Shown: positions 1 to 64,000 of the stretch, piece after piece
Layout: each line of letters starts with the position of its first letter
Position numbering within the stretch: position 1 is the first letter of the stretch
NCBI RefSeq assembly: GCF_030419005.1
Contig: NZ_CP106953.1
Coordinates: forward strand, 124,001-188,000
From: Eleftheria terrae
GTDB taxonomy: Bacteria; Pseudomonadota; Gammaproteobacteria; Burkholderiales; Burkholderiaceae_C
Length of the DNA: 64,000 nt
Reading direction: 5' to 3'
Notes under the pieces: generated by a model
What the model was told of the DNA's origin: nothing
The model's input: only the letters and a program-made list of their open reading frames with translations
The model's database searches: none
Translations under genes and position numbers: made by a program

Positions 1-1
1 A

Positions 2-280
2 CAGGCCTTGCGCAACCTGACGCTGGCCCTCGCGGCGGCTGACGCGACCCTGGCCGACGTCGCCAAGCTCACGGTGCTGGTGGTGGACCACAGCGAATCC
101 CGCCTGCGCATCCTCACCGATCGATTGCGGGCGGCCTGGGGCAGCCGGCCGGCACCCGCCTGCACGCTGATTCCGGTACCCCGGCTGGCACTGGACGGCA
201 TGTTGTTCGAGGTCGAAGCGACGGCGGTCCTGCCTGCATCGGGAGTGGCAGGGGACCAGGGCGGCGGCGGGGGCGACTGA
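2..280 (+). CDS. RidA/YjgF-family protein, C-terminal part (cut by window edge)
   Basis: The reading frame is already open at the left edge and ends with TGA at 278-280, so only the last ~92 residues are present. The visible part (LRNLTLALAAADATLADVAK, then LTVLVVDHSE, then TLIPVPRLALDGMLFEVEA) follows the usual C-terminal half of the RidA/YER057c/UK114 family. These are small trimeric enamine/imine deaminases that clear reactive 2-aminoacrylate-type intermediates. A glycine-rich tail (GDQGGGGGD) follows the fold and is not typical. A specific substrate cannot be given because the N-terminal half, with part of the active-site cleft, lies outside the window. Confidence 0.75.
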   Translation, partial: QALRNLTLALAAADATLADVAKLTVLVVDHSESRLRILTDRLRAAWGSRPAPACTLIPVPRLALDGMLFEVEATAVLPASGVAGDQGGGGGD

Positions 281-598
281 GCGACTCGCTCGATACGCGC
301 GGCGCGCCGGGATGACCCGATGCCGTCTGCCTCTGCATTTGCATGTGCGTGTGCATGTGCATGTGCAGCCCCCGGCATGCCGTCGGACCGGCGTCGGCGG
401 CCATGCCGGGCGCTCGGCTGGGCCCGCTTCTTCAGCAACCTATCCACCTTCCTCCAGCCAGGCTAGGCCTGCCCTGCGTTGCATTAGATCCGCCGCCCTG
501 CGAGCCTGCAGGGGCGCCGAGCAGCGCAACCTTCAGCCGCCGCCGCACCAGCCCTCACGGCATCGGCGCTTCCGCCCGGCCGCGCCGTGGGTCGGCCG

Positions 599-604
599 TA
601 TACT
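599..604 (+). promoter_or_regulatory. Putative -10 box of the LacI-type regulator gene
   Basis: TATACT lies 7 bases before the palindromic operator at 612-624. No good -35 is seen 16-18 bases upstream. The same -10/operator geometry occurs at the divergent transporter promoter near 9336. Confidence 0.4.
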
Positions 605-611
605 GCGGCCC

Positions 612-624
612 GGTTTACTAAACC
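612..624. promoter_or_regulatory. LacI-family operator (copy 1), palindrome GGTTTACTAAACC
   Basis: A perfect 13-base palindrome around a central C, placed where transcription of the regulator gene should start. The inner 11 bases (GTTTACTAAAC) recur exactly at 9315-9325, in front of the sugar-transport operon. This points to autoregulation and co-regulation by the adjacent LacI-type protein. The sequence is seen directly; binding is inferred. Confidence 0.75.
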
Positions 625-677
625 TCGCGTTCTGTTTCAGTTCCGGTGCTTCTCCACCGGTGCAGGAGAGGTCCAGG

Positions 678-695
678 ATGCCCCACGCCACATGA
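678..695 (+). CDS. Five-codon upstream mini-ORF, translationally coupled to the regulator
   Basis: ATG CCC CAC GCC ACA TGA encodes MPHAT. A strong ribosome-binding sequence (AGGAGAGG, 663-670) sits 7 bases before its ATG, whereas the regulator's own ATG at 692 lacks a well-spaced one. The TGA (693-695) overlaps that ATG as ATGA. This suggests that ribosomes load on the mini-ORF and re-initiate on the regulator. Chance cannot be excluded for so short a frame. Confidence 0.35.
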   Translation: MPHAT

Positions 696-1681
696 CTACA
701 AGAAGCGTCACACTGCGCGACATCGCGGCCGCGGCGGGGGTGTCTGTCGGCACCGTCTCGCGCGCGCTGAAGAACCAGCCGGGGCTGTCCGAGCAAACCC
801 GTGCCGAGGTGCTCAAGGTGGCAGAACGCGAGGGCTACGATCTGGCCAAGCTGCGCCCGAGCCGGCGCCGGCTGCTGTTTCTCATCAACCGTTCGCATGC
901 CAAGCTGAGCGACAACCCGTTCTATTCCCGCGTGTTGCAGGGCGCGGAAGACGCCTGCCGCGAGGAGGCGGTGTCGCTCAGCCTGTTGTCGCTCGGGCCC
1001 GACGACCCGATCGCCGAGCTGGTTCGGCGCCATGAGCCGGACGCGCTGTTGTCGGCGGGGTTCTTCGAGACGGCAATGCTGGAGCAGATCCGTGCGACCG
1101 ACCTGCCACTGGTGCTGGTGGACCACCATGCCGCCGGCGCCTTCTGCGTCAATGACGACAACCTGCTGGGCGCCTGGCTGGCGGCCCGGCATCTGATCGA
1201 GCAGGGCTGCCAGCGCATTGCGATGATCAGCGGTCCGCTGGCCCACCACTCGATCGCCTTGCGCTACAAGGGCTACCGCAAGGCCCTGTTCGATGCCGGC
1301 CGCCTGGCCGATCCTGAACTGGAGGTGAGCCTCGACCCGTCGCTGCCCTATGAAGACGCTGCGGTCAACGCCATGCAGCAGCTGCTGGCACTCCCGCAGC
1401 GCCCGGACGGTGTGCTGGCCTACAACGACGCCACTGCCCTCACCGCGATGCAGCACTGCCTCGCCGAGGGCGTGCGCATCCCGCAGGACATCGCCTTCGC
1501 CGGCTATGACGACATTGCCGCCGCGGCACGCTTTCGCCCGTCGCTCACCACCGTGCGGGTGGACAAGGAGGAGCTCGGGCGGCTGGCGGCGCTGCACCTG
1601 ATTCGCGGCCACCTGGCCCCCGGGGAAGACCTGCGGCCGGTGGAGCTGCTGGTGCGTGACAGCTCCCGGCGCCGGAGATGA
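692..1681 (+). CDS. LacI-family transcriptional repressor of the mannan locus
   Basis: A 329-residue DNA-binding regulator. Residues ~5-50 are a textbook LacI helix-turn-helix plus hinge region (TLRDIAAAAGVSVGTVSRAL, then a GYD-type boundary). A periplasmic-binding-protein-like effector domain follows, with the usual LADPEL, DGVLAYND and IAFAGYDD stretches. The start at 692 puts the helix-turn-helix at the N-terminus as the family requires; the frame is open further upstream but that stretch is not protein-like. It sits convergent to the epimerase gene at the end of the transport operon. Palindromic operators at its own promoter and at the operon make it the likely local repressor, released by a manno-oligosaccharide or mannose derivative (inferred). 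Confidence 0.9.
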   Translation: MTTRSVTLRDIAAAAGVSVGTVSRALKNQPGLSEQTRAEVLKVAEREGYDLAKLRPSRRRLLFLINRSHAKLSDNPFYSRVLQGAEDACREEAVSLSLLSLGPDDPIAELVRRHEPDALLSAGFFETAMLEQIRATDLPLVLVDHHAAGAFCVNDDNLLGAWLAARHLIEQGCQRIAMISGPLAHHSIALRYKGYRKALFDAGRLADPELEVSLDPSLPYEDAAVNAMQQLLALPQRPDGVLAYNDATALTAMQHCLAEGVRIPQDIAFAGYDDIAAAARFRPSLTTVRVDKEELGRLAALHLIRGHLAPGEDLRPVELLVRDSSRRRR

Positions 1682-1742
1682 CGCGGCCCAGGCCAGGGGC
1701 GGCCTGCCGTGGTCGGTTGGCGCACCGCGCCGCTTCGGGCGC

Positions 1743-2981
1743 TCACTCGGCCGCTGGCGCCAGCCGCTGCATCATCTCCAGACAGGCGCGGGCGTGGTGA
1801 TAGGGGCATTCCCAGGGGCCGGCCTTCAGGTGGCCGGCAACGGGGCGCCCCTGCTCGTCCAGCTGCTTGAACCAGTCGCCGCCGCGGGGGTCGGTGAAGT
1901 GGGCGGTGATGTAGTCCCAGCAGCCGCGTGCGGCCTGTGCGAAACGCAGGTGCCCGCTGAGCGACCAGGCGTCGTGGAAGCCGACCATCGCCTCTGCCTG
2001 GCACCACCACTGCCGCGTGCGGTCGTCGGCTGCCCCGGTCGTGCCCTCGGTCCAGAGTGAGCCGTCCGGCGCCACGCCGCGCTCGAGCACGGCGCTCGCC
2101 ACCTGCGGCACCAGTTCGCGCACCCGGGCCCGCCGTGCCGGGTCGCCCAGCACCTGGGCCGCACGGTGCAGCAGCCAGGCAGCTTCGATGTCATGGCCAT
2201 AGGACACGCGGTCGCCGATCGGTCTCCAGTCGCGCTCGAAGAACATGCCGAAGGCGCGCTGTTCGGGGCGCCAGAGGCGCGCCAGGAACAGATCGACCAG
2301 CTCGCCCAGCCGGTCGGCGACGGCCGGCTCTGCGGCCACCTGCTGCAGCTCGGTGAAGGCTTCGAGCAGGTGCAGCAAGGTGTTGGTCGTCTTGCAGGCG
2401 TCGGGCTCACGCTCGGACAGGCGCAATCCGGGGGCCGGCTGCCAGTCGCGGCGGCAGCCTTCGTAGTAGCCGCCGTACTCGATGTCGCGTGCCGCTTCCA
2501 GCCGCGTGAACAGGCGGCGCGCCAGGGCCAGCGCATCGGGCTGCCCCAGCCGGGCGTAGGCGGCCGAGGCGTAGATGGCGAACGCCTGTGCATAGCTGTG
2601 CTTGTGGTCCTGCAGGGCGCGCCCGTCGGCGTCGACGCTCCAGTACACGCCCTCGTGTCGCTCGTCCCACAACACGGTGCGCAGCCACCGCCAGGCATGG
2701 GCCGCCGTGTCGAGCCAGGCGGCCTGGCCGCCGGCGCGGGCCGCCGTGGCAAAGGTCCACAGCACCCGTGCCCCGAGCACCGCGGTGCGCGGCAGGTCGT
2801 CGCGCAGGCGGCCCTCGGTATCCCGGCCGCCAAAGAAGCCGCCGCGCGGGTCGCGCATCGGCCCTGCCCAGTACGGCAGGATGCAGTCCTGCAGTTCACG
2901 GTGCAGGCGCGCATGCCAGGCGGTGTCGTCCTGGCCGCGCAGCAGGACGCCTGCGGCCTGCGGGTCGGAAATGTCGGTCAT
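1743..2981 (-). CDS. AGE-family epimerase, cellobiose/mannobiose 2-epimerase type
   Basis: A 412-residue (alpha/alpha)6-barrel enzyme of the N-acylglucosamine 2-epimerase superfamily. Signature stretches fit the disaccharide 2-epimerases rather than YihS-type isomerases: KTTNTLLHLLEAFTEL, DRVSYGHDIEAAWLL and, near the C-terminus, ECPYHHARACLEMM, which carry the conserved catalytic-site histidines. The likely reaction in the cytoplasm is epimerising the reducing end of mannobiose to mannosyl-glucose; mannose isomerisation is the alternative. It is the last gene of the minus-strand transport operon, about 100 bases after the second permease. No GH130 mannosylglucose phosphorylase is present in the window, so the product would have to be cut by the GH2 enzyme at 10625. 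Confidence 0.85.
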   Translation of the reverse strand: MTDISDPQAAGVLLRGQDDTAWHARLHRELQDCILPYWAGPMRDPRGGFFGGRDTEGRLRDDLPRTAVLGARVLWTFATAARAGGQAAWLDTAAHAWRWLRTVLWDERHEGVYWSVDADGRALQDHKHSYAQAFAIYASAAYARLGQPDALALARRLFTRLEAARDIEYGGYYEGCRRDWQPAPGLRLSEREPDACKTTNTLLHLLEAFTELQQVAAEPAVADRLGELVDLFLARLWRPEQRAFGMFFERDWRPIGDRVSYGHDIEAAWLLHRAAQVLGDPARRARVRELVPQVASAVLERGVAPDGSLWTEGTTGAADDRTRQWWCQAEAMVGFHDAWSLSGHLRFAQAARGCWDYITAHFTDPRGGDWFKQLDEQGRPVAGHLKAGPWECPYHHARACLEMMQRLAPAAE

Positions 2982-3078
2982 GTCGATCTCGTCGTGAAGA
3001 AGGCGACGCGAAGGCGGGCCGGTCCGCCTCGCTGCAGGCCGGCCAAGCGGGCCGGCGCGAAGGGCTGGGTGAGCGGCC

Positions 3079-3984
3079 TCACCCCTTGGAGGCGCCGGCG
3101 GTGAGTCCGTCGATGAATTGGCGCTGGAAGGCGAGGAACGCCACGATCGCCGGCAGGGAGACGAGCAGCGAACCGGCCATCAGCACGCCGGCCGACTGCG
3201 GGTCGAAGGTGAGGTTGCCGGCCAGCTTGCCCAGCATCAGGGGCAGCGTCATGTGGGAGGATTCGTTGACGACCAGCAAGGGCCACAGGAAGTTGTTCCA
3301 CTCCGCGATCGCCACCGGGATACCGATGGCGGCCAGCGACGGCCGTGTGATGGGCAGCACGATGCTCCACCAGATGCGCAGGGTGCCGGCGCCGTCCATC
3401 GTCGCCGCGTCGATCAGGTCGTTCGAGAGCGACAGCATGATCTGGCGGAAATAGAAGACCACGAAGGCCTTGGCCAGGCCCGGGACCAGCAAGGCCTGGT
3501 AGGTGCTGATCCAGCCCAGGTCGGTGACGGTGATGAAGTTCGGGATGATGGTCACCTCCCACGGCACCATCATGCTGGCCAGTAGCAGGTTGAACAGCAG
3601 GCGGCTGCCGGGGAACGGGCGCTTGACCAGCACGAAGGCCACCAGCGAGGCCGCCAACAGGCTCACCGCGGTGACGAAGAGCGTGACGCCCAGGCTGTTC
3701 AGGTAGAAGCGCAGGAAGCCACTCTGGTCCTCGGTGTGCTGCAGGATGCCGGCCCAGTGGCCGTCCCGCGGCTCGGCCGGCGTGTAGCCCCGGTCGTGGA
3801 AGTTCTGCAAGGTCGGCCGCTCCACGATGAAGGTGGGCGGTTGCTGCACGAGTTCCGGGACCGTCTTGAACGCGCCGATGGCCATCCAGTAGTAGGGCAG
3901 CAGCACGCTGACCACCAGGGCCAGCAGCGGCAGACGCGCCAGCGTCCACCAGCGGGAGGATGTTTCATTGGGCAGGAGGTGCAT
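3079..3984 (-). CDS. ABC sugar transporter permease, MalG type
   Basis: A 301-residue inner-membrane permease with about six hydrophobic segments. The cytoplasmic coupling (EAA) loop is visible as DAATMDGAGTLRIWWSIVLP. The chosen ATG (MHLLPNETSS) is preceded by AAGAGAG at good distance; an upstream in-frame ATG at 4026 would overlap the previous gene. It pairs with the MalF-type permease just upstream, and the two should form the channel for imported manno-oligosaccharides with the ATPase at 9512. The substrate assignment comes from the neighbours, not from the permease itself. Confidence 0.92.
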   Translation of the reverse strand: MHLLPNETSSRWWTLARLPLLALVVSVLLPYYWMAIGAFKTVPELVQQPPTFIVERPTLQNFHDRGYTPAEPRDGHWAGILQHTEDQSGFLRFYLNSLGVTLFVTAVSLLAASLVAFVLVKRPFPGSRLLFNLLLASMMVPWEVTIIPNFITVTDLGWISTYQALLVPGLAKAFVVFYFRQIMLSLSNDLIDAATMDGAGTLRIWWSIVLPITRPSLAAIGIPVAIAEWNNFLWPLLVVNESSHMTLPLMLGKLAGNLTFDPQSAGVLMAGSLLVSLPAIVAFLAFQRQFIDGLTAGASKG

Positions 3985-4022
3985 GCTCGCTCTCTCTTGA
4001 AATGGACGCTCGCGGGCTGGGC

Positions 4023-4985
4023 TCAATGGCTGTCATGGGTGCGGCCGAGCCGCAGGTTCACCAGGGTCAGCAGGAAGAGGATGGTGGTCAGCACCCAGGC
4101 CACCGCGCAGGCGTAGCCCAGGTTGAGCTGGTTGTACCCGTGGTCGAACAGGTAGCTCACCAGCATCAGTGCCGAATCCAGCGGACCGCCGACGGCGCCC
4201 ACCGTGCCGAACAGGATGTAGGGCTCGTAGAACACCTGGAAGGAGGTGATCATCCCGGTGATCAGCGAATAGACCAGGGTGGGTCGCAACAGCGGCAGCG
4301 TGATGTGCAGGAAGCGCTCGGCTGGCGTGGCGCCATCCAGCGCAGCGGCTTCGTGCAAATCGGCCGGAATGCTGCGCATGCCGGCCACGAAGATGACCAT
4401 GTTGTAGCCCATCGCGGACCACACCGCGATCATCGTCAGCAGCGGCAGCGACCACGCCGGGTCGCCGAGGAAGCGCACCGGCTCCAAGCCGAGCACGGCG
4501 CGCACGGTGTTGAAGAGCCCGTAGGGCTCGGAGTTGGCCAGGTACTTCCAGACCGAGATCACACCCACCCCGCCGGCCACCGACGGCAGGAAGAACGCCA
4601 CCCGCAGCCAGCGGTGCGAGCGCCGTTGCGAGCCCCAGGCCACCGCCAGCGCCAGGCCCAGCAGCACCGAGATGATGGACACCATCACCATGTACAGCGT
4701 CGTGTTGGCCAGCGCGCGGTAGAAGCGATCGTCCTGGAACAGCTCGATGTAGTTGCCGAGCCCGATCCAGCGTCCCGCGTCGGTGGCGTGGTAGTCGGTG
4801 AAGCTGAGGTAGGCGCTGCGCAGCACCGGCCAGATGCCGAACAGGCCGAACAGGGCGAGGAAAGGCGTGATGAGGAGGACGTTGCCGCCGTGCCGGCGCA
4901 GCGCGCGCCGCAGGCGGTGCGCCGGCACCGGCCGCAAGGGGCTGGCAGGCAACGGCAGGGGATGGTCTGGGTGGACGGTGTTCAT
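4023..4985 (-). CDS. ABC sugar transporter permease, MalF type
   Basis: A 320-residue permease with an N-terminal membrane segment (NVLLITPFLALFGLFGIWPV) followed by the usual five further segments. The EAA coupling loop reads EAAALDGATPAERFLHITLP. Two starts nine bases apart (4985 and 4994) are about equally possible; the frame is open further, but upstream residues are not membrane-protein-like. It lies in the operon between the mannanase and the MalG-type permease and forms a heterodimer with the latter. This is family CUT1, which usually handles oligosaccharides. Confidence 0.9.
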   Translation of the reverse strand: MNTVHPDHPLPLPASPLRPVPAHRLRRALRRHGGNVLLITPFLALFGLFGIWPVLRSAYLSFTDYHATDAGRWIGLGNYIELFQDDRFYRALANTTLYMVMVSIISVLLGLALAVAWGSQRRSHRWLRVAFFLPSVAGGVGVISVWKYLANSEPYGLFNTVRAVLGLEPVRFLGDPAWSLPLLTMIAVWSAMGYNMVIFVAGMRSIPADLHEAAALDGATPAERFLHITLPLLRPTLVYSLITGMITSFQVFYEPYILFGTVGAVGGPLDSALMLVSYLFDHGYNQLNLGYACAVAWVLTTILFLLTLVNLRLGRTHDSH

Positions 4986-5109
4986 GCAAGACATTCCGGT
5001 TCGGCCGCTGTCGGGCTGGGGGTGGACCCTGCGCGACAGCGGCCTGGCACCTGTCGGTACTGTGGGGGGGAACCGCGCGTCGTGTGCCACCCCCACCCTG
5101 TGCAGCCGG

Positions 5110-6432
5110 TCAGGGCTGCAGAGCGGGCCCTGCGCCGGCCATGGCGGTCATCGCCCCCGCGGCCGGTGCGGCGTCGGCCAGGGCCGGCGCCAGTGAGGAT
5201 GCTGCATGGCTGGCCCGGCCGCCGGGTACGACGCAGGAGCGGTTGTTCTCCCAGCCCCAGCCGTCGCCGTCAGGGTCGGTGCTTGACCCGTTGCAGCAGT
5301 AGGGATGGCCGTTCGGCGCACTGGCGCCGCAGCCCACGACGCAGGAGCGGTTGTTCTCCCAGCCCCAGCCGTCACCGTCGGGGTCGGTGCTGCTGCCGTC
5401 GCAGCAATAGGGGTAGCCGTTCGGCGCCTGTCCGCCGCAGCTGCCGCCGAAGACCGACGCCGTGCGCGCGGTGGCCCGCAGTCCATTGGCGTCGTGCACC
5501 ACGTCATGGCCCCAGCCGGTGAGCGAGGTGCCGGCCCAGTCGCGGCTCATGTCGAGCTGGTCGAGCTGGCCCGGGGTATTGCCTTTCCAGGACCAGGCCA
5601 GGTAGCCGAGGCCGTGTTGCTGCGAGATGCGCATCACGTCCCGGTAGGGCAGGGCACCGCAGGGCGGATGGTCGTTGCCGAACTCGCCGACCAGGATCGG
5701 CAGCCCGGCCTCCTTGACCGACCGCAGCCCCTGCTCGATGGCCGCTGCGTTGGTCCATTCGCAGTAGAGGTGCACGCTGAACAACAGGTTGTGCTGCGGG
5801 TCGTGCTGCATCAGGGCGCGTCCGTAGGCCTTCAGGCTGTGCTGGATGTCTTGGCCGTAGCCGGCGCCGTCGATCACCAGGGTCGAGCGGATCCCGGCAT
5901 TGCGGATGGTGGTGATGGCGTTCTTGTACGCCTCGAACCACACGGCAACGTCCGGCGCATGGTCGGGGCTGGCCATGTACCAGTCGCTCCATTCGTTGGC
6001 GATGTTGATGAGCACATGGCGCGCGACCTCGGGCCGCTTCAGGTGGTCGGCCTTTGAGGCCCACCAGTTGGCGGCTTGCTGGAGCCGGGCGGGGTCGTTG
6101 CTGCCGGTGGCGTCATGCAGTTCCAGCATGGGGATCATCTTGTGCTCCACCGTGCGGCGCAGCGCCGCCTGCCATGCCTCGTCCGAGCCGGCGCCGGCGG
6201 TCCAGACCAGCCGCAGCGTGTTGGCCCCGGTGTTGGCGCGAATCGCGCCGATGTTGTTGTAGACGTCCTGGTAGTACCAGGCCAGCGGCACGTTGATGCC
6301 GCGGATCACGAATGACTGGCCATTGGCATCGCGCAGGTCGGAGCCCGCCACGGTGAAGGTCTGTGCCTGGCTGCTCATGCCGGGCGCGGCGAGTGCCAGG
6401 GCCAGGCCGCAAGCGGTCAACAGCTTTCTCAT
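5110..6432 (-). CDS. Secreted GH5 beta-mannanase with two C-terminal CBM10 modules
   Basis: A 440-residue secreted enzyme. A Sec signal peptide (MRKLLTACGLALALAAPGMS, cleavage after SQA) is preceded by AGGAGA. The catalytic barrel, residues ~25-320, shows the GH5 acid/base in NIANEWSDWY and the nucleophile in ILVGEFGNDH. GVNVPLAWYYQDVYNN-type N-terminal sequence resembles subfamily 8 mannanases. Two tandem 36-residue modules follow (NGYPYCC or NGHPYCC, then GDGWGWENNRSC), which are CBM10-like cellulose-binding domains held by disulfides. A low-complexity Ala/Gly tail ends the protein. It should cut mannan or glucomannan chains outside the cell, held on plant cell-wall cellulose. Confidence 0.9.
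   Translation of the reverse strand: MRKLLTACGLALALAAPGMSSQAQTFTVAGSDLRDANGQSFVIRGINVPLAWYYQDVYNNIGAIRANTGANTLRLVWTAGAGSDEAWQAALRRTVEHKMIPMLELHDATGSNDPARLQQAANWWASKADHLKRPEVARHVLINIANEWSDWYMASPDHAPDVAVWFEAYKNAITTIRNAGIRSTLVIDGAGYGQDIQHSLKAYGRALMQHDPQHNLLFSVHLYCEWTNAAAIEQGLRSVKEAGLPILVGEFGNDHPPCGALPYRDVMRISQQHGLGYLAWSWKGNTPGQLDQLDMSRDWAGTSLTGWGHDVVHDANGLRATARTASVFGGSCGGQAPNGYPYCCDGSSTDPDGDGWGWENNRSCVVGCGASAPNGHPYCCNGSSTDPDGDGWGWENNRSCVVPGGRASHAASSLAPALADAAPAAGAMTAMAGAGPALQP
5228..5427 (-). repeat. 108-bp direct repeat encoding the two CBM10 modules
   Basis: Two copies offset by 108 bases (from 5228 and from 5336) share a 38-base fully identical core and differ at only scattered positions afterwards. 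Such high DNA identity implies a recent in-frame duplication or ongoing gene conversion of the binding module. Confidence 0.75.
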
Positions 6433-6481
6433 CGAATCTCTCCTCGAACCGTGGCGTTGCACGGGGGGCGGCATGGTGTGT

Positions 6482-6501
6482 CCGGCCGCCACGTCGGCCG
6501 G
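6482..6501. terminator. Intra-operon hairpin between porin and mannanase genes
   Basis: CCGGCCG and CGGCCGG (7-bp perfect stem, 6-base loop) lie in the 140-base gap between the two genes. There is no U-run. It more likely protects an upstream mRNA end or attenuates than fully terminates. Confidence 0.35.
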
Positions 6502-6572
6502 CATGCGGTGCCCCCGGTGATGAACCGCCCGACGGTGCATGTGCCCCGCCGGCGGTGGCGCCGGGCCGCGGC

Positions 6573-7886
6573 CTAGAACCACACCTCGGCCTGCACCCCG
6601 CAGTTGACGGTGTGCCGGTTGCCTCGGCGGGTGTAGGCATCGTGCAGGCGGGCCGACACGCCGCGGTCCCATTTCGCATAGGTGGCGAAGGCGCGCAGCT
6701 GCGGTCGCGCCCAGAAGCCCTCGCCGAAGGTCAGCGTGGGAGCGATGGTGGCCTTGTACAGGTCGCCCTTCATGTCGTTGCGGCCGGCTGTTGCCCCGTC
6801 GCTCTCGTCGTAGTGCTCCCAGCCCAGCTCGTATTGCATCGTCAGGTACTTCATCAGGCGGTGTTGCGGACGCACGCCGAGCGCATGCATCGAGCGGCCC
6901 CAGCCGGTGTCGGCGCTGCTCCAGTCACGGAACTGACGGTCCTTCTGATAGAAGGCAAAGGTGGCAATGTCGAGCGGGCCGGCCGTGTACAGCGCGTCGA
7001 ACACCAGCCGCCATGACTGCGTCCGGTCCAGGTTGGCCCAGCCCCAGCCATTCTTGCCCAGGCTGTTGCCGGCCGCGAGGCCCTTGCCGTATTGCAGGGC
7101 GATGCGTGAATAGCCGCCCGGGCTGATGCCGTAGAAGCCCGGCAGACGGTACAGCGCCGTCACGCCATGGCCGCTGTCCGCCGCGCCCGGACGCGACTCG
7201 CTGCGCTTCATGTGGTGGGCCACCAGCTCCAGGTCGAGTCCGGAGCCGCCGATCGATTTCAGCCACAGGTTGAGGGAATAGTTGTCGGGGTGCCCCTTGG
7301 CGTCCGGATCGGCCGGCTTCAACGAGCTTTCGCTGCTGGGCGTGAAGGCATAGAGGCCGAGGTCCATCTTGGCCAGGCCCAGGTCCAGGCGGTCGAAGCC
7401 GCCTCCGGTGCCGTTGTACTGGATGTACTCCCAGTCATACTGGTGGCTGGAGGTGTTGGAGCTGCTGTAGCGCTTGCCCGCCCAGAAGACGACGCCCGGC
7501 GCGAACGGCAGGTTCTCGATCTCGGCATAGCCCTCGCGCACCTGCAGGTCGTGGCCGTCGGCGTCGCTGCAGTTCCAGTCGGCGGTGCATTGGGTCTCAT
7601 GGGTCAGGTTGGCGCGGAAGCGGGCAATGACGCCGTCGGGGGTGCTGCCGCTCAGCTTGGGCAGCAACTCGATCTTGGTGTTCTGCTCGTTGCCGAGGCG
7701 GAACTTGCCGAGTTGCGTCATCAGGCCAACGTCCTTGCCACGGGTGCCATCGTCGGTGATCAGCACGCCGCTGCGGATGTAGCCGTTCAGGGCCAGGCCG
7801 AAGGCTGCAGCCTCGGCGGCCCATCCGCCACAGGCCATTGAGACCAGGGCCAGGGCAAGGGTGCCCGGGGGGGCATGGCATCTCAT
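6573..7886 (-). CDS. LamB-type carbohydrate porin (maltoporin family)
   Basis: A 437-residue outer-membrane protein. It has a signal peptide (cleavage near GGWAAEAAAF), an N-terminal GYIRSGVL strand typical of LamB, alternating amphipathic strands throughout (for example RYSSSNTSSHQYDWEYIQYN, VFDALYTAG, MKYLTMQYELGWEHYD) and a terminal WF aromatic signature for outer-membrane insertion. AAGGAG precedes the ATG. It lies between the binding-protein and mannanase genes, so it is the likely entry pore for manno-oligosaccharides made by the secreted mannanase. The 18-strand trimeric fold is known for the family, not shown here. Confidence 0.85.
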   Translation of the reverse strand: MRCHAPPGTLALALVSMACGGWAAEAAAFGLALNGYIRSGVLITDDGTRGKDVGLMTQLGKFRLGNEQNTKIELLPKLSGSTPDGVIARFRANLTHETQCTADWNCSDADGHDLQVREGYAEIENLPFAPGVVFWAGKRYSSSNTSSHQYDWEYIQYNGTGGGFDRLDLGLAKMDLGLYAFTPSSESSLKPADPDAKGHPDNYSLNLWLKSIGGSGLDLELVAHHMKRSESRPGAADSGHGVTALYRLPGFYGISPGGYSRIALQYGKGLAAGNSLGKNGWGWANLDRTQSWRLVFDALYTAGPLDIATFAFYQKDRQFRDWSSADTGWGRSMHALGVRPQHRLMKYLTMQYELGWEHYDESDGATAGRNDMKGDLYKATIAPTLTFGEGFWARPQLRAFATYAKWDRGVSARLHDAYTRRGNRHTVNCGVQAEVWF

Positions 7887-7924
7887 GCGGTTGTCTCCTT
7901 GTTGGATGCGTTTTGTCGTCGGTT

Positions 7925-7943
7925 GCCCGCAAGCCGCGCGGGC
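7925..7943. terminator. Hairpin between binding-protein and porin genes
   Basis: GCCCGC/GCGGGC stem with a 7-base loop in the 156-base spacer, with no U-run. Similar hairpins after binding-protein genes keep that part of the message stable; whether this one does is inferred. Confidence 0.3.
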
Positions 7944-8042
7944 AGAGCTGCCCCAGCCGCCTCGGGTGAGGCTGCATGCAGGGCGGTCTTGGGTGTCACG
8001 CCGCGGCGCGGGCGGCGGCGGCGCGGGTCCGGATCTGGCGCG

Positions 8043-9260
8043 CTATCTCGCCAGCTCGCGCGTCAAGCGCTGGGCGGCTTCGCCCAGTGCGGCCTTGGGG
8101 TCGGCACCGCTCAATACCACTTGCTGCACGGCGCGGGTGAGGGTGTCGTCGCTGCGCTCCCAGCCCTTGCAGGTGGGCGGGCCCTCCGCATCGGCCAGCT
8201 GCTCCAGCAGCGGCTTCTTGCGCTCCGGCGGCAGGTCGGCGCTGGCAATGAGGTCGTGCCGGCCGCCTGGCAGCCAGAGGAAGCCGCGCTTGGCGGCCGC
8301 GGTCATCATCTGGCGCGTCGTCTCGCTGTCGTAGATGGTGCGCACGAAATCGACCGCGAGGTCCGGCTGAGGCGAAATGGTGGTCACGCCGATGACGGTG
8401 CCGCCCACCAGGGCGGTGGAACGCCCGCTGGGCCCCGCCGGCAATTTGCTGGCGGCCCACTTGCCTGCGATCTTCTTGCGCGACACATCGAGGCTGGCAA
8501 ACATCCAGCTGCCCGATTGCACGACCGGATGGGTGCCGTTCTCGAGGCCACTTTCCACATCGGGCCAGGTGTCGGTCGGCAGCTTGAAGCGGGTGTAGAG
8601 CGAGGCGTAGTACTGCAGTGCCTGGACGGCCTCCGGGCTGTCCACCACCGAGCGCGTGCATGCCGCGTCGTAGAGCGCGCCGCCGGCCTGCTTCAGGTAG
8701 GGGAAGAAGCCCACCCACCCCATGTTGCCCCACTGCTGGGCGTAGCCCCGGTTGCCGGCCGCCTGCTGCCGCTGCACCTCGTCCCTCAGCTCGTCCCAGG
8801 TGGAAGGTGGCCGGGCGACCTTGTCGGTCCGGTAGAACTGCAGCTGCACGGTGAGGTCGTAGGGTAGCGCGAACACCGCCGGCGCCGTGGCGGTGGCGCG
8901 GACGATGCCGGGGTGGCCGCTTTGCTGGACCGTCTTGACCAGGTCGGGGGCCTTCTTCGCCAGATCCAGCAGCCCGCCCTTGGTGCCCAGCTCCATGCCG
9001 TAGGAGAGCCCGCCCGTCAGGATGTCCGGCCCCTTCTTGCTGGCGAGCGCGGCCGAGTACTTCGTCATCGCGTCACTCCAGGGGATGGCGCGCACCTCCA
9101 CCTCGACGCCGGCGTGACGGCGCTTGAACGCCTCCACGGCCGGTTGCAGGATCTGGGGCCCCTTGTCGTCGCCCACCAACCAGATGGTCAGCCGGGTGGC
9201 CTGCGCCTGTGCCATGGCGGCCACGGCAGCCACCGCTGCCAGCATTGCTTTTGTCTTCAC
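8043..9260 (-). CDS. ABC sugar-binding periplasmic protein (family 1 extracellular solute-binding)
   Basis: A 405-residue binding protein. The GTG start at 9260 has GAGGAGA at ideal distance and yields a clean signal peptide (KTKAMLAAVAAVAAMAQAQA). An open frame upstream to 9377 is not plausible as protein and would cross the promoter. The mature part starts TRLTIWLVGDDKGPQIL and has the cluster of conserved stretches of MalE-like proteins (IPWSDAMTKYSAALASKKGPDIL, ALPYDLTVQLQFYRTD). It is the first gene of the six-gene operon, delivering manno-oligosaccharides to the two permeases. A strong promoter and operator lie 55-105 bases upstream. Confidence 0.92.
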   Translation of the reverse strand: MKTKAMLAAVAAVAAMAQAQATRLTIWLVGDDKGPQILQPAVEAFKRRHAGVEVEVRAIPWSDAMTKYSAALASKKGPDILTGGLSYGMELGTKGGLLDLAKKAPDLVKTVQQSGHPGIVRATATAPAVFALPYDLTVQLQFYRTDKVARPPSTWDELRDEVQRQQAAGNRGYAQQWGNMGWVGFFPYLKQAGGALYDAACTRSVVDSPEAVQALQYYASLYTRFKLPTDTWPDVESGLENGTHPVVQSGSWMFASLDVSRKKIAGKWAASKLPAGPSGRSTALVGGTVIGVTTISPQPDLAVDFVRTIYDSETTRQMMTAAAKRGFLWLPGGRHDLIASADLPPERKKPLLEQLADAEGPPTCKGWERSDDTLTRAVQQVVLSGADPKAALGEAAQRLTRELAR

Positions 9261-9313
9261 CGGACGGTCTCCTCTCAGGTCTTCGCTGTGCGCTTCGTGC
9301 GCCGCTGTCTGAA

Positions 9314-9326
9314 TGTTTACTAAACC
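9314..9326. promoter_or_regulatory. LacI-family operator (copy 2) at the transport operon promoter
   Basis: The palindrome GTTTACTAAAC (9315-9325) is identical to the core of the operator in front of the repressor gene. It begins 9 bases after the -10 box of the minus-strand promoter, so it covers the predicted transcription start, the classic position for repression. Confidence 0.78.
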
Positions 9327-9335
9327 AACCGCGAT

Positions 9336-9365
9336 AGCGTAGGGGCCGCCCGGCCCCCCAGTCAA
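9336..9365 (-). promoter_or_regulatory. Sigma-70-type promoter of the mannan transport operon
   Basis: On the minus strand TTGACT (9365-9360) and TACGCT (9341-9336) are separated by 18 bases. Transcription would start near 9329, next to the operator at 9314-9326 and about 70 bases before the GTG start of the binding protein. Confidence 0.6.
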
Positions 9366-9427
9366 GCGCCTTTTCATGTGTTTGCTTAGAGGTTAGGGAA
9401 AGCGAGAAGCTGTGTGCAAAGTCGTTC

Positions 9428-9468
9428 TTGCCGCGAAACGTCTGCGTCGTTTAGTATTGTTTAGTTCG
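9428..9468 (+). promoter_or_regulatory. Promoter of the ATPase/mannosidase pair with LacI half-sites
   Basis: TTGCCG (9428-9433) and TAGTAT (9452-9457) with an 18-base spacer form a plausible promoter. Two half-operator sequences GTTTAGT (9450-9456 and 9459-9465) overlap and follow the -10. They match one arm of the GTTTAGTAAAC palindrome, suggesting weaker repression of the divergent genes by the same regulator. Confidence 0.45.
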
Positions 9469-9511
9469 CCGGCAATGGCAGCCGGTGCCTTCACAACAAC
9501 GGAGCGAGACA

Positions 9512-10618
9512 GTGGCTGCGCTGCAGGTCAGACATCTAGAGAAGAGCTATCCCTCGGGGCCTCGCGTGATACGGGGCATCGACCTCGAGGTTGCCGATGG
9601 CGAGTTGGTGGTGTTCGTCGGGCCGTCGGGTTGCGGCAAGTCGACCACCTTGCGAATGATCGCGGGGCTGGAGGAGGTGTCGTCCGGAGAGGTGCTCATT
9701 GGTGGCCGGGTGGTCAACGAGGTGCCGGCCGCGCAGCGGGGCGTGGCCATGGTGTTCCAGAGCTATGCGCTGTACCCGCACATGTCGGTGCGGGAGAACC
9801 TGGGCTTCGCCTTGCGCCTTGCCGGCACAGCACGCGGCGAGATCGAGCAGACCATCCACCGGGTGGCGGCCACCTTGCAGTTGCAGCCATTGCTGGATCG
9901 CAAGCCGGCGGCGCTGTCGGGTGGCCAGCGCCAGCGGGTGGCCATCGGGCGCTGCCTGGTGCGGCAGCCCCAGGTCTTTCTGTTCGATGAACCGTTGTCG
10001 AACCTCGATGCCGCCCTTCGGGTGCAGATGCGCGAAGAGATCGCCCGGCTGCACCGGGAACTGCGCACCACCATGGTCTATGTGACGCATGACCAGGTGG
10101 AGGCCATGACGCTGGCCGACCGCATCGCCGTGTTCAACGAAGGCCGCATCGAGCAAATCGGCACGCCGCGCGAGCTCTACGAGCGCCCGGCGAACGCCTT
10201 CGTCGCCACCTTCATCGGCTCGCCGAGCATGAACCTGGTCGACGCGACCCTGCATCGTGGCGCCCGGGACACCGCCCTGATGCTGCCCGGCGCCGCACGC
10301 TGGGTGCTGCCGGCCGACTGCCGCGTGGCAGCGCAGGACGGAACGCCCTTCAAGCTCGGCCTGCGGCCGGAGCACCTGCGCCTGGTCGCGCCCGAAGCGG
10401 GTATCGCGGCGCGGGTCGAGCTGGCCGAATACCACGGCGGCGAGCACATCGTGCACCTCACGCTGGCCGGGGCCGCGGGCCACCGCCTCACCGTGCGCCT
10501 GGGTGGCGGCCAGGCGCCTGCTCCACGGGCCGGCGACGTCGTCGGCATTGCGCCTTCACCTTCTTCCTTCCACCTGTTCGCCGCTGACGGCCGTGCCGTC
10601 GTGTGCCATTGCGAGTAA
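9512..10618 (+). CDS. ABC sugar transporter ATPase, MalK/UgpC type
   Basis: A 368-residue cytoplasmic ATPase. Walker [11 protein letters not shown]-loop [11 protein letters not shown], signature [15 protein letters not shown], Walker [14 protein letters not shown] and the H-loop [11 protein letters not shown] are all intact. The C-terminal regulatory TOBE/OB region ([10 protein letters not shown]) typical of MalK/MsmK follows. The GTG at 9512 is preceded by GGAG; an earlier GTG at 9485 is less well placed. It is split from the rest of the transporter genes and transcribed divergently with the beta-mannosidase. One ATPase of this type can serve several CUT1 importers, so it may be shared. Confidence 0.93.
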
Positions 10619-10624
10619 ACCACT

Positions 10625-13144
10625 GTGAAACCCTTTCACCGCCTGCCCCTGCACGAGGGATGGTCCTTCCGCGCCGTCGACCCCACCGTCGACCTCTTGC
10701 ACAACATTGACGACGACGCGGCCGACTGGATGCCCGCCCAGGTGCCGGGCACCGTCTACCAGGACCTGATTGCCGCCGGCCGCATTCCCGACCCCTTTGT
10801 CGGCACCAACGAGACCTCGGTGCAATGGGTGGCCGACACCGACTGGTGCTACCGGCTTGACTTCGAGCTGGACCCCGACCGATTGGCCGAGGCGGTCGAC
10901 CTGGTGTTCGAGGGCCTGGACACCTTCGCGCGGGTGTGGCTCAACGGGGTGCCCGTCCTTGAGAGCGACAACATGTTCGTGCCGGCCCGCGTGGCGGTGC
11001 GCCAGTGGCTGCGACGGGGCGCCAACCGCATTGCCATCGTGTTCGATTCGGCGCTGCGCCGCGGCCGCGAACGGGAGGCGCTGTTCGGCCGCCGGCACCT
11101 GTGGAACGGCGATGCCAGCCGGCTGCATGTGCGCAAGGCGCAGTACCACTATGGCTGGGACTGGGGCCCGGTGCTGCTCACGGCGGGGCCGTGGAAGCCG
11201 GTGGCACTGGAGAGCTACGCGCTGCGCGTGGTGGAGCTCGACAGCCCGGTCAGCATCGACGACGCCGGCGGACGCGCCCAGGTGGTGGTGCGCACCGTGC
11301 TGGCCGGGCCCGGGCTGCCGGCGGCCGACACGGTGGTGGTCCACCACCGGCTGCACGCACCGGACGGCCGCCTGGTGGGCGAAGCGCGCCTGCCGGCCGC
11401 CGCCCTGACGCAAGCGACGCTGGTGGTGGAGGCGCCCGAGCTGTGGTGGCCTGCCGGGCTGGGCGCACAGCCGCTGTACCGGCTGGTGACGACGCTGGAG
11501 GCCGAGTCGGCCGGCGTGGCCAGCCCGCTGGCGCATGAGGAGCGGCGGCTGGGTCTGCGCCGCCTGCGGCTGGTGCAGGAGCCGGTGGCCGGCGAGGCCG
11601 GGCGCTCCTTCCACTTCGAGGTGAACGGTGTGCCGCTGTTCTGCGGCGGTGCCAACTGGATCCCCGACGACAGCCTGCTCAACCGCATCAGCCCGGCGCG
11701 CTACCGGGAACGGGTCGGGCAGGCAGTGCAGGGGCATCTCAACATGCTGCGCGTCTGGGGTGGCGGCATCTACGAGGACGATGCCTTCTACGATGCCTGT
11801 GACGAACTCGGTGTGCTGGTGTGGCAGGACTTCCTGTTCGCCTGTGGCATCTATCCCGCGCATGCCGGGTTCCTGCGCAGCGTGGAGGCCGAGGCGGAGG
11901 CCGCCGTGCGGCGATTGCGGCACCGGCCCAGCCTGGCCATCTGGTGCGGCAACAACGAGGACTACGCGGTGGCGGAATCCATCGGCCTGTATGGCCCGCA
12001 GGCCGGAAAGGCCGGCTTCGAGGCGCGCGTGATCTACGAGGAGCTGCTGCCGCGCGTGTGCCTGGCGCTGGATCCCCAGCGGCCCTACTGGCCCGGCAGC
12101 CCGTACAGCCCCACGGCGACCGGCGTGCTGGCCACCGCCGACCCGACGGTGGGCGACCGCCACAGCTGGGAGGTGTGGCACGGGCAGATGCTGCCGTACC
12201 AGCAGTACCTCCGCGTGCAAGGCCGCTTCATCAGCGAGTTCGGCATGCAGGCCCATGCGTCGCAGGAGGTGCTGGACCAGGCGGTGCCGCCGGCGGAGCG
12301 CTTTGCCCTCAGCCGCACGCTGACGGCGCACAACAAGGCCGGCTCGGCGGAGGCGCCCGACGGGCACCGCCGGCTTGCCGTGTACCTGGCCGACACCCTC
12401 AACGTCGGGCCCGAGTGGGGCGACATGGTCTATGCCACCCAGTTCGTGCAGGCCGAGGCCTTGCGCTACGCGTATCAGGACTTCCGCTCGCGCTGGATCG
12501 GCGACGGGGCGCGGGCGGTGGGCGGCGCGCTGGTCTGGCAGCTCAACGACTGCTGGCCGGCCATCAGCTGGTCCATCATCGATTCGGGCGGCGTGCCGAA
12601 GCCCGCCTGGTACACGGTGCGGCGCTGCCTGGCGCCGGTGGCGGTGTCGCTGCGCCTGCAGGCCGGCAAGGCGCGATGCAACGTGCTGTCGGCCCGGCGC
12701 ACCGCCGGGGTGGCACTTGCGCACCTGCGGATCTTTGGACTGGATGGCGCGCAGGTGGCCGACATCGAGCAGACCTGCGCCATACCGGCGAACGGCTCGC
12801 AGGGCTTCGAGCTGCCGCTGCCCGCCTTGCCGGAGGCCGTGCTGGCCGAGTTGGTGCTGACGGAGGCGGGCCGAGGGATGGTGGCGCGAGACACAGCCTG
12901 GAGCGAACCCTACCGCTTCTACCGGCTGCCCGATCCCGACTTGCGGCTGGGGCGACAAGGCGATTGCCTGACACTGAGCGCGTCGCTGCCGGCCAAGGGG
13001 GTGTGGCTCAGCGCGCCGGGTGTCCGGTTCTCGGACAACTTCCTTGACCTGCGGCCGGGGGAAACGGTGCAAGTCGAAGCGCAGGGCTTGTGCGAGCAGG
13101 CGATCTGCGTGCGGTCCCTCGACCAGCGTGCGCGCACTCTGTGA
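10625..13144 (+). CDS. GH2 beta-mannosidase
   Basis: An 839-residue enzyme with the multi-domain GH2 plan: N-terminal jelly roll (LHEGWSFRAV, QVPGTVYQDL), Ig-like domain, then the catalytic barrel from ~residue 330 (NMLRVWGGGIYEDDAFYDAC, LAIWCGNNEDY with the acid/base Asn-Glu, and FISEFGMQ with the nucleophile Glu). WNGDASRLHVRKAQYHYGWD is characteristic of beta-mannosidases as opposed to galactosidases. There is no signal peptide, so it acts on imported oligosaccharides in the cytoplasm, releasing mannose from non-reducing ends. The GTG start lies six bases after the ATPase stop, so the two genes are co-transcribed. Confidence 0.93.
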   Translation: MKPFHRLPLHEGWSFRAVDPTVDLLHNIDDDAADWMPAQVPGTVYQDLIAAGRIPDPFVGTNETSVQWVADTDWCYRLDFELDPDRLAEAVDLVFEGLDTFARVWLNGVPVLESDNMFVPARVAVRQWLRRGANRIAIVFDSALRRGREREALFGRRHLWNGDASRLHVRKAQYHYGWDWGPVLLTAGPWKPVALESYALRVVELDSPVSIDDAGGRAQVVVRTVLAGPGLPAADTVVVHHRLHAPDGRLVGEARLPAAALTQATLVVEAPELWWPAGLGAQPLYRLVTTLEAESAGVASPLAHEERRLGLRRLRLVQEPVAGEAGRSFHFEVNGVPLFCGGANWIPDDSLLNRISPARYRERVGQAVQGHLNMLRVWGGGIYEDDAFYDACDELGVLVWQDFLFACGIYPAHAGFLRSVEAEAEAAVRRLRHRPSLAIWCGNNEDYAVAESIGLYGPQAGKAGFEARVIYEELLPRVCLALDPQRPYWPGSPYSPTATGVLATADPTVGDRHSWEVWHGQMLPYQQYLRVQGRFISEFGMQAHASQEVLDQAVPPAERFALSRTLTAHNKAGSAEAPDGHRRLAVYLADTLNVGPEWGDMVYATQFVQAEALRYAYQDFRSRWIGDGARAVGGALVWQLNDCWPAISWSIIDSGGVPKPAWYTVRRCLAPVAVSLRLQAGKARCNVLSARRTAGVALAHLRIFGLDGAQVADIEQTCAIPANGSQGFELPLPALPEAVLAELVLTEAGRGMVARDTAWSEPYRFYRLPDPDLRLGRQGDCLTLSASLPAKGVWLSAPGVRFSDNFLDLRPGETVQVEAQGLCEQAICVRSLDQRARTL

Positions 13145-13153
13145 AGGGGGCCT

Positions 13154-13648
13154 TCAAGGCGAGTCCGGCGCCGCCCTCGAACGGATCAGGCGCGCGTAGT
13201 TGACCGCGTCCGAGAGGCGGTCGTAGCGGTACTCGCCAAAATGGAAGACGCCTTGATCAAAGGAGATGGACAGGGCGCCCATCAGCTCCATCTCTTCAGC
13301 GGTGGGCCAGGCGACTGCATCGGCCACCTGCGCGGGCACCCCTTGCGCAGGGATGTCCGCCTCTCCGGCCGCGGCGTGTTCGCCGCGCGCAGCCAGGAGC
13401 TCCGCATACCGGATGGCATCGTCGAGGCGCTCATAGCGGAAGCCGCGGTAGTGGTACACCCGGCCGTCGAAGGAGATGTGGTGCAGCGACCTCAGGCGGT
13501 CTTGTTGCTCGTTCCAGGAGCGCGCCAGCGCCGCCGCGGGAGAACCGGTGTGCAACGGCGGGTGCGGCTTCGCGTCTTGCGGCACGCTTGAGGCAAGGGG
13601 GCGCTCACCGGCAGGGGCGACGCCGTGGCGGGTTGGTGCGGGGTCCAT
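13154..13648 (-). CDS. Hypothetical protein with a duplicated ~28-residue motif
   Basis: A 164-residue soluble protein of unknown function. The start at 13648 has AGGAG seven bases upstream; the frame upstream of it is low-complexity and not protein-like. The first ~60 residues are Pro/Ala-rich. Two related units follow: HISFDGRVYHYRGFRYERLD then DAIRYAEL, and SISFDQGVFHFGEYRYDRLS then DAVNYARL. Each unit reads as beta-hairpin then helix, so the protein is an internal duplication of a small aromatic-rich module. It is convergent with the mannosidase gene (9-base gap). No catalytic pattern is visible and I do not recognise the family with certainty. Confidence 0.65.
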   Translation of the reverse strand: MDPAPTRHGVAPAGERPLASSVPQDAKPHPPLHTGSPAAALARSWNEQQDRLRSLHHISFDGRVYHYRGFRYERLDDAIRYAELLAARGEHAAAGEADIPAQGVPAQVADAVAWPTAEEMELMGALSISFDQGVFHFGEYRYDRLSDAVNYARLIRSRAAPDSP

Positions 13649-13763
13649 GGTCATGCTCCTTTGCCGCAAGCGGCCGTGTGGCGGCGGCGTTGGCGGCTGC
13701 CGGGTGCTGCCGGCGGGTCGCCGTCGTTGGACCGGCAGCGCTCGCGACCGGCTCCCATCCACC

Positions 13764-14117
13764 TCAGGCACTCGCCAGCAGGACCGCGCAGGCGCGGGCC
13801 ACGGCGGAGACACGCTCGGCCGAGGTGTTCCCCGGCATCGTGGCCCAGCCGCCCTTCTCGACGAAGACGCCTTGCGACCAGGCATCGGTCTTCTTCAATG
13901 CCGCGGTGTTGACCGCCACCTCGCTGGTGTGCCGGAACCTGTCGGCGCATACCGGCGCGAGCGCGGCAACCACTGCGTTGTCCGCCCGCACCGATGCCAA
14001 GGACTCCGCGCTGCGGGCGGTGGTCCAGCCGCCCAGGGTGAATCCGAGGAGCGCCATGGCCATGGCGCCGATCACGCCGCCCCAGAGGGCCGGCTTGGTG
14101 GCTTCGGGAATGTGCAT
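13764..14117 (-). CDS. Small single-span membrane/periplasmic protein
   Basis: A 117-residue protein. MHIPEATKPALWGGVIG begins a single N-terminal hydrophobic segment (to about residue 30), followed by a periplasmic-looking domain with a conserved-type stretch (ADNAVVAALAPVCADRFR) and two cysteines. It resembles small uncharacterised proteins common in betaproteobacteria; no function is known to me. GAAAGA precedes the ATG. It stands 56 bases downstream of another small gene in the same direction and probably shares its transcript. Confidence 0.65.
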   Translation of the reverse strand: MHIPEATKPALWGGVIGAMAMALLGFTLGGWTTARSAESLASVRADNAVVAALAPVCADRFRHTSEVAVNTAALKKTDAWSQGVFVEKGGWATMPGNTSAERVSAVARACAVLLASA

Positions 14118-14173
14118 GGGGGTCTTTCGGTGAAGGGCGGAGGGCGGGGCAGGGCGCGCTGGGCCGGCAAGGC

Positions 14174-14344
14174 TCAGGCCATGCGCTGGCTGCGCAGGGC
14201 TTCGAGCTGGCGTTCGAGCGCCTCGACGAGGCAATAGGTCTCCATGTACTTCTCCTGGTTGCTCGTCGAGCGCCATGTATCGGTGTCGGATGTCGCCTTG
14301 GCGATCCTCTCCTGGAGGGCGGCGATTTCGCTTTGATGTGACAT
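14174..14344 (-). CDS. Small hypothetical coiled-coil protein (56 aa)
   Basis: A 56-residue charged, mostly helical protein (SEIAALQERIAKATSDTDTW, then VEALERQLEALRSQRMA), preceded by GGAG ten bases before the ATG. The heptad-like leucine/alanine spacing suggests a short coiled coil. Its function is unknown. It is followed by the small membrane-protein gene on the same strand. Confidence 0.55.
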   Translation of the reverse strand: MSHQSEIAALQERIAKATSDTDTWRSTSNQEKYMETYCLVEALERQLEALRSQRMA

Positions 14345-14489
14345 GGGGGCTCCGCAGGCGGGATGAATGGACATCTGGAGCTTCGCCGACGATGCGGCTG
14401 GCGTCTGTACGCTGCCGCTCACTGGCAGGTCTTGGCCCGGGCCGCCGCGGACGCCCTGCCTTACGCGCCGCTGGGCCCGGCGTCCCGGG

Positions 14490-15164
14490 CTACATCAGCC
14501 CGGCGTTGTAGCAACTGCAGGCGTGGGCGCGCAGCAGACGGCGGTTCAGCACGGCGATCGAGCCGCGGTGGTAGCTGATGGAGCCGCATGCCTGCAGGGC
14601 GCATGCCGCCTGCGTGATGCTGACGCGCCGCGCGCCGAGGATGCGCGACAACCACTGGTGGGTGAGGTCGATGGTGTCGTCCCCGGCGCAGTCGGCCGTT
14701 CTCAGCAGGAGCGTTGCCAGTCGGTGTTCCACGCGATGGAAGTGCGCGCAGCCCACCGCCAGCGCATGGCGGCCGATGCCCGCATGCAACTGCAGGCGCA
14801 GCCCGGCGAGCAGTGCGGGGCTGCAGGTCAAGGCCTCGCGCAATGCAGCCGTCGACATTTGCCAGGCGGTGCCGCTGCGCCTCACGGTGGCGTCGAGGGG
14901 GGCCACATCCAGCTCGAGGATCACCGTGGACCCATGCATGCCGCGGTTGCCGACCATGTCCAGTTCCACCCCCGGCCGTTCGGCGGTGCAAGCTGCCAAC
15001 GAGATGACCGCCCCGGTCGGAAACAGCACATGCTGGTAGGGGTCGCCCGAGCGTTCGAGGAGGTCGCCGAACTCGAGCGACACCTGCTGCGCGGCGGTCA
15101 GCAGCCGACGGCGTTCATCCCGGGGCAACTGCTCGATCAAGGTGTTCCTGTCGGGCGCAAGCAT
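14490..15164 (-). CDS. Crp/Fnr-like regulator with unusual C-terminal DNA-binding region
   Basis: A 224-residue protein with a cyclic-nucleotide-binding-like beta-roll (residues ~10-120; YQHVLFPTGAVISLAACTAE, VGNRGMHGSTVIL) and a C-terminal winged-helix region (LTHQWLSRILGARRVSITQA, GSISYHRGSIAVLNR). AAAGGAGA precedes the ATG at 15164. The Arg-Ser pair that binds cAMP in Crp is not evident, so another ligand, or none, is likely. It is divergent from a paralogue at 15730, with a 565-base region between them. Targets cannot be read from the sequence. Confidence 0.8.
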   Translation of the reverse strand: MLAPDRNTLIEQLPRDERRRLLTAAQQVSLEFGDLLERSGDPYQHVLFPTGAVISLAACTAERPGVELDMVGNRGMHGSTVILELDVAPLDATVRRSGTAWQMSTAALREALTCSPALLAGLRLQLHAGIGRHALAVGCAHFHRVEHRLATLLLRTADCAGDDTIDLTHQWLSRILGARRVSITQAACALQACGSISYHRGSIAVLNRRLLRAHACSCYNAGLM

Positions 15165-15729
15165 GGTCGCGTCTCCTTTCTCTCCCTGCGGGCTGGCGAT
15201 CGTCGCCGCCATGGCACGACCGGCGATGCATTGGCGGAGGAACCATCGTGCAGGAAGGACTCGTCCGTGTCGGTGCGGTGGGGCGCTTCTGGGGGGCTTC
15301 TTGCCGGGCCGACCGGGCAGGGCGGCCGTGCGGCCCGGCCTGCGCCGCCGTAGCAGGGCCGACGGCCCGCCAGCGCTGCCGCGTGCGGTAGCGAACAGAC
15401 GGCAAGGCGCAACGCGCGCAAGATGCTGCAAGGACATCGATGTGGTCGGCCCGCGCAGCGCGCGAAGCCGGTGGCCCCGGGGCGGGGCCATCCCGCCGGC
15501 CCGGCTCCCGCCACACGCACCTACCCCGCAGCACAAGGACCCTGCATGACCCGAGACGAAGAAGGAATGCGGCACCCGCAGGACTCAGGGTGCCGCCAGA
15601 CCCTGACGCCTCCCGGGCGGCTCCGGGGGCGGGGTCGCCTGGCCGGGAGACGCTCCTATACTCGGCTGGCCGGTATCCCGCCGCCGCAATGGCGACCGGT
15701 GGACAGAACGGCAGGAGTCGACCGTCACC
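15165..15729. other. Divergent intergenic region between two Crp/Fnr-like genes
   Basis: About 565 GC-rich bases with no supported gene; open frames here lack protein-like composition. Promoters of both regulators must lie here. I could not identify a clear FNR-type TTGAT-N4-ATCAA site or a strong sigma-70 promoter. Confidence 0.5.
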
Positions 15730-16446
15730 ATGCAGCCGAACCCGAGGGACAACCAATTGCTGTCGGCGCTGCCGCCGGCCGAGTGGGAACGCTGGAGCCA
15801 GGCGGTGCAGCCGGTGCACCTGACGCTTGGCCAGGTGTTGTACGAGTCGGGAGTGGCCATGACGCAGGTGTTTTTCCCGACCACCTCGATCGTGTCGCTG
15901 CTCTATGGCTTCGAGGATGGCGCGTCCGCGGAGATCGCCGTCGTCGGCCACGAAGGACTGGTCGGCATCTCCCTGTTCATGGGCGGGGGCTCGACACCGA
16001 GCCGGGCGGTGGTGCGAAACGCCGGCGAAGCGTTTCGCGTGCCCGCCGCCTTCCTGCAGCAGGAGTTCAGCAGTTCCACGGCGGTGTTGCACCTGCTGCT
16101 GCGCTACACGCAAGCGCTCATCACCCAGATGACGCAGACGTCGGTCTGCAATCGGCACCACTCGCTGGACCAGCAGTTGTGCCGCTGGCTGCTCCTGACC
16201 CTGGACCGGGCGCCACCAGGCAAGGAACTCGCCCTCACACAGGAGCTCATCGCCAGCATGCTCGGGGTGCGGCGCGAAGGCGTGTCCGAAGCGGCCGCCA
16301 ACCTGCGCCGGGCCGGCTTGATCCAGTACCGGCGCGGCCACATCACCGTTTGCGACCGGGCCGGGCTGGAGCTGCGGACGTGCGAGTGCTATGCCGTGGT
16401 GAAGAAGGAATACGAGCGCCTGCTGTCGCTGCCCATGGCTCGCTGA
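15730..16446 (+). CDS. Crp/Fnr-family transcriptional regulator
   Basis: A 238-residue regulator. An N-terminal beta-roll (VLYESGVAMTQVFFPTTSIV, AVVGHEGLVGISLFMGGG) is followed by a dimerisation helix (AVLHLLLRYTQALITQMTQT) and a well-formed helix-turn-helix (LTQELIASMLGVRREGVSEA, GLIQYRRGHITV). It lacks the four-cysteine iron-sulfur signature of Fnr and a clear cAMP site. This group often reacts to redox or nitrosative signals, but the ligand is not deducible. It is divergent from the 14490 paralogue and 100 bases ahead of the transglutaminase-like gene. Confidence 0.85.
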   Translation: MQPNPRDNQLLSALPPAEWERWSQAVQPVHLTLGQVLYESGVAMTQVFFPTTSIVSLLYGFEDGASAEIAVVGHEGLVGISLFMGGGSTPSRAVVRNAGEAFRVPAAFLQQEFSSSTAVLHLLLRYTQALITQMTQTSVCNRHHSLDQQLCRWLLLTLDRAPPGKELALTQELIASMLGVRREGVSEAAANLRRAGLIQYRRGHITVCDRAGLELRTCECYAVVKKEYERLLSLPMAR

Positions 16447-16546
16447 CGCACTGCGCGGTACAACAGGCGAACGGGCCCCGGGCCGACCGTCCGCTGCAGG
16501 CAAGGACGGCGCCGCCGCAACTCCCGGCCTTGAAAGGGCACATCGC

Positions 16547-17452
16547 ATGATCCGCATCCAACTCGAAGTCGAGCTGAGCTATGACATTGGCGAGCAAGGC
16601 GCCGATTTCGTCTTCAACATCCATGCGGCGCACACCCATTGCCAGACGGTCTCGTCGGAGCGCCTGGTCCTGAACCAGCCGGTCACGCCGCAGGTGCAGA
16701 CCGACCCCGCCACCGGCAACCGGTATATGCGCTTGAAGGGCGAGCCCGGCAAGCTCAACATCTCCTATGCAGCGACGGTGGAACTGCTCCACCACCGGTC
16801 GGAGCCGGACGAGCTGTTCGAAGTGCCGATCCACAGCCTTCCGCTGGGCGTGCTTGGCTACATCTATCCCAGCCGCTATTGCCAGTCGGACCGCCTGCTC
16901 CGGCTTGCCATGAACGAGTTCGGGCAACTGCCGCAGGGATACGCCCGGGTCCTGGCCATCCAGGAGTGGGTGCGGCGCCGGGTGAGCTTCACGTCCAACA
17001 CTTCCAACGGCAATACCTCGGCGGTCGACACCCTCATCGAGCAGGTGGGCGTGTGCCGCGATTTTGCCCACCTGATGATCGCGCTGTGCCGGGCGGTCAA
17101 CCTGCCGGCGCGGTTCACGACCGGTACCGACTATGGGGCCGATCTCGCGCTCGGGCCGCCCGACTTCCATGCCTATGTCGAAGTGTTCCTCGGCCACCGG
17201 TGGTACATCTTCGACCCGTCCGGCACCGCCGTGCCCATGGGACTGGTCCGGTTTGGCACCGGGCGCGACGCCGCCGACGTCGCCTTTGCGACGATGTTCG
17301 GCTCCGTCGTGTCTTATGCGCCTGTCATCCGCACCGTGGCGGTGGAGGACCCGGCGGCCGGCGTGAGCCTCCCGCATCACAGCCTGCAGGCCTTGTCGAC
17401 GGACAGCGGCGTGCCGTCGGACGCCCGGCTCCTGGAGCTTCGCCGCGCCTGA
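16547..17452 (+). CDS. Transglutaminase-like (cysteine protease fold) protein
   Basis: A 301-residue soluble protein. A beta-rich N-terminal bacterial transglutaminase-like domain (residues ~1-100) precedes the core, where the Cys-His-Asp triad is visible as VGVCRDFAHL, DFHAYVEVF and IFDPSGTA. Such stand-alone proteins act as peptidases or amidases; their partner is often a zinc metallopeptidase of the type encoded next door. There is no signal peptide, so it is cytoplasmic. The next gene begins nine bases after its stop, so the pair is an operon. Confidence 0.88.
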   Translation: MIRIQLEVELSYDIGEQGADFVFNIHAAHTHCQTVSSERLVLNQPVTPQVQTDPATGNRYMRLKGEPGKLNISYAATVELLHHRSEPDELFEVPIHSLPLGVLGYIYPSRYCQSDRLLRLAMNEFGQLPQGYARVLAIQEWVRRRVSFTSNTSNGNTSAVDTLIEQVGVCRDFAHLMIALCRAVNLPARFTTGTDYGADLALGPPDFHAYVEVFLGHRWYIFDPSGTAVPMGLVRFGTGRDAADVAFATMFGSVVSYAPVIRTVAVEDPAAGVSLPHHSLQALSTDSGVPSDARLLELRRA

Positions 17453-17461
17453 TGGGCCGCG

Positions 17462-18637
17462 GTGCCCCGTCCCTCCTCGCTCAGCCCGATGCCTCTTTGT
17501 CCATCGGCCCCCCGGCCTGCCGCCTCTGCCTTGCTTGCCGTATCGCGCGCCTATCGGTGCCGCTGCGGCCGGCCGATCTTCTTCCGCAACAGCGAGTGCC
17601 TGGCGTGCCGCGCGCCGCTGGGCTATCTGCCTTCCAGCGGTACGCTGTGTTGCCTGCGGGCTGGATCGCTGCCGGGGACCTGGCAGGTGTCGGGACCCGA
17701 GCTGGGGCCGGGGCGGGGCTACCGGCGCTGCACCAACTTCACGCGCATCGGCTGCAATTGGCTGATCGAAGACGGCGACGACGAGCAGCGGCCCGCCCTG
17801 TGCGTGGCATGCCGCCTGAACCGCACCATCCCGTCCTTGGCGAGCGAGGCGAACCTGGTGCTGTGGCGACGCATGGAGAAGGCCAAGCGCCGCCTCATCT
17901 CGCAGCTGATCGGCCTGGGTCTCGACGTGTCGCCCCGGGGGCCGGATCGCGATCACGGGCTGGCGTACGACTTCCTGAGTTCGGGGCCCGGCGAGCCGCG
18001 CGTGATCACCGGCCATTGTGGCGGCATCATCACCATCGACATTGCCGAGGCAGACGACCCGTTCCGCGAACGGGTCCGCGAGGACATGGGCGAGCCATAC
18101 CGCACCCTGCTCGGGCACTTCCGCCATGAAATCGGCCACTACTACTGGGATCGGCTGGTGGCCGGCACGCGTTGGCAGGCGCCTTTCCGTGCCGCATTCG
18201 GCGATGAACGCCAGGACTACGGCGCCGCATTGAAGGCGAACTACGAGCGGGGGCCACCGGCCGACTGGAACCGGCATTTCGTGAGCGCCTATGCCAGCAT
18301 GCACCCTTGGGAGGACTGGGCGGAAACCTTCGCCCACTACCTGCACATCCGCGACACCCTGGACACGGCCGTCAGCTTCCGGCTCGCTACCGACGAGGCG
18401 GAGGTCGAGGCCCAGCCCTATGGCAGCGAGGACCTCTGGGACCGGCATGCCGCCGGCGGCACAGCGTTTCTACAGGGCCTGCATGCCTGGATCGGCATCA
18501 CCAGCGTGATGAACGAGATGTCGAGCGCCATGGGCTTGCACGACTTCTATCCATTCGTGCTGCCGCGTGCCGCCGTGGCCAAGCTCCATTTCATCCACTG
18601 CCTCGTCTCCCAGTGCGGGGACGGCGCACCAGGGTAG
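17462..18637 (+). CDS. Zinc-ribbon metallopeptidase (COG4307/DUF2248-like)
   Basis: A 391-residue protein. N-terminal cysteine pairs (YRCRCGRPIFF, SECLACRAPLGY, and CTNFTRIGCNWL with LCVACRLN) form zinc-ribbon-like elements. The C-terminal half has an HEXXH site in HFRHEIGHYYWDRL and a downstream EDWAETFAHYLHIRD helix that can supply the third zinc ligand. This matches the putative zinc-binding metallopeptidase family found beside transglutaminase-like genes in proteobacteria. Start: GTG at 17462 or ATG at 17489; neither has a strong ribosome site. Its substrate is unknown. Confidence 0.85.
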   Translation: MPRPSSLSPMPLCPSAPRPAASALLAVSRAYRCRCGRPIFFRNSECLACRAPLGYLPSSGTLCCLRAGSLPGTWQVSGPELGPGRGYRRCTNFTRIGCNWLIEDGDDEQRPALCVACRLNRTIPSLASEANLVLWRRMEKAKRRLISQLIGLGLDVSPRGPDRDHGLAYDFLSSGPGEPRVITGHCGGIITIDIAEADDPFRERVREDMGEPYRTLLGHFRHEIGHYYWDRLVAGTRWQAPFRAAFGDERQDYGAALKANYERGPPADWNRHFVSAYASMHPWEDWAETFAHYLHIRDTLDTAVSFRLATDEAEVEAQPYGSEDLWDRHAAGGTAFLQGLHAWIGITSVMNEMSSAMGLHDFYPFVLPRAAVAKLHFIHCLVSQCGDGAPG

Positions 18638-18651
18638 CGTGCGGCGGCCGC

Positions 18652-18678
18652 GGGCCGCTGCTGGGCAGCCAGCGGGCC
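18652..18678. terminator. GC-rich inverted repeat after the metallopeptidase gene
   Basis: CCGCTG/CAGCGG arms (18655-18660 and 18670-18675), extended by GG/CC with one mismatch, lie 18 bases after the stop and between convergent genes. There is no U-run, so strength is uncertain. Confidence 0.35.
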
Positions 18679-18691
18679 GGTCGCAGGCGGG

Positions 18692-18898
18692 TCAGGCCTG
18701 CTCCTTCCATTCCGGCCGGGTGTCCAGGAACTCGAGCGGCTCGCCGCTGGCGATGGCCCCGGTCGCCGCCGTCATCGGCTGCCCGCCTGGCAGCACGCCT
18801 GCCCTCTTCCAGGCAAGCCAAGGCAGCAACAGTGGCCGTCCGACGGCGACCCGGACGGCCCACCTGAACCACACGCGCAAGCCGGCTCGATCCTGCAT
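18692..18898 (-). CDS. Small hypothetical protein (68 aa)
   Basis: The minus frame encodes MQDRAGLRVWFRWAVRVAVG, a basic aromatic segment that may touch the membrane, then an acidic tail ending FLDTRPEWKEQA. Third codon positions are almost all G or C, as in neighbouring real genes, and no overlapping frame is better. The ribosome site is poor (AGGG touching the ATG), so the true start may differ. No family is recognised. Confidence 0.4.
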   Translation of the reverse strand: MQDRAGLRVWFRWAVRVAVGRPLLLPWLAWKRAGVLPGGQPMTAATGAIASGEPLEFLDTRPEWKEQA

Positions 18899-19176
18899 CC
18901 CTGCATCGTCGCCACAGCCGCCGCAGCGGTCTGTGCGGTAGCGGACACATCATGTGCAGCGGCGCTCGGTGGCCTGCGCCGGCCGCCTGCTGCCGCCGCG
19001 GCGGTGGTGCCCTCAGGTGCCGACCGCAGCGTGGGGCCGGCCGGCGGGCGGCCGGCATGCAAGGCCAGGCACCCGCCGGCGTCCTGCAACGGGCGCTGCC
19101 AGCGAGGGCCGCTTGCAGGCGAGGGCTTGCCCCCTGCCAGCTGCCCGGCGGCGGCTGCCGATCCCCATCCGCAGGC

Positions 19177-20469
19177 TCAAATGCCGTAGACGAAGTCGGT
19201 CGCCTGCAGGCCGGCTGCGGCGGCTGGCGAGACGGTGCCCAGCAGCCAGGCGTCCCCGCCCGTCGCAGTGCTCGGGTTGTACCAGAGGCGGCCGCTCGCC
19301 AGGTCGACATAGATGCCGCTCAACTCGCCGGCGCCCTGGCCGGAGCGGCCCTCGCCGCGGAACAGCCAGAGCTCCGAGAGCCCGCCGCCGGCGTTGAAGC
19401 GCAGCCCCTCGATGCCCTGGCCGGCCGCGCCGGGCAGCCGGCTGTCCAGCGTGTCGGGCAACACCAGCGTGTCTTCGGCGGAGCTGAAGTCGGTCAGCGT
19501 GTCGCCTTCGTCGGGGCCGGCCGCGCCGAGCACGAAGCGGTCGTGACCGCTGCCGCCGGTGAGGGTGTCACGGCCCCATTGGCCGATCAGGGTGTCGTCG
19601 CCGCTGCCGCCGTCCAGGACGTCGTCACCGGCATGGCCCCAGAGCGTGTCCTTGCCGTCCAGTCCCCACAGCCGGTTGACGAATTCGTTGCCCTCGATCC
19701 GGTTGTCCAGCCCGTTGCCTCGTCCGTCGCGTGCGGTGGCCGCCTGGTTCAGGGTGAGGTGTTCGATGTTCTGGCCCAGGGTGAAGCTGGTACGGGCCTT
19801 CACCGTGTCCTGGCCGCCGTCCGGTGCCGCCTCGTTCACGATGTCGTCGCTGTCGGCGTCCAGGTAGATGTCGTCGCCACGCCCGCCGTCCATGCGGTCC
19901 CGGCCGGCGTAGCCCGTCAGGCGGTCGGTGCCGTCGCCGCCCAGTAGCAGGTCGTCGCCCGGGCCGCCGAACAACAGGTCGTTGCCCTTGCCGCCGATCA
20001 GCGTGTCCTGCCCGCTGGTGTCGATGTCGGTGCCGCCGTGCAGGTGGTCGTCGCCATCGCCGCCTTCCAGCCGGTCGTTGCCTTCGCCGCCGTAGAGCCA
20101 GTCGTTGCCGGCCAGCCCGCGCAGCGTGTTGTCGTTGCTGTTGCCGCGAATGGTGTTGTCGAGCGCGTTGCCGGTGCCGTGGAGTGCCTCGGGGCGGTCG
20201 CCGGGGCCGAAGGGCGCATTGTCGAGGCGCAGGTCTTCCACATGGGCGCCCAGGGTGTAGCTGCGCACACGGGAAAGCACCGTGTCCTGGCCTTGCCCGG
20301 CCGATTCCACCACTTGGTCGCCAGTGGAATTCACGCAATAGGTGTCGTCGCCGCCGCGTCCTTCCATGCGGTCGTCGCCAAGCGACCAGTTGCCGTTGAT
20401 CGTCGAAGCGGGGTCACTGCTGCTGTCCACCAGCGCGTCGTTCGCGCCGGTTCCATCGATGGTGGCCAT
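19177..20469 (-). CDS. RTX-repeat calcium-binding protein
   Basis: A 430-residue acidic protein preceded by AAGGAGGA. It starts with a short unstructured region and then carries blocks of glycine/aspartate nonapeptides (GGEGNDRLEGGDGDDHLHGG, GGKGNDLLFGGPGDDLL and GGSGDDTLIG, and others). Between them are VESAGQGQDTVLSRV-type beta strands, as seen in adhesins and hemolysin-like proteins. The C-terminal ~70 residues (DTLTDFSSAEDTLVLPD onward) match the end region that carries the type I secretion signal. No catalytic domain is seen, so it is a structural or surface protein. No type I secretion ABC/MFP genes are in this window. Confidence 0.88.
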   Translation of the reverse strand: MATIDGTGANDALVDSSSDPASTINGNWSLGDDRMEGRGGDDTYCVNSTGDQVVESAGQGQDTVLSRVRSYTLGAHVEDLRLDNAPFGPGDRPEALHGTGNALDNTIRGNSNDNTLRGLAGNDWLYGGEGNDRLEGGDGDDHLHGGTDIDTSGQDTLIGGKGNDLLFGGPGDDLLLGGDGTDRLTGYAGRDRMDGGRGDDIYLDADSDDIVNEAAPDGGQDTVKARTSFTLGQNIEHLTLNQAATARDGRGNGLDNRIEGNEFVNRLWGLDGKDTLWGHAGDDVLDGGSGDDTLIGQWGRDTLTGGSGHDRFVLGAAGPDEGDTLTDFSSAEDTLVLPDTLDSRLPGAAGQGIEGLRFNAGGGLSELWLFRGEGRSGQGAGELSGIYVDLASGRLWYNPSTATGGDAWLLGTVSPAAAAGLQATDFVYGI

Positions 20470-20876
20470 AGGTCCTCCTTGAGTGTGTCGTCCGATCAGG
20501 TCGGTGGCGCCCACTGCAAGGCCTGCACTGCATCGGCCAGCTCAGGGGCGTACTGCTGCAGGAGTGAGACAGCGCCCTTGAAACGGGCGCACTCAAGCAT
20601 GAGCCAGGCGGGCCGCAGATGCGACCCCTGGCCAAGGAGGGGCCGGGGTTATCCGCTGCCGGGTGGCGGGCAGCCAGCGGCGCCGCGGTCCGGCGTTTCC
20701 AGCATCCGGGCCTGCCGGGCGCGGCCCGACCGCACGGGCGGCGCGGTTGTCTCAGGATCGATGCAACTGCGGCGGGCCTCCGGCACCGGCGCTCGCGCTG
20801 CGGCGCGGTATCTGAAGCCGAAGCCCGCGCGCGGCGCCTGTTCGCGGCTGCATCATCATCGCCGGGGCAGTCGCGG
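20470..20876. other. Intergenic region with a possible 34-codon ORF and a hairpin
   Basis: About 400 bases between the RTX gene and the SRPBCC gene. A minus-strand frame at 20496-20600 encodes a 34-residue helical peptide (MLECARFKGAVSLLQQYAPE, then LADAVQALQWAPPT) but has no good ribosome site. It could be a relic or a small gene. A 6-bp hairpin (GCGCCC/GGGCGC, 20572-20590) lies inside it. Confidence 0.3.
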
Positions 20877-21323
20877 TCAGTCGGGGATCGTCGGCTCGAC
20901 CAGGGTCGCCAATTGGGCCAGCGACTCCTGCCATCCGAGATAGCACATCTCCACCGGAATGGCGTCGGGGATGCCTGCCTGGGTGATGCTGATCTCGGTG
21001 CCGCACGACACCGCCCGCAGGACCACGGTCGTTTCCATCTCGCCCGGCAGGTTGGGGTCGTCGAATGTGTCGGAGTAGCGAATGCGCTCGTGCGGCACCA
21101 GCTCGCGATACTCGCCCCCGAAGGAATGGCCGCGACCGGTCGAGAAGTTGCTGAACGACATCTTGAACGTTCCGCCGATGCGGACGTCCATGTGGTGGAC
21201 CTTGCAGGTGAAGCCGTAGGGCGGCAGCCACTTGGCCATGGCGTCGGCATCGAGGAAGGCCCGATAGATGCGCTCGGGCGCTGCGCGAAGCACTCGGTGA
21301 AGGCGGACGGTGCGGTTTTCCAT
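20877..21323 (-). CDS. SRPBCC/AHSA1-type START-domain protein
   Basis: A 148-residue protein with the Aha1/SRPBCC pattern: an N-terminal strand VRLHRVLRAAPERIYRAFLD, DADAMAKWLPPYGF, then GGTFKMSFSNF and a C-terminal helix (MCYLGWQESLAQLATLVEP). This cup-shaped fold binds hydrophobic ligands; many members are uncharacterised, and no specific ligand can be inferred here. It is probably monocistronic. The ATG at 21323 is chosen because the fold begins immediately; upstream sequence in frame is compositionally non-coding. Confidence 0.88.
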   Translation of the reverse strand: MENRTVRLHRVLRAAPERIYRAFLDADAMAKWLPPYGFTCKVHHMDVRIGGTFKMSFSNFSTGRGHSFGGEYRELVPHERIRYSDTFDDPNLPGEMETTVVLRAVSCGTEISITQAGIPDAIPVEMCYLGWQESLAQLATLVEPTIPD

Positions 21324-21504
21324 GGTGATCACGACGTGAAGCAGAGGACGGCCCTCTGACTCCACGACGATCGACCGGGTCGGAATTCGACAAGCGAGGC
21401 GGCGCCGCACGCTGCGCTGCCGGGCCGGGCGACCGTCCGCGGGCTGGCGTCCCGGCGCGGCACATGGCATTGCCGGGCCGCCCCTGGGGGGCATCGCCCT
21501 CCGC

Positions 21505-22353
21505 TCAGCCGCGGACGGCCCCGGCCGGCAGGAAGCGGATGCCGGTGCGCTGGACCAGCGCCTCGTAGGACAAGGGCCGCGAGGCCCGGGCCTCGTCGCG
21601 GTTTTCGATCCAGTGTGCCCAGGCCCGGCGAGTGCTCGGGTCGTAGACCAGCTTGTAGAAGTAACGTGGCACCCAGACCCGGCCGCGGCCCAGCGTGCGG
21701 GCCGGGCGCTCGAACACCGGGCCGGTGAAGACATACACGTCGCCGCGTGCCCGCAGCACGTACTTGCGGGTGGCCTTCTCGATGCCGGCCCACGCCCGGC
21801 GGTTGTTCTGCGGTGCTTGCGGGGCGATGTTGGCCAGGCTGAAGCTTTGTGCCATGGCCCGCGCGTGCGGCATGTCGGCCGCCGGCGCCATGTGGCCGCG
21901 GTCGAAGGCGGCGCTGCTGCGGCCGCTGCGCCGCGTCCCGCGGTAGTCGTCGAGCCGGGCCCGCTCCGCCCTGGGCAGGCGGGCTTCTTCATAGAAGCGG
22001 TCGGTGCGCGCCTCGCCGCGCGCGTCCAGCAACTGGGCGCGGCTCAGCCGCTCCACTGCATAGAGCGGCGTCTTTGCCACACCGGAGTGCAGCACTGCAA
22101 AACCGTCGAAACACAGCTCCCGCCGTTGCCCCGGCGCGCTGGCCGGCACACTGGGCAGGTGGCCGCTGACGAAAAAGCGCCGGCACTGCTCGAAGCCGGC
22201 TTGCGCCGTGCGCGGCGTCACGCCCAGCACCAGCAGCACTGCCAGCGCCGCAGCACGCAGGCCAGCGATCAGAGGGTGGGGAGGCAGCCGGAGGGCCCGC
22301 GCCATGCGGGCAGCAAATGGCCAGGCGGTGGCCGGGGACGATCGGAACTCCAC
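21505..22353 (-). CDS. Secreted DNA/RNA non-specific endonuclease
   Basis: A 282-residue (or 266 from ATG 22305) exported nuclease of the NUC1/Serratia nuclease family. A hydrophobic N-terminal segment (IAGLRAAALAVLLVLGV, cleavage near TAQAG) precedes the domain. The catalytic motif DRGHMAPAAD (His general base) and the Mg-binding Asn region LANIAPQAPQNNRRAW are intact. It cleaves DNA and RNA outside the cytoplasm, for nutrient scavenging or degradation of extracellular DNA. There is no immunity gene nearby, as expected for an exported enzyme. It is divergent from the MFS gene at 22796. Confidence 0.88.
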   Translation of the reverse strand: MEFRSSPATAWPFAARMARALRLPPHPLIAGLRAAALAVLLVLGVTPRTAQAGFEQCRRFFVSGHLPSVPASAPGQRRELCFDGFAVLHSGVAKTPLYAVERLSRAQLLDARGEARTDRFYEEARLPRAERARLDDYRGTRRSGRSSAAFDRGHMAPAADMPHARAMAQSFSLANIAPQAPQNNRRAWAGIEKATRKYVLRARGDVYVFTGPVFERPARTLGRGRVWVPRYFYKLVYDPSTRRAWAHWIENRDEARASRPLSYEALVQRTGIRFLPAGAVRG

Positions 22354-22795
22354 GACAAGCAGGTGCGCGCACTCGGTTGAAAGGGCGCGAAGCTTACCTC
22401 AGTACCTGTTAGGAGCTTCAGGATTTGCCTCGAACTGAGACAGCGCTTGGACCGAGGCGGGCTGGCGACATGGCGCGGGACGGTCCGCCCGACCGGCGCT
22501 GCACCGTGCCCTGCCAGGTCCGGCCGGGCACGGGCGCGTCGGGCGGCTCCAGTCGCAACCAAGGAGGTACCGCCCGGCGCCGTGCTGGCTGCAAGCTGGG
22601 CGACCGCCCTGCGCCCGAGCCGCCGGTCCAGGGCCGCCCCGTGCCACGGCGCGCCCCGCGCCGGTGCTGCACCGGCCGAGAGACCCACCGCCAGCAGCTT
22701 CTGCTGCGCCGCAGCACAATCCCCGCCTGCCACAGCCTTTCCGGTGCCCTCACCTCGCTCGCTGCGGGGCGGCGCCGTCGTCTTCCTGCTCTCAC
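22354..22795. other. Divergent intergenic region, nuclease/MFS gene
   Basis: About 440 bases. An AT-richer patch (22388-22432) near the nuclease start is the likely promoter area; the remainder is very GC-rich, with no supported gene or RNA. Confidence 0.45.
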
Positions 22796-24025
22796 ATGGA
22801 TTCCATCGTTACCGCCTCGACGCCCGCGGCCGCCGTCACCGGCCTGTCTCCTTCCGATCGCGACCGTGCCTTCTGGTCTGCCGTCCTGGCGCTGGGCGTC
22901 GGGGGTTTTGCCATCGGCACCGGCGAGTTCGTCATCATGGGCTTGCTGCCCGAGGTCGCTCGCGACCTGCACATCTCCATCCCCCGGGCTGGCCACGTCA
23001 TCAGCGCGTACGCGCTGGGGGTCGTGGTCGGCGCGCCACTGTTGGCGGTGCTGGCCGCCGGCTGGCCCCGGCGGGCGCTGCTGATGGCCTTGATGGCGAT
23101 GTTCGCGGCCGGCAACCTCGCGAGCGCGCTGGCGCCGGGGGAGGGCTCGCTGAACCTGCTGCGCTTCGTGGCTGGCTTGCCGCATGGCACCTACTTCGGT
23201 GTCGCGGCACTGGTGGCGGCGTCGCTGGCGCCGCCCGACCGGCGGGCGAGCGCCGTCGGGCTGGTCATGTGCGGGCTGACCAGCGCGACGCTGGTTGGCG
23301 TGCCGATTGCGGCCTGGCTGGGGCAGCACCTGGGCTGGCGGGCGGCCTTTGTCCTCGTCGGCGCGATTGCCGCACTCGCCTGCGGGCTGATCCGACTGGG
23401 CGTGCCGAACCTGCCGGCGGACCGGGGTGCCAGCCCCCTGCGTGAGCTGGGAGCGCTCCGGCAGCCACAGGTCTGGCTGACGCTGGGCATCGGCGCGATC
23501 GGTTTCGGCGGCATGTTCTCGGTGTTCAGCTACATCAAGCCGACGCTCACCGAGGTGGCCGGCCTGCCGGTCGACGCGGTGCCGCTGGTGCTGGCCCTGT
23601 TCGGCGTCGGCATGGTGCTGGGCAACCTGTTCGGCGCACGGCTGGCCGACAAGTCGCTGATGGGCACCATCGCCGGCTTGCTCGTGTGGAGCGCCGTGGT
23701 GCTGGGCGCTGTGGTGTTCACCGCGCCCCATGCGCTGGCGGCGTCGGTGAACGTGTTCCTGGTGGGCACCGTGGTGGCCATCGGGCCGGCCCTGCAGATC
23801 CGGCTCATGGACGTGGCGGGCGAGGCACAGACGCTGGCCGCCGCGTTGAACCACTCGGCGTTCAATATCGCCAATGCCCTGGGTGCCTGGCTGGGCGGCG
23901 CGGCCGTCGCGGCGGGGTTGGGCTGGACTTCGACCGGCTGGGTCGGCAGCCTGCTGGCCTTGGGCGGCATGGTGGTGTTCGGCGCTTCGCTGTGGCAGGA
24001 CCGGCGCGCCGGCCGGCGGCGGTAG
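22796..24025 (+). CDS. MFS transporter, DHA1/AraJ-like
   Basis: A 409-residue inner-membrane carrier with 12 predicted membrane segments. The N-terminal signature GVGGFAIGTGEFVIMGLLPE and motif-A-like LLAVLAAGWPRRALLMALM place it in the drug/arabinose-efflux group (AraJ/PbuE/YdhP-like). It is driven by proton motive force. The substrate is not deducible; relatives export arabinose, purine ribonucleosides or drugs. The start at 22796 is preceded by an AT-poor leader without a strong ribosome site. It is monocistronic. Confidence 0.9.
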   Translation: MDSIVTASTPAAAVTGLSPSDRDRAFWSAVLALGVGGFAIGTGEFVIMGLLPEVARDLHISIPRAGHVISAYALGVVVGAPLLAVLAAGWPRRALLMALMAMFAAGNLASALAPGEGSLNLLRFVAGLPHGTYFGVAALVAASLAPPDRRASAVGLVMCGLTSATLVGVPIAAWLGQHLGWRAAFVLVGAIAALACGLIRLGVPNLPADRGASPLRELGALRQPQVWLTLGIGAIGFGGMFSVFSYIKPTLTEVAGLPVDAVPLVLALFGVGMVLGNLFGARLADKSLMGTIAGLLVWSAVVLGAVVFTAPHALAASVNVFLVGTVVAIGPALQIRLMDVAGEAQTLAAALNHSAFNIANALGAWLGGAAVAAGLGWTSTGWVGSLLALGGMVVFGASLWQDRRAGRRR

Positions 24026-24142
24026 AACACTGAGCGCTCGGCAACACAGACGGGGTGCCGAGCGCCCTCCCTAAGGGTAGGGGCAGCCAAAGCGGGCCCG
24101 GCTGCCTATCGTGCGGGGCTTCGGGTGGACCCCACTCTTGCC

Positions 24143-24712
24143 ATGCAGGCCGCAACCATGCCCCCAACCCCTGTTCAACGTACTGCCCAGGTCATTCGCG
24201 AGGACCGTGCCGGGCGAGGCCAGTGTCTGGCATTTCCGCAGATGTCGAGCTGCGCCGCCGTCATCGCGGTGCTGGACACCGATCTGGTCGGCGGCCACTT
24301 CACCGCCGACCTTGCGCCGGGCGACACGCCACCGCGCCACGTGCTGGACAACATCGGCCGCATGCAGGAGATGATCGGCGCCGCTCCGATCCGTCGCCTG
24401 CTGATCGTCGGCTTCAACCAGAACCACCAGCCTGCCCAGATCTGCGCGGCCCTTGGCTGCGGGCGGGATGCGCGGGGGGAAACGGTGGTCGAAGCGTATG
24501 ACCTGGCCCGCAAGAAGCCGAGCGAAATGACCGTCTTCGCCACCTTCATCGACGCGCACTCGCGGCCCATCATCGAGTTCAAGCGGCAGGGCAGCGTGAC
24601 CGAGGCCCGCCACCGTCCCGCGGCCACGCTGGAGGAGGCCCGGGTCTATCCGGCTGATCTCGAGGTGAAGTACACGCTGCACACGCTGCGCAAGCACTTT
24701 ACGAACCTTTGA
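24143..24712 (+). CDS. Hypothetical soluble protein, possibly CheD/CNF1-like fold
   Basis: A ~189-residue protein (starts at 24125 GTG, 24143 or 24158 are possible). The core SSCAAVIAVLDTDLVGGHFT has a Cys followed ~17 residues later by Gly-Gly-His-Phe, then a helix (HVLDNIGRMQEMIG) and strand RRLLIVGFNQN. The Cys-His order and spacing recall the CheD glutamine deamidase/CNF1 fold, but similarity is by eye and weak, and no chemotaxis genes are near. The stop TGA directly abuts the convergent stop of the next gene (TGATCA). Treat it as unknown function. Confidence 0.6.
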   Translation: MQAATMPPTPVQRTAQVIREDRAGRGQCLAFPQMSSCAAVIAVLDTDLVGGHFTADLAPGDTPPRHVLDNIGRMQEMIGAAPIRRLLIVGFNQNHQPAQICAALGCGRDARGETVVEAYDLARKKPSEMTVFATFIDAHSRPIIEFKRQGSVTEARHRPAATLEEARVYPADLEVKYTLHTLRKHFTNL

Positions 24713-26215
24713 TCAGGCCGGCGAGCGCCCGGCGGGCCGGCTGCCGGCACGCAGGTAGAGGCGTCGGTCGAACAGGCGACCGAAGGTGAACAAGCTGCCC
24801 AGCATGCCGCCGACGCTGGAGAGCTGGTTCACCGTGCGCACCGCCTCCAGTGCGAACTGCTGCACCACCTCGCGCTCGCTCACTTCCACGCCTTCGCTGA
24901 CCTTGGACAGGCGATGCAGGACATAGAGTCCGGCCAGGCCCGAGGCGACCAAAAGAAACTCCCAGTGGGTGAAGGCGATCACTGCCCAGTCGTTGAGGCC
25001 GTTGCCACTCCAGTCGAGCACCAGCGAGAGCTTGAGGCCGGCGTCTTCCAGCCATTGTGCGGCGGCGCCCCCGGCCAGCGGCGCCAGGCCGCCGAACAGC
25101 GCCCCGGTCAGGCTGATGGCGGCCAGGTAGGCCGTAGCCTGGCCATGCGGCGCGAGCTTCAGCCCAATGTTGCCGTTGGCCAGCCCGATGCCGCCCGCGG
25201 CAGCCCCCATCACGATGTGCAGCAGGTACAGCAGCGGCAGCGTGAAGGCGTGCCGGCTTGGCTCGGCGGCGAAGGCCAGTGCCAGCAGGCAGGCGAACCA
25301 GGCCGGCAGCGCGACGGACAGGATGCCCTTGTTGGATAGCCGGTCCGAAATCCGGCCCCAGGCATACAGCGTGAGCGCGTTCGCCACCTGGCTGACCACC
25401 CACAGGGTGGTGACCGTGCCGAGTGGCAGGCCCAGCTGCTCCATCAAATACACCGTCAGGAAAGGCGCGGCGAAGCTGGAGGCCGCGTTCCAGCCCGCGG
25501 TGAACACCAGGAAGTGGCGGAAATTGTGGTCCGAGAACGGCAGCTTCAGACGCGACCACACGCTGCCGTGGGCCCAGGCGGGCGGCATGCGGGGCTCCGG
25601 CGTGCGGGCCAGGTAGCTGCAGCTGATGAAGCCGGCGGCCGCGCCGAGTGCCAGGCAGGCGGCATAGGCCCACGTCTTGTCTTCGACGGGCGCGTGGTCG
25701 ATGAACAGGCCGCCGGCCAGCGTGCCGATGCAGGCGGCGGCCGTGCCCCAGAACAGCCGCCTCGAGAAGAAGGCGCCCAGGCCGTCGCGCGGCAGCAGCT
25801 GGTGTAGCCAGGAGTTGAGCGAGCAGGCGCAGGTGGAGCCGAGTGCCGAGATGGCGGTATGGGCCAGGATCAGCAGGCCCAGCTGGGTCGACGCATCGGA
25901 CAGGAAGGGCAGCAAGGCGAGCAGGAGCACCAGGGCGCGCGCAGCGGCCAGCGTGGATACCGCGATGCGGCGGCGCTGCCCGACGCGCTCGACCAGCACG
26001 ATGGCGGGCAGCTGCACCGCCTGCATCAGCAGCGGAATGGCCGCGAGCAGCCCCACATGCACCGGCCGGGCCCCGAGGGCGAGGGCAAAGCCAACCAGGA
26101 TGACCCCGCCATGCAGCGAGCCCGCCAGGCTGCCCCAGGCCGCATCGCGGACCAGGTGCTGCTGGCCCCGAGCGACTTCCGCCGCGGTGAGGGGTGTGTC
26201 GGCCGTAGGGCGCAT
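24713..26215 (-). CDS. MFS transporter with C-terminal extension
   Basis: A 500-residue membrane protein. Twelve segments are visible from LHGGVILVGFALALGARPVH to HWEFLLVASGLAGLYVLHRL. The cytoplasmic loop 2-3 reads ERVGQRRRIAVSTLAAARAL. A ~90-residue C-terminal tail (VEVSEREVVQQFALEAVRTV onward) extends past the last segment and is hydrophilic, longer than usual. The MFS subgroup is not certain. It is tail-to-tail with the previous gene, with zero bases between stops. The start at 26215 is taken at the first plausible Met; the frame upstream is non-protein-like. Confidence 0.82.
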   Translation of the reverse strand: MRPTADTPLTAAEVARGQQHLVRDAAWGSLAGSLHGGVILVGFALALGARPVHVGLLAAIPLLMQAVQLPAIVLVERVGQRRRIAVSTLAAARALVLLLALLPFLSDASTQLGLLILAHTAISALGSTCACSLNSWLHQLLPRDGLGAFFSRRLFWGTAAACIGTLAGGLFIDHAPVEDKTWAYAACLALGAAAGFISCSYLARTPEPRMPPAWAHGSVWSRLKLPFSDHNFRHFLVFTAGWNAASSFAAPFLTVYLMEQLGLPLGTVTTLWVVSQVANALTLYAWGRISDRLSNKGILSVALPAWFACLLALAFAAEPSRHAFTLPLLYLLHIVMGAAAGGIGLANGNIGLKLAPHGQATAYLAAISLTGALFGGLAPLAGGAAAQWLEDAGLKLSLVLDWSGNGLNDWAVIAFTHWEFLLVASGLAGLYVLHRLSKVSEGVEVSEREVVQQFALEAVRTVNQLSSVGGMLGSLFTFGRLFDRRLYLRAGSRPAGRSPA

Positions 26216-26481
26216 GAGGCGGAGGTGGCAAGGCGAATGCCGGCCAGCCCCCCGCGTTGCCGCGATGGCGCCGCCGCCCTGCGCGCCATGTCGTTGCCTT
26301 GCGGCTGGTGCAGCGCCGCTGCCGAGGAAGGTCGTGCCGGGACCGGACAGTGGTGCGATGACCGCCCCTGATGACGCGTTTGGTCGTTCCCTGCGTGGCA
26401 TGGCGCCTGCATTCATCCTGCAGCGGTGCGGATGTTGCGAAACGTTATCGCGCTAGCCGGTCCTCTCCAACACACAACACG

Positions 26482-28641
26482 ATGAAGCAGAACAAGAAAT
26501 CGATGCAGCGCGACGCCCGGGCTCGCGCCGGGATCCGGACGCTGTGGCAGGCGGCGGCGGTGGCCGGTTCGCTGGTGCTGGCCGCCTGCGGCGGTGGCGG
26601 GTCCTCCGGATCGGGCGGCACACCGACCGAAAACGCGGCCACCCAGGAATACACCCCGCTGCATCCGGCCGGCACCGCGCCGCTGGAGACCCTGCAATAC
26701 CGCGAAGCCGACGGCACGCTGGTGACCTTCATGGGAGCCCGGCCGACCGAGCGCCACGCCCGCGAACGGGGCGAAGCCTGGGACGCGCCGGACAGCGGGC
26801 CGGGCCGCTACCTGACCTTTCCCAGCTTCTACTTCCAGCACCGCACCTTTGGCCTCGAGATTCGCGACGAAGTGCCGGCCGGGCGCCAGCGCATCGAAGT
26901 GATCCTGCATGTCAACGACGGCAGCTTCGACGGCACCACCTTCAGCCTGTTCCGCAACATCAACAACCCCGAGGTGCGCGACTTCGGCTGGTCGCTGAAC
27001 TACGGCTTCAACAACCCCGAGGGCAAGCCGCTGTGCCACGCCGGCCAGCGCGTGTGCCGGATGCAGTTCACCTCGAACTGGCGCACCTCGCCGCACAGCC
27101 CGCTGAAGGTGGGCGACAAGATCGAACTGGCCCCGGCGCCGCGCCTGAAGAGCCCGGCCATCGATGGCGGCGGCGAGCGCTACTACTCCTTCGAGCAGCT
27201 CTACGTGGTGGGCGTCGGCCTGCGCCCCTGGTATGGCATCGCGCCCAACCTCGATTCCGAGCCGCTGCCCGAAGCCACCCTGCTCGGCGGGCAAGCGAGC
27301 GTCTCGTACAACTATTCCGAGGAACCGCACCGCCTGTTCCAGCAGATGGCGAACAACATCGGCATCGGCAACACCCAGCGCTTTGTCGAAGGGCGGCGGC
27401 TCTTCCATACCTCGTTCGCGGACGGCACCCATTCCGAACACCCGAAGGTCAACCCGGTCTTCACCGCCCATGTGGGCCAGCTGGGCCCGCGCTTCAACCA
27501 GGCCCGCTGCATTGAATGCCACACCGCGAACGGGCGCAGCGCGCCCATGCAGCCCGGTGAGCGGCTCGACACCTTGTCGGTCTTCACCGGCGTGGTGGGC
27601 GCCGGGGGGGAGGTGAAGCCAGACCCGACCTACGGCTGGAACATCCAGCAGCAGGCGGCCGATCCGGCGGCAGCCGACCATGGAGTGACGCTGAGGTCCT
27701 TCGAAAGCACCCGGCGCACGCTCAGCGGCGGCGAGCAGGTGGAGTTGCTGAAGCCGGTCTACGACTTCCGCGGGCCGCGGCCGGCCGCCTACTCGGTGCG
27801 GCAGGCACCGCAGGTCATCGGCTTGGGCCTGCTCGAGGCGGTGGACGAAACCACCGTGCTCGCACTGGCCGACCCGGCGGACCGCGACGGCGACGGGGTG
27901 CGCGGCATCGCGCAGTGGGTGCGCGATCCCGAGACCGGCCGGCGCCTGCTTGGCCGCTTCGGCTGGAAGGCGACCAAGGCCAGCTTGCGCCAGCAAGTGG
28001 GCGATGCGCTGGTGCAGGACATGGGCGTCACCTCGCCGGTGTTCCCGTCGCGCGACTGCCAGCGCGGCGGCGCCGATTGCCGTCGGCCGCAGGGCCCGGT
28101 GGCGGTGTCGGAGCAGGAGGTGCAACGCATGTCGCAGTACCTCTCCTTGATTGGCGTGCCGGCCCAGCGCAGCCTGCGCAGCGGCTATCCCGAGGGCATC
28201 CGCGTGCCGCCGGAGCACGAAGTCGATCCGGCCCGCATCACGCGTGGCAGCGCACTGTTCGCGCAGGCCCGCTGCACCGCTTGCCACCGGCCGCAGCTGA
28301 GCACCGGCAAGCACCACCCGCTGGCCGAACTGCGTGAGCAGGTCATTCGCCCCTATACCGACCTGCTGCTGCACGACATGGGACCGGGACTGGCCGACGG
28401 CCTGCCGCAGGGACAGGCCAGCGGCGCGATGTGGCGCACCCCGCCGCTGTGGGGCCTGGGCCTGTTGCGCCATGTGCAGAACGGCGAGCAGAACGTGCGC
28501 TATCTGCATGACGGCCGTGCCCGCAACCTGCTGGAAGCCATCCTCTGGCATGGCGGCGAAGCCGAGGGCGCCCGCATGCGCTTCGAGGCCTACTCGAAGG
28601 ACGAGCGGGACGCCTTGCTGGCCTTCCTCGGTTCGCTCTGA
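26482..28641 (+). CDS. Di-heme thiol oxidoreductase-like lipoprotein (DUF1111) with N-terminal extension
   Basis: A 719-residue exported lipoprotein: signal ending LVLAACGGGG (lipobox LAAC). Two CXXCH heme sites are visible, RCIECHTANGR near the middle and RCTACHRPQ toward the end. The region from GRFGWKATKASLRQQVGDAL to DMGVTSPVFPSRDC is diagnostic of the DUF1111 di-heme family, related to the MauG/CcpA peroxidases. About 250 residues before the first heme (LTFPSFYFQHRTFGLEIRDE, LHVNDGSFDGTTFSLFRNIN) form a beta-rich domain not part of the usual core. Its electron partner and substrate are unknown. The gene stands alone. Confidence 0.85.
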   Translation: MKQNKKSMQRDARARAGIRTLWQAAAVAGSLVLAACGGGGSSGSGGTPTENAATQEYTPLHPAGTAPLETLQYREADGTLVTFMGARPTERHARERGEAWDAPDSGPGRYLTFPSFYFQHRTFGLEIRDEVPAGRQRIEVILHVNDGSFDGTTFSLFRNINNPEVRDFGWSLNYGFNNPEGKPLCHAGQRVCRMQFTSNWRTSPHSPLKVGDKIELAPAPRLKSPAIDGGGERYYSFEQLYVVGVGLRPWYGIAPNLDSEPLPEATLLGGQASVSYNYSEEPHRLFQQMANNIGIGNTQRFVEGRRLFHTSFADGTHSEHPKVNPVFTAHVGQLGPRFNQARCIECHTANGRSAPMQPGERLDTLSVFTGVVGAGGEVKPDPTYGWNIQQQAADPAAADHGVTLRSFESTRRTLSGGEQVELLKPVYDFRGPRPAAYSVRQAPQVIGLGLLEAVDETTVLALADPADRDGDGVRGIAQWVRDPETGRRLLGRFGWKATKASLRQQVGDALVQDMGVTSPVFPSRDCQRGGADCRRPQGPVAVSEQEVQRMSQYLSLIGVPAQRSLRSGYPEGIRVPPEHEVDPARITRGSALFAQARCTACHRPQLSTGKHHPLAELREQVIRPYTDLLLHDMGPGLADGLPQGQASGAMWRTPPLWGLGLLRHVQNGEQNVRYLHDGRARNLLEAILWHGGEAEGARMRFEAYSKDERDALLAFLGSL

Positions 28642-29605
28642 GCACCGCGGCGGGGTGTGCCGGGGCCGCATAGCGCCGGGCACCTCCTCGTCGCCGCGGC
28701 GCGGCGGGAAGGTCCGCGTGCCGCTGCCGCGGGCTGATGGCAGTCGGCGCGCTCCTCGGCGTGGGCGGCCAGGGAGTCGCAGCCCACGGAAGGGCCTGCT
28801 CCGCCGCGGCGACCCGGGCGGCCGCCCCGGGAGACGGGATGCAGGGCTGCGGTGCGTGAGGAGTAGCGGTACAAGCACCAGGCACCACCACCGAAAGCAC
28901 GAGGCACCACAGCAGGATCGAGCGCCGGCAGGGCGCGGCACGCCAGCGGCATGCCAAGGACGGACGCTCCCGACGAGCGTCTGGCGTCCGCCCGATGCGC
29001 AAGGCTTTGCTGCGAGCCCCTGGCCTGCGGTGTCTGCCTCACTGACAGCAGACGCTCGCTGTCCCCATGGGCCACGGCCCCCTGATGGTTGGGGACGCCA
29101 CATCCATTGCTGAACAGCAGCAATCAGCAAATCGTCCTTCAGGCCATCGAAGAATGAGCGGGCGCCTCTTTCACATGGAAGCTGCCGGATAGAGCAGCAG
29201 CGGCGCAAGAAAGGCCGGGGCGTGCGCCGTCACGCAGTTCGGGGACAACGGCGCATCGGCCGGGTCCGCGCGCTCGGCTGGGGGCACAGGGGCGCCGTTG
29301 CCAAGGCGGCAGCGCAGCGGCAGCAATGCGTTGAACCGGCATGCGGGGCGCGTGAGCCGCAATGGCCACCTCATGGGCCTCGGACGGATTCGCCATGGCG
29401 GACTGCGGCACGCTGCCCCGCCGGTTTCGCGGCGCTTGCCTGTCACACGGCGGAGCAGGCAGCGGCCCACCGGCGCGGCATTGCCGGCGCACCATGGACG
29501 AGTGAGGATGCATATCCGGAATTCGTCCTTCCCTGTGGGGAACGATCGCGCTAAGTTGTGCGCAAGCCAGCCGGAACGAGGCGCTTCAGCAGCGCGCTGC
29601 CCACC
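28642..29605. other. Long non-coding stretch
   Basis: About 960 bases without a convincing gene; open frames exist but run into neighbouring genes on the wrong strand and have random-like composition. A perfect 7-bp hairpin (GACGCTC/GAGCGTC, 28963-28981) with a 5-base loop is the only clear structure. No rRNA, tRNA or IS is recognised. Confidence 0.5.
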
Positions 29606-29830
29606 ATGAACTCCACCGCCCACATCATCGACTTCACCGCTGCGCGGCAGCGCGTCTTGACCGCGCGCCGCCGCCGGGAACACGCGCTCCTCCGCGCGCG
29701 CTACCTGGCCCTGACCCAGCTTGCCTGCCACTGGCTCCCCGGCAGTCGCCCAGGCGGCCATTTGGCCGGTCGGGGTCCGCACGACACGGTCTGGTGGACA
29801 GCACCGGCGCGGCAGGGCCTCCAGCGCTGA
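29606..29830 (+). CDS. Small basic hypothetical protein (74 aa)
   Basis: The frame starting at 29606 gives MNSTAHIIDFTAARQRVLTA followed by an Arg-rich helix (RRRREHALLRARYLALTQLA) and a short tail. The N-terminal half reads like a genuine small protein; the tail is less convincing. There is no clear ribosome site. It overlaps nothing and ends nine bases before the XRE-cupin gene start, so it may be co-transcribed with it. Function unknown. Confidence 0.4.
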   Translation: MNSTAHIIDFTAARQRVLTARRRREHALLRARYLALTQLACHWLPGSRPGGHLAGRGPHDTVWWTAPARQGLQR

Positions 29831-29838
29831 ATCGACGC

Positions 29839-30540
29839 ATGGACGACGGACCCCACGGCAGGTCATCGCCGCTGCAGCGGCCGGAAGACGCAGAAGGCCG
29901 AAGCCGTCGCTCCGGTGGCAAGACGCCGCGTGCCTCCTCGCCGGGCCCCCGCCATCCCTCACCGCTCGGCCTTGCCGCGCTGGTGGGTGACAACGTCAAG
30001 CTGCTGCGCCGGCAGCGCCGCTGGTCGCTGGATCAGCTGGCATCGGCCAGCAGCGTGTCGCGGGCCATGCTGGGGCAGATCGAGCTGGGACGCAGCGTGC
30101 CGAGCATCAAGACCTTGTGGCTCATCGCCCACGCTTTCGATGTGTCGGTCTCGTGGTTCCTGGAGCCTCGGCAGACCGCTTCTGCGGTGGTGCTGCCGGT
30201 GGATCCGCTCGCGCTGGTCCCGCTCCCTGCAGGCGCCGGGCATCGGCGGGCGCTGTTCGTCGAGCAGGGGCCGCGCTATGCCGACCTGCATGAATTGCGG
30301 CTCGCCCGCGGGGCCACCGCGGAACTGCCCGCCGAGGACCGGCGCGCGCTGGTCAACGTGATGGTGGTGAAGGGGGCGCTCGACATCCTCATTGGCTCAT
30401 GGGGGCACCGGCTGTCCTGGCGCGAAGTGGTGCAGTTCGAAGGGCAGGACCGCGTGCTGTGCCACAACGCCGACGACGGCGAGACCGTGGCCGTCTGGGT
30501 GTCCCAGCCGCTGCATCCGCGTGCCACGGTGAAGGTGTGA
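29839..30540 (+). CDS. XRE-family regulator with C-terminal cupin domain
   Basis: A 233-residue transcription factor. After a disordered basic N-terminus (~40 residues), a helix-turn-helix is clear: GDNVKLLRRQRRWSLDQLAS, SSVSRAMLGQIELGRSVPSI and KTLWLIAHAFDVSVSWFLEP. The C-terminal half is a cupin-like sensor (LHELRLARGATAELPAEDRR, VMVVKGALDILIG, LSWREVVQFEGQDRVL). This XRE-cupin architecture usually represses genes of amino-acid or small-molecule metabolism and binds an effector in the cupin. Start is ATG 29839; GTG 29794 is possible. Its targets are not known. Confidence 0.85.
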   Translation: MDDGPHGRSSPLQRPEDAEGRSRRSGGKTPRASSPGPRHPSPLGLAALVGDNVKLLRRQRRWSLDQLASASSVSRAMLGQIELGRSVPSIKTLWLIAHAFDVSVSWFLEPRQTASAVVLPVDPLALVPLPAGAGHRRALFVEQGPRYADLHELRLARGATAELPAEDRRALVNVMVVKGALDILIGSWGHRLSWREVVQFEGQDRVLCHNADDGETVAVWVSQPLHPRATVKV

Positions 30541-30642
30541 GGCGCCCGTCCCTGGCGGCTGGACGGGCCGGCGCCAGTCCGGCGGTTCGTTGCCAGGCCA
30601 GGCTGTCGCCTTGCGGTGGCGGGCAGGCCGCCGCCGCCCGGA

Positions 30643-31074
30643 TCAATGCATGCAGACCATCAGCGGTGCAGAGCCGCACATCATGGTCATCGGCATGCCG
30701 CAGGCCATCATGCGGGTCATCATGTCGTTGCACAGCGACATCATCTCCATCGGCATCATGTCGCCGCCCATCATGGTGCAGCGCATGCCCTCGGCGGTCA
30801 TCTCGCAGTTCATCTTGGGCATCATCGGCATGCCACAGACCATCATCATCGGCATGCCGTTGCAGGTCATCATGCAGGGCATGCCCTTGGCCATCATGTT
30901 GTTCAGCATGTCGCAGCAGTCGCGCATCATGCCCATCGACATGCCGTCGGTCGGGGTCATGGTGCAGCTCAGGCCCTCATCCGTCATCTCGGTGCTCATG
31001 TGGCACATCATCGGGCTCATCATCATGCCCATCGCCGGGGTATCGGTCATCGGCATCGTCATCATCGCTTTCAT
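30643..31074 (-). CDS. Methionine/cysteine-rich cytosolic protein, candidate Cu(I)/soft-metal binder
   Basis: A 143-residue protein with 51 Met (36%) and 13 Cys. CCAGGAGC precedes the ATG, and almost every third codon position is G or C, so this strand is the coding one. There is no signal peptide. Two tandem units of ~55 residues align: EMTDEGLSCTMTPTDGMSMG followed by MMRDCCDMLNNMMAKGMP, and EMTAEGMRCTMMGGDMMPME followed by MMSLCNDMMTRMMACGMP. Each ends in a MxMMxxC cluster. Dense Met/Cys is known in proteins that buffer Cu(I) or Ag(I); that role here is inference. It is monocistronic, with a dyad upstream at 31136-31176. Confidence 0.8.
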   Translation of the reverse strand: MKAMMTMPMTDTPAMGMMMSPMMCHMSTEMTDEGLSCTMTPTDGMSMGMMRDCCDMLNNMMAKGMPCMMTCNGMPMMMVCGMPMMPKMNCEMTAEGMRCTMMGGDMMPMEMMSLCNDMMTRMMACGMPMTMMCGSAPLMVCMH

Positions 31075-31854
31075 GGCAGCTCCTGGAGTGAATGTTGAGA
31101 TCAGCAGAACGCGCGACATCCATCGGGCTTCCCCTGACGCGTTTCTGAAATTTGATCATGTGCTTATGCACGCGTCGAGTAAGCGCGTGCGCCGTCCAGG
31201 GCGATGTCTGTTGCAACGGCGTGCGCGTCCTTGATCGCGGATGGCCTTGCACCGGCCCGGCTCATCGGTGTGCAGACCCGGTGCACAGCGGGTGCGGATG
31301 GAGCAGGCGATGCCCCATTTTCTGCGGGCCGGCTCTTGTGCTTGGCGAGCCGCTCCAGTGGGTGGCCAGGGCCTCCATGGGGCGGAGTCCGCTGGTGCCT
31401 CCGGATCCCGATCCCGGTCTCACCGAGCAGGTGAGGCCGCCGACAAACACCGGCTGCACGCCTCACATGCCGAAGACGGCTGCCGTTGCGAGCCTGCGAG
31501 CGATGGCCCGGCGCTGACGCCAGCCCCACGCCGATGAGGGCGAGCCCCGCTCCCCGCCAGCCGAGGTGCCCCATGCGGGGAACAGGATCGGGCGGGTGGC
31601 TCGCACTGGTGCGCCTGGAACCCGGCGCTCGGCGGCCTCAGCCGAGCCGTTCTTGTGGTGGGCGAGAGTGCTCGCTACCGAAAGACCGGGCCCGGACGAT
31701 GCAGCGACATGCCCCCGCTTCGCGGGGCGACCTGCGCCGTTCGGGCCCCGTTGTCGGCCCCACGGTGTCACGATCCCGCAGGCCTGCACGATGGCCCGAG
31801 TGTTCTCCACGATCGTCTTCGGTCACGAGCGCCGGGCAGAGCCCCCCGCTACCG
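31075..31854. other. Intergenic region upstream of the Met-rich gene
   Basis: About 780 bases with no supported gene. The left 110 bases are AT-richer and include the dyad at 31136-31176; the remainder is GC-rich. A minus-strand stretch near 31520-31574 (GWRGAGLALIGVGLA) resembles a PEP-CTERM membrane anchor, but no intact frame leads into it. Confidence 0.45.
31136..31176. promoter_or_regulatory. Inverted repeat upstream of the Met-rich gene
   Basis: GACGCGT (31136-31142) and ACGCGTC (31170-31176) are perfect inverted arms, 27 AT-rich bases apart, centred about 80 bases before the Met-rich ATG. They could be an operator or part of the promoter. No recognisable CueR- or CopR-type box is present. 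Confidence 0.4.
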
Positions 31855-34086
31855 TCAATACCTCACCCACGTCCGGGTTGCATGGCTCTGCCCGATGCCC
31901 GGCTGGCGCCAGTCGCAGACACCGTTCGGAAACACCGCGGCCAGCCGGGCCGCCTGGGCCGGCGTGAAGACGGCCGGCGCATAGTCGGCCAGGTCGATGC
32001 GCTTGAGGCGGCATTTCAGGATGTCATCGGCCACCGATGCGCCGGCCACCATGCGCGGCGACGGTGTCTTGGGATAGAGCGTGTTGCACACGCCCGGTCC
32101 GTCAAGGGTCGCCGGCTCGCGGTGCCGCACGCGGTCGGTGGCGCTCCAGCAGGCGTCCTCGGCGTCCCGGGGCTTGAGCCGTGCCACCTTGTCCGGCGTC
32201 AGGGGGGCCGGGTCGGCACTCAGGGCGTCCAGCCAGGCCGTCATCAGGTCGAGCCGGGCCACCGCCTGCTGACGAACCAGCTCCACCAGCGCCTGCTGCT
32301 GCGCGGGATCGAGCCCCAACAGCGGTCCAAGCGCCGGGTGAGGCAGGGTCCAGATGACCTGGTTGTCGAAGCGGCCGTTGGCCCGCTTCAACTGCTCCCG
32401 CAGCTTGATGTCGTTGTAGGCGGTATGGATGTCGCCGGCCGGCTCGGCATACGGCCGCAGGTGGAAGATGGGGACGGTGGACAGGCCGCCGCTGCCGGTG
32501 CCCACCCGGCCAAGCTCGTACACCCGCGGCAGCGCGGTGAGGTCGGACACGGTGCGGGCCGTGGCGGGCTCGCCGTCCTGGTCGTAGCCGCCGATCTTTT
32601 CGTTGAGGTCGAGGAACTGTTCCACCGTGATGGCGCCCGAGCGCAGCCCGGTCAGGCCGTACTGCACCCCCACATTGTCCAGCGTGCGTCGCACGAAGCC
32701 GGTATCGGCGTCGCGGCCGAGCGAGGCGGCATTGACGTCATAGATGGAGCAGCGCACCCCCTGCGGGTTGCGCACGGGGTGGTAGATGCGCTGCGGGTCG
32801 CTCAGGCCGCAGGCGGGTTGCACGGCGCCGCTGGTGACGACGATGGCGTCCGCATTGCCGGCATCCCAGTTGCGGCAGGTGTCCTTGAAGTGCCCCTCGA
32901 CAGCGCGCCGCACCTCGTCGGTGGGTGGCGAGTGTGCAAAGTAGCGCTGCAGCAGCCGGCAGTCGGACACCGCCATGGCGGTGCTGAAGACATCCGGAAA
33001 GCTGGCGTCGGCCATCAAGCCGTCCAGGATGCCCGGGTAGTTCTGTGCGATGAGCAACTGCTGGATGGCACCGCCCGAGCCGCCGAGCCCGGCCATCCAG
33101 CGCGGCACGCCATAGTGCTTGGCCACGTGCTCCCGCAGCATCATGGCCGTCTCGGCGGCCAGCGGGTCGTTGACGTTGACCTTGTTGATGTTGAGCGTGG
33201 CGCCGACATAGGCAAAGCCGCGCGCCAGCGCGGTGATGCTCTGGCGATCGAAGTCGGTGGTCTTGAAGACATCATCCACCGAATTGACGCCCTGGTTGTA
33301 CTGCACCCCGGTCGATTCGCCGAAGCGCAGCACCACGCGCTGGTTCCAGCCGGCCGGGTTCCAGGCGCCGGCGGCCTTGGGGTCGTCCAGCACGGCGATG
33401 CGGTAGATCGCACGGTTGAGGGTGCCCGACTCCACCCGGACAATGAAGGGCACGCTGCGGCCGTCGAGCGTCGTGGTGCTGGCCAGGTCGGCCGGCCGGG
33501 GACCAAGCGGAGCCGCGAGTCGCTTGCGTTCGCCGCCAGCGGTGAAATAGAACCAGTCGTAGCGCGTGGCCGCCGAGCAATTGGCGTCCAGCGGCGCGCC
33601 AAGGCCGGCCTCGCGCGTGCGGCACTCGAATGGCGCCAGATGCGGGCCGGAGAAGATCGGCCCCCACAGCGGATGGTTGCGAACCACCACTTGCGCGACG
33701 GTATCGGGCAGGTTGGTGCTGGCCACACGCACCTGGTGCTCGCCGACCGGCAGCCCGGAGACCAGCGCCTCCACCCGCTGGTCGCGGCTGCGCAGCACCT
33801 GTGCCTTGGCCGGAACGCCGTCCACCGTGAAACGCAGCGAGTCGACCGGCACGCCGGCCGGCAGCGTCACGCCGAGGAGGGTACTGCCGCCACTGACCAT
33901 GTCGGCCCGGCCGGACAGCACCTCGGCGGTCAGTAGGGCGGCGTCGGCCTTTGACGCGGTGGCACAGGCGGTGGTGGCAAGGCCGCCGCCCAGCGAGGCG
34001 CACAGCACGGCCGATGCCCAAAGGGAGGTTCGCCGCTGCGCACCCGCCTTGCGACTGGCGCGGCTCCGGAGGTTGAAGAGGTCCAT
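31855..34086 (-). CDS. Secreted DUF6351-like alpha/beta hydrolase
   Basis: A 743-residue exported protein; GGAGA precedes the ATG. An N-terminal signal ends around LATTACATAS, possibly a lipobox. A beta-rich region with LRFTVDGVPAKAQVLRSRDQ follows, then a large hydrolase domain containing WMAGLGGSGGAIQQLL, whose G-x-S-x-G is the likely nucleophile elbow. Several cysteines (ECRTREAG, ANCSAATR, DCRLLQRYF, PACGLSDPQR, RCSIYDVN) suggest disulfides, fitting export. The family resembles DUF6351 proteins, which have no established function to my knowledge. The gene is monocistronic. Confidence 0.72.
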   Translation of the reverse strand: MDLFNLRSRASRKAGAQRRTSLWASAVLCASLGGGLATTACATASKADAALLTAEVLSGRADMVSGGSTLLGVTLPAGVPVDSLRFTVDGVPAKAQVLRSRDQRVEALVSGLPVGEHQVRVASTNLPDTVAQVVVRNHPLWGPIFSGPHLAPFECRTREAGLGAPLDANCSAATRYDWFYFTAGGERKRLAAPLGPRPADLASTTTLDGRSVPFIVRVESGTLNRAIYRIAVLDDPKAAGAWNPAGWNQRVVLRFGESTGVQYNQGVNSVDDVFKTTDFDRQSITALARGFAYVGATLNINKVNVNDPLAAETAMMLREHVAKHYGVPRWMAGLGGSGGAIQQLLIAQNYPGILDGLMADASFPDVFSTAMAVSDCRLLQRYFAHSPPTDEVRRAVEGHFKDTCRNWDAGNADAIVVTSGAVQPACGLSDPQRIYHPVRNPQGVRCSIYDVNAASLGRDADTGFVRRTLDNVGVQYGLTGLRSGAITVEQFLDLNEKIGGYDQDGEPATARTVSDLTALPRVYELGRVGTGSGGLSTVPIFHLRPYAEPAGDIHTAYNDIKLREQLKRANGRFDNQVIWTLPHPALGPLLGLDPAQQQALVELVRQQAVARLDLMTAWLDALSADPAPLTPDKVARLKPRDAEDACWSATDRVRHREPATLDGPGVCNTLYPKTPSPRMVAGASVADDILKCRLKRIDLADYAPAVFTPAQAARLAAVFPNGVCDWRQPGIGQSHATRTWVRY

Positions 34087-34716
34087 GCGATCTCCGTGTG
34101 AGGACGAAAAGGACGGACGTGTCGCCGGCACTCGCGCGGGGGACGGGCGTCCCCCGAAGACCTGCTCCTGAATCACGCACGGCACGTCGCGGCCGCACAG
34201 CGTACATCCGCCCCGGCATGGATGGAGGACGAAGCCGCGCGATGCAGCCAGAACCTGACTGATCTATCAGTGCTGCGGAGGCGCGAGGCCTCAGGCGCTC
34301 GTGCCAGGCAGTGATCGGCGTTGCGCCGCCGGGCTCTGCCCGACACGGATGGCCGGGTGGGGCCGTGCCCGGGCCAGGCCGCTTCATCTCCGTGTCGACG
34401 GTCGGGTGGGTCGTGGCGGCTCCGGCTTGCGGCGCATGGGGCCGTCACGGCCGGTGGCCTGTCTCCCAGGGCCGGGGGGAAGTGCCGGTGTGTCGTCGAT
34501 TCGATGCCCGGGGCGGCCGCGGGCTGGCGCCCGCGCCCCCCGCGAGCCGGGGAGGTGCGTCCCGGCGCGACAGGGCTATCTTGCCGGCTCGGGCCGCAGG
34601 CTCCCGCAGGAGGGCCTGCACCGGCGGGCGACCGGACGACGGCGGGTCGGTGACCCGCATCGGAGCCTGGCGGCTCCTGGCATCCCGCCGGTGCTTGTTC
34701 TCGGGAGCACTTCATC
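34087..34716. other. Divergent intergenic region
   Basis: About 630 GC-rich bases between the DUF6351-like gene and the PEP-CTERM gene. A short AT-richer element near 34256-34275 (CTGATCTATCAGTGC) is the only likely promoter element seen. No gene or RNA is supported. Confidence 0.4.
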
Positions 34717-37332
34717 ATGGCTGTGTTTGTTCTCAAGCGCCCGTCTGCCGGGCCTGCGGCAACTGCCGCTTCCTCGGTTGCGCGCCGACGTCCTGTTGTG
34801 CGGCGCCTCCATGCTGCGCTGGCGGCCTTGCCGTCGCTGGCGGCGGCAGTGCCGGCGTGGGCCGTCGACACGGTGTGGACCGGTGGCGCCGGCCCTGGGC
34901 GGCCTGACTGGGACCTGGCCCCCAACTGGTCTGCCGGCCCGCCCGCTGCCAGCGACACCGAGGCATTGCTCGGCGACCACGACACCATGCTGCGTCGCGG
35001 CCGCTTTGTCGCCCGCGGCCTGCGTGGCACTGGCACGCTGCGCATGACGGGCGGACAACTGGACCTGCATGCGGGCGCTTCCCGCCTCGGCGCACTCGAG
35101 CTCACTGGCGGCACGCTGGTGGGCCACGGCACCGCACTGGAGCTGGGCCGGCTGCGATGGCGTGGCGGCAGCATCGGCGACCGCGCCTCGGTCGAAGGCA
35201 CCGACATGGCGCTCACCGTGACCGGCCGCACCGTGCTGGACGGGCCGTCGCTGGTGATGGCGGGTGCCGGGTCATTGCAGTTGAACGGCCGTACCGAATG
35301 GCGCGACGGCGCATCGGTGCTGGCCACACCGCAGTTGGTCATCGGACCGGAGGGTGTCTTCCATGACACGGCCCGCACGGCTGCCCACGCGCTCGGCGCT
35401 TACGGCACGACGCTGCGCATCGAGGGCCGCTACGTCAAGACCGGCGCCGCGACGACCAGCGTCGCGACCAGGTCCTACTCCTTCGACAATCGCGGTCGCC
35501 TGGATGTGCTGGGTGGCACCTGGGAACAGCGCGTGGAGCCGGGAGGCAGCTGGTCCAACAGCGGCCATGTGCGGGTGAAGGACGCGACGATGCGGCTCAA
35601 CACCTTCCGTGCCGGCGTGTCCCAGGACGGCGTGGTCGAGGTGCTGTCCGACGCCCAGCTCGTCGTGCGCTACGACCGGGGCCTGCTCGCAAGCACCGGC
35701 ACCTGGAACATCGCCAAGGGTGGGCAGGTGGAGCTGGTCGACAGCGAGTTCTACAACGAGTTCGAGGCCCGCTTCGACCGGGGAGCGGTGAACAACGATG
35801 GGGTGCTGCGCTTTGCCGAAGGCCGGGCCAGCATCGGCTCGGACGTCCGCCTGCAAGGCACCGGTCGCCTGGAAGTGGCGCGGGCCGCCCGCGTGCGCGT
35901 GGACGGCGACATCGAGATGGGCGCCCTGAGCGTCGGCGACCCCCTGAACAATGGCGACCCGCCGTATGCCAGTGCGCAGTTCAGCCGGCTGCAGGTGCAG
36001 GGCCAGATGAACCTGGGCGAGCTGGAGTGGGGCGAAGCTGTGCTGCAGGTGGCCGGGCCAGTGACCGTGCGCGGACGCGCGGAGCTGTACGACCGGCGCG
36101 ACTACTGGGCCGGCTTCTCCCTGCCCCCGGGCAAGGAGATTCGCAGCGCCTACACCTTCCTGGGCGCGGCCGGCTGGGACGGCAACGCCGACCTCTATGG
36201 CAGCGGCAGCATCCGCATCGGGCCCGACGGCCGATTCGAGGACCGCAACAGCCAGGGCACCCGCGATTCCGAATTCGATGTGCCGCGCCCCACCCGTGTG
36301 GCGGTGTCCTCCTTCCTGAACGAGGGCCGCTACCTGAAGACCGGGGCTGGCGCCACCACGGTGAGCGCCGCCTTCACGAACGCGGGCACGGTCCGTTCGG
36401 TCGCTGCCGGGCCGCTGACCTTCACCGGCCGCTTTGACAATCTTGGCAGCGTCGAGGTCGAGCGCGGCCGCCTGGTGCTGTGGGGCCCCCTGGTGCAGTA
36501 CCGCAATGGCGAGCTCAGCGGCGGCCGCCTGGTGGCGCGAGACGGCACGCTGGCGTTGAACCTGGGCAATGGCCCGGACGGGCGCCGTCCGGCCCTCATC
36601 GACACCAACCGCGGTGAACTGGTGCTCGATGGCGCGCAGGCCCGTATCGTGACCCTGTGGCAGGGCAACGAATACAACGCCCTCGGCGGCGCGCTGCTGA
36701 ACCCGGGGACGGTGCGCCTGCTGGGCGGGGCCGACGTGCAGATCCACCAGCTGGACAACCTGGGAGTGATGGACATCGGCACCGGCAGCGCGCTGCGCAC
36801 CACCAGGTACAGCCAGTGGGCAGAGTCGGCCGCTGCGGCGCGGCCGGTGACCTGGTTGGCCGGCCTTGTGGAAGCTCCCGTGGTGGAGCTGCTCGGCGGC
36901 GACCTGAGCGCTGGCGCCTCCGGCGAGGTGGGCCGGGGCAGCGTGCAGGGCGAGCTGATGCTGTTGGGAGCCGGGCGCCTGTGGCTGGACGTGGCAACGG
37001 GTGGCGATGTCGACCAGCTTCTGGTGTCGGGAACGGCCCGGCTGGAAGGCTTGTTGTGGGCGCAGTTCGATCCGGCGTCGGTGGTGACCGGCAGCTACCG
37101 CTTCCTGACGGCCGAGGGCGGCGTGAGAGGCCAGTTCTTGCGAGTGGACAGCAACCTCGACAGCGCGCACTACCAGCTGGCGCTGCGCTATGGCGCCGAC
37201 CATGTGGAACTGGTGGTGTCCGGCGTGCCGGAGCCGGGCAGCTGGCTGCTGATGGGCATGGGCCTGGCCGTCCTGGCCGGGGGGCTGCGCCGTCGTGCGG
37301 CGCGAAACCCAGGCCCGGGCCAAGCCGGCTGA
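34717..37332 (+). CDS. Large PEP-CTERM protein with repetitive beta-strand structure
   Basis: An 871-residue exported protein. GGGAG precedes the ATG; the signal peptide covers residues ~1-50 (cleavage after VPAWA). It then carries long runs of short beta strands punctuated by NSGHVRVKD, NNDGVLRFAEG, NEGRYLKTGAGATTVSAAF and similar turns, as in beta-helix surface proteins. A VPEPGSWLLMGMGLAVLAGG tract plus RRRAAR at the C-terminus is a complete PEP-CTERM sorting signal, so an exosortase should process it; none is present in this window. A role in extracellular matrix or floc formation is typical of the class. Confidence 0.9.
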   Translation: MAVFVLKRPSAGPAATAASSVARRRPVVRRLHAALAALPSLAAAVPAWAVDTVWTGGAGPGRPDWDLAPNWSAGPPAASDTEALLGDHDTMLRRGRFVARGLRGTGTLRMTGGQLDLHAGASRLGALELTGGTLVGHGTALELGRLRWRGGSIGDRASVEGTDMALTVTGRTVLDGPSLVMAGAGSLQLNGRTEWRDGASVLATPQLVIGPEGVFHDTARTAAHALGAYGTTLRIEGRYVKTGAATTSVATRSYSFDNRGRLDVLGGTWEQRVEPGGSWSNSGHVRVKDATMRLNTFRAGVSQDGVVEVLSDAQLVVRYDRGLLASTGTWNIAKGGQVELVDSEFYNEFEARFDRGAVNNDGVLRFAEGRASIGSDVRLQGTGRLEVARAARVRVDGDIEMGALSVGDPLNNGDPPYASAQFSRLQVQGQMNLGELEWGEAVLQVAGPVTVRGRAELYDRRDYWAGFSLPPGKEIRSAYTFLGAAGWDGNADLYGSGSIRIGPDGRFEDRNSQGTRDSEFDVPRPTRVAVSSFLNEGRYLKTGAGATTVSAAFTNAGTVRSVAAGPLTFTGRFDNLGSVEVERGRLVLWGPLVQYRNGELSGGRLVARDGTLALNLGNGPDGRRPALIDTNRGELVLDGAQARIVTLWQGNEYNALGGALLNPGTVRLLGGADVQIHQLDNLGVMDIGTGSALRTTRYSQWAESAAAARPVTWLAGLVEAPVVELLGGDLSAGASGEVGRGSVQGELMLLGAGRLWLDVATGGDVDQLLVSGTARLEGLLWAQFDPASVVTGSYRFLTAEGGVRGQFLRVDSNLDSAHYQLALRYGADHVELVVSGVPEPGSWLLMGMGLAVLAGGLRRRAARNPGPGQAG

Positions 37333-37346
37333 CGGCAGGGCGGGGG

Positions 37347-37386
37347 GCCGGGCCGGCGACCGGATGGGACCGGCCGCCGGCCCGGC
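37347..37386. terminator. Strong bidirectional hairpin between convergent genes
   Basis: An 11-bp perfect stem (GCCGGGCCGGC with GCCGGCCCGGC) around an 18-base loop sits between the PEP-CTERM stop (37332) and the LuxR-type stop (37391). Its position and strength suit a shared terminator, although there is no U-run. Confidence 0.6.
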
Positions 37387-37390
37387 GGCC

Positions 37391-38284
37391 TCAGCCCTGC
37401 ATCAACTCCTGCGCGGCGTGCATCAGCTGCACCCGGTTGCGCACACCGAAGCGGCGGCGCAGCTGGCGCAGGTGGTAGTCAACGTTGTGCAGGGTGCAGC
37501 CCAGGCGGGCGGCGATCTCCTTGTCGCCCAGGCCCTGTGAAATGCAGTTCAGGATATGGCGGTGCACCGCAGACAGCGCCGTGGGCGCCGGCGGCTGCTC
37601 GGGCGCGGCTGGCCGGCTCTGCTCCCGGCTGTACACCTCGTGCAGGCACAGCGAGAGGGTCAGCACCTCGCCGATCAGCGCGTCGCCCATCCAGCGCGTG
37701 TCCGGCGCGCGCGACAGCAGGCTCAGCAGCTCGCGCTGTCCGCCCGCCGTGGCCGGCAGTGCAAACACCACGCCGCTGCGCATGCCGGTGGCGGCCAGGT
37801 CGGCGAAGAATCGCCGCTGCCGCACGCCGTGCCGCCCGGCGCTCACCTGCGCGGTGAGCGCGTCCAGGCTCCATGCCACCGGGAGGCTGGAGCGCAGGGC
37901 CGGTGGCAGGCGCGGGTCGATCTCGTGGTAGGCCTGGGCGAAATAGCGCTCGGCCCAGCGCCGGTCTGCATATGTCAGGCAAAACGACAGTGGCGTCAGC
38001 GAGTCGCCCAGTTGCATCAGGCGCCCGTAGCCCAGCCGTTCAAAGCCCAGCAGCCGCAGCTGCGCCCTCACGATGCGCTGCCGTTCCGCCGCAGAGGCCG
38101 CCCCGAGCAGGGCCCCCAGCAGCGAGGGCTGGTGCGGCACGCTGCCCGGCGGCAGGCGGTTGCCCGGTGCTTCTTCGTGCAACAGCACCGGCAGCGTCGG
38201 CGGCGGCCGGTTGATCAGGGAGGCGGGTGCCGGGGTGTCCGGCCGTTCCCGCACTGTGGTGTCGAGCCAGCGGGTGATGTCCAT
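37391..38284 (-). CDS. LuxR-family regulator with autoinducer-binding-like domain
   Basis: A 297-residue regulator preceded by AGGAG. After ~60 divergent residues, an autoinducer-binding-like domain spans ~70-210 (LLGFERLGYGRLMQLGDSLT, WAERYFAQAYHEIDPRLPPA). The C-terminal HTH is typical of LuxR/GerE (LSAVHRHILNCISQGLGDKE, IAARLGCTLHNVDYHLRQLR). No luxI-type synthase lies in the window, so it may be an orphan reading an external or internal acyl-homoserine lactone, or another ligand. Its target is unknown; it is next to the kinase operon but separately transcribed. Confidence 0.85.
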   Translation of the reverse strand: MDITRWLDTTVRERPDTPAPASLINRPPPTLPVLLHEEAPGNRLPPGSVPHQPSLLGALLGAASAAERQRIVRAQLRLLGFERLGYGRLMQLGDSLTPLSFCLTYADRRWAERYFAQAYHEIDPRLPPALRSSLPVAWSLDALTAQVSAGRHGVRQRRFFADLAATGMRSGVVFALPATAGGQRELLSLLSRAPDTRWMGDALIGEVLTLSLCLHEVYSREQSRPAAPEQPPAPTALSAVHRHILNCISQGLGDKEIAARLGCTLHNVDYHLRQLRRRFGVRNRVQLMHAAQELMQG

Positions 38285-38434
38285 CGAAACTCCTGTTGCT
38301 TCCCCCCTCGATACCTGTAAAGCGGGAACGGGGCGGGCCAGGGCTCACGGAGTTGCACTTCGATACCAATCATCCAAGGGCCGCGGCTGCGCCGCCCCTC
38401 GGAGGCGGCAGTCACCCGGCCCGCGCCGGCACGG

Positions 38435-40141
38435 TCAGGGAGGCGCGGGCGCCGGGCTCGCTGCCAGGTCGGGCAGCGGCGAAGCACTGCCTGCAAGCCG
38501 CGCCAGCAGTGCTGCCTGGCGTTGCTCCAATGCAGCCTGTTCACGGCGGGCGGGCGCCTGCGTCGCCACGGGCCCGTCCACCAGCGGGGCCAGCAGCGCC
38601 AGGCCCCGGCGGTAGCTGGCCAGGGCGGCCTGCAGCTCGGGCAGCGAGGCTGGCGGCTCGGCGGCCTGCAGGTCGCCGACACGGCGGTAGCCGGCGGCCA
38701 GCTCAAGCTGCAGGGTCGGGTCGTCCGACGCCTCGGCCTGCAACTGGCCCAGGTAGTTGAGCGCCTGCTCCACGATCAGGCGTCGAGCCGGCCCGGACCC
38801 CGGCAGCGGCGCAATGGCCGGATGCACCTCGCGCACCAGTGCCCGCGCCAGTTGCCGCACGCTGGCGAAATGGCGTTCCGCTCGCTGCTGCTGCTGCCGC
38901 GCCTCGTAGGCGGCGTAGCTGGCCACGACGGCACCGGCCGCCAGGGCCAGGTTGGCCAGCACGGCGGCGCCCAGCATGGCGCGATGGCGCAGTGCGAAAC
39001 GCCCGGCACGGTAGCTCCAGGCGCCGCGGCGCGCTTGTACCGGCAGGCCCTCCAGGTGGCGGAACAAGTCGTCGGCCAGCGCCTCGGCCGACGCGTAGCG
39101 GTGGGCCGGCTGCTTGCGCAGCGCCATCAACACCACCGCGTCGAGGTCGCCGCTGAGGCGGCGGCGCCGCTGTCGTGCCTGGGGCCCGGTGGCGGGCAGG
39201 GCCCGGCTGGGCGGCACCGGCTCGCTCTCGCAAATCGCCTGCGACAGCGCGTAGGGGTCGCGAGTCGCGCTGCCATAGGGGCTGGCCGACACCAGCAATC
39301 GATAGAGCACGACGCCCAGCGAGTACACATCGCTGGCCGGTGTCACCGGTTCACCGCGCAACTGCTCCGGGCTGGCGTACTCCGGGGTCAGCGCACGCAG
39401 CACGGTGGCGGTGCGCGGGGCGGCCGGGCCCGGGGCAGTGGCCAGCTGCTTGGCGATGCCGAAGTCCACCAGCTTGACCTGGCCGGCGCCGGTGACCAAC
39501 AGGTTGTCGGGTTTCAGGTCGCGGTGCACCACCCCGCGCTGGTGGGCGTGGTGCACCACCTTGCAGATGGTGCGGAAGAGTCGCAAGCGGGCCTCGATGT
39601 CCAGCTCCAGCCGCTCGCAATAGGCAAGCAGCGGCTCGCCTTCGACCAGCTCCATCACGAAATACGGCAGGCCGTCGTCGCTCACGCCGCCGTCCAGCAG
39701 CTTGGCGAGGTTGGGATGGTCCAGCCCGGCCAGGATCTGTCGCTCGGCGCGAAAGCGCTCCAGCAAGGCCTGCGGCGGCAGGTCCGGCCGCATCACCTTG
39801 ACGGCCACCGCCTGCTCGTATTGGCCGTCCACCCGTTCGGCCCGGTAGACCTGGCCCATGCCACCCTGGCCGAGTGGCGCCACGATCCGATAGGGCCCGA
39901 GCCGGCGCCCGGTCCAGCGGAGGCTGCCCAGGCCGGCCAGCGCATCGAGCGCCAGGGCCGCCGGCATGGTGTCGATGGCATGGCCGCCTTCGGCTTCGGC
40001 GGCCAGCAGCGACAGCAGTTCCTCCTGCAGTTCGGCATCGCCGCTGCTCAGGCGCCGGGCGGCCGGCGCCTGGTCTTCAGGCGGCAGGGCCAGGCAGTCG
40101 GCCAGCAGGCTTTTGATCTGTTGCCAGCGTTGCGAATCCAT
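38435..40141 (-). CDS. Membrane Ser/Thr protein kinase (second of a tandem pair)
   Basis: A 568-residue kinase. The PknB-type domain (~residues 80-370) has Gly loop LGQGGMGQVYRAE, Lys in AVAVKVMRPDL, catalytic HRDLKPDNLLV and DFGIAKQLA, all intact. A hydrophobic segment (GAAVLANLALAAGAVVASYA) follows, then a short TPR-like tail ending in a Pro/Ala stretch. The N-terminus (~75 residues) resembles the helical pre-domain seen in this class. It begins nine bases after the first kinase's stop; an in-frame GTG at 40153 overlaps that stop. Together with the sigma factor it forms one operon. Confidence 0.88.
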   Translation of the reverse strand: MDSQRWQQIKSLLADCLALPPEDQAPAARRLSSGDAELQEELLSLLAAEAEGGHAIDTMPAALALDALAGLGSLRWTGRRLGPYRIVAPLGQGGMGQVYRAERVDGQYEQAVAVKVMRPDLPPQALLERFRAERQILAGLDHPNLAKLLDGGVSDDGLPYFVMELVEGEPLLAYCERLELDIEARLRLFRTICKVVHHAHQRGVVHRDLKPDNLLVTGAGQVKLVDFGIAKQLATAPGPAAPRTATVLRALTPEYASPEQLRGEPVTPASDVYSLGVVLYRLLVSASPYGSATRDPYALSQAICESEPVPPSRALPATGPQARQRRRRLSGDLDAVVLMALRKQPAHRYASAEALADDLFRHLEGLPVQARRGAWSYRAGRFALRHRAMLGAAVLANLALAAGAVVASYAAYEARQQQQRAERHFASVRQLARALVREVHPAIAPLPGSGPARRLIVEQALNYLGQLQAEASDDPTLQLELAAGYRRVGDLQAAEPPASLPELQAALASYRRGLALLAPLVDGPVATQAPARREQAALEQRQAALLARLAGSASPLPDLAASPAPAPP

Positions 40142-40149
40142 CGGCGGCC

Positions 40150-42549
40150 TCACTCCTGTGCCGCGCCGGCGGCGCCTGGGTCGGCGGGGGGCGGGCAGCG
40201 CTGCAGGGCGGCGCGCAGCCGGTCGGGGTGCAGGTCATCGGGATGGTCGCCCAGCCCGAACTGCTCATGGATGGCCTGCAGGATGGGCAGCCCCTGGCGC
40301 CAGTGCCGACAAGCGGCCTGCAGGTCCTGCCGGGCCGCGGCCGGCGCCGCATCGCGCCGGGCCGCCCGTGCGGCCAGTGCCTGGCCGGTCCAGTAGTAGC
40401 CGGCGCCGCGGCGAAAGCGCGAGGAGTTTTCGGCCGTGGCGCCGGCGGGCAGCGCGTCGAAGATCGCCAGCGCCGCCTGGCCCGCCTGGATCGCGGTGTC
40501 GGTCTCGCCGGCCTGCACCAGTGCCCGCGCCAGGTCGCTGCCGGCGCGCGCCATGTCGGAGCGGAACTGCACCTCCCGCGGCGCTTGCGCCGACAGTTCC
40601 GTGAACCGGGCCAGCGCCTCGCGGTACTCGGCCGCTGCAGCCCGGGCCTCGCCGATGCGCAGCAGCGCCCAGGCGACCCGGTTGCGTGCCAGGCCGGCCA
40701 TCCGCTGCAGGGCGGTGTTGCCGGGGTGCTGGCGGCGCAGCCGTTCGGACACCGTCAGTGCATGGCGAAACACCGCCAGTGCCTCGCGGCCGTGTGCCGC
40801 CAGCCGGTCGGTCTGCGCCATCAGGTACTCGCCCTGCACCGTGTAGTGCCAGGCGAGCGCCACGGCCGCCTCGCGGTCGTTGGGGCGGCGACTGGCCACG
40901 CCTTCGAGCAGCCGGGTGGCGAGAGGCGCGATCCTGGCGTAGCCGGCATGGTCGGCGCGGTAGAGCCGGTTGCGGCATTGCTGGGCGTACACCTGCCCCA
41001 GCAGCAGCGAGGCGGACACGTCGTCCGCCGCCGCCTCGCCGGCCAGCCCGGCGGCCAGGCGCTCCGCGCTGGTCAGGGCCACGTCGGCCTGGTCGTTCTC
41101 GGACAGCAGGATGTGCAGCGTGCCCCGGCTCAGCAGCACCTGGGCCAGTTCCTGGCGCGCTGCCCGCAGCTCGGGCGCCTGCAGGTCCTCGATCCCGGGC
41201 AGTTCGCGCAACAAGGCCTCGGCGCGACGGTAGCTGGCCATCGCGCCACCCGGGTCGGCCAGGCTGATGGCGTTGGGCCGGCCCTGGATGTCACCGACCT
41301 TGCGGTAGCCGGACGCCAGTTCCACCCGCAGCAACAGGTCGCCGCCCGGAGCGACGCCGAGCTGCTGCAGGTAGCCCAGGGCCTGCTCCACCACCAGCTT
41401 GCGGGCCGGCGTCGAGCCCGGCAGGGGACTGATGGCGCCATCGATGTCCGAGATGAACACATCGGCGAGCCGCCGCACCGTCGCGAAATATCGCTCTGCC
41501 CGCGCTCGCTCGCGGTTGGCCTGGTAGACCTGGTAGCCGGCCAGCGCAATCGCGGTCAGCAACGCCAGGTTGGCCAGCAGCCCGGCCGCCACTGCGCGGC
41601 GGTGGCGCAGCGCGAAGCGGCCCGCCCGGTAGCTCCATGCACCGCGGCGGGCCTGCACCGGCAAGCCCTCGAGATGGCGGAACAGGTCGTCCGCCAGGGC
41701 CTCGGCCGAGGCGTAGCGGCCCTGTGCTTCCTTGCGCAGGGCCTTGCCGACCACGGCATCCAGGTCGCCGCGCAGCTGGCGTTGCCGCGGCCGGTCGGCA
41801 ACCGCTTCGCTGGGCCGGCGCGGCCGGCCTTCGCAGATGGCCTGCGCCAGCGCGTAGGGCTGGTCGGCAGCCACCGGATACGGGCTGGCGCCGGTGAGCA
41901 GCCGGAACAGCACCACCCCCAGCGAGTAGATGTCGCTGGCCGGCGTCAGCGGCTCGCCGCGCAGCTGCTCGGGGCTGGCGTATTCCGGCGTCATCAGTGC
42001 CTGGGCCGTGGCGGTGTCTGCTACAGCGGTCCCGGCGTGGGCCGGTGCCAGTCGCACCGCGATGCCGAAGTCCACCAGCTTCACGATGCCGTCGTGCGTC
42101 ACCAGGATGTTGGTCGCCTTCAGGTCGCGGTGGAGCACCTCTTTTCGATGCGCGTAGTGCACCACCTCGCAGACCGTGCGGAACAGGGCCAGCCGCTGGC
42201 GCAGCGGCAATTCCAGGCGGTCGCAGTAGCGGTCGATCGCCTCGCCCTCCACCAGCTCCATCACCAGGTAGGGCCGGCCCTCGGGGCTGACGCCGCCGTC
42301 CAGCAGCTTGGCCAGGTGGGGATGGTCGAGGCTGGCCAGGATGTGTCGCTCGGCCCTGAAGCGTTCCACGCCCCGGGCAGGGTCGACCCCCTCGCGCAGC
42401 AGCTTGAGGGCGACGCGCTGCCGGTAGTGGCCGTCGGCCCGCTCGGCTCGGTAGACGACACCCATGCCGCCTTCGGCGATCAGTGCGTCGATGCGCCAGG
42501 CGCCCAGCTGGCGGCCGATCCAGGCGCTGGCGGCTGGCCTGTCCGTCAT
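40150..42549 (-). CDS. Membrane Ser/Thr protein kinase with C-terminal TPR-like region
   Basis: A 799-residue protein. The kinase domain (~15-290) carries IAEGGMGVVYRAE, VALKLLREG, HRDLKATNILV and DFGIAVRLA, with VMELVEGEAI and SPEQLRGEPL in standard positions. One membrane segment (LLANLALLTAIALAGYQVYQ) follows. The remaining ~450 residues are helical repeats (RRLADVFISDIDGAISPLPG, EREAA-type helices, GEADTAIQAGQAALAIF-like), probably TPRs for protein contacts. The ATG overlaps the sigma-factor stop as ATGA, so they are translationally coupled. Probable role: phosphorylating the partner sigma factor or its targets (inferred). Confidence 0.88.
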   Translation of the reverse strand: MTDRPAASAWIGRQLGAWRIDALIAEGGMGVVYRAERADGHYRQRVALKLLREGVDPARGVERFRAERHILASLDHPHLAKLLDGGVSPEGRPYLVMELVEGEAIDRYCDRLELPLRQRLALFRTVCEVVHYAHRKEVLHRDLKATNILVTHDGIVKLVDFGIAVRLAPAHAGTAVADTATAQALMTPEYASPEQLRGEPLTPASDIYSLGVVLFRLLTGASPYPVAADQPYALAQAICEGRPRRPSEAVADRPRQRQLRGDLDAVVGKALRKEAQGRYASAEALADDLFRHLEGLPVQARRGAWSYRAGRFALRHRRAVAAGLLANLALLTAIALAGYQVYQANRERARAERYFATVRRLADVFISDIDGAISPLPGSTPARKLVVEQALGYLQQLGVAPGGDLLLRVELASGYRKVGDIQGRPNAISLADPGGAMASYRRAEALLRELPGIEDLQAPELRAARQELAQVLLSRGTLHILLSENDQADVALTSAERLAAGLAGEAAADDVSASLLLGQVYAQQCRNRLYRADHAGYARIAPLATRLLEGVASRRPNDREAAVALAWHYTVQGEYLMAQTDRLAAHGREALAVFRHALTVSERLRRQHPGNTALQRMAGLARNRVAWALLRIGEARAAAAEYREALARFTELSAQAPREVQFRSDMARAGSDLARALVQAGETDTAIQAGQAALAIFDALPAGATAENSSRFRRGAGYYWTGQALAARAARRDAAPAAARQDLQAACRHWRQGLPILQAIHEQFGLGDHPDDLHPDRLRAALQRCPPPADPGAAGAAQE

Positions 42550-43220
42550 GCCTTGCCGGATGCCGGCGGCCGGCCCAGCTCGCGCAGCAGCCACGGCCGG
42601 GCGGTGGCCCATTCGCGCTTCACGGTGGCCGGTGAGATGCCGAGCGCCTCGGCGGTTTCCAGCACGCTCAGGCCGCCGAAGAAGCGCAGCTCCACCACCC
42701 GGCCCTGCTGGGCATCGAGTGCCTCCAGCCGCTGCAGTGCGTCGTCCAGCGCGAGCAGGTCCAGGATGTCATCGCTGCTATAGGCGGCGCTCAGGCGCAG
42801 GGCGGCCGGGGTGGCGGTAGCCTCGTCCTGCAGGGCTTCGAGGCTGTAGAGCGGCGTGCCACCGCCGCGCTTGGCGGCCTGCCGGGCCCGCGCATGGTCG
42901 ACCAGGATGCGGCGCATCAGGGTCGAGGCCCATCCGAAGAACTCCGCCCGCGACTGCCATTGCGTCGGGCCGGCGTGGGCCAGGCGCAGGTAGGCCTCGT
43001 GCACGAGGCCGGTACCGCCCAGCGTGTGTTCGCCCCGCTCGTGCCGCAAGTGGCGGCGCGCCATGCGGCGCAGTTCATCGTAGACGAGCGGCAGCAGGCG
43101 CTCCAGTGCAGCGCCGTCTCCGCTGGCCCAGCTGTGCAGCAGCTGGGTGACGGCTCCCGGCGCGCCGGGCGCGGCGCCGGCGGCTAGGCCGGCCAAGGGG
43201 GCGTCAGTGGCGGCGGTCAT
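42546..43220 (-). CDS. ECF sigma factor of the kinase-linked (TIGR02999-like) group
   Basis: A 224-residue sigma-70 family protein. Region 2 (WASGDGAALERLLPLVYDEL, LVHEAYLRL) and region 4 (LSVLETAEALGISPATVKRE) are clear. The RRILVDHARARQAAKRGGG stretch in between is typical of the group found with Ser/Thr kinases. AGAGGAGA precedes the ATG. No anti-sigma gene is adjacent; instead two kinases follow, so control by phosphorylation (as shown for EcfP with PknT in Vibrio) is a reasonable inference. Its ATGA overlap with the first kinase ties expression together. Confidence 0.9.
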   Translation of the reverse strand: MTAATDAPLAGLAAGAAPGAPGAVTQLLHSWASGDGAALERLLPLVYDELRRMARRHLRHERGEHTLGGTGLVHEAYLRLAHAGPTQWQSRAEFFGWASTLMRRILVDHARARQAAKRGGGTPLYSLEALQDEATATPAALRLSAAYSSDDILDLLALDDALQRLEALDAQQGRVVELRFFGGLSVLETAEALGISPATVKREWATARPWLLRELGRPPASGKA

Positions 43221-43584
43221 CGGTCTGTCTCCTCTGTGTGGGCGGCGCTGGCTCGCCGCCACATGGGCGCCGCGGGTGCCGGCGTCTGGATGTCGTGAGT
43301 GTGCGGCTGCCGCGGCGGGTCTTTGGGCGGGCGATGATACAAGCGGGGGAGGGCGGTGTTTTTTCCCTTGTAAATCAAGCTTGTGCGTATAGCGGGCAGC
43401 TTTATGGCGGTTTCCGGACCGATGTCGGCGCCAGGGGCGCCCCACCCCAGAGCCTCTCCGTGGGGAACCGGCCGAGCCTCGGTGGACGCCTACGGGAGCA
43501 GTGCTTGCTGGACCTGCCTGGGCGGCAATCGGGCCGGCCCGCTTTGCAAGGCGGGTGTCGGTCCAGACCGGGAGACAGGTGTCG
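43221..43584. other. Divergent intergenic region, sigma operon/diguanylate cyclase
   Basis: About 360 bases. The section 43355-43410 is clearly AT-richer (poly-T, then TTGTAAATC and TATAGC) and is the likely promoter zone. A GGCGCC-AGG-GGCGCC hairpin lies near 43426-43445. No riboswitch could be recognised. Confidence 0.45.
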
Positions 43585-45327
43585 ATGGAGTTGGAGAAGC
43601 GGCTCAAGCTGGGTTTCCTGACGGCGGCTGCCGTGGTGGTCATGACGTCCGCCGTGCCCTTTCACACCGCCCGCGTGGCGCGTGAAGGCGAACGGTTGCT
43701 CGAGCGATCGCACGAGCGCGAGGAGCTGTTCGTCGGGGTCTTGTCGATGATGCAGGATGCCGAGACCGGCCAGCGCGGCTTCCTGATCACCGGCAACGAG
43801 GACTTCCTCGAGCCTTACCATCGCGGCCTGGTGCGCCTGCAGCAGGCGCGGCCCGCGCTCGCCCGCGAGCTGGGCGCTTCGCCCGAGAACAAGGCGCTGG
43901 GGCAGTGGATCGACCTGAAGCTGCGGCTGATGGCCGATGCGATTGCCTTGCGCCGCCGCAGTGGCTTCGACGCGGTGCAGCCAGTGATCGCGGCCGGCCG
44001 CGGCAAGCAGTCGATGGACCAGATTCGCGCCCTGCTGGGCCAGCTGGCGGGGCGCGAGGCCGAGCGCCGCAGGGTGCTGCTCGCCGAGCTGCAGCACAGC
44101 AGCGACGTCAACGCCTACGCGGTGTTGGTGGTGGCGCTGCTGGACGCGGCCTTGCTCCTGTTCCTGATGGTGATGCTGTCGCGGGCGCTGCGCGACCGCC
44201 GGCTCGCCAACGAGGCCTTGCGGGCCTCGCAGGAACAGCTGAGCGATGGCCTGGCGGAGTTGCAGCGCCGCAATGCGGAGATCTCGCTGGTGGGGCAGAT
44301 GACGCGCGCACTGGACGCACCGGTCTCACGCGAGGAGATGTTCGAGATGATCGGCCTGTACGGCGCCAGGCTGTTGCCGAGATCCTGCGGCCGGCTGTAT
44401 GCCTTCAGGAATTCGCGCGACCGCCTCGAGCGGCAGGCCACCTGGGGCGACTGCGTTGAAGCGCCGCCGACGCTGGAGCCGCATGATTGCTGGGCCCTGC
44501 GGCGCGGCCAGCCGCACCGCAACGACGATCCCGGCTCGCTGCCTTGCCTGCATCATCGCAGCCGCGACGGCGAGGCCGAGGAAACCATGCTGTGCATCCC
44601 GCTGATTGCCCAGGGCGAGGTGCTGGGCCTGTTGTCGCTGGTGGGCGCGCAGCCCGGGCACCGGTTCGAGGTCAGCGAAACGGCCTTGGCCATGACGGTC
44701 GCCGAACAGGTGTCGCTCAGCCTGTCCAACCTGGGGCTGCGGGAAGCGTTGCGGCAGCAATCCATCATCGACCCCCTGACCGGGCTGTACAACCGCCGCT
44801 ACCTCGACGAGACCTTGAAGCGCGAGTTCTCGCGGGCCGCACGGCGGCAGCAGCCGCTGTCGGTCATCGTGCTGGATGTGGACCACTTCAAACAGGTGAA
44901 CGACCGGCATGGCCACGATGCCGGCGACGCGGTGCTGCGCGCGCTGGCGCAGCGGCTCAAGGGCATGGTGAGGGGCAGCGACGTGGCCTGCCGGTACGGC
45001 GGGGAAGAGTTCGTGCTGCTGCTGCCGGACTGCAAGAAGGAAGACGCCGCTCAGCGCGCCCACGCCTTGTTGGAGGCGGTTCGCAGCATGGAGGTGTGGC
45101 TGGACGGCGGGCAGCTCGGGCTGGTGAGCGCGTCATTCGGCGTGGCGAGCTGCCCGGAAGACGCCACCGAGGCGCAACCCCTGCTGCAGCGCGCCGACCA
45201 GGCCCTCTACCGCGCCAAGCGCGAGGGACGCAGCCGGGTGGTGCTGGCCGGCAGGGACGGCGGGCCGCCAGCGCCCTTTGCCGAAGGCCCGCCTGAGCGG
45301 GGACCCACCGGCCCGGATCCGGCCTGA
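43585..45327 (+). CDS. Diguanylate cyclase with CHASE3, GAF and GGDEF domains
   Basis: A 580-residue signalling protein; GGGAGA precedes the ATG. A membrane segment (LGFLTAAAVVVMTSAVPF) is followed by a CHASE3-type sensor (MMQDAETGQRGFLITGNEDF) and a second segment (YAVLVVALLDAALLLFLMVM), then a GAF-like domain (~240-400) and a GGDEF domain (DPLTGLYNRRYLDE, YGGEEFVLLLPDC). The active-site motif is GGEEF. The RxxD allosteric site is not obvious before it. Output is cyclic di-GMP from GTP, linking an external cue to biofilm or motility. Confidence 0.92.
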   Translation: MELEKRLKLGFLTAAAVVVMTSAVPFHTARVAREGERLLERSHEREELFVGVLSMMQDAETGQRGFLITGNEDFLEPYHRGLVRLQQARPALARELGASPENKALGQWIDLKLRLMADAIALRRRSGFDAVQPVIAAGRGKQSMDQIRALLGQLAGREAERRRVLLAELQHSSDVNAYAVLVVALLDAALLLFLMVMLSRALRDRRLANEALRASQEQLSDGLAELQRRNAEISLVGQMTRALDAPVSREEMFEMIGLYGARLLPRSCGRLYAFRNSRDRLERQATWGDCVEAPPTLEPHDCWALRRGQPHRNDDPGSLPCLHHRSRDGEAEETMLCIPLIAQGEVLGLLSLVGAQPGHRFEVSETALAMTVAEQVSLSLSNLGLREALRQQSIIDPLTGLYNRRYLDETLKREFSRAARRQQPLSVIVLDVDHFKQVNDRHGHDAGDAVLRALAQRLKGMVRGSDVACRYGGEEFVLLLPDCKKEDAAQRAHALLEAVRSMEVWLDGGQLGLVSASFGVASCPEDATEAQPLLQRADQALYRAKREGRSRVVLAGRDGGPPAPFAEGPPERGPTGPDPA

Positions 45328-45443
45328 AGCGGCGGCCGCGACACGGGGCTTGTCTAGAATGGCGCCAGCCCGGAGCGAGCGACCATGGTGCATGGACCCG
45401 CCCGGCGCGATACATCGACAAAATGCAAACAGGGGGTCATTCC

Positions 45444-46235
45444 ATGGGTCAACTCGGTCCGCTCACGGGCAAATACGGCAAGAGCCGCTCCTTCCTTTTC
45501 GCGTGGTGGTGCCTGGCGGCGCTCTTCGCCGGCGCCGGGGTGCTGGTGCTGCTGCTCATTCCGGGCGAAGGCTCGAATGTGCGTTTCAGCGGCGACATCT
45601 CCTTGCTGTACCAGGTGGGCATCGGCGGCCTGGCGCTTGGCGTCGCGACGGCGCTCGGCGCGTGGCTGGTGACGCGCTCGCAGCCGACCTTCTACCTGCA
45701 TGAGCAAGGCGTGCGCACCGTGGGCCCCGGTGGCGAGCGGTGCGACCTCTATCGTGACATCGAGGATGTCTACACCTTCTACGCCGGCGGCATCGGCTGG
45801 CGGGCCTCGTCGCAGGGGTCGTGGACCTTCGCCGGTGGGCGCATCAGCCGGCTGGCCGAGTTGACGCGGCAGCTCCGCACCGCGCATGCGGAGCAGCGGG
45901 GCGAGCGGCTCTACCAGGCGCTGATGGCTGGCGAGACGGTGAAGTTCCGCTGCCTGCCGGACGAGGTGGCGCTGTCCAAGAGCTTCTTCGCCTCGCGCGA
46001 CATGCAGCACCCCACCTACGAGATCGAGCTGACGCGGTCGGAGCTGAGGATCGGTGGCAAGGCCTTGCCGATCCAGCGCATTGGCGAGATCACCACCCAC
46101 AGCTGGAAGGAACGCACCCGCATCGTGGATGTCGAGGGCCAGGTCTTCCACTCGATGCACCTGACCGCCCTGCTGTCCTTCGACGTCTGGCTCGCGCTGT
46201 TGGAGCGCCTGCGCCAGGGCCCTGCAGCGGCTTGA
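45444..46235 (+). CDS. Membrane protein with two spans and a DUF6585/PH-like domain
   Basis: A 263-residue protein. Two membrane segments (FLFAWWCLAALFAGAGVLVL; YQVGIGGLALGVATALGAWL) are followed by a soluble region (FYLHEQGVRTVGPGGERCDL, YRDIEDVYTFYAGGIGWRAS) whose strands recall PH-like bacterial domains of the DUF6585 kind. CAGGGGG precedes the ATG at 45444; an ATG at 45423 is also in frame. It is a single-gene unit. Function is unknown. Confidence 0.75.
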   Translation: MGQLGPLTGKYGKSRSFLFAWWCLAALFAGAGVLVLLLIPGEGSNVRFSGDISLLYQVGIGGLALGVATALGAWLVTRSQPTFYLHEQGVRTVGPGGERCDLYRDIEDVYTFYAGGIGWRASSQGSWTFAGGRISRLAELTRQLRTAHAEQRGERLYQALMAGETVKFRCLPDEVALSKSFFASRDMQHPTYEIELTRSELRIGGKALPIQRIGEITTHSWKERTRIVDVEGQVFHSMHLTALLSFDVWLALLERLRQGPAAA

Positions 46236-46256
46236 GCCGCTCCGGGCAGGGCCCGC

Positions 46257-46556
46257 TCAGCAGCGGTCGATGATCACGAGTGTGCCCCGGCTGCCGGGAG
46301 CCACCGCATGCGGCTGCCCGGCGGGCACGATGTAGAGCTCGCCAGCCTCCACCTCGACGCAACGTCCCTCGATGTCGAGCCGCAGCTGCCCGTCGATGAC
46401 CAGCAGTGCCTCGTCGAAGTCGTGCACTTCTTCCGAATAGGCCGCATCGTCCATGCGCAGCACCTTGAGGGTTGCGCCGCCGGCCTTGCCGACGATGGTG
46501 GATCGCCACGGTGCGGCGAGGCCGAGGGCCAGGTCTTTCAGCGAAGTCTTGCTCAT
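46257..46556 (-). CDS. Small cupin-domain protein
   Basis: A 99-residue single-domain cupin: HDFDEALLVIDGQLRLDIEG and VEAGELYIVPAGQPHAVAP are the two characteristic halves. The first metal-binding motif has one His and one Asp/Glu in place of the usual two His, so metal binding may be weak. Such small cupins bind sugars or act as mini-isomerases, but many have no known role. It ends 21 bases from the convergent gene at 46235 and follows the recombinase-like gene on the same strand after a 220-base gap. Confidence 0.82.
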   Translation of the reverse strand: MSKTSLKDLALGLAAPWRSTIVGKAGGATLKVLRMDDAAYSEEVHDFDEALLVIDGQLRLDIEGRCVEVEAGELYIVPAGQPHAVAPGSRGTLVIIDRC

Positions 46557-46776
46557 GGTGCGGGCAGGGCAGGGCGGGGTGGTACGCCGCGGTTGAATGG
46601 CGGGGAGCGCCGTTCTTTCCGCGCCCCCGCCACGGCGGCTCGGAGGAGGGGGAGGACAGCGCCGGTGATTCTGCCCAGGCGGGCCGGGCACTTCTCGCCG
46701 CCGCCGCCGGCCGTCCGGGGCGGGGCAATGCAGGCGGGGAGCCCAGCATGACGCACGGGCGTCCCAGCGCCGCTCC

Positions 46777-47853
46777 TCAGGCCACGTCTTCGGGATGCAG
46801 GAGGATGCGCTGGTAGCGCTCCATCTCCATGGGATCGGCAATGCCCATCCAGCGTGCCACTTCCGCGGCGCCCTTGCCGCGCCGCAGCTGCCGCAGCGCA
46901 AAAGTGTGGCGAAGCCGGAAGGAGCCGCCGTCGCTGGACTGGATGCCGGCCTGCTCCAGCACCTGTTTCGCCGCATCGTACTGGGCCACCTTGCTCCATT
47001 GCCGGCCCTTGCGGGTGCCGGGAAACAGCCAGGGACGATGGCCGTCCACGGCAGGGGCGGCATCGGCGGCGAAGCCGACCTGGGCGCGTACCGCCAGCCA
47101 GTGCTTCAGCAGTTGTCCGGCCCAGGGAGCGACCGGTGATTCGCGCGGGGGCCGGTTGCCGTCGCCCGGCACCACCACCTTCCAAGGCAGGCCGGGTTGA
47201 CGCCCGCCCGCGACGACCGGTGCGTCCACCGTCAGCGCCCTTACTTCGCCGGGCGTCAGCCCGGCGCCGAGTTGCAGTGCGACCGATGTGCCGTTACGCA
47301 GCTCCTGCCAGCTGTGGACGACGGTGGGGCCGCTGCCACGGGGCCGCAGGCTGGAAAGAAACACGACAAGGCGGCTGGCGTCGTCTGCCGTGAGGTAGTC
47401 GGGCAGTGGGGACTCGGCCAGGTTGGCCTGCCGCACCTCGGGACGGGAGGCGATCAATTCGGCTGCCGCGGTGTTCTGCTGTGTCCCTGCCAGCAGGGCC
47501 CGGTGGGCCAGCACCCGGTCGATCAAGCGCAGCATCCGCCATACATGGCCGGGTGACAGTGCGCCCGCCTGGCCGGCGCCGGTGCGAGAAGCGACAAAAC
47601 GGTCGAGGTCCGCGACGGTCAGCTCGCCCAGCGTGACACGCGGCTGCTGCCCCAGGCACCAAGCGACGAAGGCGCCCCACATGTCGGCATAGACCGAGGC
47701 AGACGAATGCCGTCGCAGCGTGTGGCGCAGCCGCAGGTCCTGCAACCAGCCCTCGAAGGCCTGTGAGAACTCGACCACGGCCGACGAGGGCTGACCATCA
47801 CCGAACAGATCAAGGGTGAAGCGATCGCTTCCACTATTCTGAACTAACGCCAT
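46777..47853 (-). CDS. Tyrosine-recombinase-fold protein with degenerate catalytic residues
   Basis: A 358-residue protein with the two-domain layout of phage-type integrases: an N-terminal SAM-like DNA-binding region (~20-120; FSQAFEGWLQDLRLRHTLRR, YADMWGAFVAWCLG) and a C-terminal catalytic fold (QLGAGLTPGEVRALTV, SFRLRHTFALRQLRRG, ARWMGIADPMEMERYQRILL). Compared with XerC/XerD, the first Arg appears as Thr (GLTPGE), the HxxR His as Phe (FRLR) and the third-box His as Ile (MGI). The second Arg and the Tyr are kept. It could be inactive for recombination or belong to a variant family. The gene appears leaderless (promoter at 47860-47888) and lies beside an arsenic cluster. Confidence 0.82.
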   Translation of the reverse strand: MALVQNSGSDRFTLDLFGDGQPSSAVVEFSQAFEGWLQDLRLRHTLRRHSSASVYADMWGAFVAWCLGQQPRVTLGELTVADLDRFVASRTGAGQAGALSPGHVWRMLRLIDRVLAHRALLAGTQQNTAAAELIASRPEVRQANLAESPLPDYLTADDASRLVVFLSSLRPRGSGPTVVHSWQELRNGTSVALQLGAGLTPGEVRALTVDAPVVAGGRQPGLPWKVVVPGDGNRPPRESPVAPWAGQLLKHWLAVRAQVGFAADAAPAVDGHRPWLFPGTRKGRQWSKVAQYDAAKQVLEQAGIQSSDGGSFRLRHTFALRQLRRGKGAAEVARWMGIADPMEMERYQRILLHPEDVA

Positions 47854-47866
47854 TACGCTAGTTTAG
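47839..47866. promoter_or_regulatory. Dif-like 11-6-11 site A over the recombinase start
   Basis: Arms CTGAACTAACG and CGCTAGTTTAG match as inverted repeats at 9 of 11 positions around a 6-base centre CCATTA. The site covers the -10 box and the ATG of the recombinase-like gene. The format (11-bp arms, 6-bp centre) is that of XerC/XerD-type crossover sites; use as such is inferred. Confidence 0.55.
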
Positions 47867-47888
47867 GGCAGCCGCTGCCACTTGTCTT
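47860..47888 (-). promoter_or_regulatory. Promoter of the recombinase-like gene, predicted leaderless
   Basis: On the minus strand AAGACA (47888-47883) and TAAACT (47865-47860) have a 17-base spacer. The expected start of transcription, seven bases after the -10, falls on the A of the ATG at 47853, and no ribosome site precedes it. Confidence 0.5.
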
Positions 47889-47903
47889 CGAGGACGTGGG
47901 TGT

Positions 47904-47931
47904 CGAAATTAACGAAATGGCGTTAGTTCAG
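47904..47931. promoter_or_regulatory. Dif-like 11-6-11 site B, inverted relative to site A
   Basis: Arms CGAAATTAACG and CGTTAGTTCAG (8 of 11 inverted matches) around AAATGG. Its outer arm is identical to the outer arm of site A, and the centres differ by one base when aligned (TAATGG in A). It lies 37 bases upstream of site A. Confidence 0.5.
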
Positions 47932-47934
47932 AAT

Positions 47935-48157
47935 GTTCAGATGAGAACAGCAGGGCCTCACGGCGGTGCTGTGTGAAGCACGCGACGGAAGCGAAAGTCA
48001 AGGGTGGGCAGGCCGCGCTACCGGCTTGCGACGTGGGGGGCTTCGGCCTGCACAGCATGAGACGGCGGGGGCGCTCCGGGGCAGGCCACGCTTGCTGCCG
48101 CGGCGGCTGTCGTGGCGTGCTACAGCGGCCGCGTTCGGTGCGAACGCGGCGGTGAAC
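47935..48157. other. Spacer between recombinase promoter and arsC
   Basis: About 220 bases downstream of arsC on its strand and upstream of the recombinase-like gene. There is no supported gene and no clear terminator. Confidence 0.4.
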
Positions 48158-48598
48158 TCAAGCGCGCTTGTCGATCCGTCGGCCCTGCGCGTCAATCACC
48201 TGCTCGCCGTCTTCCTTTGTGAAAGCGCCTTGCTGAGGTGAAGGCAGGATGTCCAACACAGCTTCCGACGGCCGGCACAGCCGGGTGCCCAGAGGCGTGA
48301 CCACAATGGGTCGGTTCAGCAGGATCGGATGCGCGAGGATCTGCTCGATCAACTCGTCCTCGCTCCACTTCGGGTCGTCCAGGCCCAGCTCTTCATAGGG
48401 TGTGCCCTTGCGGCGCAAGACCTCGCGCACCGGCAAACCGGTAGCGCGAATCAGCGTCCGCAGCTCGTCCCGGCCAGGCGGCGTCTTCAGGTATTCGACC
48501 ACCCGGGGCTCGATGCCGCTGTTGCGGATCATGGCGAGGGTGTTGCGGGAGGTGCCGCAGGCGGGGTTGTGGTAGATCGTGACGGTGGTGTCAGGCAT
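48158..48598 (-). CDS. arsC: Arsenate reductase, glutaredoxin-coupled ArsC
   Basis: A 146-residue ArsC of the Spx/ArsC thioredoxin-fold group. The catalytic Cys sits in IYHNPACGTSRNTLAMI (Cys14), with the arginines of the arsenate pocket in LNRPIVVTPLGTRLCRPSEA. It reduces arsenate to arsenite using glutathione and glutaredoxin. The next expected step, export by ArsB or Acr3, is not encoded here. It is the second gene of a two-gene transcript after the ArsI/CadI-like gene (about 97-base gap). No arsR is visible nearby. Confidence 0.93.
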   Translation of the reverse strand: MPDTTVTIYHNPACGTSRNTLAMIRNSGIEPRVVEYLKTPPGRDELRTLIRATGLPVREVLRRKGTPYEELGLDDPKWSEDELIEQILAHPILLNRPIVVTPLGTRLCRPSEAVLDILPSPQQGAFTKEDGEQVIDAQGRRIDKRA

Positions 48599-48695
48599 GG
48601 TGGGTGGGTTCAAGGAATGACGATCGGGCTGCTGTTGGCCGCGCTGGTGCCTTCGTGCTGCGAGCGGCAACAGCAGCCACTTCGATGCGCCCGCC

Positions 48696-49169
48696 TCAGC
48701 AGCAGGATGACGCAGGCTTCCCGTCGACGCTGGCGCTTGCCGCCTTGGGCACGCAGCAAGCGGCATGCAAACCGTCAGCGGCAGGCGGCCTGGGCTCGCT
48801 GAACAACGGCACGTCGCCCAGGGTGTGGAAGTGCTCCCAGGCCAGCCCTTGCGGGTCGGTCACCCAGTGCTTCTCGCTGCGAGCGTAGCAGCACGTCGCG
48901 GCGCCGACGTCATGCAACGCCAGGTCGGCCGCTTCGGCCCTGGCCTTGAGCTCGGCGAGTTCCGCCGCGTCTTCCGCCTGGATGCCCAGGTGGTCGATGC
49001 CCGGGCGCTCGCCCCGCGTGGAAATGGCGAAGTTGACGCGCGGATCGTCCAGCATCCACTTGGCATAGTCGGCCTCCAGACGGGTCGGGCTCGCGGCAAA
49101 CAAGCGGGAGTAGAAATCGACGCTGCGGCCGAGGTCGTCCACATGGACATGGAGGTGAAAACGCTTCAT
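48696..49169 (-). CDS. ArsI/CadI-type VOC protein, arsenic or cadmium related
   Basis: A 157-residue vicinal-oxygen-chelate protein preceded by GAAGGAGAG. The N-terminal FHLHVHVDDLGRSVDFYSRL and GIDHLGIQAED halves form the fold; the vicinal cysteines in ATCCYARSEKHWVTDPQGLA and metal ligands in WEHFHTLGD fit the ArsI C-As lyase/CadI family. A cysteine-bearing tail (AACCVPK, then SSCC at the end) is as expected for thiol-binding members. It demethylates or binds trivalent organoarsenicals, or cadmium. It shares an operon with arsC. Confidence 0.85.
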   Translation of the reverse strand: MKRFHLHVHVDDLGRSVDFYSRLFAASPTRLEADYAKWMLDDPRVNFAISTRGERPGIDHLGIQAEDAAELAELKARAEAADLALHDVGAATCCYARSEKHWVTDPQGLAWEHFHTLGDVPLFSEPRPPAADGLHAACCVPKAASASVDGKPASSCC

Positions 49170-49797
49170 GGTCAGCTCTCCTTCAGAGGGGGAAATCAAC
49201 ATGCCCGCACGGCACCCTGAACGGGACGGCCCGCTTAGCAATGCGCCGTCAGCCAGCCCAGTGGCGAGGAAGGGCGCTCACTGCCCGGGCGGCAACCAAG
49301 TACCCGCCTCTCGCTCCTTGCCGGCGAGGCATCGGCTCCTTCAGAGGCATGGGCACGGCCGCTTTGGCACCCGCAACGCGGGGCCGTCGCCCCGATGTCG
49401 CGCATGCACGGCACGCGAGCAAGCCGGGCAGCGGCTCAGCCAGCCACTGCGCTGGCAACGTCATGGCACTCAGCGGCTCCTGTCCTTCAATATTCAAACG
49501 ATAATGGAAATGATGTGTGCTGACAAGCGCGCTGCTGGCTGCCCAGCAACCGGCTTGGTCGTGCAGCGGCGGCAGATCGGTCGATTCGGCTGGAACGCCG
49601 AGCCGTGGAAACACCAGGGGCGGTCCCTGGCGATATGGCACCGGGCGATTCAGCGGCTGCCACCCAGCCGTTCCTGAGCGCGAGGCGTCGGCCAGGGCGC
49701 GGCGGCAGGTATCGTCCGCAGCGCGCCACTGCCGTCCTGTGCGGTCTGTCGTGCGGCACACTGACGTGCCTGCCTTGCCTGCGACAGACCATGGACC
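49170..49797. other. Upstream region of the arsenic genes
   Basis: About 630 bases. A minus-strand promoter is likely: TTGTCA (49526-49521), 17 bases, TATCGT (49503-49498), followed by TTGAATATTGAA, an imperfect dyad that could be an ArsR-type operator. A 71-codon minus frame from 49464 (MTLPAQWLAEPLPGLLACRA) with an AGGAG ahead is possible but matches no family. No intact regulator gene is present. Confidence 0.4.
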
Positions 49798-50021
49798 GGG
49801 CTACGGGCTACGGGCTACGGGCCACGGGCCACGGGCCACGGGCCACGGGCCACGGGCCACGGGCCACGGGCCACGGGCCACGGGCCACGGGCCACGGGCC
49901 ACGGGCCACGGGCCACGGGCCACGAGCCACGAGCCACGGGCCACGAGCGACGAGCGACGAGCGACGAGCGACGAGCGACGAGCGACGAGCGACGAGCGAC
50001 GAGCCACGAGCCACGAGCCAC
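49798..50021 (+). repeat. 32-unit heptad tandem repeat with an 18-tract G-quadruplex-type array
   Basis: Uninterrupted 7-base units: 3 x GGGCTAC, 15 x GGGCCAC, 2 x GAGCCAC, 1 x GGGCCAC, 8 x GAGCGAC, 3 x GAGCCAC. The first 18 units each supply a G-triplet separated by 4-base loops, a textbook G4-forming pattern on the plus strand. Blocks of identical variants suggest slippage-driven spread. It ends 67 bases before chrA. Confidence 0.9.
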
Positions 50022-50088
50022 GAGCTTGAACCCGGCACGCGGCAGATACATCCCCGTCCCGGATGCCGGGCAACGAACCTCCTCTCCG

Positions 50089-51450
50089 ATGCCTTTCGAC
50101 TCCCCACCGCCCACCGCACCGCCTTCCCCCGTGAGCCTGGCACAGGCGCTGCGTTTCTGGCTGAAACTCGGCTTCATCAGCTTTGGCGGGCCGGCCGGTC
50201 AGATCGCCATCATGCATACCGAGCTGGTGGAGCGGCGTCGCTGGATCAGCGAAAAGCGCTTCCTGCACGCGCTCAACTACTGCATGGTGCTGCCCGGCCC
50301 CGAGGCACAGCAGCTGGCGACCTACATCGGCTGGCTGTTGCACCGCACGCCTGGCGGCCTGCTCGCCGGGGCCTTGTTCGTGCTGCCCTCGCTGTTCATC
50401 CTGGTCGGCTTGTCCTGGGTCTACATCGCCTTCGGCCAGGTCCCAGTGGTGGCCGGCATCTTCTATGGACTCAAGCCGGCGGTGACAGCGCTGGTACTGC
50501 ACGCGGCCCACCGCATCGGCGGGCGAGTGCTGAGGAACGGCTGGCTCTGGGGCATCGCGATCGCGGCTTTCGCCGCCATGGTCCTGCTGGAGCTGCCGTT
50601 CCCCTTGATCGTGCTCGCGGCGGCCCTGCTCGGGCATGTCGGAGGCCGCCGCGCTCCTTCGGTGTTCGCCCTGGGCGGCGCGGGGGGCGCCGTCCAGGCA
50701 GGCTTCGGCCCGGCCTTGATCGATGACCACACACCGACGCCCGCCCATGCCCGCTTCTCGCGCCTGCGGTTGGCCCGGGTGCTGGCCGCCGGCCTGGGAC
50801 TGTGGCTTGCGGTGATGGCGGCCCTGGTGGCCTGGCAGGGCTGGCACGGCACGCTGGCCCAGATGGGCTGGTTCTTCACGAAGGCAGCCTGGCTGACGTT
50901 CGGCGGCGCCTATGCGGTGCTGCCTTACGTCTACCAGGGCGCAGTCGAGCAACACCAGTGGCTCAGCGGCCCGCAGATGATGGACGGCCTCGCCCTTGGC
51001 GAAACCACGCCGGGCCCGTTGATCATGGTGGTGGCCTTCGTCGGCTTCGTCGGCGGCTGGCTGCAGCAGGTGCTGGGACCGGAGGCCCGCTTCCTGTCGG
51101 GCGCGCTGGCGGCCACGGTGGTGACCTTCTTCACCTTCCTGCCGTCCTTCATCTTCATCCTGGCCGGCGGGCCGCTGGTGGAGTCCACCCATGGCCAGGC
51201 TCGCTTCACCGCGCCGTTGACGGCGATCACGGCGGCCGTTGTGGGGGTCATCGTGCAGCTGGCGCTGTTCTTCGCCTGGCACGTCGTGTGGCCACAAGGC
51301 CGCATGGACGAGCCCGACCTGATGGCCGCCGCCATCGCCGTGGCAGCGGGCCTGGCCTTGTTTCGCTGGCACGTGGGCGTACTGCCGTTGTTGGCGGGGT
51401 GCGGGCTGGCCGGCTTGGCGGCCAGCGCCTGGCGGTCACTGCCCGGGTGA
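50089..51450 (+). CDS. chrA: Chromate transporter ChrA, long (two-domain) type
   Basis: A 453-residue membrane protein with two homologous halves. GFISFGGPAGQIAIMHTELV in the first and AWLTFGGAYAVLPYVYQGAV in the second are the repeated CHR domain starts. About ten to twelve membrane segments are visible. It moves chromate out of the cell using the proton gradient. Start is ATG 50089; the frame upstream runs into the tandem repeat. No chrB regulator or chrF is adjacent; the repeat array and the arsenic genes lie on its 5' side. Confidence 0.93.
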   Translation: MPFDSPPPTAPPSPVSLAQALRFWLKLGFISFGGPAGQIAIMHTELVERRRWISEKRFLHALNYCMVLPGPEAQQLATYIGWLLHRTPGGLLAGALFVLPSLFILVGLSWVYIAFGQVPVVAGIFYGLKPAVTALVLHAAHRIGGRVLRNGWLWGIAIAAFAAMVLLELPFPLIVLAAALLGHVGGRRAPSVFALGGAGGAVQAGFGPALIDDHTPTPAHARFSRLRLARVLAAGLGLWLAVMAALVAWQGWHGTLAQMGWFFTKAAWLTFGGAYAVLPYVYQGAVEQHQWLSGPQMMDGLALGETTPGPLIMVVAFVGFVGGWLQQVLGPEARFLSGALAATVVTFFTFLPSFIFILAGGPLVESTHGQARFTAPLTAITAAVVGVIVQLALFFAWHVVWPQGRMDEPDLMAAAIAVAAGLALFRWHVGVLPLLAGCGLAGLAASAWRSLPG

Positions 51451-51469
51451 TGGGCCGGGGTGCCGGGCC

Positions 51470-52615
51470 TCATCGCCCGGCTGCGAATTCCTCCGCCCGC
51501 AAGGAGAAGGGCTGACCAGGCACCGGGACCGCGATGCGGGCAGCCAGGACCCGGCCAACCCGGGACAGGACGCTGAAGTGGTCCTCCCCCTCCACCGGCA
51601 CACAGAACAACAGTGGCTGGTGGCTGGCCTCCTGGCACAGGGCCGCCAGCTCGTTCAGGTTGCCCGGCTCACGCCGACCCTCGATCAGGTAGGTCGGGCT
51701 CGCGATGCCGTGCAGCCAGTGCAGGGGTGAACGCAGGCGCACTTCCTCCCCGCCCCGCTGCCGCAGCCCGGCCGGAACCAGTGGCGGCGGGTAGCGGTCC
51801 ACCTGGGCCACCGGGCCGAAGGCGAACACCGCTTCGAACTTCGCTCCCATCTCGGCCGCCAACAGCGCCAGCGTGCCGCCGGTGCTGTGCCCGCCCAGGT
51901 AGATGCGGTTGGGGTCCACATGGGGCTGGCGGGCCAGGTGCTGGGCGGCGGCGAGCACGTCGTCCACCTCGCCGAGGAAATACTCCTTGCGGCCCGGGTT
52001 CTGGTGACCGCCCCGCAAGGTGGGGAACATCACGACGATGCCGGCCTCGCGAAACGCGCTTGCCGACTGGTCATTCGAAGGCGGCCCCGCCACCCAGAAG
52101 TCGCCGAGCGAATGCGTCTCGCCGCCCGTCAGCCACAGGATGGCCGGATGTCGGCGGCCGTCCTTCGGATCGGGCGTGATGAATGCCGGCAACACCAGCC
52201 CACCGGTGCTGACGTAATCGGTCCGAATGAACCACTGCGCCGGGGGATGCGGCAAAGGAAGAGCGCCGCTGCCGGGCTCGGACACCTGGGTGCGGAACCC
52301 CTGCCTGGCCTCCAGGAGCGAACGGGCCGGCGGCGACGGCGGTGGGGCCGCCGGCGCGCTGGCGAGCCGATCCGCCTGCCGGCGCTGCTCGGCCTCGAAG
52401 GCCGGCTTGTCGACACAGTCGTATCGCGGGTTGATGACATGGCCGTCTTCCAGGGCCTGGTTGCGGGCCTCCACACTGCGCAGTGGCGACCCGACGCAGG
52501 CGGACGCCAACGCCTGTGCAGCCTGCTCGCGCTGCATGCCCCACATGAAGGCCGCACCGCCCAGGGCCACCCCCAGGCCCACGCCGGCCACCGCCAACAA
52601 TCCCTTGTGTGCCAT
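51470..52615 (-). CDS. Exported alpha/beta hydrolase (prolyl oligopeptidase-like)
   Basis: A 381-residue protein; AGAGGAG precedes the ATG. An N-terminal hydrophobic anchor (GLLAVAGVGLGVALGGAAFM) is followed by a Pro-rich linker and a hydrolase domain. It has HPAILWLTGGETHS, VVMFPTLRGGHQNP, the nucleophile elbow IYLGGHSTGGTLALL and the His region PVEGEDHFSVLS. It resembles dienelactone-hydrolase/S9-type enzymes acting outside the cytoplasm. The substrate is not known. It is convergent with chrA, 19 bases between stops. Confidence 0.85.
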   Translation of the reverse strand: MAHKGLLAVAGVGLGVALGGAAFMWGMQREQAAQALASACVGSPLRSVEARNQALEDGHVINPRYDCVDKPAFEAEQRRQADRLASAPAAPPPSPPARSLLEARQGFRTQVSEPGSGALPLPHPPAQWFIRTDYVSTGGLVLPAFITPDPKDGRRHPAILWLTGGETHSLGDFWVAGPPSNDQSASAFREAGIVVMFPTLRGGHQNPGRKEYFLGEVDDVLAAAQHLARQPHVDPNRIYLGGHSTGGTLALLAAEMGAKFEAVFAFGPVAQVDRYPPPLVPAGLRQRGGEEVRLRSPLHWLHGIASPTYLIEGRREPGNLNELAALCQEASHQPLLFCVPVEGEDHFSVLSRVGRVLAARIAVPVPGQPFSLRAEEFAAGR

Positions 52616-52724
52616 CCCTCGCTCCTCTTGGTGGCAGCGGCCTAGCAGCCCCGCACGCAGATCCCCGGTGCGGATTGTCTCGCGACGGCGGCGGCGGTAT
52701 CGTTCGGGCCCGGCGTGTCGTCCC

Positions 52725-53312
52725 TCAGCGTTGCAGGCTCAGGGACCCGCCGAGGAAGGCCAGCCACCCCGGCACCACCCACAGCGCCCAGCGAGCGACG
52801 GTGTCACGCGGTGTGCGGCGCGCCAAGGCCACCAGCATGGCCAGCACTGGCAGCAACACCCCGAGCTCGATCAGCAGGTTGCGCCACAGGTAGATGTTGC
52901 CCAGCGCCAGGCGACCCGCACTCGGCAGCAGGCCGAAGGGTGCCGTGAGATCGGGCCGGGACAGCGGCCAGAGCAAGGGCAGCGGGTGCGCACCGACCCA
53001 GAAATCGAGCCACACGTGCGAGCCGCTGGCCAGCAGCAGGGCCGACCAGGGCATCCAGCCGGCATCGTGCCGGCGCCGGTGCGCCGTGCCCAGCCGCGCA
53101 AGGCCCGCCGCGACCACCGCGAATACCGCGGTGTGCGTGAGCCGTGGCACGACGCGTGCGTCGAACAGCCAGAGTGCCAGGTAGTCGAAGTCGGCGCAGA
53201 CGGCCAGCCCGACGTAGATGGGCAAGGCCGGCCAGCTGCGCTGCTCCTGCAAGCGGTGGCGGGCCAGGTAGACGGCAAGGCCCGCCGCGGCGTGGCCCAT
53301 CAGGGATGACAT
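52725..53312 (-). CDS. YdjM/DUF457-type membrane-bound metal-dependent hydrolase
   Basis: A 195-residue membrane protein. SSLMGHAAAGLAVYLARHR and YVGLAVCADFDYLALWLFDA, followed by RLTHTAVFAVVAAGL and HVWLDFWVG, supply the His/Asp pattern of the YdjM family, with about four or five hydrophobic segments. These are predicted zinc enzymes acting on lipids or membrane components, without a defined substrate. It is on the same strand as the quinone oxidoreductase gene upstream, with a 144-base gap that has an A-tract near 53338-53351. Confidence 0.85.
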   Translation of the reverse strand: MSSLMGHAAAGLAVYLARHRLQEQRSWPALPIYVGLAVCADFDYLALWLFDARVVPRLTHTAVFAVVAAGLARLGTAHRRRHDAGWMPWSALLLASGSHVWLDFWVGAHPLPLLWPLSRPDLTAPFGLLPSAGRLALGNIYLWRNLLIELGVLLPVLAMLVALARRTPRDTVARWALWVVPGWLAFLGGSLSLQR

Positions 53313-53456
53313 CGGTGGCAGGTCTCGGTGGGTGGCGTTTTTTTTATATTCTCCCGGCGGCTCGGCCTGGGGTCCGCCCCGGTGACGCCCGGGGCCGGAA
53401 GGTGCCGGCCAGCTGGCTTGCCTGTGCGAGCCCGACGGCAGCGCGACAGACAGGGC

Positions 53457-54461
53457 TCAGAGGCGGATCGCCAACTTGCCGAAATGCCGCCCGCCGCCGT
53501 TGAGTTCAGCATACGCGAGGCCGACCTCGTCGAGGCCAAACACACGGTCGATCACCGGCACGAGGCGATGGGCCGCCATGGCGCGGGCGGCTTCCGCCAG
53601 GTCGGCCACCGAGCCGGTATTGTTGCCGAGCACGCGCAGCGCCTTGACGATGATGGGCATCAGGTCGACCGAAGCGAGTGTGCCGGTGACAAAGCCCACC
53701 GTGAACACGGTGCCCCCCACCGCGGCCGCCTGCAGGGAGCGGCCGAGCGTCGCGCCCCCCACTGTTTCCACCACCAGGTCGGCACCTCGTCCATCGGTGA
53801 GCGACAGGACCTGTTCGTGCCAGTCGGGTGTGGCTCGGTAGTTGATGAGATGATCGGCGCCCAGCAGCCGCGCACGCTCGAGCTTGTCATCGGACGAGGA
53901 GGCCAGGATCACCGTGGCGCCGGACGCCTTCGCGAACTGCAAGGCAAACAGGCTGACGCCGCCTGTCCCCAGCAGCAGCACCACCGAACCGGGACGCACC
54001 GCAGCGGAACGCACTGCGTTCCAGGCCGTGGTGGCGGCGATGGGCAGCGTCGCGCCCTGGATGAAATCGAGGTGGGCTGGCAGCGCCACCAGGCTGGCCG
54101 CGGGGACCACCACATATTCCGCCAGCGAGCCCGGCAAGTTGATGCCACGCATCGCGGCGACCGCGCCGGGCGTGATCGCGCCGCCTTGCCAGTTCGGCAT
54201 GAAGTGCGGAATCACGCGGTCGCCCACCGCCAGGCCGTTGACCCCTTCGCCCAGCGCCGCGACTTCGCCCGCGCCGTCGGTGCCCGGAATCATCGGAAAG
54301 CTCGCGGCCGGAAAGTGCCCGGTGGCGATCGCCACGTCCACGAAGTTCAAGGCGGCCGCACGCAGGCGCACCAGCACCTCACCGCGGCCGGCTGTCGGCT
54401 CGGGCAGCTCGGTGTGGCGGAAGGCGCAGAGGGAGGGGGCAGTGAGTTGAATGGCTTTCAT
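53457..54461 (-). CDS. Zinc-independent quinone oxidoreductase (MDR superfamily)
   Basis: A 334-residue NAD(P)H-dependent enzyme. N-terminal GroES-like fold (EVLVRLRAAALNFVDVAIAT, IPGTDGAGEVAALGEGVNGL) and Rossmann part with GTGGVSLFALQFAKASGATV. The conserved Cys/His ligands of zinc alcohol dehydrogenases are absent, consistent with the quinone oxidoreductase (QOR) branch. It reduces quinones or reactive enones. The ATG at 54461 has a weak ribosome site. It stands alone or heads a pair with the YdjM-like gene. Confidence 0.9.
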   Translation of the reverse strand: MKAIQLTAPSLCAFRHTELPEPTAGRGEVLVRLRAAALNFVDVAIATGHFPAASFPMIPGTDGAGEVAALGEGVNGLAVGDRVIPHFMPNWQGGAITPGAVAAMRGINLPGSLAEYVVVPAASLVALPAHLDFIQGATLPIAATTAWNAVRSAAVRPGSVVLLLGTGGVSLFALQFAKASGATVILASSSDDKLERARLLGADHLINYRATPDWHEQVLSLTDGRGADLVVETVGGATLGRSLQAAAVGGTVFTVGFVTGTLASVDLMPIIVKALRVLGNNTGSVADLAEAARAMAAHRLVPVIDRVFGLDEVGLAYAELNGGGRHFGKLAIRL

Positions 54462-55094
54462 GGTGTATGTGGCGTGCAAAAGGGGCCGTTCGATGTCAAG
54501 CGGATCGATGCCAGCCGGCGCCCGGCGGCGAACCGGCCCGGCCCGCGGCATCCGGATTCGCCCCCTCGCCCGCGAGGTGGGCAGGGAAGTCGCGTTTCGG
54601 TGTGCCGGCATTGCGGCCGCTTGCGTGAAGAAGGCGATGTTGATTTAGAAGTGCTTGAAGATAAACACGACGCCGTTGGATAGACCTGCCACTGCGGCTT
54701 GATAATCTGGCGGCCCGGCCTGCACCTCGGGCGGGCCGGTTCGCGGCGGGGCGGCGGGCAGGGGAGCGGGAACGATGGGTCGCTCAGGCGGCAGGCAGGA
54801 CGCTGCCAGCTCCGATGTGCCGGGGCTGAACGGCACCGGTCCATGCCTTCGCCGCCAAGATCACACCGCGCCGGGGGAGGCAACGCCCCGCGACGGTGGG
54901 TGCACCGGGCCGATGTCCGCCGCTGTGCCGTTGGTGTTGCCGCAAGCGCCCCATGGGCTTCACGGGTGTCCGGCTTCAGGGCCCTCCCTTGGCATGCGGG
55001 TAGTCGCCCGGCTCGCACTCGGCGGCCCCAGGGGCGGACCGAGGCCCGGGCTGCTGGGCATGCCGACCCGTTGTCGGCACGCCATGCCGCACGG
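54462..55094. other. Intergenic region
   Basis: About 630 bases with no supported gene. An AT-richer patch at 54636-54720 may hold a promoter (GATAAT on the plus strand) or a relic of a minus-strand gene end (VAGLSNGVVFIFKHF), with no intact frame upstream. Confidence 0.4.
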
Positions 55095-55649
55095 TCAGCA
55101 GGTGCCGTTGCGGCAGAGGTAGATCTGGAGCCAGGCGTCGCCCACACCCCGGCATTGATCCTCGGTGCCGTCGTCATGCCCCCAGTAGCCGTTGTCGCCG
55201 TAGTCGTCATCGGTATAGCCAATGGCGATGTTGCCGGGGAAGAAGTTCGGATCCCCCGCGCCCACACTGAACATGCGCGACCAGCCGCCATCGTCGCCGA
55301 CCAGGTAGTTGAGGAAGGTCAGCGTCTGCACCGCACCGGGGATCTGGATCTGGCCGTGGTACAGCTGGGCCGAGTTGGGGCCGGTGGGGTTGACATACCG
55401 CTTCCAGGTCTTGCCTCGTCCACCGGTTTGCACGCACCCTCCGGCGCGGATGAACACGGCATCGTTCTTGTAGACGGTGATGGGCAGTTCGGTGCGGGCC
55501 CGCTTCACTTCCGGCCTGTCGATGCAGATGAGGTGCGGGTCGCCGTTGCACGAGAAGGTGATGATCTGCTGCGCCAAGGTCGGGGAAGCCGCCAGGGCCA
55601 GGCCGGCGCCGATCAACACCGATCCGATGCGCAATGATGTGTTGTCCAT
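55095..55649 (-). CDS. Secreted beta-rich protein of unknown function, lectin-like
   Basis: A 184-residue exported protein with AGGAGGT ahead of the ATG. The signal peptide (RIGSVLIGAGLALAASPTLA) ends at TLAQQ. The mature part has six cysteines (FSCNGD, ICIDRP, GGCVQT, DQCRGV, YLCRNGTC), so likely three disulfides. Strands ITVYKNDAVFIRAGG, GQIQIPGAVQTLTF and a Gly/Asp-rich loop (IGYTDDDYGDNGYWGHDDGT) recall calcium-dependent lectins of the PA-IL kind, but the match is loose. It is a single gene. Confidence 0.7.
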   Translation of the reverse strand: MDNTSLRIGSVLIGAGLALAASPTLAQQIITFSCNGDPHLICIDRPEVKRARTELPITVYKNDAVFIRAGGCVQTGGRGKTWKRYVNPTGPNSAQLYHGQIQIPGAVQTLTFLNYLVGDDGGWSRMFSVGAGDPNFFPGNIAIGYTDDDYGDNGYWGHDDGTEDQCRGVGDAWLQIYLCRNGTC

Positions 55650-56340
55650 GTTCAGGACCTCCTGCGGTGGTTGATGAGTCACGCCTGAACAAGGCTAGAG
55701 CGCGGACGGCGACGCACCGGCGAATGTGCAACGATCCAATACCCCGGCAAGCGCCGGCAGGCGCGGGGCGCCGCGCTCGACTGCGTTGGCATCCCGATGG
55801 CCGCACGGCAGCGCCTCCGCCTCCGCCTGCCGCTGCGCTGGACTGCCGTGTCGACCCCGGCCTTGCCGCCGCTTCGCGCAGGCGCGACGGGCCGCCCGCG
55901 CCTCGGTACCGCAGCCGCCCGGGACGGCATGGTCTTCGCATCCCCGGCTCCATGCAGTCGCGGCAGCGCATCTCGTCCGCGCTGCATCGAACGCCGCAGC
56001 GCGGCATGCACCGTGGCGGCCGCCACCGACGCAGCCACCGCGTCGATGGACCTGGACATTCGTGTCGCCGATATCGACACGCAAGCCGCGACGCTACCGC
56101 CTCCCACCTGGCCTGCAGGCAATGCCTCCTGCGCTGCCAACTGCGAGCGCCAGGGACCAGGGGCATGAATGCGGTGGATGCGTGCGCGGTGGCTGCCACC
56201 GCCGGCTCGAAGGGGCGGCCGGGCCCGGCAGGGCGGGGCGATCTCCGCCGATCGCCCGCCCATCGCAGCCGGAAGCGGCGCGTTCGGCAGGAGACGAAGA
56301 CAGGCCGCCCGGTATTCGACCACCGGGCCAGGTCGGCCCC
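55650..56340. other. Intergenic region
   Basis: About 690 GC-rich bases between two minus-strand genes. Several overlapping frames exist on both strands, but none shows protein-like composition, ribosome site or recognisable motif. No structure is identified. Confidence 0.4.
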
Positions 56341-57243
56341 TCATCCCAGTTGCAGCACCCCCAGCCACAAGGCCGTCGTCACGAACGACAGCGGAATGCC
56401 GATACCGATCAGCATCTGCGTCAGCGGCGGGTCCAGCTGCTTCTCGGTGGCAATCAGGCCGGCGATGATCATCGGCGGCATGGCGGCCTGCAGCACCGAG
56501 GTGGTGAAGGCGAGCTCACGCGGCCCCGGCAGCTGGCTCCACACCAGCAGCACGACAGCCGGCACCAGCAGCAGCTTGATGCCGGCGCCAATCAGGAAGT
56601 TGCGCACCGTGCCGCTGTCGCTCGGCCTGCGCAGGCTGGCGCCGACCGACACCAGGGCGATCGGCGTGAGCGTGCCGCCGAGCACCGACAGCGTCTGCTC
56701 GAGCCAGGCCGGGAAGGCCAGCGGCCGCAGCAGCAGGGCCAGCACCATCATCTGCAGCGGCCGGTAACCCAGCATCTGGCGCCACATGCGCCGCCCGTCC
56801 TGCGCGCCGCCGGCATACAGGCTGGCGGCCATCATGCCGAGGGTGCACATCACGACGAAGTTCGACTGGTCCACCACCACTGCATAGCCGACCGCCGGTA
56901 CGCCGACGAAGGCCTGCACCAGCGGGATGCCGACGATGGAGGTGTTGCCGGTGCCGCACACCAGCGTCAGGCAGCCCACGGTGTCGCGCCGCAGCCCCCA
57001 GAAGCGCCCCGCCAGGTGGGCCGCCAGCGCCGCCAGCGCGAACACCAGCCAGGGTGTCAGCAACGGCAGCCACACGCTGGCATCGAACACCATGCCGTGC
57101 AGGTGCTTGAGCACCAGCGCCGGCAAGGCCACCCGCACCGCAAACAGGTTGAGCACGGCGCAGAAGTTGTCGGGCAGCCGTTCGCTGCGGGCCAGGCCCG
57201 CGCCGATCAACAAGCACACCGCGATGAGCGCCAATCCCTGCAT
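56341..57243 (-). CDS. AEC-family permease (auxin-efflux-carrier like)
   Basis: A 300-residue inner-membrane carrier with about ten segments. LIGAGLARSERLPDNFCAVL and LVCGTGNTSIVGIPLVQAFV are typical of the AEC (auxin efflux carrier) family, including the Asn-containing crossover motif NTSIVGIP; VLQAAMPPMIIAGLIATEKQ is the second one. Bacterial members carry dicarboxylates such as malate or malonate. A malonate link would suit the adjacent malonyl-type acyltransferase, but that is inference. It starts 61 bases after the FAAL stop on the same strand. Confidence 0.88.
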   Translation of the reverse strand: MQGLALIAVCLLIGAGLARSERLPDNFCAVLNLFAVRVALPALVLKHLHGMVFDASVWLPLLTPWLVFALAALAAHLAGRFWGLRRDTVGCLTLVCGTGNTSIVGIPLVQAFVGVPAVGYAVVVDQSNFVVMCTLGMMAASLYAGGAQDGRRMWRQMLGYRPLQMMVLALLLRPLAFPAWLEQTLSVLGGTLTPIALVSVGASLRRPSDSGTVRNFLIGAGIKLLLVPAVVLLVWSQLPGPRELAFTTSVLQAAMPPMIIAGLIATEKQLDPPLTQMLIGIGIPLSFVTTALWLGVLQLG

Positions 57244-57304
57244 TTGTCCTGGTCCCCGGCCCTGCCGCCTGTGGCCGCCCCTCGCGGCCGCCGCACATTC
57301 TGGG

Positions 57305-59158
57305 TCAGATCGCGGCCAGCGGCACGCCGGCCGCCTCGACCCCGTCGCCCGCGGCCGGCAGCAGCAGGTGGCGCCAGCGGGCCTGCATCGCTTCGCTGCC
57401 GTGCAAAGCCAGCACCGAGAATTCGCCGCCCAGCAGCAGGCGGCGGCAGGCCGAGCGCTGGATCTTGCCGCTGGAGGTGAGCGGGATCTGCCCCTTTTTC
57501 ACGCACAGCAGGCCGTCCAGCTTCAGCTGGCAGGTGCTCCAGACGTGGTCGATCAAGGCCGGCGCCACCGTGGCGAAGTCCAGCCCGGGCAGCGCCTCGA
57601 ACACCAGCAGCACCTCGCTGCCTGAGGCCTGCTCGACGGCAAAGGCGGCCAGCCGGCCCGGGCGCACCTGCTCGCAGGCGTCCTCCACCGCGGCCTCGAT
57701 GTCCTGCGGATAGTGGTTGACACCGTTGTGGATGATGACGTCCTTCAGCCGGCCGGTGATGAACAGGTGGCCGTCCTGGTCCACGCAGCCGAGGTCGCCG
57801 GTGCGCAAGAGGCCGCCAGGCAGCTCGGGCGAGCGATAGGCATGGAAGATGTCCTCGGACAGCGCGTCCTGGCCGAAGTAGCCGCGGCAGACGCTGCCGC
57901 CGGCCAGGCAGATCTCGCCCACCTGCAATGGTGGCAAGGCCTGGCCGCTGCCCGGGTCGATGATGCGCAGTTGCTGCCCGCTGGGCCCGACCTGGCCGAC
58001 CGAGGCAAGCGCCACCGTGCGCCCACCGCCGGTGGCGGGCAGGAAACGGCCTTCGGCCAGTGCCGCGGCGTCCAGCTCGCGCACGCGCGGCGCTTCGCCC
58101 GGGAACTTCGACGTCGTCAGCAGCGTGGCCTCGGCCAGCCCGTAGCCGGGGGCAAAGTGCTCGTAACGGAAGCCGGCCGGGGCGAACACCTCGGCGAAGC
58201 GGCGCATGGTGTCCTCGCGCACCGGCTCCGCGCCGTTGAAGGCATAGCGCCAGCCCGACAGGTCCAGCTCGGCCACGTTCATGCGCGGGGCACGTCGCAC
58301 GCACAGCTCGTAGCCGAAATTGGCTGCGCCGCTGCAGGTGCCGCCGAAGGTGGACAGGGCGCGCAGCCAGCGGGTGGGCTGCTGCAGGAAGTCCTGCGGC
58401 GAGAAGAACACGCCGGGCCGGCCGGCGAACAGCGGCAGCAGGATGCCGGCCATCAGGCCCATGTCGTGGTAGTGCGGCAGCCAGGACACCATCATCCAGC
58501 GTTCCTGGTCGGCGCCAAAGTAGCGCCGCAGCAGGCCCTCGTTGTGCAGCAGGTTGTCGTGCCCGACCATGACCCCCTTGGGCACGGCGGTGGAGCCCGA
58601 GGTGTACTGCAGGAAGGCGAGGGCCTGTGCGTCGATGCGCGGCAGCGCCGGCTCGCTGCCGTCGTCCGGGATTTCCTCGACGGCCACGCAAGGCAGCCCG
58701 CCGTGTCCGGCGGCCATCAGCTCCTGGCACAGCGGCGCCAGGTCGGCGCTGCCGCACAGCACGGCGGCGGGCCGGCAGTCGGCCACGATGCCCAGCAGCC
58801 GCCGGCGCTCGCGCTCGATGCGCGGCGGCAGCGCCGGCACCGCCACCCGGCCGGCGTACAGGCAGCCGAAGAAGGCCTCGATGAACCCGTGCGCCGACGG
58901 AAAGACCAGCAGCACCGGATCGCCCACCCGGCCATGGGCCAGCAGCCGGGCGGCGATGGCGAGCGCGCGGCGGTGCATGTCGGCATACGACATCACCAGG
59001 TCGGGCCGCTGGCCGAAGCCGAGCAGCGCATAGGCGAACTCCTGCGGCGTGGTGGCGGCGCGGAACTGCAGCACCTCGGCGAAATGGCGGGCCGGCGCGG
59101 GGGCCGCCGGGGTCTCGAAGCTGCGGCAGCGGGCCAGCGCGTCTTGGACGGCTTGCAT
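57305..59158 (-). CDS. Fatty acyl-AMP ligase (FAAL) of a biosynthetic cluster
   Basis: A 617-residue adenylating enzyme. Motif A3 LQYTSGSTAVPKGVMVGHDN, the ATP-binding EHFAPGYGLAEATL and the late TGDLGCVDQDGHLFITGRLK motif are intact, as is the C-terminal Lys region (SGKIQRS). Sequence around FGGTCSGAANFGYELC and the FAAL insertion site places it with fatty acyl-AMP ligases, which load a fatty acid onto a carrier protein without CoA. It probably starts chain building for a lipopeptide or polyketide. It is the last enzyme gene of the cluster on this strand, 81 bases after the acyltransferase. Confidence 0.9.
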   Translation of the reverse strand: MQAVQDALARCRSFETPAAPAPARHFAEVLQFRAATTPQEFAYALLGFGQRPDLVMSYADMHRRALAIAARLLAHGRVGDPVLLVFPSAHGFIEAFFGCLYAGRVAVPALPPRIERERRRLLGIVADCRPAAVLCGSADLAPLCQELMAAGHGGLPCVAVEEIPDDGSEPALPRIDAQALAFLQYTSGSTAVPKGVMVGHDNLLHNEGLLRRYFGADQERWMMVSWLPHYHDMGLMAGILLPLFAGRPGVFFSPQDFLQQPTRWLRALSTFGGTCSGAANFGYELCVRRAPRMNVAELDLSGWRYAFNGAEPVREDTMRRFAEVFAPAGFRYEHFAPGYGLAEATLLTTSKFPGEAPRVRELDAAALAEGRFLPATGGGRTVALASVGQVGPSGQQLRIIDPGSGQALPPLQVGEICLAGGSVCRGYFGQDALSEDIFHAYRSPELPGGLLRTGDLGCVDQDGHLFITGRLKDVIIHNGVNHYPQDIEAAVEDACEQVRPGRLAAFAVEQASGSEVLLVFEALPGLDFATVAPALIDHVWSTCQLKLDGLLCVKKGQIPLTSSGKIQRSACRRLLLGGEFSVLALHGSEAMQARWRHLLLPAAGDGVEAAGVPLAAI

Positions 59159-59239
59159 GACGGATACCTCTTGGTTCGGTTGTGTACGGATGAGAAGGAA
59201 GCGCCCCGGCGGGCACCGGCGGTGGCGGGCCGCGTGGTC

Positions 59240-60109
59240 TCAGCCGGCCTGCAGCGCGGGCACCTGGGCCTCGCGCTCGATGGCCTGCAGCAGCCGGGTG
59301 AGCACCCGGCCGTGGCCCAGCTCCAGCCAGTCATCCACGCTCTGGCGGCGCAGGAAGCGCACCGACTCGCGCCAGCGCACCGGGTGGTCGAGCTGCTCCA
59401 CCAGGTGCTCGGCCACCTGGCCCGGCTGGTAGGGCCGCGCCGTGACGTTGGAGACCACCATGCGCGCCGGGTCGGCCAGCGCAAAGCCCTGCAGGAAGGC
59501 GTCGAACTCGTCCTTCAGCGGCCGCATGTGGCGGCAATGGAAGGCACCGCTGACCTTGAGCGGCACCACCGTGATGCCGGGCCGGCCTTCCAGCCGCTCG
59601 CGCGCCCGGGCGAGCGCGGCCAGCTCGCCGGCAAGCACCGTTTGCTCCAGGCTGTTGAGGTTGGCCAGGTCCAGCTCGCCCAGGCCCTCGGCCTCGAGCA
59701 GCGCCCGCAGCTGCGCGGCCGGCAGCCCCACCACCGCGGCCATGCCGCCGCCTGCGCGGGCGAACAGCTCGCCACGCCGCTTGACGATTTGCATCCCGCT
59801 GCGGAAATCGAATGCACCGGCGGCCAGCAGCGCGTTGTACTCGCCCAGGCTGTGGCCGGCAAACGCGGCCACCTCGCCGCCGTGGTCCTCGACCCACGAC
59901 AGCCAGTGCAGCGCGTTCACCAGGAAAATGGCGGGCTGCGCATAGCGGGTCTGCGCCAGCCAGCCGTCGGGGTCCTCGAGGCAGAGCCGGCGCATCGACA
60001 GGCCCATCACCTCGTCGGCCTGCTCCAGCAGCGCCGCATGGCGCTCGAACAGGCCCGCGCCCATGCCGACGCCCTGCGAGCCCTGGCCGGGAAACACGAT
60101 GGCCCGCAT
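59240..60109 (-). CDS. Malonyl-type acyltransferase (trans-acting AT)
   Basis: A 289-residue stand-alone acyltransferase of the FabD/PksC class. It has the entry motif IVFPGQGSQGVGMG, active Ser87 in AGHSLGEYNALLAAGA and the second catalytic-site stretch SGAFHCRHM; the GAFH form points to malonyl specificity. It would charge carrier proteins in trans, which is the hallmark of AT-less polyketide synthases. The ATG follows the membrane-protein stop by one base (TGA-G-ATG), so they are coupled. A housekeeping fabD role is less likely because it lies inside this cluster. Confidence 0.88.
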   Translation of the reverse strand: MRAIVFPGQGSQGVGMGAGLFERHAALLEQADEVMGLSMRRLCLEDPDGWLAQTRYAQPAIFLVNALHWLSWVEDHGGEVAAFAGHSLGEYNALLAAGAFDFRSGMQIVKRRGELFARAGGGMAAVVGLPAAQLRALLEAEGLGELDLANLNSLEQTVLAGELAALARARERLEGRPGITVVPLKVSGAFHCRHMRPLKDEFDAFLQGFALADPARMVVSNVTARPYQPGQVAEHLVEQLDHPVRWRESVRFLRRQSVDDWLELGHGRVLTRLLQAIEREAQVPALQAG

Positions 60110-60110
60110 C

Positions 60111-60548
60111 TCAGGCCCCACCGACGACGAACAGGTAGCCACCGATGCCCAGCGCCGCGAGCATGGCCAGGGCCACCAGGCCGCCGAGCTTGTGCTGCAG
60201 ATGGTCCACTCGCTCCCAGCCGGCGAAATCGCCCGCTTCCGCATGGCGCAGCCGGCGGATCACCAGCCAGACGCACACCGCGTTGAGGAAGATGGCCAGC
60301 GCCCCGAAGGCCACCTTGGCCGCCAGCAGACCGCCGAGGGTCCGGCCCTGCAGGAGGTAGGCACCGCTGAGCAGCACCACGAGGAAGGCCGGGATCTCGA
60401 CGAACTTGTCGGTGTTCCAGTGCAGCCGGGAGATGAAGCTGCGCATGGCCGGGCTCTTGTCGATGGAATGCTCGTAGATGCCTTCGACGATGACGCAGCC
60501 AATCCAGAGCGCGACCGAGATCAGGTGGACGAACAATGCGAGTCTCAT
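60111..60548 (-). CDS. Small four-span membrane protein in the cluster
   Basis: A 145-residue protein with four hydrophobic helices (LALFVHLISVALWIGCVIV, FVEIPAFLVVLLSGAYLL, LLAAKVAFGALAIFLNAVCV, LGGLVALAMLAALGIGGYLF). Conserved-looking His8 and other His residues (HSIDKS, HWNTDK, HLQHKL) could bind heme or metal, as in CopD-like or DUF2269-type proteins. The function is unknown. It sits between the ACP-ligase fusion and the acyltransferase and is translationally linked to the latter, so it probably aids synthesis, export or resistance of the product. Confidence 0.75.
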   Translation of the reverse strand: MRLALFVHLISVALWIGCVIVEGIYEHSIDKSPAMRSFISRLHWNTDKFVEIPAFLVVLLSGAYLLQGRTLGGLLAAKVAFGALAIFLNAVCVWLVIRRLRHAEAGDFAGWERVDHLQHKLGGLVALAMLAALGIGGYLFVVGGA

Positions 60549-60602
60549 GCGGGAAGTCCTTGTGATGGTGGAGATCGTGGGGACGGGCGCAAGGCCCCGG
60601 GC

Positions 60603-62441
60603 TCAGGCGATGGCCGGCTCCGGCTGCTGCCGGCGCTGCAGCAAGGCCTCGTAGTGCTCGCGCAGCGCGCGCCGCAGGATCTTGCGGGTGGGCCCCTTGG
60701 GCAGCTCGGGCAGGTCATCCAGCGTGTGCAGCAGCACCACCGGCCCGGGGCACTTGTAGCGGGCGATGCGCTCGCCGCACAAGCGGCGGATGTCGTCCTC
60801 GCCGAGCGTCGAGCCGGGCACGAGCTTGACATAGAGGCAGACCTCCTGGCCCAGCAGCGCATCGGCAATGCCGAAGGCGGCGCACTCGACCACGTCGGCA
60901 CAGCCGTGCAGCGCGTTCTCGACCTCGGCGGGGTAGATGTTCTCGCCGCCCTTGATGATCAGGTCGTCCAGCCGGGTGGCGAAGTAGAAGTGGCCCTCGG
61001 CGTCCTGCCAGCCGTGGTCGCCGGTGTGCAGCCAGCCGTCCTGCAGGCGCCGCTCGGTGACTTCGGGCAGGTGGTGGTAGCCGCGGGTCACGTTGCCGCC
61101 GCGGATCAGGATCTCGCCGGTCTGGCCGGGCGGCAGCGTGCGGCCGTCCTCGTCCACCACCTTCATCTCGTTGCAGGGCAGTGCCACGCCGATGGAGCCA
61201 CTGCGCCGCAACGCGGCGGGGTGGCGGTTCATGGTCGAGAAGGAGGTGGTTTCGGTGAGACCGTAGCCCTCGAACACCGGCACCTGGTAGCGGGCCTCGA
61301 AACGGTTGCGCATCTCCTCCAGCAGCACCTGCCCGCCGCAGACGATGCCGCGCAGCGACTGGTCGGTGCGCTTGAGGCCGAACTCGAGGAAGGTGGACAG
61401 GAAGGCCGGCATCACGCTGGTCCAGTGCACCTGGTGCTGATCGATCATCTTCCAGAACGACATCAGCGCCGACCTGCCTTCCAGGATCACCGAGCTGCCA
61501 CCCACCTGAAGCGGGCTGAGCAGGGTGATGACCTGGCCGTTGTTGTGGAACATCGGCAGGATGCACATGGTGCGCGTACCGGGCTCGAAGCCGAACCACT
61601 GGGCGAGCGCCGCGGCATCGGCCAGGAAGTTGCGGTGCGACAGCACCACGCCCTTGGGATGGCCGGTGGTGCCCGAGGTGTAGAGGATGCCGGCCGGGTC
61701 GTCCGCCGCGATGCCGGCAGCGGGGGCCAGCAGCCCGGTGTCGCCGCCGGCCTGCAGCGCCTCGATGCCGTGGCCGGAGGTGGCGTCGGCCAGCAGCAGC
61801 CGGACCCCGTCCAGCAGGCCGGCTGCCGCTTCGCGGGCCGCGGCCAGCTGGCGGTCGAACAGCGCCAGGCGGGCGCCGCTGTCGCGCACGATATAGGCCA
61901 GCTCGGCGGCCGTCAGCGCCGGATTGATCGGCACCAGCACCAGGCCCAGCAGGTGGGCCGCGAAGTAGTGCGCCAGGAACTCGGGGCCGTTGGGCATCAC
62001 CACGCACAGCCGCTCGCCGCGCCGCAGCCCGTGCGACGACAGGCGTGCGGCAGCGGCCGAGGCCAGCTGGTGGAAGCCGCGGTAGGTGTAGCGGCTGTCT
62101 TCCTTGGGAAAGATCAGGAAGGGCGCCTCGGGCAGGGCCTGCGCGCGGGCGGCGAACAGCGCACCGATGGTGGACTCGCCGGCATCCGCCGCCGCCGGGG
62201 CGGGGGCCTCGGACTGCTGCTCGATGTACTGCAGCAGCCGCTCGAAGCTGTCGAGGCGGTAGGCCTCCTCCAGCTCGATGTCGAGGTCGAAGGCCTCGGC
62301 CAGTCGGCCGAGCAGCTGCACATGCTTGAGCGAGGTCCAGGCACCGAGGCTGGCCATCGAGGCGCCGGGGCCGAAGGCCTCGGTACCCAGCACCTGTCGG
62401 CCGAGCTGCTGCAGTTGGTCTTGGGGGCTGGCGTGGTTCAT
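60603..62441 (-). CDS. Acyl-CoA/ACP ligase with N-terminal carrier-like domain
   Basis: A 612-residue fusion. Residues ~1-80 resemble an acyl carrier protein (LGAWTSLKHVQLLGRLAEAF, LDSFERLLQYIEQQ), with Ser in the place of the phosphopantetheine site, but TSL instead of DSL. Residues ~95-600 are an AMP-forming ligase: YTSGTTGHPKGVVLSHRN, FEGYGLTETTSFS, TGDHGWQDAEGHFYFATRLD and the C-terminal KGPTRKILRR Lys. AGGAG precedes the ATG. It resembles the ligase/ACP sets found with exosortase-linked or PKS clusters. It begins ten bases after the decarboxylase stop. Confidence 0.85.
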   Translation of the reverse strand: MNHASPQDQLQQLGRQVLGTEAFGPGASMASLGAWTSLKHVQLLGRLAEAFDLDIELEEAYRLDSFERLLQYIEQQSEAPAPAAADAGESTIGALFAARAQALPEAPFLIFPKEDSRYTYRGFHQLASAAAARLSSHGLRRGERLCVVMPNGPEFLAHYFAAHLLGLVLVPINPALTAAELAYIVRDSGARLALFDRQLAAAREAAAGLLDGVRLLLADATSGHGIEALQAGGDTGLLAPAAGIAADDPAGILYTSGTTGHPKGVVLSHRNFLADAAALAQWFGFEPGTRTMCILPMFHNNGQVITLLSPLQVGGSSVILEGRSALMSFWKMIDQHQVHWTSVMPAFLSTFLEFGLKRTDQSLRGIVCGGQVLLEEMRNRFEARYQVPVFEGYGLTETTSFSTMNRHPAALRRSGSIGVALPCNEMKVVDEDGRTLPPGQTGEILIRGGNVTRGYHHLPEVTERRLQDGWLHTGDHGWQDAEGHFYFATRLDDLIIKGGENIYPAEVENALHGCADVVECAAFGIADALLGQEVCLYVKLVPGSTLGEDDIRRLCGERIARYKCPGPVVLLHTLDDLPELPKGPTRKILRRALREHYEALLQRRQQPEPAIA

Positions 62442-62451
62442 CAGGGTCTCC

Positions 62452-63663
62452 TCAGTCGTCGGGCTGCAGCAGCAGTTCCCGGAACTGGCCGCGCAGGCAA
62501 TGGTTGGAACTCATCGAGGACGCATAGCCGCCCGCATTCAGCAAGGCCATGAAGTCGCCAGGCGCCACCGGCGGCAGCGCCACCTCGGCGGCCCAGATGT
62601 CGAGCGCCTCGTTGATGTTGCCGGCCAGGGTGGCGGGCGCCACCGGCCCCGGCCGTGGACGGCAGGGCACCGGCTCGCAGGGCAGGTCGTAGAAGGCCGG
62701 CTCCACCGCCAGGTTGAAGCCGCCGTTGAGGCCGACAAAACGCTGGTCACGCTTGACCTCGTCGTAGCCGACGCGCAGCACCAGCATGCCGGCGTCCTTG
62801 GCGATGAAGTCGCCGGGCTCGATGGCGATCTCCAGCCCCGCCCCGCCCAGCTGCGCCTGCACGGCCGAGCGCCAGCGCGCCAGGTCCAGCGCGGCGTCGC
62901 CCGGCCGGTGCGGCAGGCCCAGCCCGCCGCCCAGGTTGACGCCCTGCAGGCCCGGCACCCGCTCGGCGAAGCCGGCCACCACCTGCAGCACCCGCTCGAA
63001 GGACGGCAGCTGCGCGTCGAGGTAGCCGCAGCCGGCATGGCAGTGCAGCCAGCGCACCTGCAGGCCGTGCTGTGCGGCCAGCGCCAGCGCCTCGGTGAAC
63101 TGCTCGCGGTAGATGCCGAACTTGGTGGTGATGGCACCGGCATAGCTGAGCCGCTCGCTGTCCGCATAGCCAATGCCGATGCCGGGATTGATGCGCAGGC
63201 CGATGCGCCGGCCCGGCGAATGCTCGCCCAGCAGGCGGATCGCGCCGAGGGTGTCGCAGTTGACATGCACCTCGGGCAATGCAGCCAGCAGGGCGGCGTC
63301 CTCCGGCATCATCCCGTGCGCGGTATAGGACAGCTGCCCGGGCCGCCAGCCGCAGGCCAGGGCCTCGCGCAGCTCCTCCGGCGAGCACACGTCCAGCCCG
63401 TGCAGCGGGGTCTGCCGCAGCTCGCACAGCAGCGGCCGGAAGCGGTTGGCCTTCATGGCGTAGTACAGGCGGAAGGGCGGGCCGAGCCCGGCCAAGAGCT
63501 CGTGCAGGCGCTGCACGTTGTGCCGCAGGCGGCGGGCGTCGTACAGGAACAGCGGCTCGGCGAAGGCGCCGGCCAGCGCGGCGACGTCGTGGCCGCAGAA
63601 CATCAGGCGGCCCTGCTCGTAGCGCAGGTCGTCACGGGCCCACCAGGGCTCGGGGGTTGGCAT
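62452..63663 (-). CDS. PLP-dependent amino-acid decarboxylase, LysA-like (fold type III)
   Basis: A 403-residue enzyme of the ornithine/diaminopimelate decarboxylase class. The PLP lysine is Lys71 in YYAMKANRFRPLL. WLHCHAGCGYLD and QGVNLGGGLGLPHR belong to the barrel phosphate-binding loops, and NHCLRGQFRELLL ends the C-terminal domain. The Cys of the active site in typical LysA (ESGD/CESGD motif) is not obvious. In this context it likely works on a carrier-bound or cluster-specific amino acid rather than in lysine synthesis, like the exosortase- or siderophore-linked subfamilies. It heads the visible part of the biosynthetic operon. Confidence 0.85.
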   Translation of the reverse strand: MPTPEPWWARDDLRYEQGRLMFCGHDVAALAGAFAEPLFLYDARRLRHNVQRLHELLAGLGPPFRLYYAMKANRFRPLLCELRQTPLHGLDVCSPEELREALACGWRPGQLSYTAHGMMPEDAALLAALPEVHVNCDTLGAIRLLGEHSPGRRIGLRINPGIGIGYADSERLSYAGAITTKFGIYREQFTEALALAAQHGLQVRWLHCHAGCGYLDAQLPSFERVLQVVAGFAERVPGLQGVNLGGGLGLPHRPGDAALDLARWRSAVQAQLGGAGLEIAIEPGDFIAKDAGMLVLRVGYDEVKRDQRFVGLNGGFNLAVEPAFYDLPCEPVPCRPRPGPVAPATLAGNINEALDIWAAEVALPPVAPGDFMALLNAGGYASSMSSNHCLRGQFRELLLQPDD

Positions 63664-63675
63664 CGTTCGGGTCTT

Positions 63676-63707
63676 TCGGTGTGTCGGTGTGTCGGTGTGT
63701 CGGTGTG
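63676..63707. repeat. Four tandem copies of an 8-base unit (TCGGTGTG)
   Basis: TCGGTGTG occurs four times without interruption, then TCGG. It fills the gap between the truncated gene at the window edge and the decarboxylase start. Short tandem units next to a start can vary in number, but the gap is not part of a reading frame here. Confidence 0.8.
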
Positions 63708-63728
63708 TCGGGGAGAAGGCGCGGCGGC

Positions 63729-64000
63729 TCAGGCAGGCTGGCCTTCGCCCAGCCAGGCAGCGGGCCAGGGCAGCCCGGCCGCCTCCAGCGCGGCGGGCGC
63801 GCGCGCCTGGGCCAGCGCCGCACGGGCCAGCGCGCCGGGCGCCAGGTGCCAGTGCGCGGTGGCGCCCGCCGGCTCCAGCCGGCCGCCAGCGGCGCTGCCC
63901 AGGGCTTGCAGGAAGTCAAGGGCTGGCTGGTTGCCGTCCAGCGCCGCCTGCTCGATCACGATCTCCGGCAGCCCGGCCGCCTCGGCGCCGAGCCCCAGGC
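63729..64000 (-). CDS. Partial gene at right edge, biosynthetic cluster, unknown
   Basis: The minus-strand frame is open from the window edge to TGA at 63729-63731 and encodes about 89 residues (LGLGAEAAGLPEIVIEQAAL, then DGNQPALDFLQALG and a helical Ala-rich end). It is the C-terminus of a larger protein. Not enough is present to name a family. Same strand and a 65-base gap suggest it belongs to the operon with the decarboxylase. Confidence 0.6.
   Translation of the reverse strand, partial: LGLGAEAAGLPEIVIEQAALDGNQPALDFLQALGSAAGGRLEPAGATAHWHLAPGALARAALAQARAPAALEAAGLPWPAAWLGEGQPA

Follow-up and report, generated by a model that had tools for sequence, protein, structure and literature searches.

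The window, by which we mean the whole 64,000-nucleotide stretch of Eleftheria terrae DNA analysed here, carries on its minus strand a reading frame (P0002) that runs from 31074 down to 30643 and encodes a protein of 143 amino acids. A recount agreed with the earlier note on this DNA in finding 51 Met and 13 Cys, so that 64 of the 143 residues bear sulfur. The protein begins with a Met-rich N-terminal tail (residues 1-23; 31006..31074, minus strand) and continues with two units, residues 24-78 (30841..31005) and residues 87-141 (30652..30816), both likewise on the minus strand. The ribosome-binding site that had been reported ahead of the ATG is there, with AGGAG 5 bases upstream of the start codon within CTCCAGGAG (31080..31088, minus strand). 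Two partner genes at 29606-30540, absent from the earlier note, lie on the plus strand. One encodes an XRE-HTH regulator (29794..30540), is convergent with the Met-rich gene and is conserved from about 29911, its start codon being uncertain; the other, upstream of the regulator, encodes a small protein of 74 amino acids with the N-terminal motif IIDFxxxRxR (29606..29830). Other neighbours in the window are a di-haem oxidoreductase (DHOR; 26371-28641, plus strand), a DUF6351 tannase-like protein (31855-34185, minus strand) and a PEP-CTERM protein (34717-37332, plus strand).

The Met-rich reading frame is a real bacterial gene. GC3 reaches 95% across the whole frame and 92% when its Met codons are set aside, leaving 92 codons; the window itself is 70% GC. 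The two units share 27 identical positions and align with z = 10.6, and none of 1000 shuffles of the same composition equalled the real score; the resemblance is therefore not a composition effect, and the tandem duplication of about 55 residues described earlier stands. Between the window gene and its relative in the genus, dN is 0.18 and dS 0.50, and dN/dS lies below 0.4 in all eight pairs of Met-rich homologues compared, with values from about 0.02 to 0.38 in the seven other pairs. The alignment of the units and these ratios together rule out a low-complexity artefact, as the earlier note had argued from the sequence. The gene is single-copy in its own genome. By eye, neither the window protein nor its relatives have a signal-peptide-like N-terminus (a charged n-region and a hydrophobic stretch), and the protein is probably cytosolic, as had been proposed.

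The unit was present in all 170 proteins examined (238 copies, 224 of them distinct), in part by construction, since these proteins were collected by similarity to the family. The window protein has two units, and myxobacterial and some alphaproteobacterial relatives have one; the N-terminal tail also differs in length between relatives and is far longer in some. Eight columns of the unit are near-invariant (Pro18, 99%; Pro43, 97%; Cys14 and Cys48, 95% each; Met3 and Met37, 94% each; Met38, 92%; Met34, 91%). At nearly every hydrophobic column Met is more frequent than any other residue among the 224 distinct units, and at most of the hydrophobic columns beyond those eight it alternates with Leu, Ile, Val, Phe, Ala, Thr or Cys, as at column 16 (Met 80%, Leu 9%, Ile 4%) and column 27 (Met 54%, Phe 25%, Leu 19%). 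Homologues with conserved Met and Cys positions, on whose existence the earlier note had let its proposal depend, were thus found.

A structure prediction of the unit, which the earlier note had suggested, was also obtained. In the AlphaFold model of the window protein (mean pLDDT 76, pTM 0.67) each unit has the order b-b-a-b-b, with block means of pLDDT of about 80-92 in the units and values below 50 at residues 1-19 and 77-84. A one-unit Polyangium protein, modelled from a separate alignment, is predicted to have the same order (mean pLDDT 69, pTM 0.47). Both models have strands and one main helix per unit, and a four-helix bundle is not predicted. Searches of the PDB gave no sequence match to the Met-rich protein, no chain match at E <= 0.001 and no clear fold match for the predicted models. 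We infer that the unit is an ordinary small domain, the core of which has been rebuilt with sulfur residues, and its composition looks selected as a whole.

The Met-rich proteins are an unnamed family. Pfam and NCBIfam returned no family for the window protein, even at E <= 1, and the libraries searched (Pfam, NCBIfam and PADLOC) do not contain the family; no description of it was found in the open-access literature searched. Relatives occur in Beta-, Gamma- and Alphaproteobacteria and in Myxococcota. A search with a single sequence found 17 relatives among 19 candidates, and a profile search found 234 matches among 7,991 candidates scored; genera among the best 120 of the 234, which were those listed, are Myxococcus, Pyxidicoccus, Sorangium, Polyangium and Pseudomonas. 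When named genomes were scanned, 47 loci were found, in Pseudomonas, Pseudoxanthomonas, Luteimonas, Rhodocyclus, Phyllobacterium, Magnetospirillum, Pyxidicoccus, Polyangium and MAGs. The distribution is patchy: the gene is present in 2 of 9 genomes of the genus, 2 of 399 in the order and 1 of 369 in a sample of the class (own genome counted), and in 7 of 398 genomes of a phylum sample built around a Pseudomonas genome (that genome counted). Met content in the database proteins examined, the window protein included, ranges from 22 to 46% with a median of 38%, the less Met-rich relatives having 22-30%.

Two other candidate explanations were set aside. Plasmid cargo was ruled out because two members, used as tblastn queries, matched none of 72,556 plasmid records, and a defence system was ruled out by PADLOC, which matched neither the Met-rich nor the small protein; with the regulator it gave 13 weak matches, all within the HTH region.

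The Met-rich protein, an XRE-cupin regulator and a tiny 'IDF/IDL' protein form a conserved module. A homologue of the regulator lies within 1.5 kb of the Met-rich gene in 44 of 49 distinct loci of Pseudomonadota and Myxococcota (45 of 50 rows of the table, in which L003 and L021 are one contig). It was not found in L018, nor in the available pieces of L042 and L045. In L048 and L049 the regulator is 9.3 kb and 4.7 kb from the Met-rich gene, with other genes between them, perhaps through insertion. The two genes are divergent in four xanthomonad loci (L005, L006, L007 and L009) and convergent in the other loci with a near regulator. A regular expression found a small reading frame with the ID motif in 41 of 47 rows; five of the six misses (L005, L006, L007, L009 and L027) have a BLAST match to the small protein in place, and the sixth, L048, is cut by the end of the locus. 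The small protein family, tied to the module in two phyla, has the N-terminal motif xVID[L/F]xxYRxRK, and Pfam gave no match for its member in the window.

Of the 9 genus genomes, the regulator is present in 2, the very two with the Met-rich gene. Over 39 loci the distance matrices of the regulator and the Met-rich protein are correlated with r = 0.96, a value reached in none of 2000 permutations and uncorrected for species history, which alone would also raise r. In a DNA comparison of the window with the genus relative over 18 kb, what aligns is the module (window 29604-31074), and the flanks are unaligned except for one distant match of 293 columns at 67%. On all these results, the three genes act like one transferable unit.

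In the regulator of the window the XRE HTH is clear (PF01381, E 8.9e-13). Cupin_2 was detected in the regulator of L012 and not in the window copy, the C-terminal part of which aligns to the cupin of its relatives without the conserved cupin residues. These residues are gone in the window and in the genus relative and are kept in the 13 other members of the 15 aligned, so that signal sensing may differ in this genus, the signal perhaps having been changed or lost. The window regulator is an XRE-cupin relative whose sensor has diverged.

The earlier note had placed a possible operator of the Met-rich gene in an inverted repeat at 31136..31176. The repeat consists of two perfect 7-nt arms (31136-31142 and 31170-31176) set 27 nt apart. 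Since the DNA alignment with the genus relative ends at the start codon of the window's Met-rich gene, conservation lends the repeat no support, and we dismiss it as an operator. Elsewhere, 16 non-Pseudomonas loci, the window included, have 8 copies of the motif TCCG-N6-CGGA in their 350-bp upstream pieces (in 6 of the 16 loci) and 12 copies in their other 277 kb, an upstream excess of about 32-fold that is post hoc, since the motif was picked after the upstream sequences had been viewed. Of the 12 other sites, four lie ahead of the regulator operon in two myxobacteria; a 14-mer, TCCGTTATAGCGGA, is common to Luteimonas and a Myxococcaceae MAG. The motif is missing upstream in the window and in all 17 Pseudomonas loci tested and is therefore not universal; we regard it as a candidate operator in some lineages. 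An AT-rich conserved stretch (about AATAAAT... AGTATTTAT) lies upstream of the small gene in L012, L014, L024, L031, L046 and other Pseudomonas, and it is possibly a lineage-specific operator that takes the place of TCCG-N6-CGGA there.

The surroundings of the module were compared with those of control stretches, using E. coli K-12 proteins (Tau, Ssu, MetQI and Cys; copper; Msr) as queries against the 49 loci and two control sets. By eye, the loci were collapsed to 26 contexts, the 14 loci of the P. fluorescens group counting as one. Controls came from the genomes of 25 loci: 40 hand-picked stretches, taken from contigs of 19 of the 25 genomes and away from listed SsuA matches, and 51 stretches chosen by rule (the start of C1 or C2, or the midpoint of a contig), which were added because the hand-picked set is biased against sulfur genes. 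In two of the rule-based draws 9 of 40 requests had no such stretch, and one stretch was short. The two sets are not to be pooled, since three midpoint stretches overlap earlier ones. One control in each set (L066 and L161) overlaps the locus L043; neither has a match at E < 1e-10, and their sole match, to SsuD at 1.65e-9, weighs against a sulfur excess in the figures at E < 1e-6. Gene calls are poor in some loci (L039, L041).

The module is flanked by homologues of sulfur-acquisition proteins more often than the controls are, and the enrichment is modest. At E < 1e-10 such homologues are found in 9 of 26 contexts and 12 of 49 loci, as against 2 of the 40 hand-picked and 4 of the 51 rule-chosen controls (contexts, p = 0.0025 and p = 0.005, respectively; loci against the rule-chosen set, p = 0.022). 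At E < 1e-6 the counts are 11 of 26 contexts and 14 of 49 loci, with 4 of 40 and 7 of 51 in the controls (against the rule-chosen set, p = 0.007 by contexts and p = 0.057 by loci). Copper homologues at E < 1e-10 occur in 4 of 26 contexts and 6 of 49 loci, compared with 3 of 40 and 8 of 51 controls, and a CPC-type copper ATPase was absent from the gene calls of the loci. Msr shows no enrichment at the same threshold (1 of 26 contexts and 1 of 49 loci; controls 1 of 40 and 2 of 51). In the neighbour analysis proposed in the earlier note, the class enriched around the module is sulfur acquisition, and context gives no backing to the copper or silver role, or to the methionine-based oxidant sink, that the note had considered. 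Near the Met-rich gene of Pseudomonas sp. QTF5 (L040) there are strong CusA and CusB homologues and a weaker MsrA homologue, its copper-efflux match being the strongest among the loci.

SsuA-family proteins exceed the number expected. From a genome-wide density of 293 per 168.2 Mb in 25 genomes, 0.88 would be expected in the corresponding 25 loci, and 11 were counted, in 9 of them; these 25 of the 49 loci were chosen after their neighbours had been viewed. Over all 49 loci the count is 12 (with L051) against 1.6 expected, and the gene calls of L002-L050 and the window hold no SsuA-like protein beyond those 25 loci. The SsuA-family neighbours include a gene for a taurine-binding protein in Rhodocyclus. 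MetQ-like genes are found at L021, L024, L037 and L044. The 14 loci of the P. fluorescens group have a common FecI/FecR/TonB context and no sulfur match; the domains of the FecI-type sigma factor, FecR and the TonB receptor were confirmed in L012 (11257-14953), and the other loci were assigned by gene clustering.

The genus relative (L051) carries its module inside a sulfate/sulfonate island, whereas the window's own copy, on contig C4 of its genome, is not in such an island: the sulfur, copper and Msr queries all found nothing in a 22-kb piece around it. In the relative, cysP-cysT-cysW, which score above their NCBIfam cut-offs, lie on one side of the module, and SsuA-like and TauD-like genes, which score below theirs, on the other. 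The island further contains a sigma-54 activator, an ABC ATPase that was recognised by eye, and a flavoprotein of the fumarate-reductase type that also resembles adenylylsulfate reductase, though more weakly. The genome of the window has a syntenic island on contig C2 from which the module is missing, as are the TauD gene and the SsuA-like gene just named, and the interval measures 2.0 kb there against 5.6 kb in the relative; a different gene of the SsuA family is found several kb beyond, still within that 20-kb stretch (C2 2283441-2284106). Beside the sulfate transporter genes of the relative there is a second XRE-cupin-like regulator (L051 1264-2040, minus strand), with a clear HTH and a Cupin_2 match below its cut-off.

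From the gene family and its module, the co-inheritance of the regulator, the candidate operator of some lineages, the excess of sulfur neighbours and the modelled fold, we suggest, at somewhat short of an even chance, that the Met-rich protein is a cytosolic reserve of methionine and cysteine, and so of sulfur, under local control. Slightly more tentatively still, it may be a ribosomally made bacterial sulfur bank, in which a regulated domain with a core rebuilt from Met and Cys, letting cells deposit reduced sulfur and draw on it again, is carried by a transferable three-gene module through proteobacteria and myxobacteria. The protein would combine a folded b-b-a-b-b domain, with Met or Cys at most hydrophobic positions, and a disordered Met-rich tail, so that nearly every second residue bears sulfur. 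The adjacent XRE-cupin regulator would repress the Met-rich gene and lift the repression in times of ample sulfur, or of an ample sulfur metabolite recognised by the cupin; under shortage, proteolysis of the protein would release its Met and Cys. XRE-cupin regulators of Pseudomonas are described as local repressors of neighbouring metabolic genes (PMC7901475), and E. coli SutR, an XRE regulator, as acting on sulfur utilisation (PMC11332829). Counting against a reserve are the window copy, which is without sulfur neighbours, the P. fluorescens-group context, which is without a sulfur match, and the loss of the cupin residues in the regulators of the window and the genus relative.

The main feature that a plain store leaves unexplained is the pair of near-invariant Cys, and a metal or thiol function is possible. 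A pure store needs no invariant thiols, so the conservation of Cys14 and Cys48, together with several Met above 90%, makes a specific site possible. The protein could buffer or store a soft metal such as Cu(I) or Ag(I) in the cytosol, as would suit its clusters of Met (Met-x-Met and Met-x-x-Met spacing runs throughout the window protein), its two near-invariant Cys per unit and the CusA and CusB homologues of Pseudomonas sp. QTF5. We think this unlikely: copper genes are not enriched around the module and a CPC copper ATPase is missing from the gene calls, Met positions swap with Leu, Ile, Val and Phe, the predicted fold differs from the four-helix bundle of Csp, and XRE-cupin proteins are not, to our knowledge, a type of copper sensor. 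Less likely again is a sacrificial sink in which Met would take up hypochlorite or other oxidants and be regenerated by MsrA and MsrB, a cytosolic counterpart of MrpX. A protein that is over one third Met would suit that purpose, and Met-rich MrpX, which is periplasmic, and probably BcrX work in this way according to PMC8315932 and PMC4623255. Against it stand the lack of Msr enrichment, with no Msr gene at the window locus, the absence of an MXKDX repeat from the 143 residues and the concentration of Met at hydrophobic columns of a predicted folded domain.

The protein could also take a structural or catalytic part in sulfur assimilation, for instance as a carrier that uses the Cys pair, and its richness in Met would then be secondary. 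The conservation of Cys14, Cys48, Pro18 and Pro43 and the existence of relatives with 22-30% Met agree with such a role, but no family, PDB sequence or clear fold matches the protein, and Met is preferred over Leu, Val and Ile at nearly every hydrophobic column; we regard it as improbable. Most improbable among these readings is a gauge of methionine supply, in which translation of a Met-dense message, or the amount of the protein, would inform the regulator or the IDF protein. That the gene goes so closely with a single regulator and a single small protein, and the sulfur context, would fit a gauge, yet one of the leader type needs no conserved, duplicated fold under purifying selection, and the gene is usually convergent with the regulator and not ahead of it.

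The known reserves of bacteria hold carbon, nitrogen, phosphorus, iron and elemental sulfur, and we know of no described bacterial protein that stores methionine and cysteine. If the sulfur reserve is the true function, it would add a novel type of nutrient reserve, complete with regulator and candidate operator. Even if the family handles metals or oxidants, a median of 38% Met in a conserved predicted fold across two phyla would mean that composition has been under selection.

Among known systems, the family resembles the hypochlorite sinks MrpX and BcrX of Azospira and Brucella, which according to PMC8315932 and PMC4623255 are small, Met-rich and accompanied by their own adjacent regulator. 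As described there, MrpX is located in the periplasm, MXKDX repeats are present in BcrX, and the two occur with methionine sulfoxide reductase genes; the family considered here differs in its XRE-cupin regulator, the lack of linkage to Msr and the lack, by eye, of a signal peptide. With the copper storage proteins Csp1 and Csp3, the latter cytosolic, it would share the character of a small storage protein with sulfur ligands. The Csp bundle is lined with Cys, whereas Met is the main sulfur residue of the Met-rich family. Csp proteins are four-helix bundles (PMC7558416), unlike the predicted b-b-a-b-b units, which have no Pfam match.

The likeness to the sulfur-rich seed storage proteins of plants is one of working principle: both are made ribosomally and would owe their value to sulfur amino acids, but the Met-rich family is bacterial and has its own transcription regulator. 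The plant proteins of this kind include Met-rich zein and 2S albumins. IssA, a thioferrate storage protein, stores sulfur, as the Met-rich protein may do, but it holds inorganic iron and sulfur as thioferrate (PMC5524996), unlike the proteins considered here, whose stored sulfur would be in their own Met and Cys. The main text of PMC7901475, on Pseudomonas XRE-cupin regulators such as ErfA, PsdR and PauR, contains neither the word 'sulfur' nor the word 'hypothetical'. As described there, these regulators, like those of the module, combine an HTH with a cupin, adjoin their target and are swapped with it as a unit; their neighbours are enzymes or transporters, and in the module the place of these is taken by a Met-rich protein.
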